Source of the DNA: Saliphagus infecundisoli
Lineage (GTDB): Archaea; Halobacteriota; Halobacteria; Halobacteriales; Natrialbaceae
Assembly (NCBI RefSeq): GCF_020177375.1
Contig: NZ_JAIWHV010000012.1
Span: 1 to 64,000 of the forward strand
DNA: 64,000 nt
Direction: 5' to 3'
The position numbers and the translations under genes are program-made. Shown piece after piece: positions 1-64,000 of this stretch; within the stretch, counting starts at the first letter, position 1, and each line of letters begins with the position of its first letter. The notes beneath the pieces were generated by a model. The model worked only from the letters and a program-made list of their open reading frames with translations. It did not search any database and was not told the DNA's origin.

Positions 1-31
1 CTGACCCTTCAACACGCATCAGTAGCGACCG

Positions 32-116
32 CTACTGCATCTTCTGATCCCGAAATCCCGTCTCTAACGCCGTGAACGTCTGAACGAGCGTCCTTACCTC
101 GACGCAGTCTTGCGAT
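32..116 (-). other. open reading-frame tail, possible gene remnant
   Basis: On the minus strand an open frame leads to a TAG stop at 34-32 and ends in residues TALETGFRDQKMQ. It has no start codon of its own inside the window and is out of frame with the transposase fragment next to it. It may be the C-terminus of a gene cut by mobile-element activity, or chance. No family is recognised. Confidence 0.2.
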
Positions 117-413
117 TCAACAAGGCACCAGGTCTTCTTGTTCGTCCTCGTCGAGTTTCGGGGGCCGGCCGCCCCCGAAACTCGGCATCAGTTCTTCGAG
201 CCCACCTTCATTCCAGGCTTCTGCCCAGCGATCACCGGTGGCCGCCGACCTGCCTTCCCGGTCGGCGGCCTCCGGAATCGAATCTCCCTGATAGAGGTTT
301 TTCAGGAACCCGAGACGCCGAAGTCGGTGATCGTCTTCAGCCTCACGCAGCAATTCGTCGATCTCCTCTTCAGACAGGTGATGCTTGATCTCCTTTCGAC
401 GTGAGCGTTCCAT
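117..413 (-). pseudogene. IS630-type transposase, N-terminal fragment
   Basis: The 98-residue frame resembles the N-terminal helix-turn-helix region of haloarchaeal IS630-type transposases: an LSEEEIDELLREA segment, then RRLGFLKNLYQGDSI, a second helix with DRWAEAWNEGG, and the linker FGGGRPPKLDEDEQEDL. Similarity stops after EDL, where the frame ends in VPC and a stop. The DDE catalytic domain of roughly 250 residues is absent. The piece can at most bind element ends and cannot catalyse transposition. It marks the left part of the window as an old insertion site. Confidence 0.6.
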
Positions 414-654
414 GAACGACAGACGGCATTAACTCACAAAAGTTTTCGTACTCATTATGGGAGTCCTCGCTCAAATATGTGGCGTTAGCAGCGATTCCAA
501 ACTCAAGTTCAGGAAACAGCAGTGACGACACTGCGCGAGTCACCTGCGTTGCCTCAGTTGTCTCGACCATATCGAGACAACGGGGACAACGACAATCGTC
601 ACTTGGTCACTTCAGCAACTACTGTGAACGGGCGGGGTTCCGCTCGATTAAGGC
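414..654. other. non-coding flank of the IS630 remnant
   Basis: The composition is more AT-rich than the surroundings around 420-480. A minus-strand frame (about 66 codons, 570 to 370) reads through here and overlaps the transposase fragment, but matches nothing I recognise. This stretch probably holds the former outer end of the IS630 copy plus the terminator region of the lipoprotein gene that ends at 655. Confidence 0.3.
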
Positions 655-1743
655 TCACTCGCAGGGAACTCCCTCCGCGAGCTCGAGCAGCCCCTCGACG
701 TCGAACGGTCCGCTGAGTTGGACCTGCAACCCGCCACACTCCCAGGTGAGAAGCGTCGGCCCGTCGAGTTCGAGGACCGTCGCGTTCACCGTGCCGACGT
801 TCTCGCGGTCGGGTTCGGCGGGCATCAGCCCCTCCTCGGCGACGCTGTACCAGAGGAGGTCGGAGCCGACCGCGTACTCCTCGTGGACCGTGATCCGTCC
901 CTCGTACTCGTCGGCTCTCACCGCGCGCAGTTCGTAGTCGTCGGGGAACTCGGCGTCGGGAAGGTCGAAGGCGACGTGATCGTCGGCCTCCGCGCGGTCG
1001 GCGAACTCCCACTGCTGGGGGTCGGGATCGACGACGTCCGCGTCGTCGGGCAGTTCGAACCGGTCGTCGTCGATCTGCTCTCCGAAGGAGACCTCCTCGA
1101 ACGTGGACGTGACCTCGAGTTCGGTCCCGTCGGGGTCCTCGTAGATCTCGCGCTGTTTGAGGACGTAGCCGTACTCCTCGTCGATCCAGAGGCGCTGGTG
1201 CTGTAAGGCGATGTCGCGCTCCTCGATCGCTACGGGATAGACGAAGCGGGTGTCGCCAACGACGACGTCGATCCCCCGCTTGACGGACTCGTTGCGGACG
1301 TCGACGTCGACGACGTGGACGTCCCGGCCGGCGACGGTGTCGGTCCCGACGTAGGTGGACTCGAGGCCCTCGGTCACGTTCGCGGTCGTCGAGGGATCCC
1401 GGACGATCGCCTCGTCCGTATCGGCGTCGTAAGAGAGGATCGACGTCCCGTTGTCGACGACCACGTCCCCGTCGTACTCGCCCTCGGGGGAGCTGACGGT
1501 TTCGAGACGGTAGCGGTCGCCCGTCTCCCAGACCCGCTCGGTGGTCGTTTCGTTCCCGTTTCCGTCGGCGTACTCGACCGTCCGTTCGCCGACGACGGCT
1601 TCGGCGTCGTCACCCTCCATCGCGTCCGCGACCAACGCGTCCGCGTCGGGACTCGAATCGTTCGAGAGGGTCGTGGTACAGCCGGCGAGGGCAACGACGG
1701 CGAGGACGATGACGGCCGCGAGAGCGAGCCGCGTGGAGGCCAT
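655..1743 (-). CDS. LolA/RseB-like outer-surface lipoprotein
   Basis: The 362-residue protein begins with a hydrophobic signal sequence ending in the lipobox LAGC, with Cys22 as the predicted lipid-modified residue. The rest is a beta-rich exported domain (about residues 35-230) with the pattern of haloarchaeal LolA/RseB-like lipoproteins (DRYRLE, later LWIDEEYGYVLKQREIYE). A second acidic domain follows, ending near a CGGLQVQL strand. The ATG at 1743 is preferred over the upstream in-frame start because a TATA-like box lies 25 bases before it and the signal peptide starts there. It likely sits on the outer face of the membrane; ligand unknown. Confidence 0.8.
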   Translation of the reverse strand: MASTRLALAAVIVLAVVALAGCTTTLSNDSSPDADALVADAMEGDDAEAVVGERTVEYADGNGNETTTERVWETGDRYRLETVSSPEGEYDGDVVVDNGTSILSYDADTDEAIVRDPSTTANVTEGLESTYVGTDTVAGRDVHVVDVDVRNESVKRGIDVVVGDTRFVYPVAIEERDIALQHQRLWIDEEYGYVLKQREIYEDPDGTELEVTSTFEEVSFGEQIDDDRFELPDDADVVDPDPQQWEFADRAEADDHVAFDLPDAEFPDDYELRAVRADEYEGRITVHEEYAVGSDLLWYSVAEEGLMPAEPDRENVGTVNATVLELDGPTLLTWECGGLQVQLSGPFDVEGLLELAEGVPCE

Positions 1744-1765
1744 TGTCGTCGTGTTATCAGACGGG

Positions 1766-1772
1766 GATAAAG
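1766..1772 (-). promoter_or_regulatory. TATA-like box of the lipoprotein gene
   Basis: On the minus strand the sequence reads CTTTATC, centred about 25 bases before the ATG at 1743. This spacing is typical of leaderless haloarchaeal transcripts and supports the chosen start. Confidence 0.5.
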
Positions 1773-2024
1773 TGATTACTATCGACACGCGGGCAGGTAC
1801 GCGGCCGTGGGTCGGGGAAGCGGGGCGGCCCCTCCCGGCGACCGTGATGTCAGAGGCACGTTCGGGGGGAGAGGGCGTCCGGGGATGTCCACCGACGGGC
1901 CGCAGTCGGGTCTTTCCTCCGGGTGAGTATCAATCGTCGAGGGCGTGTTCAGGGACAGAAAACGCCACGCCGCTTTTATCAGTTCGGCCGCCGGAACCGG
2001 TCGCAACTTCCCGACGCTCCCGGC

Positions 2025-2414
2025 TCATCGGGCATCGGGGAGCCACCGCGCAAGCAGGAGGCGGGACCAGACGCCGACGGCGGCCGCGAGCTGGATCCCC
2101 AGCCCGACGTTCGCGGTGAGAGCCGCGGGGAGACGGTGGCGGGCGAGGACGAGCGACGCGAGGACGACCACGGCAACGAGCCATCGGGAGATGGTTCCGT
2201 CGGTCCGGTCGCCGGCAGGGACGCGGAGTTCGGCCGCCGCTCCCACGGTGATCAACGCTCCGGCGGCGGCGAACGCGATCAGCCACGGCCGTATCGGCTC
2301 CAGGGTAACGATCCAGTACGGGACCGCGACCAGCAGAAGCCATCCCAGGAGGGCTTCGGCCCGCGTCGGCCGCCGGGTAGCGACCCGGGCGGCCACGGAC
2401 TCGATCGCGCTCAT
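2025..2414 (-). CDS. small membrane protein, four predicted helices
   Basis: The 129-residue protein starts at MSAIES. It shows four hydrophobic stretches (ALLGWLLLVAVPYWIVTL, WLIAFAAAGALITVGAAAEL, WLVAVVVLASLVLA, ALTANVGLGIQLAAAVGVW) separated by short charged loops. I do not recognise a characterised family. It lies between the lipoprotein and the DUF7521/ArsR pair, all on the minus strand with separate spacing, so it may be its own unit. Confidence 0.65.
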   Translation of the reverse strand: MSAIESVAARVATRRPTRAEALLGWLLLVAVPYWIVTLEPIRPWLIAFAAAGALITVGAAAELRVPAGDRTDGTISRWLVAVVVLASLVLARHRLPAALTANVGLGIQLAAAVGVWSRLLLARWLPDAR

Positions 2415-2477
2415 AGCCGTCGTAACGTAGCTGGCGACAAAAAAGTTCACCCTCCTGACTGCTTCGAACCGGGCCCG

Positions 2478-2783
2478 TCAGTCGATCCCGTACAGCGAGT
2501 ACGTGATGGCGAGAAGCCCCAGGAGCCGGGCGACGTTCTCCGCGAGGGCGATTTCGACCCTGTCTACGCCCGTGGTCGCGAGGGAGACGTTCAGGAGGAA
2601 GGGCACGAGCGTCAGCAGCCAGAGACCGACGGCCAGATACAGCATCGGTCGGCTGTCGTTGCGCCGGTAGCCCCGGTAGGCCTGGACGGCGATCACGGTC
2701 CCCAGAAGCGCGACGAGAAGGAGGCTTGCCACCGAGAGAAGTTCAACGAGCGGCGCCTGATCGAGCCGGACGACGTCGGTCAC
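2478..2783 (-). CDS. DUF7521-like membrane protein
   Basis: The gene starts with GTG (VTDVVRLDQ) inside the stop codon of the upstream regulator, a GTGA overlap at 2780-2783. The 101-residue product has three hydrophobic segments (LVELLSVASLLLVALLGTVI, MLYLAVGLWLLTLVPFLL and a C-terminal helix). Haloarchaea often pair such a small membrane protein with a winged-helix regulator in a two-gene operon, and the overlap here fits that pattern. The function is unknown; a sensory or signalling partner role is inference. Confidence 0.7.
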   Translation of the reverse strand: MTDVVRLDQAPLVELLSVASLLLVALLGTVIAVQAYRGYRRNDSRPMLYLAVGLWLLTLVPFLLNVSLATTGVDRVEIALAENVARLLGLLAITYSLYGID

Positions 2784-3118
2784 CGCAACCCCTCCCAGAG
2801 CCGGGTGAACCTGTCGGCGACGTCCTCCTCGCGGGTGACCTCGACTGCGAGGGCGCCCTCCTCCAAGGTGACCTCCAGGCGCTCGAGGCGGGCCTCGTAG
2901 ACGCTGTAGTGGTTGCCGTCCGGTGCGATCTCGGTTCGGTCGCCGATCAGCCCACACTCCTCGAGCCGGTCGAGCCGGCGGTAGATCGTCGGGAGGGAGG
3001 CGTCACAGCGCTCGCTCAGTGTGCGTGCGGACATGGCTCGGTCGCTGGTCTCGGTGAGGATCGCTCTCGCGTACTCGTCGTCGAGGAGGGCGAACAGCTC
3101 CGACGGATCCTCACTCAC
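2780..3118 (-). CDS. ArsR-like winged-helix regulator
   Basis: The 112-residue protein has a winged helix over about residues 6-75: LFALLDDEYARAILTETSD, recognition segment SLPTIYRRLDRLEECGLI, then a basic wing with DGNHYSVYEA. It ends with an acidic tail. It is the promoter-proximal gene of the two-gene unit with the DUF7521-like protein and probably controls that operon and/or responds with its partner to a membrane signal. Ligand unknown. Confidence 0.75.
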   Translation of the reverse strand: MSEDPSELFALLDDEYARAILTETSDRAMSARTLSERCDASLPTIYRRLDRLEECGLIGDRTEIAPDGNHYSVYEARLERLEVTLEEGALAVEVTREEDVADRFTRLWEGLR

Positions 3119-3212
3119 GGATGTATTTTCGTCTCGTCGACACGAGCAAAAGTGATCCGGTTTGGCTCCCCGAACTCAACATTCATACTCCGGGATCGCC
3201 TACCGGAGACGA

Positions 3213-4511
3213 ATGCGCCTCGACGACTATTTCGAGGACTTAGAGCCCGACGAGGAGGCAGAACGCCGCCGGCTCGCCCGGGAGAAGTCCTACGAGATCA
3301 CCGACCACTTAGAGCGGTTCGAACGCGAGTTCGAGCGGGCGCTATCGGGAGACACCCTCGTCGGCTCGACCTCGCCTTCGATCTTCGTCGGGCGTTCGAA
3401 CTACCCCGACATCCCGGTCGGCCTGCTCTCGCCGGTCGGCGAGGAAGCACGCGCCGAGGAGTACGTCACCGACAGCGGCTGGTACCAGGATGGATACGGC
3501 ATCGACGACGTGCTCGGCCGCCGGACCGGCCTGCTGAACTCGAACAAGCGCGCGAACGTCGACTCGCCGGGGATCGCGAGCCGACTCGCCCCCTCGGTCC
3601 ACGACGAGTGGGAGGGGTTCGTCGGCGTCCAGCGCGAGGTCGCCATCGCCGACCGGCCTGTGGACGTCGAGATCGGTCTCGACGGCAAACCCGACCTCGG
3701 ACTCGACGCGGGGACCGACGTCGCCACGCCGCGAGGGCCGCGTGCGTCCGCCGAGTCGGCGGACCTGACCGAAAACCCCCACGTTCCCCGGCCGGTCAAG
3801 AAGACCCTAGAGGACGACGACTGGCAGGCCGAGGGCGCGATGACCTACCTCTATCGGCGCGGGTTCGACGTCTACGAGATCAACTCGATCCTCTCGGCCG
3901 GTGCCCTGGGCGAGGCCGCCCAGCGACGGCTGGTCCCCACGCGGTGGTCGATCACCGCCGTAGACGACACCGTCGGGAAGTTTCTCCGGGGGTCGATTCG
4001 CACCGAGCAGAGCATCGACACGGTCCAGGTCTGGGAGAACGAGTACATGGGCAACCGCTACTGGGTCGTGCTCTCCCCGGGGAGCTGGGAGTTCGAACTC
4101 GTCGAGATGAAAGCCCCGGGCAGCATCTGGAACCCCGATCCCGCCGGGGGCGTCTGGATGGCCAGTGCCTCGGAGGGCTACGAGGGCCGGACGGGCTACG
4201 TCGAGGAGACCGCAGGCGCGTACTACGCGGCGCGCCTCGGTGTGCTCGAGCACCTGGAGTCGATCGGCCGGCAGGCGAAGTGTCTCGTCCTCCGCGAGGT
4301 CAGCGACGACTACTGGGCGCCCGTCGGCGTCTGGCAGGTCAGAGAGAGCGTCCGGAACGCCTTCGAGGGCGAACACGGGGAAAGCGAGACGTTCCACGGC
4401 GCCGTCTCCGCGATCGCAGAGCACCTCCCCGTGTCGGCCGACCGCCTCCGTCGGAAGTCCGAGCTCGCCGCGGGAGTCCAGTCGAACCTCGCGGCGTTCG
4501 GGCGGGATTGA
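3213..4511 (+). CDS. nreA: NreA, PCNA-interacting DNA repair protein
   Basis: The 432-residue protein matches archaeal NreA: MRLDDYFEDLEPDEEAE start, SPSIFVGRSNYPDIPVG in the first third, and NPDPAGGVWMASASEGYEG towards the end. NreA/NreB proteins of Haloferax and Archaeoglobus act in repair of mitomycin-type damage and bind PCNA. The C-terminus QSNLAAF fits a PCNA-interacting (PIP) box. The ATG at 3213 gives the family N-terminus. The current TGA stop and the last residue (Asp) come from the transposon inserted at 4508. Joining the flanks without the element gives GAG TAA, so the original protein probably ended in Glu. Confidence 0.9.
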   Translation: MRLDDYFEDLEPDEEAERRRLAREKSYEITDHLERFEREFERALSGDTLVGSTSPSIFVGRSNYPDIPVGLLSPVGEEARAEEYVTDSGWYQDGYGIDDVLGRRTGLLNSNKRANVDSPGIASRLAPSVHDEWEGFVGVQREVAIADRPVDVEIGLDGKPDLGLDAGTDVATPRGPRASAESADLTENPHVPRPVKKTLEDDDWQAEGAMTYLYRRGFDVYEINSILSAGALGEAAQRRLVPTRWSITAVDDTVGKFLRGSIRTEQSIDTVQVWENEYMGNRYWVVLSPGSWEFELVEMKAPGSIWNPDPAGGVWMASASEGYEGRTGYVEETAGAYYAARLGVLEHLESIGRQAKCLVLREVSDDYWAPVGVWQVRESVRNAFEGEHGESETFHGAVSAIAEHLPVSADRLRRKSELAAGVQSNLAAFGRD

Positions 4512-4517
4512 CATCCT

Positions 4518-4538
4518 CCACACGATTAACGTCGTGGG
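4518..4538. repeat. right-end palindrome of the tnpB element
   Basis: Imperfect hairpin CCACACGA, loop, GTCGTGGG with one bulge, about 10 bases inside the right end. It matches in position and sequence the hairpin of the non-coding element near 59413. Confidence 0.7.
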
Positions 4539-4558
4539 ATTCCCACCGCGTTGGGATA

Positions 4559-5830
4559 TTAGGGTTCGCGCTCCGTGACCTGTTCTCGCGGGGCAAAAAC
4601 GCCCTCGCCACGGTCGAACAGGCGGACCGCTGGCTGTGCCAACCAGCCGTTATCCCTATCCGGTGACGGACTCGGGAGTACTTTCTGACGGATGTTTTCT
4701 GCACCGTTCGAATCAGCGTTCGCAACCACCCCACAGTCGTCGCAGGCATACAGCCCCCGCTCGACGCGTTGGCTGCCGTCTTCCGTTCCGCAACACGAGC
4801 AGGTTTTCGACGTCCTCCGCTCGTCTTTGCGGACGACGTCAATACCACGATCTCTGCCCTTATACTCGAGCAACGTCCCGAAACGGTCGAACGCCCATCC
4901 GTGAAGATCGAGGTTGCCATGCTTGCCCCAGTTGCGCGACTCGCCGTTCTCGTCGTCGCGGATACCTCCAAGGTCGCCGATGACGACCGTTCCGACGCCT
5001 CGCTCGACACACTCTCCAATGATGTGTTTCGAGAGTGTGTGCAAGAAATGCGTCCGGCGGGCGGTCCGCTTCCGATCGAGGCGACGAGCTTTCCTTGAGC
5101 CAGGATCGTCCGTTTCTGCGCGCTTCTTGGCGAAGTAGTATTCGTCCTCTTTGAGCGCCCCGCCAGGGTACAGCAGGGATTCATCGCCGAACGACACGGC
5201 GGCAAAATTGCATATCCCGAGGTCAATCCCAGCAACTCTGTCGCCGGGCGATTCAGGAACGTCACTCTCGACGCGGCAAACGATATGCAATCGCCATTCG
5301 CCGTGTTCGTACACGGCTCGAACCTGTTGGACGTTCTCGATGGTCGTTCCAGGTGGGGCAATGGGGTCGTACTCGCAGAGCACGAAGTCGGACCATCCGT
5401 CTTTGAGGTTCTTTCCTTTCGAAAGGCGAAGGCGACCGTTCTCGGCGTCGTGCTTGAACCCCGCGGTCTTGAACGTGACAGTCGAGCGTGGGTGCTCGCC
5501 GTTGCGTTTGCGGTAGCCGGGCGGGTTTGCTTTCGTGTCCCCGTTTTCGCGCTTGCCGAACCAGCCGGTGAACGCTTCAGCGAGTTCTTGGAGAACTCGC
5601 TGACTGGACTGTGAATGAAGGTCCGCGTAGCGTTCGTGTCCCTTGAGGTACGACAGAAGCGCGTTAGCGCCGGGGATCTGGCCGCAAGCATCCCAGACAC
5701 GGTGAGCAGTCCACCGCCCAACGTTCCAGAGCTTGCTGGCGGCAAACCCGAGCGAATCGAGGTCATCAGACACCTGCTGCTGGTTGCGAATGCAGGCGCG
5801 ATAGGTGCGAGTGACGACCCCGTTCGCCAT
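4559..5830 (-). CDS. tnpB: TnpB, RNA-guided nuclease family protein
   Basis: The 423-residue protein is full length. RuvC-I is GIDLG (Asp203). RuvC-III is NADSN (Asp373). Between them is a four-cysteine zinc knuckle, C344-x2-C347 and C363-x2-C366. The RuvC-II position, usually Glu-Asp-Leu, reads VVIGDLGGI, so Gly285 stands where the catalytic Glu is expected. Nearby acidic residues (Asp286, Glu294) might substitute, since rearranged RuvC-II sites are known in TnpB/Fanzor. TnpB proteins use a right-end omega-RNA to cut empty sites, promoting element retention. Here the guide would be the nreA 3' end read in antisense. Reads as intact; activity is uncertain. Confidence 0.9.
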   Translation of the reverse strand: MANGVVTRTYRACIRNQQQVSDDLDSLGFAASKLWNVGRWTAHRVWDACGQIPGANALLSYLKGHERYADLHSQSSQRVLQELAEAFTGWFGKRENGDTKANPPGYRKRNGEHPRSTVTFKTAGFKHDAENGRLRLSKGKNLKDGWSDFVLCEYDPIAPPGTTIENVQQVRAVYEHGEWRLHIVCRVESDVPESPGDRVAGIDLGICNFAAVSFGDESLLYPGGALKEDEYYFAKKRAETDDPGSRKARRLDRKRTARRTHFLHTLSKHIIGECVERGVGTVVIGDLGGIRDDENGESRNWGKHGNLDLHGWAFDRFGTLLEYKGRDRGIDVVRKDERRTSKTCSCCGTEDGSQRVERGLYACDDCGVVANADSNGAENIRQKVLPSPSPDRDNGWLAQPAVRLFDRGEGVFAPREQVTEREP

Positions 5831-5943
5831 ACGTGACCTATGTTACGGATTACACTTATAGGTGGTCTAAGCTGGGTGAAAGTGATAGTGGAATATCCGA
5901 CCCGGCATTTGTCGAGGTGTATGAACTCGCGTACGGGATTCAT

Positions 5944-5964
5944 CCCACGGCTAAAGGCCGTGGG
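5944..5964. repeat. left-end palindrome of the tnpB element
   Basis: Perfect hairpin CCCACGGC, loop TAAAG, GCCGTGGG about 20 bases inside the left end. Such imperfectly placed hairpins are the recognition structures of Y1 transposases acting on single strands. Confidence 0.75.
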
Positions 5965-6075
5965 CTTTCTCCCTGCCATAATTGTAAGACCGGGCGTCGG
6001 TCCGTCGATCGACTTATATCGACCTCCGTATGGCACTACCGCTGACTTGGTGGTTGCTATCACACGTCCCAGCGT

Positions 6076-7539
6076 ATGTTCGATGCCTCGAACTGGAAAC
6101 GGGGGGACCAGGAGACCGAACGGGTGGGCAAGGAGCCGGAACCAAGGACGATAGAGGAGATCAAGCTGACCGAGATCCGGGGACGTCCGGTCGCGAAGTT
6201 CGTCGCCGCCTTCCTCGTCGGCTTCGTCTTCTTTCTGGTGCCCGTCCCGTGGGAGGGGCAGGTCACGGTCCCGTTCGACATCGTCGTCAGCTGGGTCACT
6301 GACTCGTTCCCGACGGTCGCGGGGGTCTACGCGCTCGCGCTCATCGTCGCGGGCGGGATCCTGACGACCGTTGCCGAACTCCGCAAGCGGGGGGTCGTCG
6401 GGATCGACGACGGCCTCGCGGAGACGCTGACGCTTCCCTATTGGGAGACCTCGGCGGCGTTCTGGTTCTTCCGGGTCGCCGGCGCGGTCCTCGCACCGTT
6501 TCTCTTCTTCGAGGTCGGGCCGGCGTGGATGGTCGCCCCCGAGACCGGCGTGCTCGTCTGGGGGACGCTCATCCTGAGCGTCGCGGTCATCATCCCCATC
6601 GGCGCGATCTTCATCAACCTCTTCGTGGAGTTGGGTGGCCTCGAGTTCGTCGGGACGATGGCCCGGCCGATCATGCGCCCGCTGTTTCACGTCCCTGGCC
6701 GGGCGGCCTTGGACAGCGTTGCCTCCTGGGTCGGCTCCTACAGCGTCGGGCTCTACGTCACCCGAAACGTCTTCGATCGCGGCGAGTACTCGAAACGAGA
6801 CGTCTACGTCATCAGCACCTGCTTCGCGACGGTTTCGATCGGGTTCGTCGGCGTCGTCGCTGCGACGGTCGATCTGCTCGAACTCTTTCCGATCATCTTC
6901 GTCTGTTACCTGATCTGTATCGCGATCACGGGGTTCGTCCTCGTCCGGGTTCCTCCGTTGAGCCGGGTGCCCGAGGAGTACGTCGCCGAACCTAACCCCG
7001 AAACTCCCTTCGAAGGGGCGCCCGCCGACTACCTCCGCTTCGGGCTCTCGGAGGCGGTCGCGAAGGCCGAGGAGGGCGGGACGATCGTCGGCGCCTCCGT
7101 CCGGGGGTTCATCGACGGGCTCAAACTCGCCGTGCTCATCCTCGGAACGATCCTCTCGATCGGGCTCGCCGCGGTCGTCATCGCCGAGTTCACGCCGATG
7201 TTCGAGATCATCGCCCAGCCGCTCGTGCCGGTGATCGAACTGCTGGGCATCCCCGACGCCGACGTCGTCGCGCCGGCGACGATCATCGGGATCACCGAGA
7301 TGTTCATCCCCGCGCTGCTGGTCGCCGAGGCCGCGCCGATGGCCCGCTTTTTCATCGCCGTGCTCTCAATCTCTCAGCTGATCTTCTTCTCGGCGGTCGG
7401 CCCGATGATGATGGACATGTTCAGTGATATCCCGATCCGCTTTCGGGATCTGGTCGTCCTCTTCGTCCTGCGGACGATCATCCTCGTACCCGTCATCGCC
7501 CTCATGACCCACGTCGTGGCCGCCGCCGGCCTGCTGTAG
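6076..7539 (+). CDS. YjiH-family membrane protein with nucleoside-recognition (Gate) domains
   Basis: The 487-residue protein has a cytosolic N-terminus of about 40 residues and about ten hydrophobic helices. Two Gate-like repeats are visible, around GAIFINLFVELGGLEFVGTMARPIMRPLFHVPG and in the second half around VIAEFTPMFEIIAQPLVPV with TEMFIPALL. YjiH-family proteins are putative transporters. It lies on the near side of the hut genes, separated by a convergently placed regulator, which makes uptake of histidine or urocanate a reasonable but unproven role. TATA-like CTTATATC lies about 65 bases upstream, so the mRNA may have a short leader. Confidence 0.8.
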   Translation: MFDASNWKRGDQETERVGKEPEPRTIEEIKLTEIRGRPVAKFVAAFLVGFVFFLVPVPWEGQVTVPFDIVVSWVTDSFPTVAGVYALALIVAGGILTTVAELRKRGVVGIDDGLAETLTLPYWETSAAFWFFRVAGAVLAPFLFFEVGPAWMVAPETGVLVWGTLILSVAVIIPIGAIFINLFVELGGLEFVGTMARPIMRPLFHVPGRAALDSVASWVGSYSVGLYVTRNVFDRGEYSKRDVYVISTCFATVSIGFVGVVAATVDLLELFPIIFVCYLICIAITGFVLVRVPPLSRVPEEYVAEPNPETPFEGAPADYLRFGLSEAVAKAEEGGTIVGASVRGFIDGLKLAVLILGTILSIGLAAVVIAEFTPMFEIIAQPLVPVIELLGIPDADVVAPATIIGITEMFIPALLVAEAAPMARFFIAVLSISQLIFFSAVGPMMMDMFSDIPIRFRDLVVLFVLRTIILVPVIALMTHVVAAAGLL

Positions 7540-7576
7540 GGAATCGTTCGGAACGGCTCGCCAAACGCGACCCGTT

Positions 7577-8221
7577 TCAGTACAGATACGAGACAAGCGC
7601 GGGAAGCAGCTTTCCCTCGGCCCGCCGGAGGTGGTCTTCGGCGGTCCGGCGACCGACCCCCAGCTCCGCCGCCAGCTCGGCGGTCGTCGTCTCCCGGGGG
7701 AGTTCGTAGTAGCCCCGGGAGACGGCGAGGGCGAGGACCTCCCGCTGGCGGGCGGTCAGTTCGGGGAGCACGCCCTCTACGGATACCAGCGGCGAGGAGG
7801 GAGTGGGGGCGTGGACCTCGCGTTTCGACCGGACGTCGATCGAGAGGCCGTCATCGACGAGGGCGGCGTAGAGGTCGGCGAGGCTCGCGGAGTCGAGCGC
7901 CAGCACCCGGCAGTGTTTCGCGCCGTCGGCGTACCGGAGCGGCGGAAGCAACAGGCAGCCGTGGGGCTGGAGATATCTCTCGATCGTGGGTTCTTGCTCG
8001 CGGAGGCAGGCGCTCGTGACGACGACGGCTTCGGTTCCCGTACGGATCTCGCCGTCGATCCCGACGTCGGTCCGGACCCGCTCGACGACGGCCCCGACCT
8101 CGCCGCGGACCGAGAGCAGGTCGGCGTGGTCGTTACACCAGAGGTCGATACGGCAGTCCGTGCCGTCGGTCGGCTCGGTGTAGGGGCTCGAGTCCGGAAT
8201 CGAGAAGGTGGCCTCGTACAC
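7577..8221 (-). CDS. Bat-type HTH_10 regulator of the hut locus
   Basis: The 214-residue protein has an N-terminal sensory region ([12 protein letters not shown], later [17 protein letters not shown]) and a C-terminal HTH_10 domain: [52 protein letters not shown] in outline. This is the bacterio-opsin-activator type domain of haloarchaea. The GTG at 8221 is chosen because upstream residues look like antisense of hutU, and a TATA box lies about 25 bases before it. It is divergent from hutU and shares its promoter region, so it is the obvious candidate activator of hutUGI. Confidence 0.8.
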
Positions 8222-8245
8222 GCGGGGCGGTAGGCGCGCTCGTCG

Positions 8246-8254
8246 TATAAATAA
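8246..8254. promoter_or_regulatory. shared TATA region between hutU and the Bat-type regulator
   Basis: TATAAATAA on the plus strand reads TTATTTATA on the other, so it can serve both directions. It lies 25 bases before the GTG of the regulator (leaderless pattern) and about 53 bases before the hutU ATG. Confidence 0.5.
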
Positions 8255-8306
8255 CCCTCCGAACGGAACCCCACTGGCCTTGGATCCGCGCGTGGTTTGC
8301 AATGGC

Positions 8307-10070
8307 ATGGACGCCGAGAACGATCCGGAGACATTCCTCGGGAGCGGAGAGCCAAGCGAGCAGTGGAAGGAGTACCGGGGTGCGCCCACCGGGACCGACC
8401 TCGAATGTGAGGGGTGGCGCCAGGAGGCGGCCCTCCGCCTGCTGAACAACAACCTCGATCCGGAGGTCGCCGAGCGCCCGGAGGACCTAGTCGTCTACGG
8501 CGGCACGGGCCGAGCAGCCCGGTCGTGGGACGCCTACGACGCGATCCTCGCCGAACTGCGCGAACTCGGCGATCGGGAGACCCTGCTTGTGCAGTCGGGT
8601 AAACCCGTCGGCCGGTTCGAGACCCACGAGCGGGCGCCGCGGGTGCTGATCGCGAATTCCAATCTCGTCGGAAAGTGGGACAATTGGGAGCACTTCCACG
8701 AGCTCGAGGCGGAGGGAAAGATCATGTACGGCCAGATGACGGCGGGCTCGTGGGCCTACATCGGCACCCAGGGGATCATCCAGGGAACGTACGAGACGCT
8801 CGCGGAACTCGCCCGCCGGGAGTACGGGGATGAGGACGGCGAGGCGGATCTCGAGGGAAAGATCGTCGCGACCGGCGGCCTCGGCGGGATGGGCGGCGCC
8901 CAACCCCTCGCGGTGACGATGAACCGGGGGGTCTGTATCGCCGCCGAGGTGGACGAAGCACGGATCGATCGCCGGATCGAGACGGGCTACTGCGAGGAGA
9001 AGGTCGGTAACGTCGCGGAGGCGATCGACCGCGCCGAGGCGGCGGCCGAAGCAGGCGAGCCCTACAGCGTCGGCGTCCACTGTAACGCCGTCGATCTTCT
9101 GGAGGGGCTGCTCGAACGGGACGCCGTTCCGGACGTCGTCACCGACCAGACCAGCGCCCACGATGCTCTGGAGGGGTACTATCCGGTCGGCTACACGGTC
9201 GGGGAGGCAGACGCACTGCGCGAGCGCGATCCCGAGACGTACCGCGTGGAAAGCCTCGATACGATGGAGCGCCACGTCGAGGCGATCCTCGACCTACAGG
9301 AACGGGGCGCGATCGCCTTCGAGTACGGCAACAACATCCGGGGACAGGTCAGAGACGAACGCGGGATGGACCGCGCGTTCGATTTCCCGGGATTCGTCCC
9401 CGCTTACATCCGCCCGCAGTTCTGCCGGGGCAAGGGCCCCTTCCGCTGGCTCGCGCTGTCGGGCGACCCCGCGGACATCCACCGGACCGACGAGGCGGTC
9501 CTCGAACTGTTCCCCGGGAAGGACCACCTCCGGCGCTGGATCGAACTCGCCCGCGAGCGGGTCCGGTTCCAGGGGCTGCCCTCGCGGGTCTGCTGGCTCG
9601 GATATCAGGCGGGAGATAATGAGGAGAGTCTGACCGAGCGCGCCCGCTTCGCGCTGCGGATCAACGACCTCGTCGCCGACGGCGAGATTTCGGCGCCGAT
9701 CGTCGTCACGAGAGACCACCTCGACGCGGGGTCGGTCGCGAGTCCGAACCGCGAGACCGAGGCGATGCGGGACGGGACGGACGCGGTCGCCGACTGGCCG
9801 ATCCTGAACGCCCTGCTGAACTGTGCGGCGGGCGCCGACATCGTGAGCGTCCACGACGGCGGCGGCGTCGGCATCGGGAACGCGATCCACGCGAACAACC
9901 ACGTCGTCCTCGACGGTACCGACCTCGCCGCCGAGAAAGCCAGACGAGTGTTCACGACCGACCCCGGCATGGGCGTGATTCGTCATGCCGACGCCGGCTA
10001 CGAGGAAGCCATCGAGGAGGCGGCGGAATCGGACGTTGCGATCCCGATGGAAGAACGGGGATCGAGATGA
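8307..10070 (+). CDS. hutU: urocanate hydratase
   Basis: The 587-residue protein converts urocanate to imidazolonepropionate using tightly bound NAD+ as electrophile. The NAD loop [13 protein letters not shown] and the active-site segment [11 protein letters not shown] are present, as are the long conserved blocks [10 protein letters not shown] and [17 protein letters not shown]. Length is slightly above the bacterial norm because of acidic insertions. The ATG at 8307 ([10 protein letters not shown]) fits the usual N-terminus. It heads the operon and its stop overlaps the hutG start (ATGA). Confidence 0.95.
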
Positions 10071-11017
10071 GCTACCGGGAACCCGCCTTCGAATGGACGG
10101 CTCCCTCGTCGGATCCGAACGACCGTCAGTTCGGGGACGTCGTCGAATCCATTGAATTCGCCGACGCCGACGACTACGACGCCGTCATCGTCGGCGAACC
10201 GTTCGACGACGCCGTCATCGGCCGGACGGGAGCCGCGGAGGGACCGACGGCGATCCGCGAACGGCTGGCGGCGACGAAGACCCATCACTTCGACGCCGAC
10301 CCCGTCGGGTCGATCGGCGACCTCGGAGATCTCGGCTTCGCGGGTGACGCCGGCGACCCCCTCCCGGAGACCGTCGCCGAGAAGCAAGACCACCTCCAGC
10401 GGTTCGCCACACGGGAGATCCACGCCTCCGACGCGCTCCCCGTGTTCCTGGGAGGAGACAACTCTCTGACGTATCCGAACGCCGCTCCGTTACTGGATCG
10501 AGGCAGCCTCGGCGTCGTGAACTTCGACGCCCACCTCGACGTCAGGGAGGTCCGGGACGGCCCGACAAGCGGGACCCCGTATCGACAACTGTTCGAGGCC
10601 GGACTCGACGCCTACGCCTGCATCGGCGCCAGACACTTCGAGACGTCGAGCGCGTACGCCGACTACGTGGACGAGCGGGGCGGCGAGGTGGTGACCGCCG
10701 AGGAGGTCGGCGAGGATCCAGTTGTCGCGGCCGAACTCGCGATGGACGCGATGGGCGATCTCGACGCCCTGTACGTCAGCGTGGATCTCGACGTGCTCGA
10801 CGAGTCGGCCGCGCCGGGCGTGAGTGCCCCGACCCCTGGGGGGCTTTCGACCCGAGAACTATATCGGGCGGTGCGGCTGATGGCAAGCGACGACCGGCTC
10901 GCGGGGTTCGAGATCGTCGAGTGTGCGCCGCCGCTCGACCGGGGCGGTCGGACCGTAGACGCTGCCGCACGGGCCGTCGCCCACGGACTGGCGGGCTACC
11001 TGGAGGTCGAACGATGA
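10067..11017 (+). CDS. hutG: formimidoylglutamase, arginase superfamily
   Basis: The 316-residue ureohydrolase-fold enzyme should cleave formiminoglutamate to glutamate and formamide in the cytosol. Manganese-site motifs NFDAHLDVR and [14 protein letters not shown] are intact. The first motif reads FLGGDNSLT: Asn replaces the His usually present in GGDHS of the superfamily. It starts within the hutU stop and ends within the hutI start, so the three genes are translationally coupled. Agmatinase or another ureohydrolase would be the alternative, but context makes HutG clear. Confidence 0.9.
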
Positions 11018-12279
11018 GCACGAACGCGAACTATACGATCGTCCACGGGATCGGCGAACTGGTGACCGGACCGGCCGACCGCGGGGGAGAAAGAGGTCCG
11101 GAGCCGCCCGACGAGCCCGTCCTCGTCCGCGAGGAGGGCGCGGCGGTCGTCGCCAGCGGCGGCAAGGTGGTCGCGACGGGTCCGTCCGACGAACTCGTCC
11201 GGGAGTACCCCCCGGAGAACGCGGCGACGGCGATCTACGCCGAGGGGAACCCCGTCCTGCCGGGATTCGTCGATCCCCACACCCACGCGGTCTTCGCCGG
11301 CGACCGCTCCGACGAGTTCGAGGCCAAACTCCGCGGGAAGAGCTATCAGGAGATCCTCGCGGAGGGCGGCGGCATCCTCCGGACCGTCCGGGCGGTTCGG
11401 GAGGCCGAGGAGGACGACCTCGTCGCCTCCCTCCGGGAGCACCTGGACGTCATGCTCGCCCACGGGACGACCACGGTGGAGGTCAAATCGGGGTACGGGC
11501 TCGAAAGCGAGACCGAACTCGAGCTCTTGTCGGCGATCGAGCGGGCGGGCGCCGGCCACCCCGTGGACGTCGTCCCGACGTTCATGGGCGCCCACGCGGT
11601 TCCCGAGGGAAGCGAGGCAGACGCCTACGTCGAGCGGGTCGTCGAGGACCAGCTTCCCGCCGTCGAGAAGCAGGGGATCGCCGAGTTCTGTGACGTCTTC
11701 TGCGAGGAGGGCGCCTTCTCGGTCGAACAGTCCCGACGCGTCCTCGAGGCCGGGATCGATCACGGGCTGACGCCGAAGATCCACGCCGACGAGTTCGCGA
11801 CCATCGGCGGGACGGACCTCGCTGCGGATCTCGGGGCCGCGAGCGCCGATCACCTGCTCCAGTCCGAGAGCAGCGACGTCGAGCGGTTGCTCTCGGCGGG
11901 CGTGACCCCGGTCGTCCTTCCGGGGACCGCCTTCGGACTCGGGGGCGAATATCCCGACCTCGAACCCTACCGCCGCCGGGGGACGGTCCCCGCCGTCGGG
12001 ACGGACTTCAACCCGAACTGTTACGCCCGGAGCATGGGCTTTTCGGCCACCCTCGCCTGTGTTGGGATGGGGATGACGCCCGCGGAGGCGGTGGTCGGGA
12101 TCACGTCGCGGGCTGCAGGAGCGATCGACCGTCCGGAGCGGGGAATCATCGAGCCGGGCGCGCCCGCCGACCTGGTGGTCCTCGGGGCGCCTTCCTACCG
12201 CCACCTCGCCTACGACTACGACGGCAACGCCGTCGATCGGGTCCTGAAGGGCGGGAAACTCGTTGTCGGTGGCGGATGA
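11014..12279 (+). CDS. hutI: imidazolonepropionase
   Basis: The 421-residue amidohydrolase-fold enzyme hydrolyses imidazolone-5-propionate to formiminoglutamate. Metal-binding [25 protein letters not shown] and GTDFNPN are all present. ATGA overlap with hutG. It is the last gene of the operon; no histidine ammonia-lyase follows, and a minus-strand HalOD1 gene begins only 20 bases beyond its stop. Confidence 0.95.
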
Positions 12280-12299
12280 CGTGGCGGCGCCCGCTCGCC

Positions 12300-12569
12300 C
12301 TACTCGCAGGGGGCGACGGCGACCGTCACATCGCCGTCGTAGCGCACGGAGACCTCACAGCCGTCGTGTTCGAACTCGACACGCCCGCGGCGCCGACCCC
12401 GGCGGGTCGGGTCGAACAGTTCGTCGAGGGAATCGGGATCGACGCTGTGGTGGAGCGGCGAGACCTCCCCGACGGTGGAGCCAGTGACACATGCAACCGC
12501 GGTGACGACGACCCCGGTCGGCGTCTCGTCGTCGGCGACCGTCCGGCTGACGGCGTCTCCGATCTCCAT
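12300..12569 (-). CDS. HalOD1 output-domain protein
   Basis: The 89-residue protein (MEIGDAVSRTVAD) carries the haloarchaeal HalOD1 pattern: helical first half, the SPLHHSVDPDSLDELF signature, then a beta pair ending FEHDGCEVSVRYDGDVTVAV. HalOD1 domains are found as output modules of response regulators or alone. An in-frame ATG at 12617 would add 16 residues. It lies downstream of the Lrp gene on the same strand and ends tail-to-tail with hutI. Confidence 0.7.
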   Translation of the reverse strand: MEIGDAVSRTVADDETPTGVVVTAVACVTGSTVGEVSPLHHSVDPDSLDELFDPTRRGRRRGRVEFEHDGCEVSVRYDGDVTVAVAPCE

Positions 12570-12676
12570 GGCTGCGGTGTATTTCGTTATTCTGTAAAAA
12601 CGCTCCGGTCGGGACAAACGAATCCGGTTCGACGGCGCAGTCGTTGTAATTTTCTCACCGTGGAGGGAGAATCAAG

Positions 12677-13168
12677 CTACGGCCGCTCCTCGTCCGGATC
12701 GGCCCGGTCTCCCTCGAGGGTGCCACGGGGCCTTCGGCGTTCCTGCCGGAGGAGCCGCTCGTTCCGGACCTCGAGGCCCACCTCGTGGAGACGGCGAGCC
12801 GTCTCCGTGATGTCGGCGACGCCCTCGGCGACCGCGGTCACCTCGACGTCGCCGCCGCCGGTCGCGAACTCCCGGACGGAGACGACGCCGTCCGCCTCGA
12901 GGGCGTCGCCGGCGAGCGACCCGCGGTCGGCGATCGGCGCGTCACAGGTGAAGACGACGGTCAGGGGGTAGCCGGCCGACTCGTGGTCGATCACCGGCAG
13001 ATACTCCCGGATGACGCCCGCCTCCTCCATGCGCTCGATCCGGTTGCGGACGGTGCCGTCGGAGACCGGGAGCCGGCGCGCGATATCGACCGGCGTGGTG
13101 TGTCTGGCGTCCTCGGCCAGCAGGCGGAGGATCGCCCTGTCGGTCTCGTCGAGTTCCGACTCGGACAT
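12677..13168 (-). CDS. Lrp/AsnC-family regulator
   Basis: The 163-residue protein has an N-terminal AsnC-type helix-turn-helix (LDETDRAILRLLAEDAR, recognition helix SDGTVRNRIERMEEAGVI) and a RAM-like effector domain from about residue 65 to 140 (YPLTVVFTCDAP, FATGGGDVEVTAVAEG). The C-terminal tail is very charged. Such proteins sense amino acids; placed next to histidine degradation genes, a link with amino-acid supply is possible but not shown. Confidence 0.85.
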   Translation of the reverse strand: MSESELDETDRAILRLLAEDARHTTPVDIARRLPVSDGTVRNRIERMEEAGVIREYLPVIDHESAGYPLTVVFTCDAPIADRGSLAGDALEADGVVSVREFATGGGDVEVTAVAEGVADITETARRLHEVGLEVRNERLLRQERRRPRGTLEGDRADPDEERP

Positions 13169-13230
13169 CTCTCGAAAGGTGACAGTCCCGCCCGTAAGGG
13201 TGTTGTGGCACGTCCTGCTCTCGAACCCGT

Positions 13231-13566
13231 CTACGCTCGAGTCGCCACCTCGAGGAGGTCCGAGACGAGGTCGTCGCCGTCGTAGCGGACGGTCGACGAC
13301 CGGGAGTCGTACTCGATGAGCCCGGCGTCGGCAAGCGCCGGGAGGTCGGCGTGGCGAATCGAGATCGCGGCCTCCGACGTGGCCGTGCCCGTCTCCTCGC
13401 TGACGATGGCGGCCAGTTCCCCGACGGTGACGACCGGTCGGTCCTCTACGTATCGGAGGAGGACGCGTCGGCGGTGCTCCGAGAGGAGTTCGAAGAGGCG
13501 ATCGTGGCGCGACCGCTGGCCGACCGTTCGTTTCTCCAGTCGGCCGCTGTAACCATCGTCAGACAT
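13231..13566 (-). CDS. DUF7344 winged-helix protein
   Basis: The 111-residue protein shows the DUF7344 pattern: RLFELLSEHRRRVLLRYVED, VTVGELAAIVSEE, then IRHADLPALADAGLIEYD, which is a winged helix common in haloarchaea. The ATG at 13566 follows a TATA-like AATATGTAG about 30 bases upstream on the minus strand. Together with the Lrp and HalOD1 genes it forms a run of three minus-strand regulators. Confidence 0.75.
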   Translation of the reverse strand: MSDDGYSGRLEKRTVGQRSRHDRLFELLSEHRRRVLLRYVEDRPVVTVGELAAIVSEETGTATSEAAISIRHADLPALADAGLIEYDSRSSTVRYDGDDLVSDLLEVATRA

Positions 13567-13737
13567 GTGCCTACCCGGGTACATCACGGGGCTACATATT
13601 GATTGTGGTCGGTAATTCCCGAACGCTGTACGGCGCGGCGAACGTCCCCTCGACCCTCGCGCTCGTCCTCCCCCGAACGGGCCGTCCGACGGGACCACGA
13701 CCCGGCGGGGGTTCCGGCATCGATACCGCGGACCCCA

Positions 13738-14433
13738 TCACAACGGAACCGGGAGCCAGTCGAGGTGTCGGAGGATCGGAGCGGGATCGAACAGCGGGTC
13801 GTGGAGGACGAGCCAGTCGAGCAGGACGAGGCCGGCCCCGTGGGCGATCACGGAGGGGAGAATCGAGTTCGAGCGGTAGTCGACGGCGCCGAAGAGGACG
13901 TCCGTCGGCCCCGAAAGCAAGAACTCGAGCAGCGGCTTCTCCCAGTGGTGGAACATGTAGAGGACGGGGCTGATGAACACCGCGACGAACCCGATCTCCC
14001 TGATTCCGACACAGAGCAACCCTCGATAGTACGTTTCCGAGGCCAGCGCGAGAAAGAACAGGCCGAGCGCGTGGGGGACGAACTCGACGGGAGCCGTCGA
14101 GGTCTCCCAGATCGGGTAGTAGGTCCGGATGGTCGGCAGCGTCGAGCCCACGAGGTAAAAGGGGAGGACGAAAAGCGAGAGCAAGAGGGCGTTCCGGACC
14201 GCCAGGCGGTCGATCCGCCAGCCGATCCGCTTTCCGTGGGTGAGCGCGAGCGCCAGCGGCCCGCCGAACAGGAGGAGGCCGTCGTAGAGCAGGCGGTTGG
14301 TCAGCCCCGATTCGACGACGTTCATCCAGACGACGGTACAGGCCGCGCCGACGAGCAGCGACCGCTGGACCCACGTCAGTCCGGCGAGGCGGTCCCGGAG
14401 ACCCGATCCGGCGGCGGTCTCGTCGGTCGCCAC
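13738..14433 (-). CDS. CPBP-type intramembrane protein
   Basis: The 231-residue protein has about six to seven hydrophobic segments. The motif SETYYRGLL and the later FHHW match the Glu-x3-Arg and F-x3-H-type motifs of CPBP glutamic intramembrane proteases (Abi family), with Thr in place of the second Glu of the usual EExxxR. A third motif His may be HGAG near residue 205. It could process membrane proteins or be a non-proteolytic member. Its start lies close to the stop of DUF5789-like gene on the same strand with 8 bases between. Confidence 0.65.
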   Translation of the reverse strand: MATDETAAGSGLRDRLAGLTWVQRSLLVGAACTVVWMNVVESGLTNRLLYDGLLLFGGPLALALTHGKRIGWRIDRLAVRNALLLSLFVLPFYLVGSTLPTIRTYYPIWETSTAPVEFVPHALGLFFLALASETYYRGLLCVGIREIGFVAVFISPVLYMFHHWEKPLLEFLLSGPTDVLFGAVDYRSNSILPSVIAHGAGLVLLDWLVLHDPLFDPAPILRHLDWLPVPL

Positions 14434-14440
14434 GGCGTCG

Positions 14441-14731
14441 CTACTCCTCTGTGGTCTCGACGGGGCCGGTCCCGACGACCTCCCGGACGTAGCCCTCGAA
14501 CTCCTGGCTGCGCTCGAAGTAGGTCTCGTCGATCTCGCGAATCACCGTCGAGAGCTCGCGGGGACCGTCGGGGGTTCGGATGACGCTTTCGCCCTCGAGC
14601 CGGTCGACCTCGCTCGCCTCCTTGGGCCAGGTCAGCCGGGAGGTCACTCGGGCAAGCGGGGCGCCCTCGACGGCCGGCCCCTCGCCGAGTTCGACGGTCG
14701 GCTCGGTCTCCTCGTCTTCCTCGTCGCTCAT
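14441..14731 (-). CDS. DUF5789-family small acidic protein
   Basis: The 96-residue protein starts MSDEEDEETEPTVELGEG and contains the segments LARVTSRLTWPKEASEVDRLEG and RTPDGPRELSTVIREIDETYFERSQEF, which recur in haloarchaeal proteins of this size and resemble the DUF5789 family. No enzymatic motif is visible. The gene precedes the CPBP-type gene by 7 bases and is probably cotranscribed with it. Confidence 0.65.
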   Translation of the reverse strand: MSDEEDEETEPTVELGEGPAVEGAPLARVTSRLTWPKEASEVDRLEGESVIRTPDGPRELSTVIREIDETYFERSQEFEGYVREVVGTGPVETTEE

Positions 14732-14773
14732 GGCCGGGCGTTGGCCGGGCCGTCGATTCAACCTTTCGTTTCC

Positions 14774-15280
14774 CTACCCGGCGGCAGCCCCCACCGCGGC
14801 TCGGATCGCCGCCTCGCCCAGTTCGATCGCCCGCTCGGGTGGCCAGTGGAGGACGACGGCGGCGACGGCGAGCTCGAGGGCCGTCACGACAACGGTCACG
14901 ACTCCCGCTCCCCTGGTTCCGACCGAGACACCTATCGGAAGGCCGAACTCCCGGTCCCAGAGCGGGTAGAAGAGGGCGATACCGCGTTTGCTTCCCGCGG
15001 CATCGAGCACGTAGTGGGTGAAGATCCCGATCCAGACGAACTCGAGGTTGCCGAAGACGACGGGAAAGGCGAGAAAGCCGACGAGCACCGGCAGGTTGTG
15101 GAGGGTCTTGCGATGACGGCCGAAGGCGGTGTCGACGTCGGGAAAGAGCGCGCCGAGGACGACCGGGACCCCGACCTCGAGGACCGTCACGTAGGTCTCG
15201 ACCGAGCCGGCGGGCTCGACGAGGAATCCGAGGCCGACCGAGAGCAGGGCCGCGTTCAGGACGTGGCCGCGCTTGTTCAT
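14774..15280 (-). CDS. membrane-bound metal-dependent hydrolase-like protein (YdjM/DUF457)
   Basis: The 168-residue protein starts MNKRGHVLNAALLSVGLGF and has FPDVDTAFGRHRKTLHNLP followed by FTHYVLDA. The His and Asp residues in these segments match the LexA-regulated YdjM/DUF457 membrane hydrolase pattern, with about four helices. The ATG overlaps the stop of the GNAT gene by four bases, so both are one operon. Substrate unknown. Confidence 0.75.
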   Translation of the reverse strand: MNKRGHVLNAALLSVGLGFLVEPAGSVETYVTVLEVGVPVVLGALFPDVDTAFGRHRKTLHNLPVLVGFLAFPVVFGNLEFVWIGIFTHYVLDAAGSKRGIALFYPLWDREFGLPIGVSVGTRGAGVVTVVVTALELAVAAVVLHWPPERAIELGEAAIRAAVGAAAG

Positions 15281-15891
15281 GGCTCGAGTGCCGCCTCGCC
15301 CGTGGCCAACGCCTCTCCCCAGCCCGGCCCCCGCCGGACGTCGGGGAAGGGGAGCGGTTCGTCGGGTTTCGAGTCGCCCTCCGGCTCCCCGATCGGGCGA
15401 TAGAGCCACCGGACGTCCCGCCAGGCGCCCTGCGTGTAGCCCACCCGCGGGAACGTCCCGACGGGCTCGAACCCCATCCGCTCGTGAAAGGCGACGCTCT
15501 CGGGGTTTGGAACCACGAGCGCGGCGTAGGCGCTCCGATACCCCTGCCGGTCGAGTAGCTCCAGGAGGGCGGTGTAGAGCCCGGTCGCGACCCCCGACCG
15601 GCGTGCCTCGCCCGCGACGTACACCGTGAGTTCGACGGTCCAGCGGTAGGCGTCCATCGACCGCAGCGGTCCCGCCTTCGCGTAGCCGACGACCTCGCCG
15701 CCGCGTTCACAGACCAGCCACGGGTAGGCAACGAGGGTGGATTTGATCCGGTCGACGATCTCCTCCTCGCCCGGCGCACGCTCCTCGAAGGAGATCGGCG
15801 TCTCCTCGACGAACGGTGCGTAGATCGCCGCGATCGCCGCCGCGTCCCCCGGTGTGGCGGCCCGGATCCGCCCCCCGCCCTCGCTGTTCAT
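15277..15891 (-). CDS. GNAT acetyltransferase, phosphinothricin-type
   Basis: The 204-residue protein has the GNAT fold of the phosphinothricin/methionine-sulfoximine N-acetyltransferase branch: AAIAAIYAPFVEETPISFEE at the start, the acetyl-CoA loop ARRSGVATGLYTALLE, and FHERMGFEPVGTFPRVGY near the end. Residues after 170 form a charged tail. It should acetylate a small amine or amino-acid analogue in the cytosol. First gene of a two-gene overlapping unit. Confidence 0.85.
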   Translation of the reverse strand: MNSEGGGRIRAATPGDAAAIAAIYAPFVEETPISFEERAPGEEEIVDRIKSTLVAYPWLVCERGGEVVGYAKAGPLRSMDAYRWTVELTVYVAGEARRSGVATGLYTALLELLDRQGYRSAYAALVVPNPESVAFHERMGFEPVGTFPRVGYTQGAWRDVRWLYRPIGEPEGDSKPDEPLPFPDVRRGPGWGEALATGEAALEP

Positions 15892-15930
15892 GCGGGGAGG
15901 CGGCAGGCGACCCCCAAAAGTCCTCCGTCG

Positions 15931-16443
15931 TTACCGCGCGTCGACCTCCGCCAGGAGGAGTTCGAGCGCCCGGTCGACGGTCTTCGCGCGCACCTCCGCC
16001 CGGTCGCCGTCGAACTCGATGCGCTCGACTGTCGCGTAGGAACTCTCGCTGCCCCACGGGCCCGCGTAGGCGACCGCGACGAAGACGGTGCCGACGGGGG
16101 TCTCCTCACTGCCGCCGGTCGGGCCCGCGACCCCCGTCGTCGCGACCCCCCAGGTGACGTCGGTCGTGTCCCGGACCCCGCGGGCCATCTCGCGGGCGAC
16201 GGGTTCGGAGACCGCGCCGTGTTCGTCCAGGTGCTCGCGGCTCACCCCGAGGTGGCGGCGCTTGGAATCGTAGGCGTAGGTCGTAAGCCCCGTATCGAAG
16301 TAGTCGGTCGCGCCCGGGATCGCCGTCAGGGCCGCGCCGATCAGCCCGCCCGTACACGATTCGGCGACCGCGACCGTCTCCTCTCGGTCGCGGAGCGCGT
16401 CGGCGACCGCCATCGGGAGCTCGCGGTCGATGTCGTCGTTCAT
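15931..16443 (-). CDS. CinA-family nicotinamide-nucleotide amidase
   Basis: The 170-residue protein is the stand-alone CinA C-terminal domain (PncC type): ETVAVAESCTGGLIGAALTAIPGATDYFDTG and GVATTGVAGPTGGSEETPVGTVFVAV in outline. This domain deamidates nicotinamide mononucleotide to nicotinate mononucleotide, recycling NAD breakdown products. The catalytic Ser-Cys-Thr-Gly-Gly segment is intact. Monocistronic, with a 39-base gap to the GNAT gene. Confidence 0.85.
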   Translation of the reverse strand: MNDDIDRELPMAVADALRDREETVAVAESCTGGLIGAALTAIPGATDYFDTGLTTYAYDSKRRHLGVSREHLDEHGAVSEPVAREMARGVRDTTDVTWGVATTGVAGPTGGSEETPVGTVFVAVAYAGPWGSESSYATVERIEFDGDRAEVRAKTVDRALELLLAEVDAR

Positions 16444-16558
16444 GGGCGAGCAGAGGCGACGAAGGATCCTGAAAGGCGGGGTTGCGTTGGCCGCTTCCGG
16501 CGGCCGACCCCACCGCTCGGGCGAAACGTCTTTGCGCTCGCCCCGTATACCTGCGGGT

Positions 16559-16693
16559 ATGCCGACTGGCCTCCTCCCGGACGACCCGGTGATCCTCGTC
16601 GTCGTCCTCGTCTTGCTCGCGCTCGTGTTCTTCCTCTACTTGCTGCTTCGCCGGACCGTCCTCGAGTTCCGCGACGGAATGCGCGGGAAGTAA
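16559..16693 (+). CDS. single-helix small membrane protein
   Basis: The 44-residue protein MPTGLLPDDPVILVVVLVLL... has one transmembrane helix and a basic C-terminus ending FRDGMRGK. A TATA-like GTATAC precedes by about 13-20 bases. Short single-helix proteins of this form recur in haloarchaea (DUF7859 type). Its stop codon abuts the end of the convergent threonine aldolase gene. Confidence 0.65.
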   Translation: MPTGLLPDDPVILVVVLVLLALVFFLYLLLRRTVLEFRDGMRGK

Positions 16694-17713
<1,020 letters not shown>

Positions 17714-17838
17714 GGACGCGGTAGCGCGGGGAGGCGCAAATAGTCGGCGGTCACGGCACCCGGATGGGGCGAGAACGGGGACGCCGGAGTCCGAACCGGT
17801 TCCAAAAGGAGTATGACGGCCTCGGGCGATGGACGACC

Positions 17839-18921
17839 ATGGACCCGCGCATCCGCGAGCACGCCCGGATCATCGCGAACCACTCCGTTTCCCTCCAGGA
17901 GGGCGACGACGTGGTCGTCGACGCCCATCCCGTCGCCGAGGACCTCGTCGTCGCCCTCCACGAGGAGATCGGCGAGGTCGGCGCGAACCCGATCAGGACG
18001 AGCCAGCGCACGGGCAAGCGCGCCCACCGGGCGTTCCTCCGTGCGTCCGACGGGGAGTTCGAGACCCCCGACCACGAACTCGCGCTCATCGAGGAGACGG
18101 ACGTCTACATCGCCATCCGGGCGACCGACAACGTCACCCAGACCAGCGACGTCTCCCCTGAGACGAGTTCGGCCCACCGCCAGGCCCACGGCCCGATCCT
18201 CGACGAACGGCTCTCGACGCGGTGGTGTCTCACCCAGTTTCCCGCGCCCGCCAACGCCCAGCTCGCCGAGATGAGCACCGAGGGCTACGAGAACTTCGTC
18301 TGGGACGCGGTTAACAAGGAATGGGACGACCAGCGGGAGTTCCAGGCGAACATGGTCGAAATCCTCGACCCCGCCGACGAGATCCGGATCGTGAGCGGCG
18401 AACACACGGACGTCACGATGAGCCTCGCGGACAACCCCACGATCAACGACCACGGCGAGCACAACCTGCCCGGCGGCGAGGTCTTCACCGCGCCGGTCCC
18501 CGACAGCGTCGAGGGCGAGGTCCTGTTCGACATGCCGCTGTACCACCAGGGCCGAGAGATCACGGACGTCTCCCTCGAATTCGAAGCGGGCGAGGTCGTC
18601 GCCCACTCGGCGGCGAAAAACGAGGAGCTGCTGACCGAAGTCCTGAATACCGACGACGGCGCCCGGCGGCTGGGCGAACTCGGGATCGGGATGAACCGCG
18701 ACATCGACCGCTTTACCTACAATATGCTGTTCGACGAGAAGATGGGCGACACCGTCCATATGGCGGTCGGCCGGGCGTACGAGGACACCGTCGGCGAGGG
18801 TAACGAGCGAAACGACTCGGCGGTCCACGTCGACATGATCGTCGACATGAGTGAGGACTCGCGGATCGAGGTCGACGGCGAGGTCGTCCAGGAGGACGGC
18901 ACCTTCGTCTTCGAGAACTGA
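17839..18921 (+). CDS. M29-family aminopeptidase
   Basis: The 360-residue protein resembles thermophilic aminopeptidases (AmpS/AmpT, M29): N-terminal HSVSLQEGDDVVVDAHPVAEDLV, central ADNPTINDHGEHNLPGGEVF with metal-binding Glu/His, then LGIGMN, DEKMGDTVHMAVGRAYED and VHVDMIVDM. These supply the two-metal site of the family. The ATG at 17839 gives MDPRIREHARIIANHS, the usual start. The last 12 codons have been duplicated downstream (see repeat at 18881). Confidence 0.9.
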   Translation: MDPRIREHARIIANHSVSLQEGDDVVVDAHPVAEDLVVALHEEIGEVGANPIRTSQRTGKRAHRAFLRASDGEFETPDHELALIEETDVYIAIRATDNVTQTSDVSPETSSAHRQAHGPILDERLSTRWCLTQFPAPANAQLAEMSTEGYENFVWDAVNKEWDDQREFQANMVEILDPADEIRIVSGEHTDVTMSLADNPTINDHGEHNLPGGEVFTAPVPDSVEGEVLFDMPLYHQGREITDVSLEFEAGEVVAHSAAKNEELLTEVLNTDDGARRLGELGIGMNRDIDRFTYNMLFDEKMGDTVHMAVGRAYEDTVGEGNERNDSAVHVDMIVDMSEDSRIEVDGEVVQEDGTFVFEN

Positions 18922-19035
18922 GCGAGCCCCTTTTGCTCCAGCTTTTGCGAGCGAGTGCTGCGGGCGCGAGCGAGACAAAAGGTGGGCGTAGGTCGTCCAG
19001 GAGGACGGCACCTTCGTCTTCGAGGACTGAGCGAT
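18881..19035 (+). repeat. duplicated 3' end of the aminopeptidase gene
   Basis: About 45 bases at 18881-18925 (VVQEDGTFVFEN plus stop) recur at 18990-19034 with one coding difference (GAG AAC TGA versus GAG GAC TGA). The unit between them holds a TTTTGC-rich sequence with an inverted AAAAGG partner (18932-18982). The second copy is not in an open gene. Confidence 0.85.
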
Positions 19036-19117
19036 CGATTCCGGCGCTGCGGCGGCGTCCACTGCCGGTTGTCGAAGCGATCGGCGGAGCTTAGACGGTC
19101 GAGTTCGTACGGCAGGT

Positions 19118-19528
19118 ATGACCGTCCTGGTCGCGTACGACGGCTCGGCACCCGCACGGAAGGCCGTGGAGTACGCGTTCGACGAGTACGACGACGACAT
19201 CGTCCTGTTGCGCGTCGTGGAGGTCGCCGACAGTTTCACGAGCATGAGCCTCCAGGCCGTCCAGGAGGTGCTCGGCCGGCGGCGCGCGGACGCCTCCGAG
19301 GAGCTCCGCGAGGAGGTCACGGACCGGATCGACGCCGACGCGGAGTACGAGATCGACGTCGTCAGCGGCGAGCCGGCCCGCGAGATCGTCGCCTACGCCG
19401 AGGACCACGACGTCGATCGGATCGTCGTCGGGAGCCACGGCCGGGAGGGCGTCTCCCGGGTTCTGCTCGGCAGCGTCGCCGAGGGGGTCGTTCGTCGGGC
19501 CCCCGTCACGGTGATCGTCGTCCGCTGA
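19118..19528 (+). CDS. UspA universal stress protein
   Basis: The 136-residue single-domain Usp protein has VLVAYDGSAPARKAVEYAF at the start and the ATP-binding loop GSHGREGVSRVLLGSVAEGVVRRAPVTV, which fits G-x2-G-x9-G-S. It is thus likely the ATP-binding class. Monocistronic. Confidence 0.9.
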   Translation: MTVLVAYDGSAPARKAVEYAFDEYDDDIVLLRVVEVADSFTSMSLQAVQEVLGRRRADASEELREEVTDRIDADAEYEIDVVSGEPAREIVAYAEDHDVDRIVVGSHGREGVSRVLLGSVAEGVVRRAPVTVIVVR

Positions 19529-19860
19529 CTCACTGTTGGTTATCCCGCAGTCTACGACCTACGCCTCGGCGGTGACTACCCTCCGCGGCGAACCGGCGGG
19601 CGCTCTCTCGGCCGTTGACCCGATCCGCCCGTGACGACCGCCGCGTCGTCCGTAAGCATCGGTGACATTGCCCGGTACCCTACCACGCCGTCGCCGTACA
19701 CGTTGTTCGTCGGTCGGACCGATTGTCGGCGGAGTCGACGGAACGATATCACCGTCGGCCCCAGAAGGGAATTACCCCGGGAGAGCGATCAACGAGCGGG
19801 TATATCGGAGAGAGGGGAGAATCAGGTCACTTATCACTGTGGCTCCGATTTCAGCCTCCA
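19529..19860. other. intergenic region before the DsbA-like lipoprotein gene
   Basis: No open frame here has family-like sequence. Near the right end CACTTATCACTG, about 30 bases before the ATG at 19861, is the likely TATA region of the lipoprotein gene. An upstream in-frame start at 19723 would add 46 residues ahead of the Tat signal and is therefore unlikely. Nothing else was seen. Confidence 0.4.
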
Positions 19861-21024
19861 ATGGTCGATGAGCGACGTGTCGGTCCACAGGACGGGGCCT
19901 CGGAGTCCCGACCGGGACCGACCAGACGACGGCTCCTCGCGACGGCGGGGGCAACGGCAGTTCTTGCCGGCTGTACCGACGCGATATCGGACGACGACGA
20001 GGGCGCGAACGTCGCCGACCCGGAGACGCTCGAGGACAACTCGAGCGACGAGGCCACCGGCGAGTCGACGGAGACCGACAACGAGACCGACGAAACGGAA
20101 ACCGAAACCGAGGCGAGAACCAACAACGAAACCGAACCACCCGAAACCACGGAGGGGACCGACAACGAAACCGTGGAGGAAACGGATAACGAGACGGGCA
20201 CGGAGACCGAAAACGAAACCGAGACCGAGGAAGAGACGGAAACCGACAACGGGACCGAGACCGACGCGACCGAGACCACTGAGGAGACCGAAGAGGGAAC
20301 GGAGACGGACGAAGAGACGGAGACGGACGAGGGAACCGAGACCGAAGAAGAGACCGAAACCACTGAGGAGACCGAAGAGGGAACGGAGACGGACGAGGAA
20401 ACCGAAACCGAAGAGGAGACCGAAACCGAGGAGCAGTCGGGGAACCCGCCGCTGAGCGAGGTCATCGACCACCCCTCGACGCGCAACTCCGATCACTCGC
20501 CGGTGATCGGCCCGTACCCGACCGAGACCGACGCGGCGATCGTGATGTTCGACGATCCGGGCTGTCCGGCGTGTGCCGACTTCGAGGCGGAGGTCATGCC
20601 CGACCTGCGCGAGCATACCGATGCCGGCGAGCTCTCGATCGTCTGGCGCGGATTGGGCGTCATCTCGGAGTGGTCGGAGGCGGCTCTGGCGATCCAGTGG
20701 GCGACCTACGACCGCGATCCCGACGCCTTCTGGGACCTCCGGGAGCACGTCTTCGAGAACCGAGAGTCGATCGACAGCGACGAGGGTGCCATCGAGGAAT
20801 CCGTGGCCTTTCTCGAGGAGAACACCGACCTCGATACCGACGCGATCCGGGAGGACGCCGAGTCCGGCGCCTACGAGCAGCGCATGGCCTACGACGAGGA
20901 CGCGGCCGGGCGCTCGAACGTCGATGCCACCCCTTACTTCCATCTCTTCCGGGGAGGCGAACACCGCACCGAGATCCGGGGCTACCAGGAGTACCAGGTC
21001 TTCGCGAACACCCTCGAGCTGTAA
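19861..21024 (+). CDS. Tat lipoprotein with DsbA-like thioredoxin domain and sequon-rich stalk
   Basis: The 387-residue protein has a Tat signal (RRRLLA at 22-27) ending in lipobox LAGC (Cys38). Residues about 55-195 are almost only Glu, Thr, Asp and Asn, with about seven N-x-S/T sequons. The folded part (about 205-387) is DsbA-like with active-site C235-P-A-C238 in FDDPGCPACADFEAEVMP and the cis-Pro region VDATPYFHLF. It should act outside the cell on thiols, anchored by lipid and held away from the membrane by the stalk. It is followed after 81 bases by a membrane protein with an intramembrane CxxC, a possible redox partner. Confidence 0.85.
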   Translation: MVDERRVGPQDGASESRPGPTRRRLLATAGATAVLAGCTDAISDDDEGANVADPETLEDNSSDEATGESTETDNETDETETETEARTNNETEPPETTEGTDNETVEETDNETGTETENETETEEETETDNGTETDATETTEETEEGTETDEETETDEGTETEEETETTEETEEGTETDEETETEEETETEEQSGNPPLSEVIDHPSTRNSDHSPVIGPYPTETDAAIVMFDDPGCPACADFEAEVMPDLREHTDAGELSIVWRGLGVISEWSEAALAIQWATYDRDPDAFWDLREHVFENRESIDSDEGAIEESVAFLEENTDLDTDAIREDAESGAYEQRMAYDEDAAGRSNVDATPYFHLFRGGEHRTEIRGYQEYQVFANTLEL

Positions 21025-21105
21025 CCACGACTGGAAGTCAGCCGAACGGGACCGACAAGATTGATGGGACCCGAGACCGATCACCCAGTATGGACGTGAG
21101 ACGCG

Positions 21106-21696
21106 ATGTTCGGTAACCGCCTGCTTCCGCGGGGCCGCGAGGACGTCCGACTCGTCGGGCGGACCGTCGGCGCGGTCCTCTCGGGACCCGCCTACGCCGC
21201 CCTCGCGCTCGTCGCCGCTGTCGTCTCGCTTTTGGGAATCGTCGTCGCACAGAACATGTCGCTTTTCACCGACGTGGTCGTCTTCGGACCGCTCCCGATC
21301 GAGGCCCGCCTCGAGATCCTCTACTACATGCTCCCGTTCGTCAGCGGCGGAACCGATCCCGTCACCGGCACCGGGATGGTCGTGACGAGCCTCCTCGTCG
21401 GGGTCAACGTCGCCATGCTGGCCTACCACCTGAGTACCCAGGGACTCTCGGTCGTCCACGGGAGCGGCAGCATCGCCGGCATCATCCTGGGGACGATGGG
21501 CGCGGGCTGTGCGGCCTGTGGCGCGGCGATCGCGAGCGCCGTCCTCGGACTGTTCGGCGCCGCCGGGCTCATGACGGTGCTCCCTTTCGGCGGCCTCGAG
21601 TTCCTGCTCGCGGCGATCGTTTTCGTCCCGCTCTCGACGTTCTGGCTCGTCCAGGGGATCCAGTACGGCGACGCCTGTCCCGTCGATCTCTCCTGA
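21106..21696 (+). CDS. membrane protein with GCAAC motif, possible redox partner
   Basis: The 196-residue protein has four predicted helices (about 28-50, 92-108, 122-155, 160-182). The third holds MGAGCAACGAAI, giving C135-x2-C138 within or at the edge of the membrane. I know such GCAACG proteins only as uncharacterised haloarchaeal membrane proteins. Its position behind a CPAC-bearing lipoprotein suggests it could pass electrons or re-oxidise that protein, analogous to DsbB/VKOR, but it lacks the other known motifs of those families. Confidence 0.65.
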   Translation: MFGNRLLPRGREDVRLVGRTVGAVLSGPAYAALALVAAVVSLLGIVVAQNMSLFTDVVVFGPLPIEARLEILYYMLPFVSGGTDPVTGTGMVVTSLLVGVNVAMLAYHLSTQGLSVVHGSGSIAGIILGTMGAGCAACGAAIASAVLGLFGAAGLMTVLPFGGLEFLLAAIVFVPLSTFWLVQGIQYGDACPVDLS

Positions 21697-21799
21697 CCGG
21701 CCCACGCGACGTTCGACCGTCCGAACCGACCCTCAACGGGAGTCGGTCACGAGCGTGACCGTCGCCAACTCTTAAGTCGCCCGCGTCGGAATCCGAGCC

Positions 21800-22255
21800 A
21801 TGGACCTCCGGGGGACCCTCCTCGGCGACCACCGGCCCCGCGTTCGGGCCACTGTCCTCGCAATCGCGCTCCCCGTCGTCGCCTCTGCCGCGTTCCTGCT
21901 CGAGTACGATGCCGTCCTCGGGGTTTCCCTTCTCTATCCCGCCGTCGGGGTCGCCCTCTACACGGGGTGGATCCGTGCCGGAGCCCTCACGGGGGCGGGG
22001 GCCGTCTTTCTCGTGATCCTGTGGCGGTTCGTCGTCCCGCCGCTCGTCGGCTACTGGCGGTGGTCGATGGATACCCGATACACGCCGCCCCGACTGCTGG
22101 CGTACAAGCTCACTCCCCGCGGCGAGCTCATACAAGGACTGACGCACGGCCCGATCTATGCGCTAGCCGGCACGATCGTCCTCGGCGGGGCGGGGTATCT
22201 CGTCGGATCCGTCGGGCGACGACTCCGGCAGCCAACGGCGGATGCGAACTCCTGA
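21800..22255 (+). CDS. small membrane protein, unknown function
   Basis: The 151-residue protein has four hydrophobic segments (VLAIALPVVASAAFLL, LLYPAVGVALYTGWI, LTGAGAVFLVILWRFVVPPL, IYALAGTIVLGGAGYLVGSV) and a basic loop around DTRYTPPRLLAYKLTPRGEL. No known family is recognised. The start ATG is 20 bases after a TTAAG box (CTCTTAAGTCGC), which could be the TATA region. Convergent with icd. Confidence 0.6.
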   Translation: MDLRGTLLGDHRPRVRATVLAIALPVVASAAFLLEYDAVLGVSLLYPAVGVALYTGWIRAGALTGAGAVFLVILWRFVVPPLVGYWRWSMDTRYTPPRLLAYKLTPRGELIQGLTHGPIYALAGTIVLGGAGYLVGSVGRRLRQPTADANS

Positions 22256-22283
22256 CGGCTCGAGAACGGGTCTCCGGAAGGGG

Positions 22284-23561
<1,278 letters not shown>

Positions 23562-23647
23562 CTTGGTATACAGTTCTCGCAGACTCGCCTAAAAGGCCTC
23601 CCATTTCGTCGCCGGCGTCGCCTGCGGAGAACGGATCCCGGAAACTC

Positions 23648-25279
23648 CTACTCGAGGTAGCCCAGATCGCTCAGCCGGTCCTCGACGTCGGCCTCGGAGC
23701 TACCCTCCCCGTCGGCGCCCGAATAGGAGGGGTAGGACTGGCTTCCCGCGTCGTCCACGCAGGGGATGACCTCCCCGTCCATCCGGTCGCTGTAGGGAAC
23801 CCCCAGCGCGGCCATGATCGTCGGCGCGACGTCGTAGAGGTGGGCCCGGTCGACGTCGGCGTCGGTATCGATCCCCTCGCCGGTCGCGACGAAGACGCCG
23901 TCCAACTTGTGGTTCCAGGGCTCGGTCGCCGAGCTAAAGAGGTCCTCGCGCAGCTCCGCCGAGAGGAAGTACTGGAAGTCGTTCGGCACCGTGAGAATAT
24001 CGACCGCGTCCTCGGTGAAGGGGCCGTCGTAATACTCCTCGCGGGGGACGACCTCGCCGAAGACCGGTTCGCCGTTGGGGCCGGTGACCCCCGAGAGGTC
24101 CGAGATGAGTTTCTCGCGAACGGCGTCGTACTTCTCGGGGGGGACGACGCCCTCGGGATCCCGACCTTGTAAGTTGATCCGGACGCCGAGTTCGGTCCGC
24201 GAACGCATGTACGCCGTCGAGGCCGCGAAGTCGACCTGCTCGTTTCCGGTCCGGACGACCCCGCTCGGGACGTGTCTGGCCGCGACGTCGGCGAGACCGA
24301 CGGCCTCGAGGAGGTTGCCGACCTTGTTGGTCGTGACCCCCGCCTTCGCGGCGATGCTCGCGAGACGTTCGACCGTTCCGGGCTCCCACTCGGTCTTGTC
24401 CTCGCCCTCCCGGAGGTCGTCTCTCAGGACGTTCCAGGTCGGCATCCCCTTGCCGCCTTTCTTGGTCTCGATGTAGCCCTTCCGCTGGAGGTAGGTGTTG
24501 ACCCGGAACTCGCCGCTCTCCATCGGGCCCATCCCGTGGTCGCTGGCGACGAACACCCGGTCGGGATCGCAGTCCTCCAGCACTTCGCCGATCCGTTCGT
24601 CGGTCGCCCGGTAGACCTCCCGGACGGCGTCCCAGTCGCCCTCGAACTCGTGGAAGACGGTGTCAGGCTTTTGAAACTGGAGGAAGCCGAAATCCGGGTC
24701 GAACCGGTCGGCGAGGTAGCGAAAGGCGTCGGCGCGCATCCCGACCAGATGTCTGTACTCTTCGAGTTTCTCCTCGTCGGAGATCGTGTCGTCGCCGCGG
24801 GTGTAGTTGGGGTAGACGTAGTACTCGCCGATCGCTTCGCGGACGTCCGAAAGCAGCCCCTCGGGATGGCAATCGGGGTTTTCGGGGCCGATGAAGCCGG
24901 GGACGATCGCGCCGTCGAACTCGTCGGGCGGGTGGGTAACCGGGACGTTGACGACGACGCTCGAGCGGTCGTGGTCGTCGAGCAGGGTCCAGAGGCGGTG
25001 TTCGCGGACGTCGCGTGCAGAGACGACGTGGAAGTCGTAGCCGTCGAAACCGGTAAAGGTGTAGACGCCGTGTTTGCCGGGGTTGACGCCCGTGTACATC
25101 GAGGGCCAGGCGCTGGGCGTCCAGGGCGGGATCTGGGACTCGAGGGGGATCGAGAGTCCCTCCGAGCAAAGCGCCTCGAGGTTGGGAAGGTCGCCGTCCG
25201 CAAACAGCCGCTCGAACACCGGTAGACACCCCGAATCGATCCCGATGAGAAGGGTGTCGACCCCGGCAGAGTCGCTCAT
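23648..25279 (-). CDS. alkaline phosphatase superfamily phosphodiesterase/phosphatase
   Basis: The 543-residue protein has the type I phosphodiesterase fold: LLIGIDSG (first metal Asp), nucleophile region PPWTPSAWPSMYTGVNPGKHGV, VFVASDHGMGPME (metal Asp-His) and a last metal His within APTIMAALG context. No signal peptide, so it is cytosolic or membrane-associated. Haloarchaeal members are often annotated only as AP-family proteins and may act on nucleotide sugars or glycolipid intermediates. Substrate cannot be deduced here. Confidence 0.8.
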   Translation of the reverse strand: MSDSAGVDTLLIGIDSGCLPVFERLFADGDLPNLEALCSEGLSIPLESQIPPWTPSAWPSMYTGVNPGKHGVYTFTGFDGYDFHVVSARDVREHRLWTLLDDHDRSSVVVNVPVTHPPDEFDGAIVPGFIGPENPDCHPEGLLSDVREAIGEYYVYPNYTRGDDTISDEEKLEEYRHLVGMRADAFRYLADRFDPDFGFLQFQKPDTVFHEFEGDWDAVREVYRATDERIGEVLEDCDPDRVFVASDHGMGPMESGEFRVNTYLQRKGYIETKKGGKGMPTWNVLRDDLREGEDKTEWEPGTVERLASIAAKAGVTTNKVGNLLEAVGLADVAARHVPSGVVRTGNEQVDFAASTAYMRSRTELGVRINLQGRDPEGVVPPEKYDAVREKLISDLSGVTGPNGEPVFGEVVPREEYYDGPFTEDAVDILTVPNDFQYFLSAELREDLFSSATEPWNHKLDGVFVATGEGIDTDADVDRAHLYDVAPTIMAALGVPYSDRMDGEVIPCVDDAGSQSYPSYSGADGEGSSEADVEDRLSDLGYLE

Positions 25280-25387
25280 ATGTCACACCCAAGGACCCCC
25301 ATGGGGGAAAACGATACCGGTTCGACTGGATCCCGTCACCGGGATCGAACGCCTTTTGGACGGCCGCCGGCTAGTTGTCGGGAGCGA

Positions 25388-26131
25388 ATGGAGGTACTGA
25401 TCGTCGGTGCGGGCGCGATGGGTCGGTGGTTCGCCGGCGCCGTCGATGCCACGACAACGTTCACGGACGTCGACGGCGCCGCCGCCCGCAGGGCTGCCGA
25501 CGCGTGTGGCGGCCGTGCGTGCTCGACCGGGGAACTCGAGGGCGGGTTCGACGCCGTCTGTCTCGCCGTCCCGATCCCCGAACTCGCCGACGCCGTTGAG
25601 CAGTATTCCGCGTACGCAGACGACGCCGTCCTCGACGTCTCGGGCGTGATGGGGCAAGCCGTCGAGGCGATGGCGGCGGCCGCACCCGGCCGCGAGCGGG
25701 TCAGCCTCCACCCGCTTTTCGCCCCCGAGCGCGCGCCGGGGACCGTCGCGGTCGTCCGCGACGCGCCCGGCCCGACGACCGAGGTGATCCTCGGGGACGT
25801 CGAGCGAGCGGGCAACGAACTCGTCGAGACCACGCCCCGGGAGCACGACGAGGCGATGGAGACGGTACAGGCCGCGACCCACGCCGCCGTCCTCGCGTTC
25901 GCGCTCGCGGCCGACCCCGCCCCGGCGTTCTCGACGCCCGTCTACGACCGCATGGCCGAGCTCGCGGGAATCGTGACGGGGGGCACCCCGCGGGTGTACG
26001 CCGACATCCAGGAGAGCTTTCCGGGAAGTGATCGAGTCGCCGAGGCCGCTGCCGAACTCGCCGCCGCCGACCGCGGGGAGTTCGAGACCCTCTACGGCGA
26101 GGCAACGGCCCGCTGGGAGGGGAAGCGATGA
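25388..26131 (+). CDS. tyrA: prephenate dehydrogenase family protein
   Basis: The 247-residue protein has an N-terminal Rossmann loop VLIVGAGAMGRWFAGAVD and the TyrA-type signatures LDVSGVMGQAVEAM, SLHPLFAPE, and TPREHDEAMETVQAATHAAVLAF. It should oxidise prephenate or arogenate in tyrosine synthesis, which fits the presence of aroC elsewhere in the window. Shorter than bacterial TyrA, as usual in archaea. ATGA overlap with the next gene. Confidence 0.85.
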   Translation: MEVLIVGAGAMGRWFAGAVDATTTFTDVDGAAARRAADACGGRACSTGELEGGFDAVCLAVPIPELADAVEQYSAYADDAVLDVSGVMGQAVEAMAAAAPGRERVSLHPLFAPERAPGTVAVVRDAPGPTTEVILGDVERAGNELVETTPREHDEAMETVQAATHAAVLAFALAADPAPAFSTPVYDRMAELAGIVTGGTPRVYADIQESFPGSDRVAEAAAELAAADRGEFETLYGEATARWEGKR

Positions 26132-27558
26132 CCGACCGCGAGGCCGTCCGGTCGAACGCGAAGTACCTTCGGAACGTGCGCCCGATCGACTCCGAGGAGA
26201 TCAGCGACTACGTCGAGGGCGGAGCCCACCCCGCCGTCGTCCGCAGGATCCTCCGTGAGGAGGCGACCGACCTCGGGCTGGTCGAGCGCGAGGACGGCCG
26301 GTTCGTCCCCGTCCCCGACGACCCCGTCGCCCCGCTTTCGGGACCGATCGAGGCGTTTCCCGAGCGGTACGCCCGCGCCCTCGAGGACGTCCTCGTCGAT
26401 CGCTACGGCCCGGACTGGCAGACGGGCGCCAGCGGCGACCTCCTCCGGAGCGTGATCCGGCAGGTCAAAGCCGAGTATCTCGAGAGCCAGGGGCGGTCGG
26501 TCGAGTACGATGCGGACGTCGCCGCCGGCTACGCGATCTACCACCTGCCGGCGTACTACGCCGCCGTCCAGTACGCCCTCTCGGATCTCGCCGACCGGGG
26601 CCTGCTCGGCCGGCACCTGCGGGTGCTTGACGTCGGCGCAGGCGTCGGTGGTCCCGCGCTGGGGCTTGCGGACTTCCTGCCCGACGACGCCCTCCTCGAA
26701 TACCACGCCGTCGAGCCGAGCCCCGCCGCCGATATTTTGGAGACGCTGCTCGAGGAGGCCGGCCGGAACGTCCATCCGACGATCCGGCGCGAGCGGATCG
26801 AGGACGCCGACCCGGACGAGGAGTACGACCTCGTGCTCGTCGCGAACGTGTTGAGCGAACTCGACGACCCCGAAGCCGTCCTGAGGGAGCTGTTCGACCG
26901 CGTCGCCGACGACGGCTCGCTGCTCGCGCTCGCGCCCGCCGACAGGGAGACGAGCATCCAGCTTCGCGAGAGAGAGCGGGCCCTCGAAAGGGAGGGAGCG
27001 ACCGTCTACGGACCGACCGTCCGGCTCTGGCCCGACCACCGTCCCACGGACCGGGGATGGTCGTTCGACGTCCGCCCCGACCTCGCGGTCCCGGGGTTCC
27101 AGCGCCGGCTCGATGGGGCCGACCGCGAGAACGCCGGCGACGGCGAGTTCGAAAACGTCGACGTCCAGTACACCTACTCGATCCTCCGGCGGGACGGGAA
27201 ACGGCGGATCGAGCTCTCGCTCGACTCGGGCCGGTGGGCGAGGATGGCCGACAGCGAGCGCCACGTCACCAACCGGGTCGACCTCGTCGCCGCGAAGCTG
27301 AGCCGGTCGCTGTCAGGCAACCCGTTCGTCACGGATCCCGGTCCAGAGGACTCCAATCCGATCTTCAAGATCAGCGACGGCAGCGAGTCGGTCGATCACT
27401 ACGCCGTCTGTCCCTCGGTGACGGCCCTGAACCGCCCGTTGCTCGAGGCGGGCTACGGCGACGTCTGTGTCTTCGAAGGCGCGCTCGTGCTCTGGAACGA
27501 CGATGAGGAGGGGTACAACGTCGTCGTCGACGAGGAAACGGTCGTAGACCGGCTGTAA
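26128..27558 (+). CDS. Rsm22-like SAM-dependent methyltransferase
   Basis: The 476-residue protein has a Rossmann methyltransferase core in the middle: HLRVLDVGAGVGGPALGLADFLPDD (SAM loop), YHAVEPSPAA, then YDLVLVANVLSELDDPEAVLRELF and LLALAPADRET. The pattern VANVLSEL matches Rsm22/small-subunit-associated methyltransferases. The C-terminal third is an extra domain with VCPSVTALNRPLLE. Starts in the stop of tyrA (ATGA), so cotranscribed. Role in mitoribosome-like small-subunit assembly is known for Rsm22; in archaea it is inferred. Confidence 0.8.
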   Translation: MTDREAVRSNAKYLRNVRPIDSEEISDYVEGGAHPAVVRRILREEATDLGLVEREDGRFVPVPDDPVAPLSGPIEAFPERYARALEDVLVDRYGPDWQTGASGDLLRSVIRQVKAEYLESQGRSVEYDADVAAGYAIYHLPAYYAAVQYALSDLADRGLLGRHLRVLDVGAGVGGPALGLADFLPDDALLEYHAVEPSPAADILETLLEEAGRNVHPTIRRERIEDADPDEEYDLVLVANVLSELDDPEAVLRELFDRVADDGSLLALAPADRETSIQLRERERALEREGATVYGPTVRLWPDHRPTDRGWSFDVRPDLAVPGFQRRLDGADRENAGDGEFENVDVQYTYSILRRDGKRRIELSLDSGRWARMADSERHVTNRVDLVAAKLSRSLSGNPFVTDPGPEDSNPIFKISDGSESVDHYAVCPSVTALNRPLLEAGYGDVCVFEGALVLWNDDEEGYNVVVDEETVVDRL

Positions 27559-27601
27559 GGCGGAGGGCTTTTCGCGCCCCGCTCCGAGGCCCCGACAGAG
27601 A

Positions 27602-28417
27602 ATGAGCCAGCCGACCGAGCCGGAGATCCTGCTCACGAACGACGACGGGATCGAGACGCCGGGGATCCGCGTCCTCTACGACGCCCTCTCGGACGTCGGG
27701 AACGTCACCGTCGTCGCACCCGCCGACGACCAGAGCGCCGTCGGGCGATCGCTGTCGGGCGAGGTCGGCGTCACCGACCACGACCTGGGTTACGCCGTCG
27801 CGGGAACGCCCGCCGACTGCGTCGTCGCCGGTCTCGCCGAGCTGGGTCCGTTCCCCGACCTGGTCGTTGCGGGCTGCAACAAGGGGGCGAACCTGGGAGA
27901 GTACGTCCTCGGGCGCTCGGGGACGATCAGCGCGGCCGTCGAGGCCGCCTTCTTCGACGTCCCGGCGATCGCGACGTCGATGTACGTCCCCGTCGGCGAC
28001 CTCGCCTTCGAGGACGTCGAGACCGGCCGGAGCGACTACCGGGAGGCCGCCCGCGCGACGACCTACCTCGTCGAGCACGCCCTCGAGGCTGGCGTCTTCG
28101 AGGAGGCCGCCTACCTCAACGTCAATGCGCCGGTTCCCGAAGAAGCGGCGGGCGACCCCGCCCCGATGGAGATCACCCGGCCCTCGAGGCGCTACGAGAT
28201 GGACGCCGTCCGCGAGGGCGAGCGGGTCGTCCTCCACGACAGGGTCTGGGAGGAGATGGAAGCCGAGTCGATCCCCGACCCGGCCGGCACCGACCGGCGG
28301 GCGGTCGTCGAGGGCCGGGTCAGCGTCTCGCCGCTTACGGCACCCCACTCGACGCGCCACCACGAGGCCCTCGACGACCTCGCCGAGCGCTACCCGGGAA
28401 CCTCACTCAGTTCGTGA
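27602..28417 (+). CDS. surE: 5'-nucleotidase SurE
   Basis: The 271-residue enzyme has the SurE N-terminus ILLTNDDGIETPGIRVL with the metal Asp-Asp, VVAPADDQSAVGRSLS, GTPADCVVAGL and the metal Asn in VAGCNKGANLGEYVLGRSGTISAAVEA. It dephosphorylates nucleoside monophosphates in the cytosol. Gap to the methyltransferase gene is 43 bases, with a weak T-rich stretch between, so it may have its own promoter. Confidence 0.95.
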   Translation: MSQPTEPEILLTNDDGIETPGIRVLYDALSDVGNVTVVAPADDQSAVGRSLSGEVGVTDHDLGYAVAGTPADCVVAGLAELGPFPDLVVAGCNKGANLGEYVLGRSGTISAAVEAAFFDVPAIATSMYVPVGDLAFEDVETGRSDYREAARATTYLVEHALEAGVFEEAAYLNVNAPVPEEAAGDPAPMEITRPSRRYEMDAVREGERVVLHDRVWEEMEAESIPDPAGTDRRAVVEGRVSVSPLTAPHSTRHHEALDDLAERYPGTSLSS

Positions 28418-28512
28418 ACGACGGCGGTAGGCCCATATACCCGGTCGGGCGTAACACCAAGGGAGAAGTGCGTGGACGCGGTGACGTATTCCACCAGCGG
28501 TGACACAACAAC

Positions 28513-28881
28513 ATGGTACTGGACACACTCAGATCCCTGCTCGCCGATCTCCGGGAACGAGAGCCGGCCGACGTATCGTCCGAGAACACCACGGAAGCGG
28601 GCCACGAATCCTACTACGCCGACCGGGTCGAGTACGGCGTCAACGACCGCGACCTCCCCGAGGACGACCGCGTCCTCCGCCTGCTGGTCGAACGCGGCGG
28701 TCGCGTCGAGCGCTCGACGATCGTCGGCGAGACCGGCTGGTCCGAGGAACGACTCGAGGCCTGTCTCGACCGGATGGAACGGGAGGGTCAGGTGAGCGCG
28801 ATCGACGTCGGCGGCCGCCGGGTGGTCTGCCGGCGCGGGTTCGAGCCCAAGGGGTATCGCCCGCACTTGACCAGCGACTGA
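28513..28881 (+). CDS. helix-turn-helix protein
   Basis: The 122-residue protein has a winged helix in its second half: DRVLRLLVERGGRVERSTIVGETGWSEERLEACLDRMEREGQVSAI, followed by VGGRRVVCRRGFEPKGYRP. The first half is charged. Similar to haloarchaeal MarR/HTH proteins with a C-terminal GF-x-PxGYR tail. A TATA-like CATATACC lies near 28434. Target unknown. Confidence 0.7.
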   Translation: MVLDTLRSLLADLREREPADVSSENTTEAGHESYYADRVEYGVNDRDLPEDDRVLRLLVERGGRVERSTIVGETGWSEERLEACLDRMEREGQVSAIDVGGRRVVCRRGFEPKGYRPHLTSD

Positions 28882-28965
28882 TAGGGGCGGAGACGACGAT
28901 GTACCGTTCGGTCGCGACAACGGACTCCGACCGACGGTGGAACGACTCGTCTCCGCCGCTATGAG

Positions 28966-30147
28966 TCACCGCTCGCCCGAGAGCACCGAGAACAGTTCTT
29001 CCTCGAGGTCCGCCTTGCTCATCCCATCGCCGCCCGCGCCCCGCATGTGTTCGACCGGGAGCTGACCGCCGCCCATCCGGGCGTGGCCCCCGGCGTTGGC
29101 CATCGGGACGTCGCCGACGGCGTGTCGAAGGCTCTCGCCCATGTGGACCCGGTCGTCCCGGGAGCGCCCCGAGAGGTGGAGCGTGCCGTCGGTCTCCCCG
29201 AAGACGACGACCGCCGTCACTCCCTCCAGGTGCATCAACTCGTCTGCGGCCTGTGGGATCGCGTCGACGTTGTCGATCCGGCCGACGTCACAGACCGCAA
29301 ACGAGCCCTCGACGCGTTTCCCGGTGATCGCCTCGGCTTTGGTCTGCAGGACGTCGTCGCTGACCTGAGGGTTCGCGACCCGATCGAGGAGGTCCTCGTC
29401 GATCCCCGGAAAGAGGTAGGCGCTGGCGGCGAACTCGGCCTCCGAACAACCCGTCGTGAGGTGGTTCGTGTCCGACTGGATGCCGTAGACGAGCCCGGTC
29501 GCGATCTCGGGGGAGACGACGATCCCCTCCTCGTCGCTCCCGGCGCCGACCGTCGCCCCCAGGTCCTCCAAGTACTCGGCGACGATCGTCGACGTCGCGC
29601 CGTAGCCCGTCCGGACGTCCGTAAAGCGGGTCCCCGTCCCGTTTCCGGGGTGGTGGTCGACGACCGCGACGGGCTCGACCAGCTCCGAGCCGGTAAAGCC
29701 GCGGGGCGTGTTGTGATCGACGAGCACGATCGCGTCGCTCGCGAGCTCGGTTGCGGCCTCGAGCTGGCCGAGCTCGAGGCCGAGCACCGTCCGGAACGCG
29801 CGGTTCTCCTGGTGGCGGATCTCGCCGGGGTACTGGAGGGTCGCCTCGGCGCCGACCGACTCGGCGATCGCCCCGACCCCCATCGCCGCGCCCATCGCGT
29901 CCGGGTCCGGGTTCGGATGGAGCAACACCGTCACCTCCTCGTACTCCTCTAAGACCTCCCGGAGCCGGACGGCAGGAGGACGTCGTACCCACCGGAGGAG
30001 CCACCAGAGCCCGACGACCGTGGCGGCCAGCCCGACGACGAGGACGAGCGAGAGCGGGTCGACCGGTCCGACCGCCCCCTCGGCCGCGTCGTCGCCGGCC
30101 GCGAGCGCGTCCCTACCGACGGCGAGCGGGACGGCTCGAACGCTCAT
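28966..30147 (-). CDS. membrane-anchored DHH/DHHA1 phosphoesterase
   Basis: The 393-residue protein has one N-terminal helix ([21 protein letters not shown], about 29-50), then a DHH domain with [24 protein letters not shown] and VVDHHPGN, and a DHHA1 domain with [14 protein letters not shown] near the end. These are nanoRNase/c-di-AMP phosphodiesterase-like features. The start at 30147 is preferred because MSVRAVPL begins the mature frame. It could degrade pAp, nanoRNA or cyclic dinucleotides at the membrane; not distinguishable here. Confidence 0.85.
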
Positions 30148-30310
30148 GGCCCACACTCAGACGCGACCGGCAAGAAGGTTCCCCCTCAGGTGCTTGCTAT
30201 GTACGGTTACCGGTGTCCCGTTCCGGGAAATTAGAACGTTCCGGAGCCGCCGGCTGCGGGCGACCCGGGCTTTCGTAGGGCTTTTGCTCGGTACCGAGAA
30301 ACGGGGCGGT

Positions 30311-31012
30311 ATGACTGCACCCTGGGACGACTGGAACCACGTCCTGAAGCTAGACCCCGACAAGGAGCTTCCGGACGGGGTCACCTATGGCGACCTCTGT
30401 GCGACGGGGACCGACGCGATCGAGATCGGCGGCACGACGGGGATGACCGAGGAGAACATGTCCGCCGTGATCCGGGCGTGTGCGGAACACGACGTTCCCC
30501 TCTACCAGGAGCCTTCGAACCCGAGCGTCGTCGTCGAGGAGGAGGCCCTAGACGGCTACCTCGTCCCGACGGTGTTCAACGCCGGCTCGCCCTTTTGGAT
30601 CACCGGCGCCCACAAGGAGTGGATCCGTCTCGAGGGCGACCTCGAGTGGGACCGGACCTGGACGGAGGCCTACATCGTGATGAACCCCGCGGCCGACGTC
30701 GCAGAACTCACCGAGGCCGACTGTGACCTCTCGGCCGACGACGTCGCCGCCTACGCGACCGTCGCTGAGCGGATGTTCGGCCAGGAGATCGTCTACCTCG
30801 AGTATTCGGGCACCTACGGCGACGAGGAGGTCGTCGCGGCCGCCGGCGACGCCGTCTCCGACTCCGCCCTCTTCTACGGCGGCGGCATCCACGACTACGA
30901 CTCGGCCCACCGGATGGCCGCTCACGCCGACGTGATCGTCGTCGGCAACCTGGCCCACGACCGCGGGGTCGAGGCCGTCCGCGAGACCGTCGAGGCCGCG
31001 AACGAGGCGTGA
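30311..31012 (+). CDS. phosphoglycerol geranylgeranyltransferase (GGGP synthase)
   Basis: The 233-residue TIM-barrel enzyme forms the first ether bond of archaeal lipids from glycerol-1-phosphate and geranylgeranyl diphosphate. Family segments [45 protein letters not shown] and [18 protein letters not shown] are present. The ATG at 30311 matches the family start. TATA region unclear. Confidence 0.9.
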
Positions 31013-31242
31013 TATCGCCGGCAAACACTCCGTATCGATTTCGACACCCTGGGGCTATCCGGAGACTGGCCATGGTTAGTCCCGCTCCCGGCTTTTTCTA
31101 GACAGTAGTTTTACATGAATTACTGCCAAGCCCCTTCGCCAGTGATCCACGACCAATTAGGTCAGTAGAGGGTGAAGAAGAGATTATGAGGGTGTGTGAG
31201 TAACTCCCAGTATGGACGACGAATCGAGGTAGTCGACCACTG

Positions 31243-31278
31243 GAGATGACGTCCAACGAGGAGATGACGTCCAACGAG
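31243..31278 (+). repeat. 18-bp tandem duplication inside the broken gene
   Basis: Two perfect adjacent copies of the 18-mer GAGATGACGTCCAACGAG (31243-31260 and 31261-31278). It adds six residues (a second DDVQRG) in the former reading frame, so the duplication itself keeps the frame. Confidence 0.9.
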
Positions 31279-31532
31279 GGGTCAACACGTATCTCCGGAC
31301 TGCGAGTCCACCGCCGGCGGACGTCTTAGAGATGGAGTTCGTCTACGAGGCGCTCGCGCATCCGAGACGACGGTACGTCTGCTACTCGCTTCTCTCCAGT
31401 TCTCGGTGGACGCTCACCGAACTGGCGACGAAGCTCGTCGCGTGGGAACGGGATATCCCCGAGGGAGACGTCACCGAGTCCAGCCGCGACGACATGTACC
31501 TCTCGCTGTACCATGCTCACATCCCGAAGTTG

Positions 31533-31542
31533 GCCGAATTAG
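31533..31542 (+). repeat. target-site duplication, left copy
   Basis: GCCGAATTAG occurs here and again at 33172-33181, directly bordering the IS. A 10-bp duplication is in the range known for ISH8-like IS4 elements. Confidence 0.9.
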
Positions 31543-33171
31543 CATCCGTTCTAGTTTAGCGCATTGAGGCACCCAGAGACGCCGAACTAGAATCGTCAGT
31601 AACTAGGAAAGTGAGAATCCGGTAGAGAGTGTGTACACCCTACCGGATTCAGTAGTTGTGAACCGTATTCAAAGAGCGTTTCCATCTGATGAGTTGCGCG
31701 AGCGGGCTCGCGCAACGAATCTCATCCAGCGAGAGCGGAAACTTGACGTCGTCGCGTTGTTTTACACGCTTTCTCTCGGCTTTGCTGCCGGTTCTGATCG
31801 ATCCATTCAGGCGTTTCTCGAACGCTACGTCGAGATGTCTGACTGTGACAAACTCGCCTATGCGACCTTCCACGGCTGGTTCGAACCAGGGTTCGTTGCA
31901 CTCCTTCGAGAGATTCTCGATGACGCTATCGAGAATCTCGACACGGGCCAAACCGAGCTTACTGGACGTCTCGAACGATTTCGAGACGTCCTGATCGTCG
32001 ACGCCACGATCATCTCGCTCTATCAAGACGCCAGAGACGTCTACGCACTCGATGACGACCGAGCCGGTGCGAAACTCCATATCACCGAATCGCTCTCGAC
32101 TGGGCTTCCGACGCGATTCCAGACAACCGACGCGAGCACCCATGAACGGAGCCAGCTACCCACCGGCAAGTGGGTAGCTGGCGCTCTCATCCTGTTCGAT
32201 CTTGGCTACTACGATTTCTGGCTGTTCGACCGCATTGACGCCAATGACGGCTGGTTCGTCTCTCGCGTCAAAGAAAACGCGAACTTTGAGATCGTCGAGG
32301 AACTGCGCACATGGCGAGGAAACAGTATCCCGCTGGAGGGGCGGTCGCTGCAGGACGTCCTCGACGACCTGCAGCGACAGGAAATCGACGTACGGATCAC
32401 CCTCTCGTTCAATCGCAAACGAGGGTCGGGCGTCAGCACGACCCGAACCTTCCGATTGGTCGGCGTTCGCAACGATGACAGCGACGAGTACCATCTGTAC
32501 CTGACGAATCTCGACAGAGACGGCTACAGCGTGCCCGATATCGCACAGCTCTATCGGGCACGCTGGGAGATCGAACTGCTGTTCAAAGAACTCAAATCAC
32601 GGTTCGGTTTGGACGAGATCAACACGACCGACGCCTACATCATTGAGTCGCTGATCATCATGGCAGCACTCTCGCTGTTGATGAGCCGTGTTATCGTCGA
32701 CGAACTCCAGAAACTGGACGCAAAAGAGCGAGAACGCGCCGACGACGCCGCAGCGTCGTCGCCGCGCCTCTCACGACGACGCTGTTCACACGCCGTCGAA
32801 CGCCACGCGCACTTGATCCAGTTGTACGTGATGCTTGATCTGGGCTATGAGCTGCCGGATCTTGATGCGTTATTGCTGTGGTCGTCACGGGATCCAAATC
32901 CACACCGTCCAAGGTTACGTGAACAGGTGGAGTCAGGCGAGTTCTGGTAAGGAACTCGCCTGACGAGACGGGCTGGATCGCCCGGCCTGATCAGCGATGG
33001 CTCTGGAACGGCGGCGCACTCGCAGTCGTGAGTGCGCCGCCTTTGACGGGAGAAATGGTCGAACATCAGCTGGTCTGCGGGAACAGCAGTTCCCTCGGTG
33101 TGATTGCGGTCAGACTCGTCGCAATTTCGGCGGAATTCCCGTCTCAGTCAGTCACTAAACTAGAACGGATG
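31543..33171 (+). mobile_element. complete IS4-family insertion sequence (ISH8-like)
   Basis: The element is 1629 bp. Both ends read CATCCGTTCTAGTTTAG as 17-bp perfect inverted repeats. It is flanked by the 10-bp duplication GCCGAATTAG, so boundaries are exact. It holds one transposase gene. It is inserted in sense orientation in the DUF7344 gene. Because the duplication is intact and the transposase is full length, the insertion looks recent. Confidence 0.92.
31631..32950 (+). CDS. IS4-family transposase (ISH8-like)
   Basis: The 439-residue DDE enzyme starts with GTG. Catalytic residues lie in VLIVDATIISLYQ (first Asp), LILFDLGYYDFWLF (second Asp) and YRARWEIELLFKELKSRFGLDEI, the Y-x2-R-x3-E-x6-K signature of IS4. 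A His/Arg-rich loop (SSPRLSRRRCSHAVERH) precedes the C-terminus. No frameshift or stop is visible. The inverted repeats and target duplication show a functional copy at insertion time. Confidence 0.92.
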   Translation: MYTLPDSVVVNRIQRAFPSDELRERARATNLIQRERKLDVVALFYTLSLGFAAGSDRSIQAFLERYVEMSDCDKLAYATFHGWFEPGFVALLREILDDAIENLDTGQTELTGRLERFRDVLIVDATIISLYQDARDVYALDDDRAGAKLHITESLSTGLPTRFQTTDASTHERSQLPTGKWVAGALILFDLGYYDFWLFDRIDANDGWFVSRVKENANFEIVEELRTWRGNSIPLEGRSLQDVLDDLQRQEIDVRITLSFNRKRGSGVSTTRTFRLVGVRNDDSDEYHLYLTNLDRDGYSVPDIAQLYRARWEIELLFKELKSRFGLDEINTTDAYIIESLIIMAALSLLMSRVIVDELQKLDAKERERADDAAASSPRLSRRRCSHAVERHAHLIQLYVMLDLGYELPDLDALLLWSSRDPNPHRPRLREQVESGEFW

Positions 33172-33181
33172 GCCGAATTAG
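33172..33181 (+). repeat. target-site duplication, right copy
   Basis: GCCGAATTAG, second copy. The broken gene resumes here as LDIITFDAGEEE. Confidence 0.9.
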
Positions 33182-33333
33182 ATATCATTACGTTCGATGC
33201 TGGCGAGGAGGAGATCATCGTCGCGGACACGAACGCCCCGCAGGTGCTCGCGGCCCTGGAAGGCGCCGGGGCGAGCCTCGACGCAGCCCAGGAAACACAC
33301 GCGCGAAGCGAGTACGACGGAGAGTGATCATTG

Positions 33334-33756
33334 ATGGATGAGAACCGAGCGAATTCAAATCCCTCAACCGAAACCGACGAGAACCGCACGGAGAGAGCGT
33401 CTTCCAGTGACAAGGCCGATACAGCGGGGCGAAAAAACGTGCCAAATGAAGGCTGGGGATTCATCACGCAAGCTCACTACGACCCCGACGACTCCCGCGA
33501 TCTGACCACAGTGATCGTTCGTGCCGTCGCCGAAGCCGAGGACGTCCCACCCACCGAGATCAAGAATCCGCCGCTCTACGAGGTCGTCGACATAGCGGGC
33601 ATCGACGACGCCTTGTTCGGACGTCCCGAGGCCCACCAGTCCGGTATGGGTTCGACAGTCGAGTTTCGGTATAACGGCTACAAAGTCAGCGTCGAGGCGG
33701 ACGGTTGGGTCACGGTCTCCGACCGGTCCAGGGACTCGAACGCTGACGGCGGGTAA
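33334..33756 (+). CDS. HalOD1 output-domain protein
   Basis: The 140-residue protein starts MDENRANSN with an acidic disordered N-terminus of about 45 residues. The HalOD1 domain follows: TTVIVRAVAEAEDVPPTEIKNPPLYEVVDIAGIDDALF, then VEFRYNGYKVSVEADGWVTV. It lies 7 bases after the DUF7344 pseudogene and would share its transcript. With the IS upstream, its expression now depends on read-through or an IS-internal promoter. Confidence 0.75.
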   Translation: MDENRANSNPSTETDENRTERASSSDKADTAGRKNVPNEGWGFITQAHYDPDDSRDLTTVIVRAVAEAEDVPPTEIKNPPLYEVVDIAGIDDALFGRPEAHQSGMGSTVEFRYNGYKVSVEADGWVTVSDRSRDSNADGG

Positions 33757-33918
33757 CAACACTGAGAATAGCGTCGATCTTCCACGTACCCCCTTCTCTT
33801 CAGCAGGATTCTCTCGACATCGCTATTAGTCGATGGAGGTGAGTACGGTAGGTGTGCACATAGAGTCAAAACATTCCGAAAAGTACGGCGCGTATACCAA
33901 GCCACAGACTCCAAACGA

Positions 33919-34881
33919 TTACTCCGAACTCGAGTCCATCGCCGGCACCGGAACGCTCGTGACCGCGCTCTCGACGACCGCCCGCTTCTCGACGCCGCGG
34001 ACGTCGGCCTCCGTCGTCAGCACGATCCGGTGATCGAGGACGGGATGGACCACCCGCCGGACGTCCTCGGGGGCGACGTACTCCCGGCCGGCGAGGGCCG
34101 CCCGCGCACGGGACGCCTCGAACAGCCGCTGGATCCCCCGCGGGGAGACGCCGACCTCGACGCGGCCGTCCTCGCGGGTCTCTCTGCAGACGTCGACGAC
34201 GTACTCCCGGATCGCCTCGTCCACTCGAACCGTCTCGGGGACCTCCTGGAGCGCGAGGACGGTCTCCCGGTCGGCGACCGCCTCCACTTCGGGGACGCGG
34301 CTCCGGCGCTCGGCGCGCCGGTCGAGCAACTCGAGTTCGCCCGCCCGATCGGGGTAGCCCAGGCTCGTCTTGACCATGAACCGGTCGATCTGGGCCTCCG
34401 GCAGCGGGAACGTGCCCTCCTGTTCGATCGGGTTCTGGGTCGCGATCACGAAGAACGGCTCGGGAAGCTGGCGGGTCTCGCCGGCGACCGACACCTGCTT
34501 CTCGCCCATCGCCTCGAGCAGGGCGGCCTGGGTCTTGGGAGGCGCCCGGTTGATCTCGTCGGCGAGCACCACGTTCGCGAAGACCGGCCCCTCGTTGAAC
34601 TCGAAGGTGCCCCGGCCCTCGTCGTAGACATGGGTCCCGGTGACGTCGTTGGGAAGCAGGTCGGGGGTGAACTGGATCCGGGTGAACTCGAGGTCGAGCG
34701 CGGCGGCGATCGTTCGGGCAGTGAGGGTCTTTCCGGTTCCCGGCACGTCCTCTAGGAGTACGTGGCCCTGGCCGACGATCGCGGTGAGGATCGTCTCGAG
34801 GCGCTCGTCCTCGCCGACGACGGCCGTCGCGGCCTCCGCGAGGACCGCCCGGCAGGTCGCGGCGGCGTCGGTGACGTCCAT
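33919..34881 (-). CDS. MoxR-type AAA+ ATPase
   Basis: The 320-residue AAA+ protein has Walker A LLEDVPGTGKT, Walker B NVVLADEINR, the MoxR segment KTQAALLEAMGEKQV, sensor region FFVIATQNPIEQEGTFPLPEAQIDRF and a C-terminal lid with ISPRGIQ-like VSPRGIQRLFEASRA. MoxR proteins act as chaperones for VWA/DUF58 partners. Here none follows: the gene ends against a convergent region. Starts at MDVTDAAATC. Confidence 0.9.
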   Translation of the reverse strand: MDVTDAAATCRAVLAEAATAVVGEDERLETILTAIVGQGHVLLEDVPGTGKTLTARTIAAALDLEFTRIQFTPDLLPNDVTGTHVYDEGRGTFEFNEGPVFANVVLADEINRAPPKTQAALLEAMGEKQVSVAGETRQLPEPFFVIATQNPIEQEGTFPLPEAQIDRFMVKTSLGYPDRAGELELLDRRAERRSRVPEVEAVADRETVLALQEVPETVRVDEAIREYVVDVCRETREDGRVEVGVSPRGIQRLFEASRARAALAGREYVAPEDVRRVVHPVLDHRIVLTTEADVRGVEKRAVVESAVTSVPVPAMDSSSE

Positions 34882-34962
34882 ACCCCGCATCCGGCGGCGA
34901 GGTGGTTATAGGTTCGGCTCCGCGCCCGAGGCTATATGGTTCGGGGCGGGCGAGGGTCGGTC

Positions 34963-35418
34963 ATGGACTCCCAGGACGGCGGGGACCTCCTCGCGGGTTT
35001 CGACCCGGCCGAGCACGTCCTCACCGCCCGCCAGGCCCAGGTGCTCGCGCTCCGGGCCGAGGGCTATTCGCAGGCCGAGGTCGCGGATCGGATCGGGACC
35101 TCGCGGGCGAACGTCGCCTCGATCGAGGGCAGCGCCCGCGATAACGTCGCGAAAGCGAGGGAGACCGTCACCTTCGCCGAGACGCTCGCCGCGCCGGTCC
35201 GGGTGACGGTCCCGTCGGGAACCGACCTCTATGACGTTCCCGACCGGGTGTACGACGCCTGCGACGAGGCGGACCTGACGGTCGCCCACGCCGCCCCCGA
35301 GCTGCTGAAGCTGATCCACGACGCCGCGGGCGGGGCGGTCGCCGACCGCGAGGTTCGGACGCCGATCGTCGTCGGCGTTGGCGAGGACGGCTCGGTGCGC
35401 GTGCGACGCTCGGGATGA
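34963..35418 (+). CDS. Tfx-family DNA-binding protein
   Basis: The 151-residue protein has an N-terminal helix-turn-helix: FDPAEHVLTARQAQVLALRAEGYSQAEVADRIGTSRANVASIEGSARDNVAKARET in outline, identical in layout to archaeal Tfx, and a C-terminal domain with DLYDVPDRVYDACDEADL. Tfx of Methanothermobacter binds downstream of the fmd operon promoter. Target here unknown. Divergent from the MoxR gene. Confidence 0.85.
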   Translation: MDSQDGGDLLAGFDPAEHVLTARQAQVLALRAEGYSQAEVADRIGTSRANVASIEGSARDNVAKARETVTFAETLAAPVRVTVPSGTDLYDVPDRVYDACDEADLTVAHAAPELLKLIHDAAGGAVADREVRTPIVVGVGEDGSVRVRRSG

Positions 35419-35565
35419 GCACGAACTCGGGGGCGATCGAACCAACGGCCCCCACGCGGCCGGCACTTGCCGGCTTCGCCTCCCTCGTTCGGTGTGACGT
35501 ATCTTATCATACGGAGATAAATACAGCAGACTTAACAGTCGGTGTCGGATCGACAGACGTGCAAC

Positions 35566-36102
35566 ATGACCGACTCGGATCTCTCGCGACGACGGTTCGT
35601 ACTGCTGTCGAGTACCGCTGCTGCGGTCGGGCTGGCCGGCTGTAGCGACAACGGCGGGAACGGTGGCAACGGGAACGGCGATGCCGAGGAGAACGACACG
35701 GAAAACGAGACGGACACCGAGGAGGAAGAAACCGAGTCCGAGATGGACAACGAGAGCGACGGTCTCGGCGACGACAACGAATCCGGCATGGACAACGAGT
35801 CCGGTATGGGCGAAGACAACGAATCCGGCATGGACAACGAGTCCGGTATGGGCGAAGACAACGAGTCCGGCATGGGCAACGAGTCCGAGATGGACAACGA
35901 GAGCGACGGTCTCGGCGACGACAACGAGTCCGGTATGGGCGAAGACAACGGGTCCGAGATGGACAACGAGTCCGAGATGGACAACGAGTCCGAGATGGAC
36001 AACGAGAGCGACGGTCTCGGCGACGACAACGACACCGGCATGAACGAGACCGAGGACAACGAGAGCGGCGGCCTCGGCGAGGACAACGACTCCGACGAGT
36101 AA
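35566..36102 (+). CDS. Tat lipoprotein with tandem DNESG repeats
   Basis: The 178-residue protein has a Tat signal SRRRFVLL and lipobox GLAGC (Cys26 region). Everything after is a stalk of tandem units such as MDNESGMGEDNESG and MDNESDGLGDDNESG, about 19 N-x-S/T sequons in about 150 residues. No folded domain follows. It should be tethered outside the membrane as a highly acidic, possibly heavily N-glycosylated thread. Upstream GGAGATAAATA (about 35511) may be its TATA region. Repeat number is likely to vary between strains. Confidence 0.8.
   Translation: MTDSDLSRRRFVLLSSTAAAVGLAGCSDNGGNGGNGNGDAEENDTENETDTEEEETESEMDNESDGLGDDNESGMDNESGMGEDNESGMDNESGMGEDNESGMGNESEMDNESDGLGDDNESGMGEDNGSEMDNESEMDNESEMDNESDGLGDDNDTGMNETEDNESGGLGEDNDSDE
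35752..36020 (+). repeat. minisatellite-like coding repeats
   Basis: Units of GACAACGAGTCCGG/GATGG type repeat in phase with codons, including two near-identical 54-57 base blocks (for example 35780-35830 versus 35830-35880). They encode the DNES sequon array of the lipoprotein. Confidence 0.8.
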
Positions 36103-36187
36103 ACCGAATCGAGAACTACGTTTTCTTTCTTCAGGAGGCTGCGAGCATCGTGCGCCTATCGCCTCGAGTCGCACCCTCCTCGAGCCC

Positions 36188-37165
36188 TCACTCCAGGGGA
36201 AGCGCGACGTTCGCGAGCGTGTCGCCGGCGACGACCGTCGCCTCCCGGGTCAGCGCGTAGAGGACGCCCTCGCGGTCGGCACGGACCTCCTGGCGAACGC
36301 CGTAGTCGGTCGGGCCGTACAGCGTGCCGAGCCGGTCTCCTTCGGTAACGCGGTCGCCGACGGCGACCTCGCCGGGGACGAACAGTCCGGACTCGTCGGC
36401 CCGAACCCGGCCGAGGTGGTTTCTCGCCCGCTCGGTCCGTCCGTTCCCGACGGGGTCGCCGGGGAGAACCCCCAAGTGGCGGAGGGCGTTCCGGAGCCCG
36501 ACGAGACCGGTCTCGACGGCCGACTCCTGGACGCGGGTGTGGGAACCGAGTTCGGGCGTGATACACGGGATCCCTCGTCGAGCGGCGGTCACCCGGAGCT
36601 TCCCCGAGAAGTTCCTACGGTGCCACTCCTCGTCCGTATCCTCGTCGCCCTCGCTGTCCCCCGGCAACGGCTCGACCAGCGTCAGGTCGGTACCGAACGC
36701 CTCCGCGAGCGCGATCGACTCCCGGTCGCCCTCGGTGACCACGACGTGGGAGAGTGCGTCGGGACTCATCGTGTGGAGGTCGACGACGGCGTCGGCCGCC
36801 GAGGCGTGTTCCCAGAGAGCGGCGGCGATCCGCCCGTGGGCCGACCCCTCGCTATCGCCGGGCCAGACCCGGTTCATGTTCGGGTTCGTCTCGTCGATTC
36901 CCCGTGAGGCGGTATAGCTCGCGTGATCGAACGTGAGCGGGTCGGCGACCGGCACCGCGATCACCCGCCCGGCGATGTCCGCCTCGACCAGCTCGTCGTG
37001 AAGCCGCCGGAGGACCTCGGTGCCGTTTACCTCGCGGCCGTGCTGGGCGGCCTGGACGTAGACGGTCGGCCCCTCGCTTCCCTCGTACTCGTGGATCGAG
37101 AGCGAAACGTCACCGCCGGCGGGGAGTTCGAGGGGTGTTATCGTCCGCCGGCTGTGAGTCACCAT
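36188..37165 (-). CDS. succinylglutamate desuccinylase/aspartoacylase family deacylase
   Basis: The 325-residue M14-type zinc enzyme has VQAAQHGREVNGTEVLRRL (His-x2-Glu zinc ligands) and VVDLHTMSPD (third His), then a C-terminal beta domain with FVPGEVAVGDRVTEGDRLGTLYG resembling a lipoyl/biotinyl-like fold common in this family. Substrate cannot be told: N-acyl amino acids are typical. It starts at MVTHSRRT one base after the stop of the flavoprotein gene, so both are one operon. Confidence 0.85.
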   Translation of the reverse strand: MVTHSRRTITPLELPAGGDVSLSIHEYEGSEGPTVYVQAAQHGREVNGTEVLRRLHDELVEADIAGRVIAVPVADPLTFDHASYTASRGIDETNPNMNRVWPGDSEGSAHGRIAAALWEHASAADAVVDLHTMSPDALSHVVVTEGDRESIALAEAFGTDLTLVEPLPGDSEGDEDTDEEWHRRNFSGKLRVTAARRGIPCITPELGSHTRVQESAVETGLVGLRNALRHLGVLPGDPVGNGRTERARNHLGRVRADESGLFVPGEVAVGDRVTEGDRLGTLYGPTDYGVRQEVRADREGVLYALTREATVVAGDTLANVALPLE

Positions 37166-37166
37166 C

Positions 37167-37724
37167 TCACTCGGCGTCGTCGGGCACGTCGAAGTCGTGG
37201 AAGTGTTCACCCTTCTCCTTGCTCAGGATATCGAGGGCGGCGGCAGCACCGTCGCCCGCCGAGATGATCGCCTGCCACTCCTCGGCGCGGGCGGTCGCAC
37301 CCGTCGCGTAGGCGCCGGAGACGCTCGTCTCCATGTCGATCCCGACGTCGACCGGTCCGTCGTCGGTCGTCTCACATCCCAACTCTTCGGGCAGCGAACG
37401 TTTCGCGCCGGTCGCGAAGACGACGTAGTCGGCGTCGTGGCTCCCCTCCTCGGTCTCGACGGTAAAGCCGTCGCCATCCTCCTCCACACTGAGGACCTCC
37501 TCGCCCTGAACGCGTTCGACGCCGAAGGAGTCGACCTGCTCGCGTGCGTCCTCCATGAACGCGGAGCCGTCCTGGCTCTCGATCCCGAGGTAGTTGAACA
37601 GGTGGGCCTTGTGCATCCAGGTCTCGTCGGTGTCGAAGACCGTCGTCTCGAGGCCGTTTTTCGCCGTGAACAGCCCGGCGCTCAGTCCCGCGGGGCCGCC
37701 GCCGACGATGGCTACGTGTGCCAT
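37167..37724 (-). CDS. single-domain FAD oxidoreductase, thioredoxin-reductase-like
   Basis: The 185-residue protein starts MAHVAIVGGGPAGLSAG (FAD loop at 8-13) and keeps KAHLFNYLGIESQDG, VVFATGAKRSLPE and ISAGDGAAAALDIL, which belong to the FAD part of TrxB-like proteins. There is no NADPH domain of full length and no CxxC disulfide. It is thus not a classical thioredoxin reductase. Short haloarchaeal proteins of this type are known only by annotation. Operon with the deacylase gene. Confidence 0.8.
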   Translation of the reverse strand: MAHVAIVGGGPAGLSAGLFTAKNGLETTVFDTDETWMHKAHLFNYLGIESQDGSAFMEDAREQVDSFGVERVQGEEVLSVEEDGDGFTVETEEGSHDADYVVFATGAKRSLPEELGCETTDDGPVDVGIDMETSVSGAYATGATARAEEWQAIISAGDGAAAALDILSKEKGEHFHDFDVPDDAE

Positions 37725-37784
37725 ATCCGGAACGATGGCCCCACGGCTGATAAAGGCTATGCGCAACCACGATGGGTGCCCGTC

Positions 37785-38276
37785 CTACTCGCGTTCCAGA
37801 ACGGCCTTCGCCTTCGCGTGGCGCCCCCGGAACATCGGCTCGAACCCGAGTCCCGTCACCGACGGACACCGTTCTCCAAGGGGGCCGAGCAGGGACGGGA
37901 GTTCGTACTCGACCCGGTCCCGACAGACCGTCTCCCGGCCGTCGGCGAAAAAAGAATGGGTGTGGACCCACCGGTCGAACGGGCCATCGACCATCTCGTC
38001 GCGGAAGTACGCGACCCCGTCCTCGCGCTCGCGCTCGGTGATCACCGATGTCCAGTGCTGGCGCGGGCCGACACCGCCCGGCCGGATCGAGAGCGTGATC
38101 TCCGAGCCGACATCCAGAACCGCCGGCTCGCGCTCGCCATCGGGGCCGATCACCGACTCGACGCGAAGCTCCATCCACGCCGGCGTCAGCGTCTCCAGAC
38201 CCGATACCCGCGAGTGAAACTCCCAGACCCGCTCGAGAGGGGCCCGGATCCGCGTCTCCCGTTCGTACGTCGCCAT
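37785..38276 (-). CDS. SRPBCC-family ligand-binding protein
   Basis: The 163-residue protein has the START/SRPBCC pattern: TYERETRIRAPLERVWEFHSRVSGLETLTPAWMELRV, then VAYFRDEMVDGPFDRWVHTHSF and the C-terminal helix FEPMFRGRHAKAKAVLE. Similar proteins are called cyclase/dehydrase or CoxG-like. It may bind a lipid or cofactor; no catalytic residue can be named. Gap of 60 bases to the flavoprotein gene, so cotranscription is possible. Confidence 0.8.
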   Translation of the reverse strand: MATYERETRIRAPLERVWEFHSRVSGLETLTPAWMELRVESVIGPDGEREPAVLDVGSEITLSIRPGGVGPRQHWTSVITEREREDGVAYFRDEMVDGPFDRWVHTHSFFADGRETVCRDRVEYELPSLLGPLGERCPSVTGLGFEPMFRGRHAKAKAVLERE

Positions 38277-38318
38277 ATCGGAACGACGCTCTCGTGACCC
38301 AAAACTCCGCGGCCTACG

Positions 38319-38747
38319 TCACTTCAGGCGTTCCTGGAGAAACGAGGGGTGGGCCTCGGTCACGCCTTCGACCGCGAGGATCTCCTCGTTTATGACCCGC
38401 CCGACCGCGCCGCTGTCTTCGGCACGCACTTCCGCCATCAGCGTGTGATCGCCACTCGAGCTGTACAGCGCCTCGACCTCCTCTAAGTCCCGCAACGCCG
38501 CGGTCGCGTCGACGTAGCGCTCGCTCGCGACCTCGAGGCCGACCATCGCGATCGTCTGGCCCGAGAGTTTCTTGGGGTCGACGTCGGCCGAGTAGCCGAC
38601 GATCACCCCCTCCTCCTCGAGCTGGTTGATGTACTTGCGGACCGTCGGCTTCGAGACCTCCGCACGCTCGGCGATATCGGCGTAGGAGGCCTGGGCGTCC
38701 TCCTCTAGGACCTGTAAGACGCGCTCTCCCGTAGACCGGCTACTCAT
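38319..38747 (-). CDS. Lrp/AsnC-family regulator
   Basis: The 142-residue protein has AsnC helix-turn-helix LQVLEEDAQASYADIAERAEVSKPTVRKYINQLEEEGVI and a RAM domain IAMVGLEVASERYVDATAALRDLEEV, LYSSSGDHTLMAEVRAED. The ATG at 38747 lies 28 bases after a TATA-like box, and the longer frame upstream lacks family sequence. The mixed lysine content in the helix-turn-helix is that of classical haloarchaeal LrpA-type regulators. Confidence 0.85.
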   Translation of the reverse strand: MSSRSTGERVLQVLEEDAQASYADIAERAEVSKPTVRKYINQLEEEGVIVGYSADVDPKKLSGQTIAMVGLEVASERYVDATAALRDLEEVEALYSSSGDHTLMAEVRAEDSGAVGRVINEEILAVEGVTEAHPSFLQERLK

Positions 38748-38770
38748 GACCAACTGTTTTGCGCCGACGG

Positions 38771-38780
38771 GAAAATATCT
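38771..38780 (-). promoter_or_regulatory. TATA-like box of the Lrp gene
   Basis: AGATATTTTC on the minus strand, 28 bases before the ATG at 38747. Confidence 0.45.
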
Positions 38781-38952
38781 TGTGTATCCGAAAACCCGAC
38801 CGTCGCCCGCCGATCCGGGAACGGGTTCGGGCGACCCTCCGGTCGGCCTCCACCGGACGGGAGACCGCGTTCCCCGAGCGATTCCCGGGAGCCGGGAACC
38901 GTCGCAGGTATCGTACATGGCGAGCGATCACGTCCACGTGTAGAACCCGACA

Positions 38953-39318
38953 ATGACCGACGAAACCCTCTACGAGCGGTTGGGCGGACGGGAATCGATC
39001 GCTACCGTCGTCGACTCGTTCTACGAGAAGGTGCTCGACGACGAGCGGGTCGCGGGCTATTTCGACGGGATCGACATGGAACGCCAGCGCATACACCAGA
39101 CGCAGTTCCTCTCGGCCGTCACGGGCGGGCCCGTCGAGTACACCGGCGATGAGATGGCATCGGCTCACGACCACCTCGACATCGCACCCGAGGAGTTCGA
39201 GGCCATCGCGACCCATCTCGACCGGACGCTCGCGGAGTTTGAGGTCTCGGAGGACGACCGCGAGGCGGTGATGGATGCGGTCTACGGCTACGAGGAGGCC
39301 ATCGTGACGGCACGGTAG
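38953..39318 (+). CDS. group I truncated hemoglobin
   Basis: The 121-residue globin has LYERLGGRESIATVVDSFYEKVLDDERVAGYF, then the CD/E region with HQTQFLSAVTGGPVEYTG, and the proximal-His region MASAHDHLDIAPEEFEAIATHL. These are the group 1 (trHbN) features. It can bind oxygen or nitric oxide; a detoxification role is known from other organisms. Monocistronic, in the accessory stretch between Lrp and a small zinc-finger gene. Confidence 0.9.
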   Translation: MTDETLYERLGGRESIATVVDSFYEKVLDDERVAGYFDGIDMERQRIHQTQFLSAVTGGPVEYTGDEMASAHDHLDIAPEEFEAIATHLDRTLAEFEVSEDDREAVMDAVYGYEEAIVTAR

Positions 39319-39426
39319 CGGGCGCCCGGTTCGAGACCTCCGCCTCCATAGCTCTCCATACGACCCCGGACCGACACGTTCCCCTCCTAGAAACGCGCTT
39401 ACGTCCGGGCGTCGATCCATCTCTCG

Positions 39427-39621
39427 ATGGCACAGCGCACTGTCGAGGCCGCGGACCGAACGGTGGCCGAGGAGACGAACGCTCGAACGACGACGCCGGG
39501 AGAGCGCCGTACCTGTCCGCTCTGTGCGTTCGCCGCCGACGGCGACGGCGGGATCTACGACCACTTACAGGCCAGCCACCGGAAGAGCGCCCTCTCGCGG
39601 CTCGTCGCCGACGAGCTGTAG
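39427..39621 (+). CDS. small C2H2-like zinc-finger protein
   Basis: The 64-residue protein has an N-terminal charged half and CPLCAFAADGDGGIYDHLQASH: C-x2-C then H-x4-H spaced like a single zinc finger. Small zinc-finger proteins are common in haloarchaea and some affect motility or biofilm formation. Specific role unknown. Confidence 0.75.
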   Translation: MAQRTVEAADRTVAEETNARTTTPGERRTCPLCAFAADGDGGIYDHLQASHRKSALSRLVADEL

Positions 39622-39672
39622 GGCCTGATTCCGTCGAAAAGACCCGGCAAGGACGATGCATCCTAGCGGCGG

Positions 39673-40443
39673 CTACTCGACGACGGCCAGCCGCCGGTCG
39701 ATCGTCCGGCGGCCCTCCTCGATGCCGGCACAGACGGCGGCGATGGCGGCGAGGACGGGATGAGTCGTCCGACAGGAGCCATAGAGGTATCGAGCCGTGT
39801 CGTCGATCCCGGCCACCGAGACGGAGTGCTCCCGGCGGATCCGGGCCTGGCGCTCCTCAAGAAGGACCCCACACCGATCCTCGAGCGAGTCGAGGCGGTC
39901 GCGACTCGATATGAGGACGTGAAAGCCCGCCCGATCGAGGGGCTGGGCCACGACCGACTCGAGGTCCCCGACGATCCCCGCGAGGCGCTCCTCGGCGTCC
40001 GTGATCGCCTCCGACTCGGCCTCGAGGAACTCGAGCAACGACTCCCGCGCGTCGATGGCCCGATCGACGCAGTCGGCGAGCGAGCGCTTGAGTCCTGGCG
40101 AGAGCCCCTCGGACCTCGTGATCGCGGTCGCGAGCTCCGGGGTGAGCTCCCGTTCGAGGTTCTCCCGGTAGGACTCGCCGTACGCCTCCTCGTAGTGGGG
40201 GACGCACATTACCGTCCGGACGTACGCCTCGCGGACCTGGTCCGGTGTCGTCCGCCCGGGCGCCGTCCGGGTCCGGTCGGCGAGCAGCGTCGGAAAGCGC
40301 GCCGTCGAGGCGGTCGTCTCAAGCGCGCCGACCCGCGTCCGGAACTGCGAGAACGCCTCGCGTTCGTCGGCGAGTTCCCGACGCTCCGAGCGAAGCACGC
40401 GGGCGGCCTCGTAGAGGACGGCCAGCGGGTCGTCGTCGGTCAC
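39673..40443 (-). CDS. DUF7260-like helical protein
   Basis: The 256-residue protein is almost all helix, with repeated RRELADEREAFSQFRTRVGALE-like and VAQPLDRAGFHVLISSRDRLDSLEDRCGVLLEERQ-like coiled segments and no transmembrane helix. Haloarchaeal proteins of this pattern are grouped as DUF7260; no function is known. A GTATATGTGG box lies near 40477-40486. Confidence 0.65.
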   Translation of the reverse strand: MTDDDPLAVLYEAARVLRSERRELADEREAFSQFRTRVGALETTASTARFPTLLADRTRTAPGRTTPDQVREAYVRTVMCVPHYEEAYGESYRENLERELTPELATAITRSEGLSPGLKRSLADCVDRAIDARESLLEFLEAESEAITDAEERLAGIVGDLESVVAQPLDRAGFHVLISSRDRLDSLEDRCGVLLEERQARIRREHSVSVAGIDDTARYLYGSCRTTHPVLAAIAAVCAGIEEGRRTIDRRLAVVE

Positions 40444-40593
40444 GAACGGATCAGGCCGGACGATCCTCTTAACTCCGTATATGTGGCGTTCGACCCGCTA
40501 TAGGCCGCTATGGCCCCCTCCGAGCGCTATGGGGGAGTATGGAGTTCGGTCCGTCGAGTTCGAACGCTCGAAAACGAGAGATCGCGAAACGGA

Positions 40594-41526
40594 TTACTTG
40601 TGGCGCTCGAGGAGGTCGTAGCTGCGCTCCCAGTCGTAGTCGTCCTCGAAGTAGCGCTCCGCGAGCGGTTCCTCGGGCATCTCGCCGAGTTCCTTCTTCT
40701 CGTCCTGATAGGAGGGACGTTCGTCGACGAAGTAGCGTCCGGTGAGGACGGTGCCCTCGTGGAGGGCGTTCTCGGTCTCGAACATCATCTCCTGGGCCTC
40801 CTCGCGGCTGTTGACGTCGAAGTCGTAGTCCTCGGACTCCTGGACGTCCACGTAGGGGACGTACTGCTTTGCGTCCTTGTTCCAGGTCGGACACTGGGTC
40901 AGGAAGTCGATGTGGGCGAACCCGTCGTGGTCGATTGCCTCCTTGATGATCTCCTTTGCCTGGTTCGGGTTGACTGCGGCGGTCCGGGCGATGTAGGTCG
41001 CCCCCGAGGTCAGCGCGAGCGACAGCGGCCGGATCGGCGACTTCGCATTGCCGTGGGGCGTCGTCTTCGACTTGTGACCCTTCGGCGAGGTCGGCGAGGT
41101 CTGGCCCTTGGTGAGCCCGAAGACCTCGTTGTTGAAGACGATGTAGGTCATGTCGTGGTTCTCCCGGGCGGTGTGCATGAAGTGGTTCCCGCCGATCCCG
41201 TAGCCGTCGCCGTCACCGCCGGCGGCGATCACTTCGAGCCCGTCGTTGGCCAACTTCGCCGCGCGGGCGACCGGCAGCGACCGGCCGTGGATCGTGTGGA
41301 ACCCGTAGGTGTCAAGGTAGCTGTTCAGCTTGCCCGAACAGCCGATCCCCGTCACCGTCAGCACCTCCTCGGGAGTCTTGCCGACCTCCGGGAGCGCCTG
41401 TTTCAGCGCCTTCAGGACGCCGAAGTCGCCACAGCCCGGACACCACGTCGGCTGGGGTTCCAGACCCGGCGTGAACTCGTCGCGGTCGATCTCTCGTTCG
41501 TCTCCGATGGCGTTGAATGCACTCAT
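40594..41526 (-). CDS. korB: 2-oxoacid:ferredoxin oxidoreductase, beta subunit
   Basis: The 310-residue subunit binds thiamine diphosphate: PQPTWCPGCGDFGVLKAL, IGCSGKLNSYLDTYGFHTIHGRSLPVARAAKLAN, then AAGGDGDGYGIGGNHFMHTARENHDMTYIVFNNEVFGLTKGQTSPTS (Gly-Asp-Gly metal motif and Asn). The two Cys in CPGC are iron-sulfur ligands. It oxidises 2-oxoglutarate (or pyruvate) to acyl-CoA with reduction of ferredoxin. It follows korA with 2 bases between. Confidence 0.9.
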   Translation of the reverse strand: MSAFNAIGDEREIDRDEFTPGLEPQPTWCPGCGDFGVLKALKQALPEVGKTPEEVLTVTGIGCSGKLNSYLDTYGFHTIHGRSLPVARAAKLANDGLEVIAAGGDGDGYGIGGNHFMHTARENHDMTYIVFNNEVFGLTKGQTSPTSPKGHKSKTTPHGNAKSPIRPLSLALTSGATYIARTAAVNPNQAKEIIKEAIDHDGFAHIDFLTQCPTWNKDAKQYVPYVDVQESEDYDFDVNSREEAQEMMFETENALHEGTVLTGRYFVDERPSYQDEKKELGEMPEEPLAERYFEDDYDWERSYDLLERHK

Positions 41527-41528
41527 TG

Positions 41529-43427
41529 TCAGTCACCTGCAGCGGGCTCGAGCCGGACCTGTGCGGACGGGTCGGTCCCCGAGCCCTCGACGTTCAGTTC
41601 GTACCCCTCGACGACCTCGGCGGGTTCGAAGGGGTTGCCGTTGTACTTGAGCAGGCTGGTCAGCTTCTCGCCGTAGCGGCCGAGTTCCTTCTGGAGCAGC
41701 CCCCGGAACTGCGCGGAGGCGTTCATCTCGACGACCATCGCCTCCTCGACGCTCTCTATGAACTCCGCCAGTTCGGCTTCAGGGAACGGCATCATCTCGG
41801 AGACGCCGACGGCCTTGACGCTGTGGCCGTCGGCCTCGAGTCTGGCGACTGCCTCCTCGACGACGCCCTGCGAGGAGCCCCAGGTGATGATCCCGTAGTC
41901 GGCGTCGTCGTCGCCGACGTACGTCTGGTGGGTGTCACCCTCGTCCAGGTCAGCCCGGATCGCCTCCAGCTTGCGGAGGCGGCGGTTGACCTGTGCGACG
42001 CGGTTGTCGGGGTCCTCGCTGATGTGACCCGCGGGCGTGTGTTCGTTGCCCGTCGCGAGGTAGCGTCCGTCCTGCTGGCCGGGCAGCGAGCGGGGACTGA
42101 CGCCGTTTTCGGGGTCGTGCTGGAAGCGGTGGAACTTCCCGGAGGCGTCGTGGACGGCGTCCTCGAGTTCCTCCTCGGTCATCGTCGAGCCCAGGTCGGG
42201 TGCGGGCTCGCGGTCGAAGAAGCTCACGTCGACGTTGGTGTTCTCGCCGGAGAGCTTCTGGTCGTAGATGATGACCGTCGGGATCTGGTACTCGTAGGCG
42301 ATGTAGAAGGCGGTGCGGGTCTGCTCGTATGCCTCCTCGACGGTGCCCGGCGCGAAGACGACGCGGTTCGAGTCGCCCTGGCTCGTATAGAGGGTGAACT
42401 CGAGGTCGGCCTGCTCGGGCTTGGTGGGCATCCCCGTCGAGGGACCCGCACGCATGGATTCGAGCAGGACCAGCGGGGTCTCGGTCATCTCCGCGAGGCC
42501 GAGCGGTTCGCTCATCAGCGCGAAGCCGCCACCGGAAGAGCCGGACATGGCCTTGACGCCGGCGTGGCTCGCCCCGACGGCGAGTGCGGCGGCGGCGATC
42601 TCGTCTTCGACCTGCTCGGAGACCCCGCCCATCTCCGGGAGGTGCTGGGACATGAGCGTGAAGACGTCGGTCCAGGGCGTCATCGGGTAGCCCGCGATGA
42701 ACCGACAGCCCGAGTCGATCGCACCGAAGGTGATCGCGTTCGACCCCGAGAGCAGCGCCTGCTCGTCGTCGTGGTCGCCCTCGGGAACCCGGAGATCGTG
42801 GGTGAACTCGTACTCCTCGCTCACGATCTCGTGGGCCTCGTGGAGGATCTCGATGTTGGGCTCTAAGATCTTCTCGGGCATCGCGTCCTCCATCAGGTCT
42901 TCGATGTGTTCGAGGTCCATGTCGAGCAGCGCCGCCGTCGCGCCGACGCCGGCGGTGTTTCGCATGACCTCGCGGCCGTGTTCGCGGGCCAGCGACCGGA
43001 GGTCCATCGGGTAGAGGTGCCAGCCGTTCTCCTCGGCACGCTCCTCCAGGTCGAGTTCAGCGACGTCCTCCTCGCTCAACAGGCCCTCGTCGTAGATGAT
43101 GACCCCGCCCTCGCGCAGGTCCTCTAAGTTCTCAGAGAGGGGTTTGACCTCCTCGTTGCCGTAGTAGGCCTCTTCCTGTGGGTTCCGGGCGAAGGAGTCG
43201 CCCAGCGCCAGCAGGAAGTTGTAGCCGTCCCCCCGTGACTGTACCTCCTCGGCTGCGGCCCGGATCTCGACGTAGGTGTGGCCGCCACGGATCCGCGAGG
43301 GATAGTGGCGATGGGTAAAGACGTCGAGCCCCGAGCGCATCAGCGCTTTGGCGAAGTTCTGGCTCGTCGAGTCGATCCCGTCTCCGGAACCGCCGGCGAC
43401 GCGCCAGATGAGTTCGTTGTCGCTCAT
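41529..43427 (-). CDS. korA: 2-oxoacid:ferredoxin oxidoreductase, fused gamma-alpha subunit
   Basis: The 632-residue protein is a fusion of the gamma domain (about 1-190, LIWRVAGGSGDGIDSTSQNFAKAL) and the alpha domain (from about 225, SNAITFGAIDSGCRFIAGYPMTPWTDVF). This two-subunit layout is that of the Halobacterium 2-oxoacid oxidoreductases. It cooperates with KorB. Icd, in this window, makes its likely substrate 2-oxoglutarate, although pyruvate oxidation by the same complex type cannot be excluded. Confidence 0.9.
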   Translation of the reverse strand: MSDNELIWRVAGGSGDGIDSTSQNFAKALMRSGLDVFTHRHYPSRIRGGHTYVEIRAAAEEVQSRGDGYNFLLALGDSFARNPQEEAYYGNEEVKPLSENLEDLREGGVIIYDEGLLSEEDVAELDLEERAEENGWHLYPMDLRSLAREHGREVMRNTAGVGATAALLDMDLEHIEDLMEDAMPEKILEPNIEILHEAHEIVSEEYEFTHDLRVPEGDHDDEQALLSGSNAITFGAIDSGCRFIAGYPMTPWTDVFTLMSQHLPEMGGVSEQVEDEIAAAALAVGASHAGVKAMSGSSGGGFALMSEPLGLAEMTETPLVLLESMRAGPSTGMPTKPEQADLEFTLYTSQGDSNRVVFAPGTVEEAYEQTRTAFYIAYEYQIPTVIIYDQKLSGENTNVDVSFFDREPAPDLGSTMTEEELEDAVHDASGKFHRFQHDPENGVSPRSLPGQQDGRYLATGNEHTPAGHISEDPDNRVAQVNRRLRKLEAIRADLDEGDTHQTYVGDDDADYGIITWGSSQGVVEEAVARLEADGHSVKAVGVSEMMPFPEAELAEFIESVEEAMVVEMNASAQFRGLLQKELGRYGEKLTSLLKYNGNPFEPAEVVEGYELNVEGSGTDPSAQVRLEPAAGD

Positions 43428-43548
43428 AGGTGGATGCGGCCCCTCCTGGGCCAGCAGTAGTCACGAGTTGGCTCCACCGAACCTAAAGCCTTTGCTATAC
43501 ATTACCAAGGATCTTTCGTGAAAGACTTGCCGGAAGGTTGTCGGGCGG

Positions 43549-44700
43549 CTACTCGTTGTGCGGGTTGCTCGGGTGGTAGTCGGTATCGTACTCGCCGGGA
43601 TCGTTGTCGAGCCGGTCCGGGTTCAGCCGACCCGACAGGAGCATGAAGTCTACGAGCGTGAGCGCGAGCATCGCCTCGACGACGGGCACCCCCCGGGGCG
43701 GGAGGACCGGATCGTGGCGGCCGATCACCTTCTCTTCTTTCAGCTCGCCGGTCTCCCAGTCCGCCGTCTGCTGGCTCTTGGGAATCGACGTCGGCGCGTG
43801 GAGGGTCACCTCGCCGTAGATCGGTTCGCCCGAGCTTATCCCCCCCTGGATCCCCCCGTGGTCGTTTTCAACGGGAACCGGATCGCCGTCCTCGCTGAAC
43901 TCCCAGTCGTCGTTTCGTTCCTTGCCGGTCCACTCCCGAGCTTCCGTCCCCAACCCGAACTCGAAGGCCGTCGTCGCGGGCACGGCCATCATCGCCTGGC
44001 CCAGACGCGCGGACAGCGAGTCGAAGCGGGGCGCGCCGAGTCCGACCGGCACGCCTCGAGCCTCGAAGTAGATCGAGCCGCCGATCGAGTCGCCTTCCTC
44101 CTGGTAGGCCTCGATCAGCTCCTGCATCTCCGCTGCGGTCTCGGGATGGGCACACCGAACGTCGTTTTCCTCGCTGTGCGCTTTGATCTCCTCGAAGCTC
44201 ACCTCGGGGGCGGAGACGTCACCGATCTGGTTGACGTGGGCCTTCAGCTCGATCCCCTCACTTGCGAGCAGTTTCTTCGCGATGGCGCCCGCGGCAACCC
44301 AGTTGACCGTCTCCCGGGCCGAGGACCGCCCGCCGCCGCCCCAGTTTCGGGTACCGAACTTGGCTGAATACGTGAAGTCGCCGTGGGAGGGCCGGGGCGC
44401 GGTGATGAAGGGTTCGTACTTCCCCGAGCGGGCGTCCTTGTTCTGGATCACCATCCCGATCGGCGTCCCCGTCGTGTAGCCGTCCTGGGTGCCCGACTTG
44501 ATCGAGACGTCGTCGGGCTCTCCTCGACTCGTGGTGATCATCGACTGGCCCGGCTTCCGTCGATCGAGGTCGGCCTGGACGTCTTCCTCGGTGAGCTCGA
44601 GGCCGGCGGGACATCCGGATATAGTGCAGCCCATCGCCTCGCCGTGGCTCTCGCCGAAGGTGGTCACCTGAAAGAGCCGTCCGAAGCGGTTACCGTTCAT
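43549..44700 (-). CDS. aroC: chorismate synthase
   Basis: The 383-residue enzyme makes chorismate from EPSP using reduced FMN. Signature segments: FQVTTFGESHGEAMGCTISGCPAGLELT, RRKPGQSMITTSRGEPDD, and FSAKFGTRNWGGGGRSSARETVNWVAAGAIAKKLL in outline, plus NDHGGIQGGISSGEPI. These contain the catalytic His residues. Length and start are standard. TyrA in this window acts downstream on prephenate. Confidence 0.95.
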   Translation of the reverse strand: MNGNRFGRLFQVTTFGESHGEAMGCTISGCPAGLELTEEDVQADLDRRKPGQSMITTSRGEPDDVSIKSGTQDGYTTGTPIGMVIQNKDARSGKYEPFITAPRPSHGDFTYSAKFGTRNWGGGGRSSARETVNWVAAGAIAKKLLASEGIELKAHVNQIGDVSAPEVSFEEIKAHSEENDVRCAHPETAAEMQELIEAYQEEGDSIGGSIYFEARGVPVGLGAPRFDSLSARLGQAMMAVPATTAFEFGLGTEAREWTGKERNDDWEFSEDGDPVPVENDHGGIQGGISSGEPIYGEVTLHAPTSIPKSQQTADWETGELKEEKVIGRHDPVLPPRGVPVVEAMLALTLVDFMLLSGRLNPDRLDNDPGEYDTDYHPSNPHNE

Positions 44701-44836
44701 GTCCGCCCCTCGGGGACGGGGCTACTTAGCGCTACAGGAACGCGCAACGTCCACGGCTGGACGCTCGTGGAACCGGAGCCGGCAGGGTGAAAGAAAGCAG
44801 TCGATTCAAGGAGCCGGGAGCCCTGTTTCTTCACCC

Positions 44837-45190
44837 ATGCCATACGACGAAATCGAGTCGACCTCGACCGCGATCACCCGCCCAATGTGTGGCGTCTTCC
44901 GGGGCCCATGCCCCAGATTGCCCCCGAGCTACATCGACTCCCCGCCCGACGAGTTCCCCAGCGAGGACCGGGACGACCCCTCGCTGCGGCTGTGGTTTAT
45001 CGACGAGGACGACGAAACGGGCCGGATCGGCGACGACCTCGAACTCGAGTACGATGGCGAGTTCGAGTCGGAAATCGAGACGGCGATCGACGGCGCCGAC
45101 GCCGGCCCGGATCCGATCGATTTCGACTGCTTTTCCGTTCGACTCTATACCGAGATCGGGCTTCGCCGTCTCGTCCACGTCAGGTCCTGA
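44837..45190 (+). CDS. hypothetical acidic protein
   Basis: The 117-residue protein MPYDEIESTSTA... is highly acidic, with a cysteine pair region MCGVFRGPCPRLPPS near the start and a DDDETGRIGDDLELEYDGE stretch in the middle. It ends FSVRLYTEIGLRRLVHVRS, which looks like a beta hairpin. No family is recognised. A T-rich CTGTTTCTTCA precedes the start. Codon use is typical of the window. Confidence 0.55.
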   Translation: MPYDEIESTSTAITRPMCGVFRGPCPRLPPSYIDSPPDEFPSEDRDDPSLRLWFIDEDDETGRIGDDLELEYDGEFESEIETAIDGADAGPDPIDFDCFSVRLYTEIGLRRLVHVRS

Positions 45191-45312
45191 GCGGGTCGGA
45201 TAGACGATTTACCGACGATCGAACTGGAGTAGTGCGATTGACGTGCGATTGATAGCGCAATGACTGACAGCCGACCCTACGACGCGAGCAGCGCCGCCCC
45301 GAGCGATCCCGA

Positions 45313-46146
45313 TCACTCCGGCGGCGCATCCCACTCCTCGCCGTCGTCCGCCGGCTCGTATCCCAGGACCTCGCGGGCGTGGTCGATGTCGAACCACCGC
45401 CGGTCGTTGTCGCTGACGCCGTAGAAAACGTCGTACTCGACGGTGTCGTCGGAGAGACAGCACTCGACCTGCTTGGCGAGATCCCGGCGGGACTGCCACA
45501 TCGCCTTCAGCCGGGCGACCTGCTCGTCGTAGGCGTCGCCTCCCCGGTCGAACTTGCCGCGATCGACCCCGCGCTCGGCGTCGCCGTAGGGGTGGTCGTA
45601 CTCGCGGTCGCGAACCGCACAGATCCGGAGGGCGTAGGCGCGGACATCGTGGGCCTCCGCCGCGAGCCGACAGCACCCCTCGCCGTACACCTTCTCGACG
45701 CCGTACATCGAGTCCGGCCGGGGCGCGACGGTGTGATCGACGGTCAGTCCGTACTCGGGGTAGTAGATCTCGGGTGCGTGATCGTCCTCGTAGCGCCCGA
45801 CCGCGTGGTTCGAGGACGCGTAGACGATCGAGTCAACCCCCGCCTCGGCGGCCGCGCCGATCGCGTCGGCGTGGAGCGCGAGGTTCTCCCGGTGGGTTTC
45901 GAACGGCGTGATCTCGGTGTCGCCGGGATTCCCGTGCTCTTGAGGGACGTGAGCCAGGTGGATCAGCGCGTCTTTGTCCTCGAGGTGGGGCCGGAGGTCG
46001 GTCTCCCGAAGGTCCGCGACGACCGACTCGACGTCCGGGTCGGGATGCGCCTCGACGTCGACGCTCGTGATCGTGTGCTCCTCGGCGAGGTGGTCCGTGA
46101 CCGCGGTGCCGACCGTGCCCGCGCCGCCGGTTATCACGACGTTCAT
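45313..46146 (-). CDS. udh: uronate dehydrogenase-like NAD-dependent reductase
   Basis: The 277-residue short-chain protein starts MNVVITGGAGTVGTAVTDHL (NAD loop) and has VYASSNHAVGRYE with catalytic Ser and YGVEKVYGE with the Tyr-x3-Lys pair. The SSNH segment is the mark of uronate dehydrogenases (Agrobacterium Udh reads SSNHVIG-like), which oxidise galacturonate or glucuronate to the aldarolactone. It follows a DapA-superfamily gene by 25 bases on the same strand. A nucleotide-sugar epimerase is the alternative, less likely. Confidence 0.75.
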   Translation of the reverse strand: MNVVITGGAGTVGTAVTDHLAEEHTITSVDVEAHPDPDVESVVADLRETDLRPHLEDKDALIHLAHVPQEHGNPGDTEITPFETHRENLALHADAIGAAAEAGVDSIVYASSNHAVGRYEDDHAPEIYYPEYGLTVDHTVAPRPDSMYGVEKVYGEGCCRLAAEAHDVRAYALRICAVRDREYDHPYGDAERGVDRGKFDRGGDAYDEQVARLKAMWQSRRDLAKQVECCLSDDTVEYDVFYGVSDNDRRWFDIDHAREVLGYEPADDGEEWDAPPE

Positions 46147-46171
46147 GGGTCCCGTTCGCGTCCCTCCGGTA

Positions 46172-47053
46172 TTACGTTTCGGCGCCGACCTCGAGGGCTC
46201 GCTCGACCGCCGACTCGATCGGCTCGGGATCCTCGATGGGGACCAGCGGCGGCCGGACGGCATCGCTCTCGATGACGCCCCGGGAAACGAGCGCGGCCTT
46301 CGCCGCCGGCGCGAAGCCGTACTCGAGACAGGCCTCGAAGACGGGCGTGATCGCCTCCCGCTGGAGGACCGCGCCGCGCTCCTCTCCGGCGTGCTCGACC
46401 GCCTCGGCGAAGACCTCGGGGAGGGCATTCGAGAGGGCGTTGACGCCGCCGTCGATCCCCATCCGGAGGGAGGGCACGAGCAGCGCATCGTACCCCTGGA
46501 GGAGCGCGAAGTCCGCAGGGACCTGCGACTGCACGGAGAGCAGGTACGAGAGGTCGCCACTGGAGTCCTTCAGGCCAACGATCCGCTCGTGGTCGGCGAC
46601 CGCCGCGACGGTCTCGGGCTCGATCCGGGCGCCGGTACACTGGGGGATGTTGTAGAGCAGGAGGGGGAGCGCCGACCGGTCGGCGACCCGCTCGAAATAC
46701 CGCTGATTTCCCGCGGGCGCGTTCGCGGTGTGGAAATAGGGCGGGACGACCACCGCGGCATCGGCGCCCGCGTCGGCCGCCACCTCGACGGCTTCGACCG
46801 TGCCGGCGACGCTCGTCGCCGCCGCGCCCGCGACGACGGGGACCGACGCGTGGTCGGCCGTGACCTCGATGACGTCCCGGCGCTCGCCCGGAGAAAGGCT
46901 CGCGAACTCGCCGGTCGTCCCGCAGGGAAAGACGCCGTCGACGCCCGTCTCGACGTGCTCGATCAGGTTCCGGAGCGCGTCGTCGTCGACGGCACCCTCG
47001 CCGTCGAACGGAGTCACGATCGGGCAGGTGAGGCGGCCGACGGGATCGGTCAT
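46172..47053 (-). CDS. DapA-superfamily aldolase/dehydratase
   Basis: The 293-residue TIM-barrel protein has the family GVFPCGTTGEFASLSPGE, Schiff-base Lys in IVGLKDSSGDLSY and the Tyr in LPLLLYNIPQ. Ala/Gly-rich AGAAATSVAGTVEAV replaces the usual Asn-T-A of true DapA. Together with Udh the partner reaction could be 5-keto-4-deoxyglucarate dehydratase or a keto-deoxy sugar acid aldolase, i.e. oxidative uronate breakdown. Lysine synthesis (DapA proper) is the alternative. First gene of a two-gene unit. Confidence 0.8.
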   Translation of the reverse strand: MTDPVGRLTCPIVTPFDGEGAVDDDALRNLIEHVETGVDGVFPCGTTGEFASLSPGERRDVIEVTADHASVPVVAGAAATSVAGTVEAVEVAADAGADAAVVVPPYFHTANAPAGNQRYFERVADRSALPLLLYNIPQCTGARIEPETVAAVADHERIVGLKDSSGDLSYLLSVQSQVPADFALLQGYDALLVPSLRMGIDGGVNALSNALPEVFAEAVEHAGEERGAVLQREAITPVFEACLEYGFAPAAKAALVSRGVIESDAVRPPLVPIEDPEPIESAVERALEVGAET

Positions 47054-47122
47054 GGCTCCGTCTGGGGCCGGCTCCGTATAAAAGGCGTCGGCCGGAAGAG
47101 CCGACCGGCGACGGGATCCGGA

Positions 47123-48391
47123 CTACCCGGAGCGCCCGAGGAGCCCCGCGACACCCTCGACCGTGCCGCCGCCGTCGCCGAACGCGAGCAGCCACCGCGT
47201 TCCACCGCCGGCGGAGAACAGCTCCTCGCCGTCGGGAGATCGGACGACGACCGTGACCCGGTCGATCGCCGAGCGCAGCGCCTCCCGATCCGAGACCGCG
47301 TCGGCCGTGGCCGCGAGGGCGGCACCCACCTCCTCCAGGACGAAATCATTGGAGGCGTCGGCCGGAACCGCCGTAATTATCAGCTCCGACCCGCGGCGCT
47401 CGGCTCCGATCTCCGCCAGGATCTCGCCGTCGGCGACGAGAGCATCGGGCTTGAGGCCGGGGATCTCGCCGGATGTGGGCTCGGAGGCGTCCGTCCCGTC
47501 CTCCTCGTCGGTTCCGTCGTCACCGTCGTCGTCCTCGACCGAACTCTCGTCGCTCGTGCCCTCATCGCCCGTGTCCTCGTCGCCCGTGTTCTCGCCACCG
47601 TCGGCGTCGTCGGTCCCGGAGCCGTCGTCCTCCTCGGTCCCGTCCCCGTCGCTGTCGGTCCCGTTACTGCCGGTGTCGTCGCCTTCGGTTTCGTCCTCGC
47701 TGTCGATCCCGTCGGTATCCGTCCCGTTGCCCGTCTCGTTCGTCGAGTCCTCGCCGTCCGTTCCGTCGGAATCCGCCGTCGTGTCGTCGTCCGCTCCGGT
47801 GGCGTCTCCGTCGTCCGTCCCGTCGCCGTCGGATTCGTTGCCCGAACCCTCCTCGTCGCTCTCGTTCCCCGCCATCTCGTCGTCGGACTCGTTGGCGGCG
47901 ACGTCGTCGGATTCGTTGTCCGCCATCTCTCCATCCGATTCATCGCCATCGGGGTCCGCCGATTCGTTACCCGTCCCCTCGTCGGAGCCGTTGCCGGCGT
48001 CCCCGGATTCGTTGGCAGCATCGTCGCCGACCCCGTCATCGGATTCGTTGTCGGCAGCGTCGCCCGATTCGTTCTCGGCGGCGTCATCGGACTCGTTGTC
48101 CGCCATCTCCTCCGACTCGTTGGTAGTATTACCGTCTGACTCGTTGTCCGCCATCCCCTCATCGGACTCGTTGTCGGCGGCGTCGGCGGACTCGTTGCTC
48201 CCGACGTCCCCCTCGTCGGATCCGTCGTCCTCCTCGGTGACGTCCGTCTCCTCGTCCGTCTCGTTCTCCTCGTCCGTCCCGTCCGTATCGTCGGCGGGTC
48301 CCGATCCCTCGGTCGCGTCGTCGAAGGCACAACCCGCGAGGGCCACCGCGACCACGCTCGATCCGCCGGCCAACAACTCCCTTCGTTCCAT
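47123..48391 (-). CDS. Tat lipoprotein with long DNESD sequon stalk and C-terminal domain
   Basis: The 422-residue protein starts MERRELLAG (Tat-type) and has lipobox ALAGC (Cys21). Residues about 22-300 are Asp/Glu/Asn/Ser/Gly/Thr-rich, with about 19 N-x-S/T sequons, mostly DNESD. A folded domain of about 120 residues follows: LIITAVPADASNDFVLEEVGAALAATADAVSDREALRSAIDRVTVVVRSPDGEELFSAGGGTRWLLAFGDG in outline, pattern unknown to me. The ATG at 48391 is chosen over an upstream TTG at 48418 because it opens the signal. TATA TTTATAAA lies about 40 bases before. Confidence 0.8.
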   Translation of the reverse strand: MERRELLAGGSSVVAVALAGCAFDDATEGSGPADDTDGTDEENETDEETDVTEEDDGSDEGDVGSNESADAADNESDEGMADNESDGNTTNESEEMADNESDDAAENESGDAADNESDDGVGDDAANESGDAGNGSDEGTGNESADPDGDESDGEMADNESDDVAANESDDEMAGNESDEEGSGNESDGDGTDDGDATGADDDTTADSDGTDGEDSTNETGNGTDTDGIDSEDETEGDDTGSNGTDSDGDGTEEDDGSGTDDADGGENTGDEDTGDEGTSDESSVEDDDGDDGTDEEDGTDASEPTSGEIPGLKPDALVADGEILAEIGAERRGSELIITAVPADASNDFVLEEVGAALAATADAVSDREALRSAIDRVTVVVRSPDGEELFSAGGGTRWLLAFGDGGGTVEGVAGLLGRSG

Positions 48392-48428
48392 ACCGCTCCG
48401 GTGAGCAACTACCTCCAAAAGTGTTTTG

Positions 48429-48436
48429 TTTATAAA
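48429..48436 (-). promoter_or_regulatory. TATA-like box of the sequon-rich lipoprotein gene
   Basis: Palindromic TTTATAAA, about 40 bases before the ATG at 48391 on the minus strand. The region is AT-rich (TTTATAAAAAGTAATAAT) and could also serve the divergent FAD oxidoreductase gene at 48556. Confidence 0.4.
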
Positions 48437-48555
48437 AAGTAATAATTCGGTGACTGTCGGGGTTGGATGGTCACGCCCGGCGACGGACGAGCGAAGCGGG
48501 ATCGGCCGCGGTCCACGCCCGAAACCGTTATTCGCCCCGCGTTCGCGGCCCCGGT

Positions 48556-49692
48556 ATGGACGCCTACGACGCGGTCGTCGTCGGGGGTGGCATCGTCGGG
48601 AGTTCGGTTGCCTACCATCTCGCGCGTGGGGGCTCGAGGACCCTCCTCGCCGACCGCGAGGACGAGGGGCGGGCGACCGACGCCGGCGCCGGCATCGTCT
48701 CGCCGCTCACCAGTAGCCGCTCGCGGGATCCCGACTGGCTCGAGTTCGCGACCGGAGCCGCCGACTACTACCCCGAACTAGCCGACCGCCTCGACGACGA
48801 GGGAGCGGGGCCGACGGGGTTCGACCGCCCCGGCCTGCTCGCGGTCGCGGTCGACGAGGGGGAGGTTCCGGAGTACGAGCGGAGCCTCGAGGCAATCCGG
48901 AGCCGCCGGGACCGACTCGACGATGGGCCGGAGATCGAGGAGATCGGCCCCGACAACGCCGCAAGCGAGTTCCCCCCGCTGGGGGACGCCGTACGGGCGT
49001 TCCGGTATCCGGACGCCGGCCGGGTCGAGGGCCGGCGGTTCGCCGCCGCCCTCAGGGACGCCGGCCGCTCACACGGCCTGGAGACCGTCGAGGCCGACGT
49101 GACGGAGATCCGGATCGACGGTCGGGTGACCGGCGTCCGGACCGCCGACCGGCGGACGATCCCCACAGAAACCGTCGTCGTCGCCGGCGGCGCCTGGTCG
49201 CCGGCGTTCGCCGACCAACTCGAAATATCGCTTCCGATCTCCCCCCAGCGGGGCCAGATCGTCCACCTCGGACTCCCCTCCGGATCGTCGGAGCCGGAGG
49301 AGTGGCCGATCGTGAAGGCCTTTCGCGACCACTACATGGTTCCCTGGCCCGACGGCCGCGTCGCGGCGGGTGCGACCCGCGAGACGGGGTCCGGCTTCGC
49401 TCCCCGCACGACCGCCGCCGGCGTCCGCGAGGTGCTGGAGGAGGCCCTGCGGGTCGCACCCGGGCTCGCCGACGCCGCCCTCGAGGAGGTCCGGGTCGGG
49501 CTGCGGCCGGCCTCGCCCGACGGCCGGCCCGTCCTCGGAGCGGTGCCCGATGTCCCGGGCGCGTTCCTCGCGACGGGTCACGGTCCGACGGGACTCACAT
49601 TCGGCCCGTACAGCGGCAAGCTCGTCGCCGACCGCGTTCGGGGGGAGAGCCGCGGGCTCGAGGCGTTCTCGGTCGACCGGTTCGAGGAGTGA
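48556..49692 (+). CDS. FAD-dependent oxidoreductase, DAO family
   Basis: The 378-residue protein starts MDAYDAVVVGGGIVGSSVAYHLARGG (FAD loop) and has TVVVAGGAWSPAF, ISPQRGQIVHLG and RPVLGAVPDVPGAFLATGHGPTGLTFGPYSGKL at the end, the pattern of glycine oxidase/sarcosine-oxidase-like or D-amino-acid dehydrogenase proteins. Substrate cannot be assigned. It is divergent from the sequon lipoprotein gene. Confidence 0.85.
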   Translation: MDAYDAVVVGGGIVGSSVAYHLARGGSRTLLADREDEGRATDAGAGIVSPLTSSRSRDPDWLEFATGAADYYPELADRLDDEGAGPTGFDRPGLLAVAVDEGEVPEYERSLEAIRSRRDRLDDGPEIEEIGPDNAASEFPPLGDAVRAFRYPDAGRVEGRRFAAALRDAGRSHGLETVEADVTEIRIDGRVTGVRTADRRTIPTETVVVAGGAWSPAFADQLEISLPISPQRGQIVHLGLPSGSSEPEEWPIVKAFRDHYMVPWPDGRVAAGATRETGSGFAPRTTAAGVREVLEEALRVAPGLADAALEEVRVGLRPASPDGRPVLGAVPDVPGAFLATGHGPTGLTFGPYSGKLVADRVRGESRGLEAFSVDRFEE

Positions 49693-49904
49693 CGGTCCGG
49701 CCGCCGTCGTCCGCCGCTCGTCTGCCGCGTGTCAGCCCATCGTCAGACGCACGTCAGCCACTCGTCCGACGGAGCGGTTCGAGTGGTTCGGGTGGAGAAC
49801 GCGTTTCGACTGGAACGGGTGGATCGGGTGGAGAGCGAGTCGGGGCCGACCGAGAGGAGGCGAAAGGGCGTCCACCGGAACTCGAGGGGTTCACGCCCTC
49901 GGAG

Positions 49905-50195
49905 CTAGAACCCGCGACGAGGGGTGTGGCTACCTCGGGACTGGCGAACCCGGGACGCGAGGTCGATGCCATCCGACCGGAGATACCAGACGACCGAGAG
50001 GACGAACAGCGCCGTCACGAACACGCTTACCAGCACCGTGTTCACCGCGAACGGGACGAAGACCGACACGAGGCTGATCCCGGCGCCGTTGACGAACAAC
50101 AGTGAGCCCAGACCGATGAGGCCGGCGTTCAGGGCGTGGACTGGTTCTCCTGCTGGCGACCCGTCACGGCGCGGGCGTCGGGCAGGTGACTCCAT
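49905..50195 (-). CDS. small membrane protein, two helices
   Basis: The 96-residue protein starts MESPARRPRRDG and has helices VHALNAGLIGLGSLLFVNG and SVFVPFAVNTVLVSVFVTALFVLSVVW with a basic tail RSDGIDLASRVRQSRGSHTPRRGF. No family recognised. It is convergent with the FAD oxidoreductase gene, after a 212-base gap in which I see no gene. Confidence 0.6.
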   Translation of the reverse strand: MESPARRPRRDGSPAGEPVHALNAGLIGLGSLLFVNGAGISLVSVFVPFAVNTVLVSVFVTALFVLSVVWYLRSDGIDLASRVRQSRGSHTPRRGF

Positions 50196-50443
50196 ACCTC
50201 CGCGTCGTATCCACCCCATAAAAAACCCGGTCAGACGGCCGTCAGACGCAAGCCCGGTGTACATGGGCGGATCGAGCGTCTGGACGGATCGGCTCCGGAA
50301 ACACGCCGACCAGACGGGTCGCGACCGGGGGACGAGATCCGACACCCCCATTTCGTTCCGGACGAGTTTATCATGGTAGATTTTCATATTTAGTTTGCAA
50401 GCAACGACTTACATATCTGTAGTACGGAGTCGGCGTGTAGAAA
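50196..50443. other. regulatory region ahead of the sugar-porter operon
   Basis: Between the minus-strand small membrane gene and the plus-strand operon. It holds an AT-rich stretch at about 50370-50425 including TTTTCATATTTAG and a TATA-like TTACATATC (see next entry). CCCATAAAAAACCC at 50215-50228 is the likely promoter of the minus-strand gene. Nothing else was seen. Confidence 0.4.
50410..50418 (+). promoter_or_regulatory. TATA-like box of the small ORF/sugar-porter unit
   Basis: TTACATATC, about 27-30 bases before the ATG at 50444. This fits a leaderless transcript that starts at the small ORF, not at the transporter start. Confidence 0.45.
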
Positions 50444-50554
50444 ATGACACGGGATCCGAGACGCATCCATCGTAGCGAGGACCGCGCGGATCGGGACCGC
50501 GCGCCGATGCTCGAGATCAACCGAACGACTCCTGTGGACGCCGGTGAACGATGA
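50444..50554 (+). CDS. 36-residue small ORF coupled to the sugar porter
   Basis: An uninterrupted frame of 36 codons, MTRDPRRIHRSEDRADRDRA... to VDAGER, ends in TGA that overlaps the ATG of the transporter by four bases (ATGA). The peptide is basic and charged with no hydrophobic segment. Position just behind a TATA box and the ATGA coupling support real translation. It may be a leader that tunes the transporter. No family known. Confidence 0.45.
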   Translation: MTRDPRRIHRSEDRADRDRAPMLEINRTTPVDAGER

Positions 50555-51978
50555 ACACCGTCGGCACGCTGCTCAACGCCGAACGCGAGCACAGCAGCTA
50601 CGTCTACGCGATCGCGGCGATCGCGGCGCTCAACGGGTTGCTGTTCGGGTTCGACATCGGCGTCATCTCCGGGGCGCTGTTGTACATCAACGAGACGTTC
50701 GCGCTGACCCCGTTCCTCGAGGGCGTCGTCACCAGCAGCATGCTCATCGGGGCGATGATCGGCGCGGCGATCGGCGGGACCCTCTCCGACCGGTTCGGTC
50801 GCCGGCGGGTGACGTTCGCGGGCGCCGTCGTCTTCTTCGTCGGCTCGTTCGGGATGGCGCTCTCGCCGACGCTCGCGTGGCTCGTCTTCTGGCGGGTCGT
50901 CGAGGGGGTCGCCGTCGGCGCCGCCTCGATCGTCGGCCCGCTGTTGATCGCCGAGACGGCCCCGCCGGACATCCGGGGGGCGCTTGGCTTCCTCCAGCAG
51001 CTGATGATTACCATCGGCATCCTGCTGGCCTACACCACGAACTACCTCTTCGCGCCCGACCTCTTCGGGATCATCGGCTGGCGCTGGATGCTGCTGTTCG
51101 GGGCCGCACCCGCAGCGGTGCTCGCGATCGGGACCTACTTCCTCCCCGAGACGCCACGCTGGCTCGTCGAGAAAGGGCGGATCGACGAGGCCCGGGACGT
51201 CCTCTCGCGGCTCCGGGCGACCGACGAGATCGACGAGGAGATCGCCCGGATCCGCGAGGTCAGCGAGACCGAGGCCGAGGGCGGCCTCGCAGACCTGCTC
51301 GAACCGTGGGTCCGCCCGGCGCTCGTCGTCGGCGTGGGCCTGGCGATCATCCAGCAGTTCGCCGGCATCAACACGATCCTCTACTACGCACCGACGATCC
51401 TCACCAACATCGGCTTCGGGAACGTCGCCTCGCTCGTCGGGACCCTGGGGATCGGGGTCGTCAACGTCGTCCTGACCGCCGTCGCGATCCTGCTGGTCGA
51501 CCGCGTCGGCCGGCGACCGCTCTTGCTCGTCGGAACCGCCGGAATGGCCGTCATGCTCGGCGTGCTCGGCCTCGGCTTCTTTCTCCCCGGGCTCTCGGGA
51601 ATCGTCGGCTACGTGACCCTCGGGAGCATGTTCCTCTACGTCGGCTTCTTCGCGATCAGCCTCGGCCCCGTCTTCTGGCTGATGATCTCCGAGATCTACC
51701 CGCTGCACATCCGGGGCACCGCCGAGGGCGTCGCGAGCGTCACCAACTGGGGCGCGAACTTCGTCGTCGGCCTCACCTTCCTCCCGATGGTCGATCTGAT
51801 CGGCGAGGGCTACTCCTTCTGGATCCTCGGAGCGTTCTGCGTGCTCGCCTTCTACTTCATCTACACTCGAGTTCCCGAGACGATGAACCGCTCGTTGGAA
51901 GAGATCGAGGACGACCTCCGTGCGAACACCGCCGTCGGCGCCGACGCGGACCGAGCCAGTCCCCAGCAGACGGACTGA
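50551..51978 (+). CDS. sugar-porter MFS transporter
   Basis: The 475-residue protein has 12 predicted helices with the sugar-porter marks: FGFDIGVISGALL in helix 1, GGTLSDRFGRRRVT between helices 2 and 3, PETPRWL after helix 6, QQFAGINTILYYAPTI in helix 7, DRVGRRPLLLVG, and a C-terminal VPETMNRSLEEIE. Likely a sugar:cation symporter in the cell membrane. ATGA overlap with the small upstream ORF. Confidence 0.92.
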   Translation: MNTVGTLLNAEREHSSYVYAIAAIAALNGLLFGFDIGVISGALLYINETFALTPFLEGVVTSSMLIGAMIGAAIGGTLSDRFGRRRVTFAGAVVFFVGSFGMALSPTLAWLVFWRVVEGVAVGAASIVGPLLIAETAPPDIRGALGFLQQLMITIGILLAYTTNYLFAPDLFGIIGWRWMLLFGAAPAAVLAIGTYFLPETPRWLVEKGRIDEARDVLSRLRATDEIDEEIARIREVSETEAEGGLADLLEPWVRPALVVGVGLAIIQQFAGINTILYYAPTILTNIGFGNVASLVGTLGIGVVNVVLTAVAILLVDRVGRRPLLLVGTAGMAVMLGVLGLGFFLPGLSGIVGYVTLGSMFLYVGFFAISLGPVFWLMISEIYPLHIRGTAEGVASVTNWGANFVVGLTFLPMVDLIGEGYSFWILGAFCVLAFYFIYTRVPETMNRSLEEIEDDLRANTAVGADADRASPQQTD

Positions 51979-52156
51979 GACCGGGCCCGGTTCTCCTCTC
52001 CATGGAGACGCCCTGTTTCGCGCGGGAGGCGACGTCCGCGGCTGTCTGAACCGAGAACCCGGGCGGAACCCGCCCGAAGGAGGGTACGGGCTCGCCGACG
52101 CGCGGCTCGAGCCGGGAATCGAACGATTAACACGGCATCCGACGTACCGATCGCCA

Positions 52157-52534
52157 ATGGTCGTCGTACGGACCGCCGTCGTCCTCGCGGTCGCCGTCCT
52201 CGGCGCGCTCGCCCAGGCCGCGATCACCGTCCGCTGGTACGAACCGCCGACGATCGATGACCGCGAGCCGAACCCGCTGTTCGAGGCCGGGCTCTTCTTC
52301 GTTGTGTTCGGTGTCGCGTTCGCAGTCGCCGGCTACGCCGTGGCCGCCGCCGGGGAGTTGGTGCCACCCTATAGCCGGATCGCCCTCCTCGCACTGACCC
52401 CGATCGGCTACTACGCGGCCTACGCCTGTACCACGGGCCGCATGGGAACCGGACGCGACCGGGCGACGCGGCTGATGGGTGCCGTCAGCGGTGCCGTCGT
52501 CGGCACGTATCCGATCGTTTTGCTCGCGGTGTAG
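52157..52534 (+). CDS. small membrane protein, four helices
   Basis: The 125-residue protein MVVVRTAVVLAVAVLGALAQAAI has four hydrophobic stretches, the others around PLFEAGLFFVVFGVAFAVAGYAVAAAG, IALLALTPIGYYAAYAC, and GAVSGAVVGTYPIVLLAV. It ends soon after. No known family. A GATTAAC box lies near 52120-52126. Confidence 0.6.
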   Translation: MVVVRTAVVLAVAVLGALAQAAITVRWYEPPTIDDREPNPLFEAGLFFVVFGVAFAVAGYAVAAAGELVPPYSRIALLALTPIGYYAAYACTTGRMGTGRDRATRLMGAVSGAVVGTYPIVLLAV

Positions 52535-53086
52535 ACCCTGGCCGCATCGGGTCTCTCGAGTCGATCTTCGCTCTCGCACGGACGGCAGATCGCGAACTGA
52601 CCGACTCGGGCGTGGTTTTTCAGGCTCGGAAAACGCTCACGGGGGATATTACGCCTGTCATCCAAAGCGAGAACTGCCGGCACGGTGACCATCCTCGTGA
52701 GCCCGTCGGCAAGCCACTCTCTCGCGATCTGCCGTCTCTCCTCTGGGACGGCGGAACTCGCATCGAACTCGACGAGGGCCCGCCGAGGGCCGAGTCGGTC
52801 CGAGAGCGAAACGACCCCACCGGACGACCTTCGGGTTCGTACGAAGAAATGAACCCTGGAGAGCGCCGATTGCCGGTAGAGCGGCGGGAAGAGGCAGGGT
52901 CGTGGGATTCTGACTCGGTCGTTTCGCCTCACTCACACCCTGTTCGAATCCTGGCTCATGTAGCGAACTCGCCGCTCACGGGTTTGCTCGCGCCGCAAAA
53001 ACACGGATTCGCCGGGACTGAGCAACGGGAAGCGTTTGCTCGGTACGGCGAGTTCACGACTGAGCGAGTGAAACGAAGTGAAGAAG
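52535..53086. other. 552-base region without a clear gene, next to tRNA-Ala
   Basis: Several open frames on both strands exist here but none has family-like sequence. The right half (52950-53085) contains short repeats: CGAACTCGCCG near 52963 with its inverse CGGCGAGTTC near 53046, and GTTTGCTCG near 52981 and 53034. GAGTGAAACGAAGTGAAGAAG follows just before the tRNA. TGTTCGAATCCTGG near 52942 resembles a tRNA T-arm. The region looks like debris of an element once associated with the tRNA gene. Confidence 0.35.
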
Positions 53087-53158
53087 TGGACTCGCCGGGA
53101 TTTGAACCCGGGGCCTCTCCCATGCCAAGGGAGTGATCTACCACTGATCTACGAGCCC
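53087..53158 (-). tRNA. tRNA-Ala (anticodon GGC)
   Basis: The 72-nt sequence folds as a cloverleaf: acceptor GGGCTCG with CGAGTCC including the G3-U70 pair characteristic of tRNA-Ala, D-arm GATC/GATC, anticodon stem CTCCC/GGGAG with loop TTGGCAT (anticodon GGC), T-arm CCGGG/CCCGG with TTCAAAT loop, discriminator A. No intron. CCA is not encoded. Confidence 0.97.
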
Positions 53159-53183
53159 GCATCCCTTCGTTCCCCTCGGGTCC

Positions 53184-53190
53184 AGATAAA
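53184..53190 (-). promoter_or_regulatory. TATA-like box of tRNA-Ala
   Basis: TTTATCT on the minus strand, about 27 bases before the first tRNA base at 53158. Confidence 0.5.
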
Positions 53191-53380
53191 CCCCTCGAAA
53201 ACCGGCCGCACCGACAGCTCCGACGCCGTGTAGAAACCCTTTAGTCCGCGACGGCAGAACGGACGGTGGGAAGCGCACGGCCGCAAATCCGACTCGCTGC
53301 CGTTGGCAGCTTGGGATTGCGGAAGTGCACCGGTCCACCCGGACCGACGACAGCGGTCAGTGCGGTTCCTATCCTCACTA

Positions 53381-53848
53381 ATGGCACGAATGCATACCCG
53401 CCGTCGGGGCTCGTCCGGTTCGGACAGACCCACGGCAGACGAACCGCCGGAGTGGAGCGACGTAGACAGCGACGCGATCGAAGACCGGGTCGTCGAGCTC
53501 GCCGAGCAGGGCCATGACCCGAGCCAGATCGGGATGAAACTGCGCGACGAGGGCGTCACCGGAACCCCGATCCCGGACGTCAAACTCGCGACCGGAAAGA
53601 AGGTCGGCGAGATCTTGGCGGAAAACGACGCCTCGCCCGCCCTCCCCGAGGATCTCCGGAACCTGATGGAGCAGGCAGTCCGCCTGCGCGAGCACGTTCG
53701 GGAGAACGGCCAGGACTACCAGAACAAGCGCGCGCTCCAGAACACCGAGTCAAAGGTGCGTCGTCTAGTCGACTACTACCGCGGCGATGAGATCGACCCC
53801 GAGTTCACGTACACCTACGAGGTCGCGGCGGACCTCTTAGAGGAGTAG
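53381..53848 (+). CDS. rps15: 30S ribosomal protein S15
   Basis: The 155-residue protein has the archaeal S15 N-terminal extension MARMHTRRRGSSGSDRP, ELAEQGHDPSQIGMKLRDEGVTGTPIPDVKLATGKKVGEIL and C-terminal helices with NKRALQNTESKVRRLVDYYRG. It binds 16S rRNA in the platform. First gene of a four-gene unit with RecJ-like, Pcc1 and S3Ae genes. Confidence 0.95.
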   Translation: MARMHTRRRGSSGSDRPTADEPPEWSDVDSDAIEDRVVELAEQGHDPSQIGMKLRDEGVTGTPIPDVKLATGKKVGEILAENDASPALPEDLRNLMEQAVRLREHVRENGQDYQNKRALQNTESKVRRLVDYYRGDEIDPEFTYTYEVAADLLEE

Positions 53849-53855
53849 CCACCGA

Positions 53856-54989
53856 ATGACCGCGACTCGCGCCGCCGTCGAGGCCGACACCGGGCTCGCC
53901 GCCGCCATCGAGAGCGCCGGCTTCGTCCGCGTGCTCGCCCGGGCCGACGGCGACGCGGTGGCCGCGAGCGGTCTGCTCGCGCGGGCGCTGGCCGACCGCG
54001 CGATTCCCTACCAGGTTTCGGTCGCCCCGACGGTCGCCGACCGGACGGCCCGCCTCGAGAGCGACGGAGACGACGTGACCGTCGTCGTCGGTGACGGCCC
54101 CGAGAGCAGCCACCGGCTGGCGCCCGAAGGCTCCGCGACGCCGCGGGCCTGCGAACTCGTCGCCGATCTCGGAAGCGAGCCGGAGCCGATCCTCGCACTC
54201 GCGGGAGCGGCGGCGGCCGGGATCGATCCCGAAAGCGGGGAACTCGCCCGGCTTCGCGAGTCTACCGTCGACGACGGGCTGATCGAGCCCCGTCCGGGGA
54301 TCGCGACGCCGACCGACGCCACCGACGCTCTGGCCCACACGACGCTGTGTCGGGGCCCGTGGTCGGGCGATTCCGACGCCGCCGAGTCGCTGGTCGAAGC
54401 GGCCGGCGGGGAGCCGACCGCGACGGCCTCCGCGGTGGCCATCGACGCCGTCGGAGGGGAGGCCTCTCGACGGGCGGCCCACGCGGTCGAGCGGGTCCTG
54501 CGACCGGCCCGGATCGCCGGCGACCACCCCTTCGCGACCGTCGAGGGCTACGCGGACGTCCTCCGTGCGCTCGCACGGACGACCCCGGGTCTGGGCGTCG
54601 CGCTCGCTGCCGGGAATCCCGGCCGCGTCCGCGAGGCGGCCCTCGAAACCTGGCGCGAGCACGGTCGGCGGGCCCACGCGGCCCTCGACCGTGGGGCGAC
54701 GCGCCGGTACGACGGGCTGGTCGTCGTCGAGACCGACGACGCAGTCGAGGCAGTCGCCGGGATTGCCGCCGACTACCGTTCGCCCGAGCCCACGGTGTTA
54801 GCGATCGACGGGGAGAACGGCGAAGCCGCACTCGCGACGACGGAGGCGCGCCCGCTCGGAGAGCCACTCGCGGCTGCAGCAAAAGAGCTCGGCGCGGGGA
54901 ACGCCTACGACGTGGGTCCCCGCCGGGGCTACCTCCGGATCGAGGGCGACCGGGACGCGGTCGTAACCGCCGTGCGGGGGGCACTATGA
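53856..54989 (+). CDS. RecJ-like DHH-superfamily protein without DHH motif (RecJ3-type)
   Basis: The 377-residue protein has the RecJ-like alternating pattern (LARADGDAVAASGLLARALADR, VTVVVGDGPESSHRL) but no Asp-His-His at the place where active RecJ proteins have it, nor the other catalytic Asp residues. Haloferax has two such degenerate proteins, RecJ3 and RecJ4, which work as partners of aRNase J, and one is encoded beside rps15. This protein fits that group. Starts 8 bases after S15 and overlaps pcc1 (ATGA). Confidence 0.75.
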   Translation: MTATRAAVEADTGLAAAIESAGFVRVLARADGDAVAASGLLARALADRAIPYQVSVAPTVADRTARLESDGDDVTVVVGDGPESSHRLAPEGSATPRACELVADLGSEPEPILALAGAAAAGIDPESGELARLRESTVDDGLIEPRPGIATPTDATDALAHTTLCRGPWSGDSDAAESLVEAAGGEPTATASAVAIDAVGGEASRRAAHAVERVLRPARIAGDHPFATVEGYADVLRALARTTPGLGVALAAGNPGRVREAALETWREHGRRAHAALDRGATRRYDGLVVVETDDAVEAVAGIAADYRSPEPTVLAIDGENGEAALATTEARPLGEPLAAAAKELGAGNAYDVGPRRGYLRIEGDRDAVVTAVRGAL

Positions 54990-55276
54990 CCGGCCACGAA
55001 CGCGCCCGCGCGACGATCCGGACGGCCCACGAGGACGGCGAGACGATCGCCGCCGCGATCGCGCCCGACAACACCGCGGAGATGGAGACCACAGTCGAAG
55101 GAAGGGAGGTCCAGACGCGGATCGCCCGCGACTCGACGGCCGGCCTGCGCTCGACGACCGACGACTACGTCGTCAACCTCGCGGTAGCCATCGAGACGGT
55201 CGCGCTCGCTGACGGCACCGACGAGAGCGAAGAATCGAACGACGGAACGACCGCGGCAGACGATACACAATCATGA
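54986..55276 (+). CDS. pcc1: KEOPS complex subunit Pcc1
   Basis: The 96-residue protein starts MTGHERARATIRTAHEDG and has the Pcc1 core IAAAIAPDNTAEMETTVEGREVQTRIARDSTAGLRSTTDDYVVNLAVAIETVAL in outline. Pcc1 is the dimerising scaffold of KEOPS, which makes the t6A37 modification on ANN-decoding tRNAs. C-terminal tail acidic. ATGA overlaps at both ends (with the RecJ-like and S3Ae genes). Confidence 0.85.
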   Translation: MTGHERARATIRTAHEDGETIAAAIAPDNTAEMETTVEGREVQTRIARDSTAGLRSTTDDYVVNLAVAIETVALADGTDESEESNDGTTAADDTQS

Positions 55277-63698: not shown

Positions 63699-64000
63699 AT
63701 GAGCGGACAGGCCCAGCGGTCGATCCGGTGTCTCGTCGCCAAGGTCGGCCTCGACGGCCACGACCGGGGCGCACACGTCATCGCGCGGGCGTTTCGCGAC
63801 GCCGGCTTCGAAGTCGTCTACTCGGGGCTCCACAAGGCACCCGAGGAGATCGTTCAGGCGGCGGTCCAGGAGGACGTCGACGTCCTGGGGATCTCCATTC
63901 TCTCGGGGGCCCACAACACCCTCGTCCCGAAGATCATGGACGGCCTGGCGGAGTACGGCGCAAAAGAAGACACCCTGGTCCTCGTCGGCGGCGTCATCCC
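63699..64000 (+). CDS. methylmalonyl-CoA mutase cobalamin-binding subunit (partial)
   Basis: The frame runs off the window. It starts [32 protein letters not shown]; the D-x-H-x2-G motif (Asp19, His21, Gly24) gives the cobalt-binding His. Then [35 protein letters not shown] and LVLVGGVIP. This is the small B12-binding subunit typical of archaeal mutases. The large subunit is not in the window. Confidence 0.88.

What the first reader, a model, noticed from the sequence alone, without database searches (positions are those of the whole stretch)
4508..5983. tnpB element inserted on the nreA stop codon, replacing it
Reading across the deleted element (4507 joined to 5984) gives GGG CGG GAG TAA: a native Glu codon and stop. 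The element supplies TTGACATC, so the gene now ends GAT TGA. Thus the insertion changed only the last residue. The minus-strand TTAC before the left end and TCAA at the right end match the IS608 cleavage sites, and TTAC is part of the old stop region. The guide region of the omega-RNA, just outside the right end, would be antisense to the nreA 3' end, so any TnpB product is aimed at the empty nreA allele.
Basis: partly seen in the sequence, partly recalled or inferred. Interest (0 to 1): 0.7.

Follow-up and report, generated by a model that had tools for sequence, protein, structure and literature searches.

The report
TnpB transposon swapping nreA's stop codon
A small RNA-guided mobile element in a salt-loving archaeon has landed exactly on the stop codon of a DNA-repair gene and put its own stop codon there, and a survey of relatives shows that roughly a third of such elements sit on stop codons in the same way, which lets them invade genes almost silently.

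Summary
A tnpA-less TnpB element (4508-5983, minus strand; Natrialbaceae haloarchaeon) has TTAC before its left end, GGATGTCAA at its right end and an Rfam sot0042 omega-RNA. Joining the flanks gives GAG TAA; the element turns this into GAT TGA, three residues past NreA's PCNA-binding box. No congener with an empty nreA site is held, so this insertion is not proven by its own empty site. The mechanism is supported at other loci: of four unrelated host genes carrying related elements, three stop exactly where predicted in every relative checked (29/29, 29/29, 11/11), the fourth in 13/29 and one codon later in 16/29. The pattern is general: 18-22 of 51 TTAC elements sit on an NNG-TAA stop and supply TGA, against 4-12% of comparable sites (p about 1e-7). 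Coding sequence enters the right end in the stop-preserving frame 23 times, against 1 and 3. The stop exchange is built into the ends (G-TAA to T-TGA), not a coincidence peculiar to nreA. Why stops exceed intergenic sites is open. TnpB cleavage of empty nreA is untested; the usual RuvC-II Glu is Gly.

The parts
3213..4511 (+). nreA (archaeal DNA repair protein NreA, 432 aa), now ending GRD-TGA
   Evidence: Pfam Nre_N/Nre_C; NCBIfam NF041387 equivalog 752 bits
4479..4499 (+). PCNA-interacting (PIP) box QSNLAAF at the NreA C-terminus, left intact by the insertion
   Evidence: sequence; conserved in relatives; PIP deletion phenocopies nreA loss in Haloferax volcanii (PMC4929162)
4506..4511 (+). 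present last codon and stop, GAT TGA; only 4506-4507 are host DNA, T-TGA is element
4508..4511 (-). right-end cleavage tetranucleotide TCAA (in GGATGTCAA), supplying T-TGA to the opposite strand
   Evidence: same right end in related elements
4518..4540 (-). right-end imperfect subterminal hairpin
   Evidence: single-strand DNA fold, z -1.6; corresponding palindrome in relatives
4518..4683 (-). omega-RNA scaffold (sot RNA) overlapping the 3' end of tnpB
   Evidence: Rfam RF02656 sot0042, 93.1 bits, E=3e-24
4488..4507 (-). predicted guide: host DNA just outside the right end, antisense to the last nreA codons
   Evidence: inference from TnpB/omega-RNA anatomy; in the own genome the TAM+guide pattern (up to 3 mismatches) meets this site only with TCAA in place of TTAC, and no faithful empty copy
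4559..5830 (-). tnpB, 423 aa, no tnpA in the element
   Evidence: Pfam OrfB_IS605 and Cas12f1-like_TNB; NF040570
5944..5964 (-). left-end subterminal hairpin
   Evidence: single-strand DNA fold z -4.2; corresponding palindrome and GGAGAA motif in relatives
5984..5987 (-). target tetranucleotide TTAC (putative TAM); its complement GTAA holds the former nreA stop TAA (5985-5987)

Best explanation
This is a solo-tnpB element of the haloarchaeal IS200/IS605 (IS1341-type) group. It was mobilised by a Y1 transposase acting in trans and inserted 3' of a TTAC that is the complement of the last base of nreA's final sense codon plus its TAA stop. Because the target's complement is G-TAA and the right end's complement is T-TGA in the same frame, insertion into any NNG-TAA stop in this orientation gives NNT-TGA: the stop moves from host to element, the protein keeps its length and at most its last residue changes (here Glu to Asp, after an intact PIP box). 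Such insertions are therefore nearly silent and survive, which explains at least part of why many related elements sit on stop codons of convergent genes. By anatomy the omega-RNA guide is antisense to the last codons, next to the TTAC of an empty allele, as in other TnpB elements. Shown: boundaries, target, omega-RNA, frame, stop exchange at other loci, enrichment. Inferred: transposition in trans, guide use, the exact former nreA end, and silence for NreA.
For: Ends and omega-RNA. Stop exchange checked at other host genes: an Lrp/AsnC gene with uninterrupted 93% alignments across the junction and GAG TAA in relatives, a DUF5802 gene aligned through the junction into downstream sequence, a histone-deacetylase-like gene and a DUF7125 gene; native stops at the predicted codon in 13/29 (the other 16 one codon longer), 29/29, 29/29 and 11/11. 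Host proteins with complete Pfam domains up to the end, e.g. NDK, SHMT, DUF7125, DUF7835. NCBI annotation of a Halobaculum plasmid places the end of a TauE gene in the element's right end. Enrichment: 18/51 against 17/392 or 96/1132 GTAA sites, p 7e-10 and 2.6e-7; 21/51 against 59/704, p 2.5e-9. Frame test 23:1:3 of 110. Three full-length Y1 tnpA genes lie elsewhere in the genome.
Against: No empty nreA site was found: no congener is held, and the downstream gene is not next to nreA in relatives, so a rearrangement after insertion is not excluded. Gene calls in the enrichment test come from a codon-usage score trained on these same loci, not curated annotation. The control frequency of stop sites varies (4-12%) with control and threshold. 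Selection alone does not obviously explain why stops exceed intergenic sites by 4-9 fold.
Confidence: 0.85

Rival explanations
1. Ordinary insertion plus survivorship only: TnpA inserts at TTAC anywhere, and stop-codon and intergenic hits are what purifying selection leaves. Nothing favours stops. (This is a rival about the cause of the enrichment, not about the anatomy.)
For: The stop exchange is automatic from the ends. At the sites checked the element is present in one species only, with native stops in all relatives examined, so there is no sign of spread along a conserved site.
Against: Stops exceed intergenic GTAA sites (odds ratio 9.0 with p 4e-7 by one control, 3.9 with p 2e-4 by another), while hits inside genes are not significantly depleted (17/51), which simple survivorship would not predict.
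Confidence: 0.5
2. Guide-assisted retention or homing: elements on stops carry guides against conserved last codons and a TAM inside the stop, so TnpB cutting of empty alleles restores or spreads them among chromosome copies and related cells, at no cost to the gene.
For: Guide position and TAM fit; excess at stops over intergenic sites. TnpB-dependent retention is established for other IS605 elements (own knowledge).
Against: No host site was seen occupied in a second species among the relatives examined; the Pfam-named host genes all differ. The usual RuvC-II Glu is Gly.
Confidence: 0.2
3. The element truncated nreA: the ancestral gene ran further and the present end is a chance stop.
For: The empty nreA allele is not available.
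Against: NreA ends at its natural length, PIP box plus 3 residues (relatives 0-7), and joined flanks give a stop at the same codon. In the other tested genes the element sits at the natural end.
Confidence: 0.05
4. Exapted antisense regulator: TnpB/omega-RNA kept at this site to control nreA, like TldR repressors.
For: Guide antisense to nreA; altered RuvC-II motif.
Against: The altered motif is family-wide, at many unrelated sites; no conservation of this insertion in 80 NreA loci; a guide at a 3' end is a poor position for repression of initiation.
Confidence: 0.03

Closest known systems
Haloarchaeal IS1341-type (solo tnpB) elements of the IS200/IS605 family
   Same: tnpB without tnpA, subterminal palindromes, no target duplication, sot/omega-RNA at the 3' end of tnpB (PMC3119063, PMC12558985)
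   Different: None in anatomy. The position on a stop codon and the family-wide stop exchange were not found described in the papers searched
IS608 (Helicobacter pylori)
   Same: TTAC target and TCAA right end, single-strand insertion 3' of the target (ends from own knowledge)
   Different: No tnpA inside the element; TnpB and ends otherwise diverged; high-GC host, where GTAA is rare and a notable share lies at stops
TnpB/omega-RNA nucleases (ISDra2 and others)
   Same: TnpB domains and omega-RNA scaffold next to the right end
   Different: RuvC-II Glu replaced by Gly in the family; Glu337 invariant. Activity not tested
Mobile elements that spare their host gene (IStrons, inteins, Tn7 at glmS)
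   Same: Insertion with little cost to the gene
   Different: Here neither splicing nor a downstream target: the element's own end restores the stop codon

Membership tests
IS200/IS605 family, solo-tnpB (IS1341-type) group | TnpB (OrfB_IS605) protein | tested here: met
   PF01385 8.5e-24, PF07282 3.9e-18, NF040570 199 bits
IS200/IS605 family, solo-tnpB (IS1341-type) group | insertion 3' of a short fixed target, no target duplication | tested here: met
   44/67 TTAC and 10/67 TTAT at the left end; related empty sites show no duplication
IS200/IS605 family, solo-tnpB (IS1341-type) group | subterminal palindromes at both ends | tested here: met
   left hairpin z -4.2; right hairpin weaker, z -1.6
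IS200/IS605 family, solo-tnpB (IS1341-type) group | mobilised by a Y1 TnpA (in trans) | tested here: inconclusive
   no tnpA in the element; three full-length Y1 tnpA genes elsewhere in the genome; not shown to act on it
TnpB/omega-RNA guided nuclease | omega-RNA scaffold ending at the right end, followed by guide from the flank | tested here: met
   sot0042 at 4683-4518 minus; guide inferred
TnpB/omega-RNA guided nuclease | RuvC D-E-D catalytic triad | tested here: inconclusive
   D203 and D373 invariant; RuvC-II position is Gly285 throughout the 123 aligned relatives; Glu337 invariant could substitute
TnpB/omega-RNA guided nuclease | RNA-guided DNA cleavage | not testable with these tools
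   needs an assay
Homing-type element | same site occupied in several lineages | tested here: not met
   four host-gene sites occupied in one species each, relatives examined all with native stops; nreA site empty in 80 loci

The most novel reading that the evidence does not exclude
Stop codons are a preferred niche for TTAC/TCAA TnpB elements, beyond what survival explains: the target lies in the stop, the right end restores a stop in frame, and the guide reads the conserved last codons, so the element can live in essential genes and be defended by its own guide without harming them.
Probability: 0.3. Interest if true: 0.75.

Novelty: new member of a known kind. Interest (0 to 1): 0.5.

Why it matters
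The element itself is a standard haloarchaeal TnpB transposon. What matters is the rule it revealed: the fixed ends of TTAC-target IS605 elements convert NNG-TAA into NNT-TGA, and in haloarchaea a third or more of sampled elements use this. It gives a simple answer to how a transposon can enter conserved genes (NreA, serine hydroxymethyltransferase, nucleoside diphosphate kinase, Cdc6/Orc1) at little cost, shows where TnpB guides then point, and makes the roles of target choice, selection and TnpB retention directly testable.

Tried and rejected
Empty nreA site: 61 whole genomes of relatives, genus search and 80 named NreA loci; no congener, downstream gene not syntenic. TnpB relatives in viral contigs: nothing close, by protein, by pattern or by profile; a short right-end pattern gave mostly unrelated matches. 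Elements with TCAT and TCAC ends: 3 of 13 and 0 of 5 with coding sequence in the stop frame, too few. TTAT elements: 2 of 12 on stops, not conclusive. A first gene-call control had a crude intergenic class and was replaced by a non-overlapping gene caller and a second set of loci. Literature searches for IS605/TnpB insertion at stop codons found no report, within an open-access library only.

Full report
What is there. The window lies in a Natrialbaceae haloarchaeon, the only genome of its genus held. nreA (3213-4511, +) encodes the archaeal repair protein NreA. Directly at its end lies a 1476-bp element on the opposite strand with one gene, tnpB (4559-5830, -), and an omega-RNA scaffold, Rfam sot0042, at 4683-4518. 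On the minus strand the element follows TTAC (5987-5984) and ends GGATGTCAA (4516-4508). Both ends carry subterminal hairpins, the left one strong and the right one weak. There is no tnpA inside; three full-length Y1 tnpA genes lie elsewhere in the genome.

Checking the finding. Removing the element joins 4507 to 5984 and gives GGG CGG GAG TAA. The element gives GGG CGG GAT TGA. The target and end are family traits: among related elements anchored on a conserved left-end motif, 44 of 67 have TTAC and 10 TTAT at the insertion point, and none of 871 neighbouring tetramers is TTAC. The right end GGATGTCAA is shared by most relatives down to about 60% TnpB identity.

Geometry. The complement of TTAC is GTAA and the complement of TCAA is TTGA. 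If the gene's frame puts G at the third codon position, an empty site reads NNG TAA and an occupied site NNT TGA. So for any gene in that frame the stop is both present without the element and restored with it. Reading a stop in both states is therefore not independent evidence. What carries weight is the frame and the natural length of NreA: the present protein ends three residues after the PIP box, within the range 0-7 of 80 relatives. The PIP box, whose loss abolishes NreA repair function in Haloferax volcanii (PMC4929162), is untouched.

Direct empty site. None of the 80 NreA loci carries an element there, and several end GAG TAA or AAG TAA, but none is close enough to match the junction, and the downstream gene at 6076 is not next to nreA in any of them. 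The nreA insertion is thus inferred, not proven by its own empty site.

Test of the mechanism at other loci. About 130 related tnpB loci were collected from Halobacteria genomes. For four host genes the predicted empty site was searched in congeners. An Lrp/AsnC gene aligns without interruption over 404 bases to relatives at 93%, with GAG TAA exactly at the junction in two of them. A DUF5802 gene aligns through the junction, with GCG TAA/TAG followed by matching downstream sequence in two relatives, and ends at the predicted codon in 29 of 29. A histone-deacetylase-like gene ends at the predicted codon in 29 of 29 relatives and a DUF7125 gene in 11 of 11. The Lrp gene ends there in 13 of 29 and one codon later in 16. 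Every relative examined carries its native stop at these sites.

Frequency. At the right end of 110 TCAA elements, coding sequence runs into the stop-preserving frame in 23 cases and into the other two frames in 1 and 3. Among 51 elements with both ends defined and a TTAC target, 18 lie on the stop of a called gene, against 17 of 392 other GTAA sites in the same loci and 96 of 1132 in the NreA loci (p 7e-10 and 2.6e-7). An earlier scoring gave 21 of 51 against 59 of 704 (p 2.5e-9), and at the loosest threshold 22 of 51 against 81 of 704. Host genes include serine hydroxymethyltransferase, nucleoside diphosphate kinase, aldo/keto reductase, a Bat-type regulator and a PIN/KH ATPase. A Cdc6/Orc1 gene and a TauE gene carry elements whose left end was not defined. 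Where a Pfam model covers the C-terminus it is often complete to the end. NCBI's own annotation of the TauE locus ends the gene in the element. Of the 22 TTAC cases the last codon is unchanged in meaning in 13 (GCG, CTG, CGG, GGG); GAG to GAT, as in nreA, occurs in 5.

Interpretation. Near-silent insertion by geometry plus survival explains at least part of the pattern. Two things are not explained by it. Stops exceed intergenic GTAA sites by 4-9 fold, and insertions inside called genes are not significantly depleted. Target choice by the transposase, transcription of the element towards the host gene, or TnpB-guided retention could contribute. Homing of one site between species is not seen.

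The guide. By TnpB anatomy the guide would be 4507 downwards on the minus strand, antisense to the last nreA codons. In the own genome the TAM+guide pattern, at up to 3 mismatches, meets this site only with TCAA in place of TTAC; the only other match keeping TTAC has 3 mismatches in the guide. Whether this TnpB cuts is unknown: the RuvC-II Glu of solved TnpB and Cas12f proteins is Gly285 throughout 123 aligned relatives, with Glu337 invariant as a possible substitute. Rearranged TnpB catalytic sites are known (own knowledge).

Novelty. The element is a new member of a known group. The stop exchange as a recurrent habit was not found in six literature searches of an open-access library, which does not prove it unreported.

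Noticed in passing
window 4559-5830 (-), residue Gly285: The tnpB family has VVIGDL where solved TnpB/Cas12f proteins have xMEDL: the RuvC-II catalytic Glu is Gly throughout 123 aligned relatives, while Glu337 near the zinc motif is invariant. Possible rearranged catalytic site.
   Followed up: partly
L163, L164, L188, L192, L219, L249 and others: Related tnpB elements ending TCAT or TCAC instead of TCAA appear to use a different target; their ends would also supply TGA in the same frame.
   Followed up: partly
G000 contigs C18, C74, C1, C25 (L032, L033, L034, L042): Three further tnpB copies of the same family (53-69% identity) and one 3' remnant that keeps an intact omega-RNA-like right end.
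   Followed up: partly
window 8208-12279 (+): Urocanase, an arginase-family gene and an amidohydrolase (imidazolonepropionase-like): a histidine-degradation cluster (Pfam).
   Followed up: no
window 117-413 (-): Short ORF with winged helix-turn-helix domains resembling the N-terminal part of a transposase.
   Followed up: no
TTAC elements scored inside genes (e.g. L184, L199, L215, L235): Of 17 elements inside called genes, 13 lie with TTAC on the coding strand and 4 with GTAA on it, an orientation bias not examined further.
   Followed up: no
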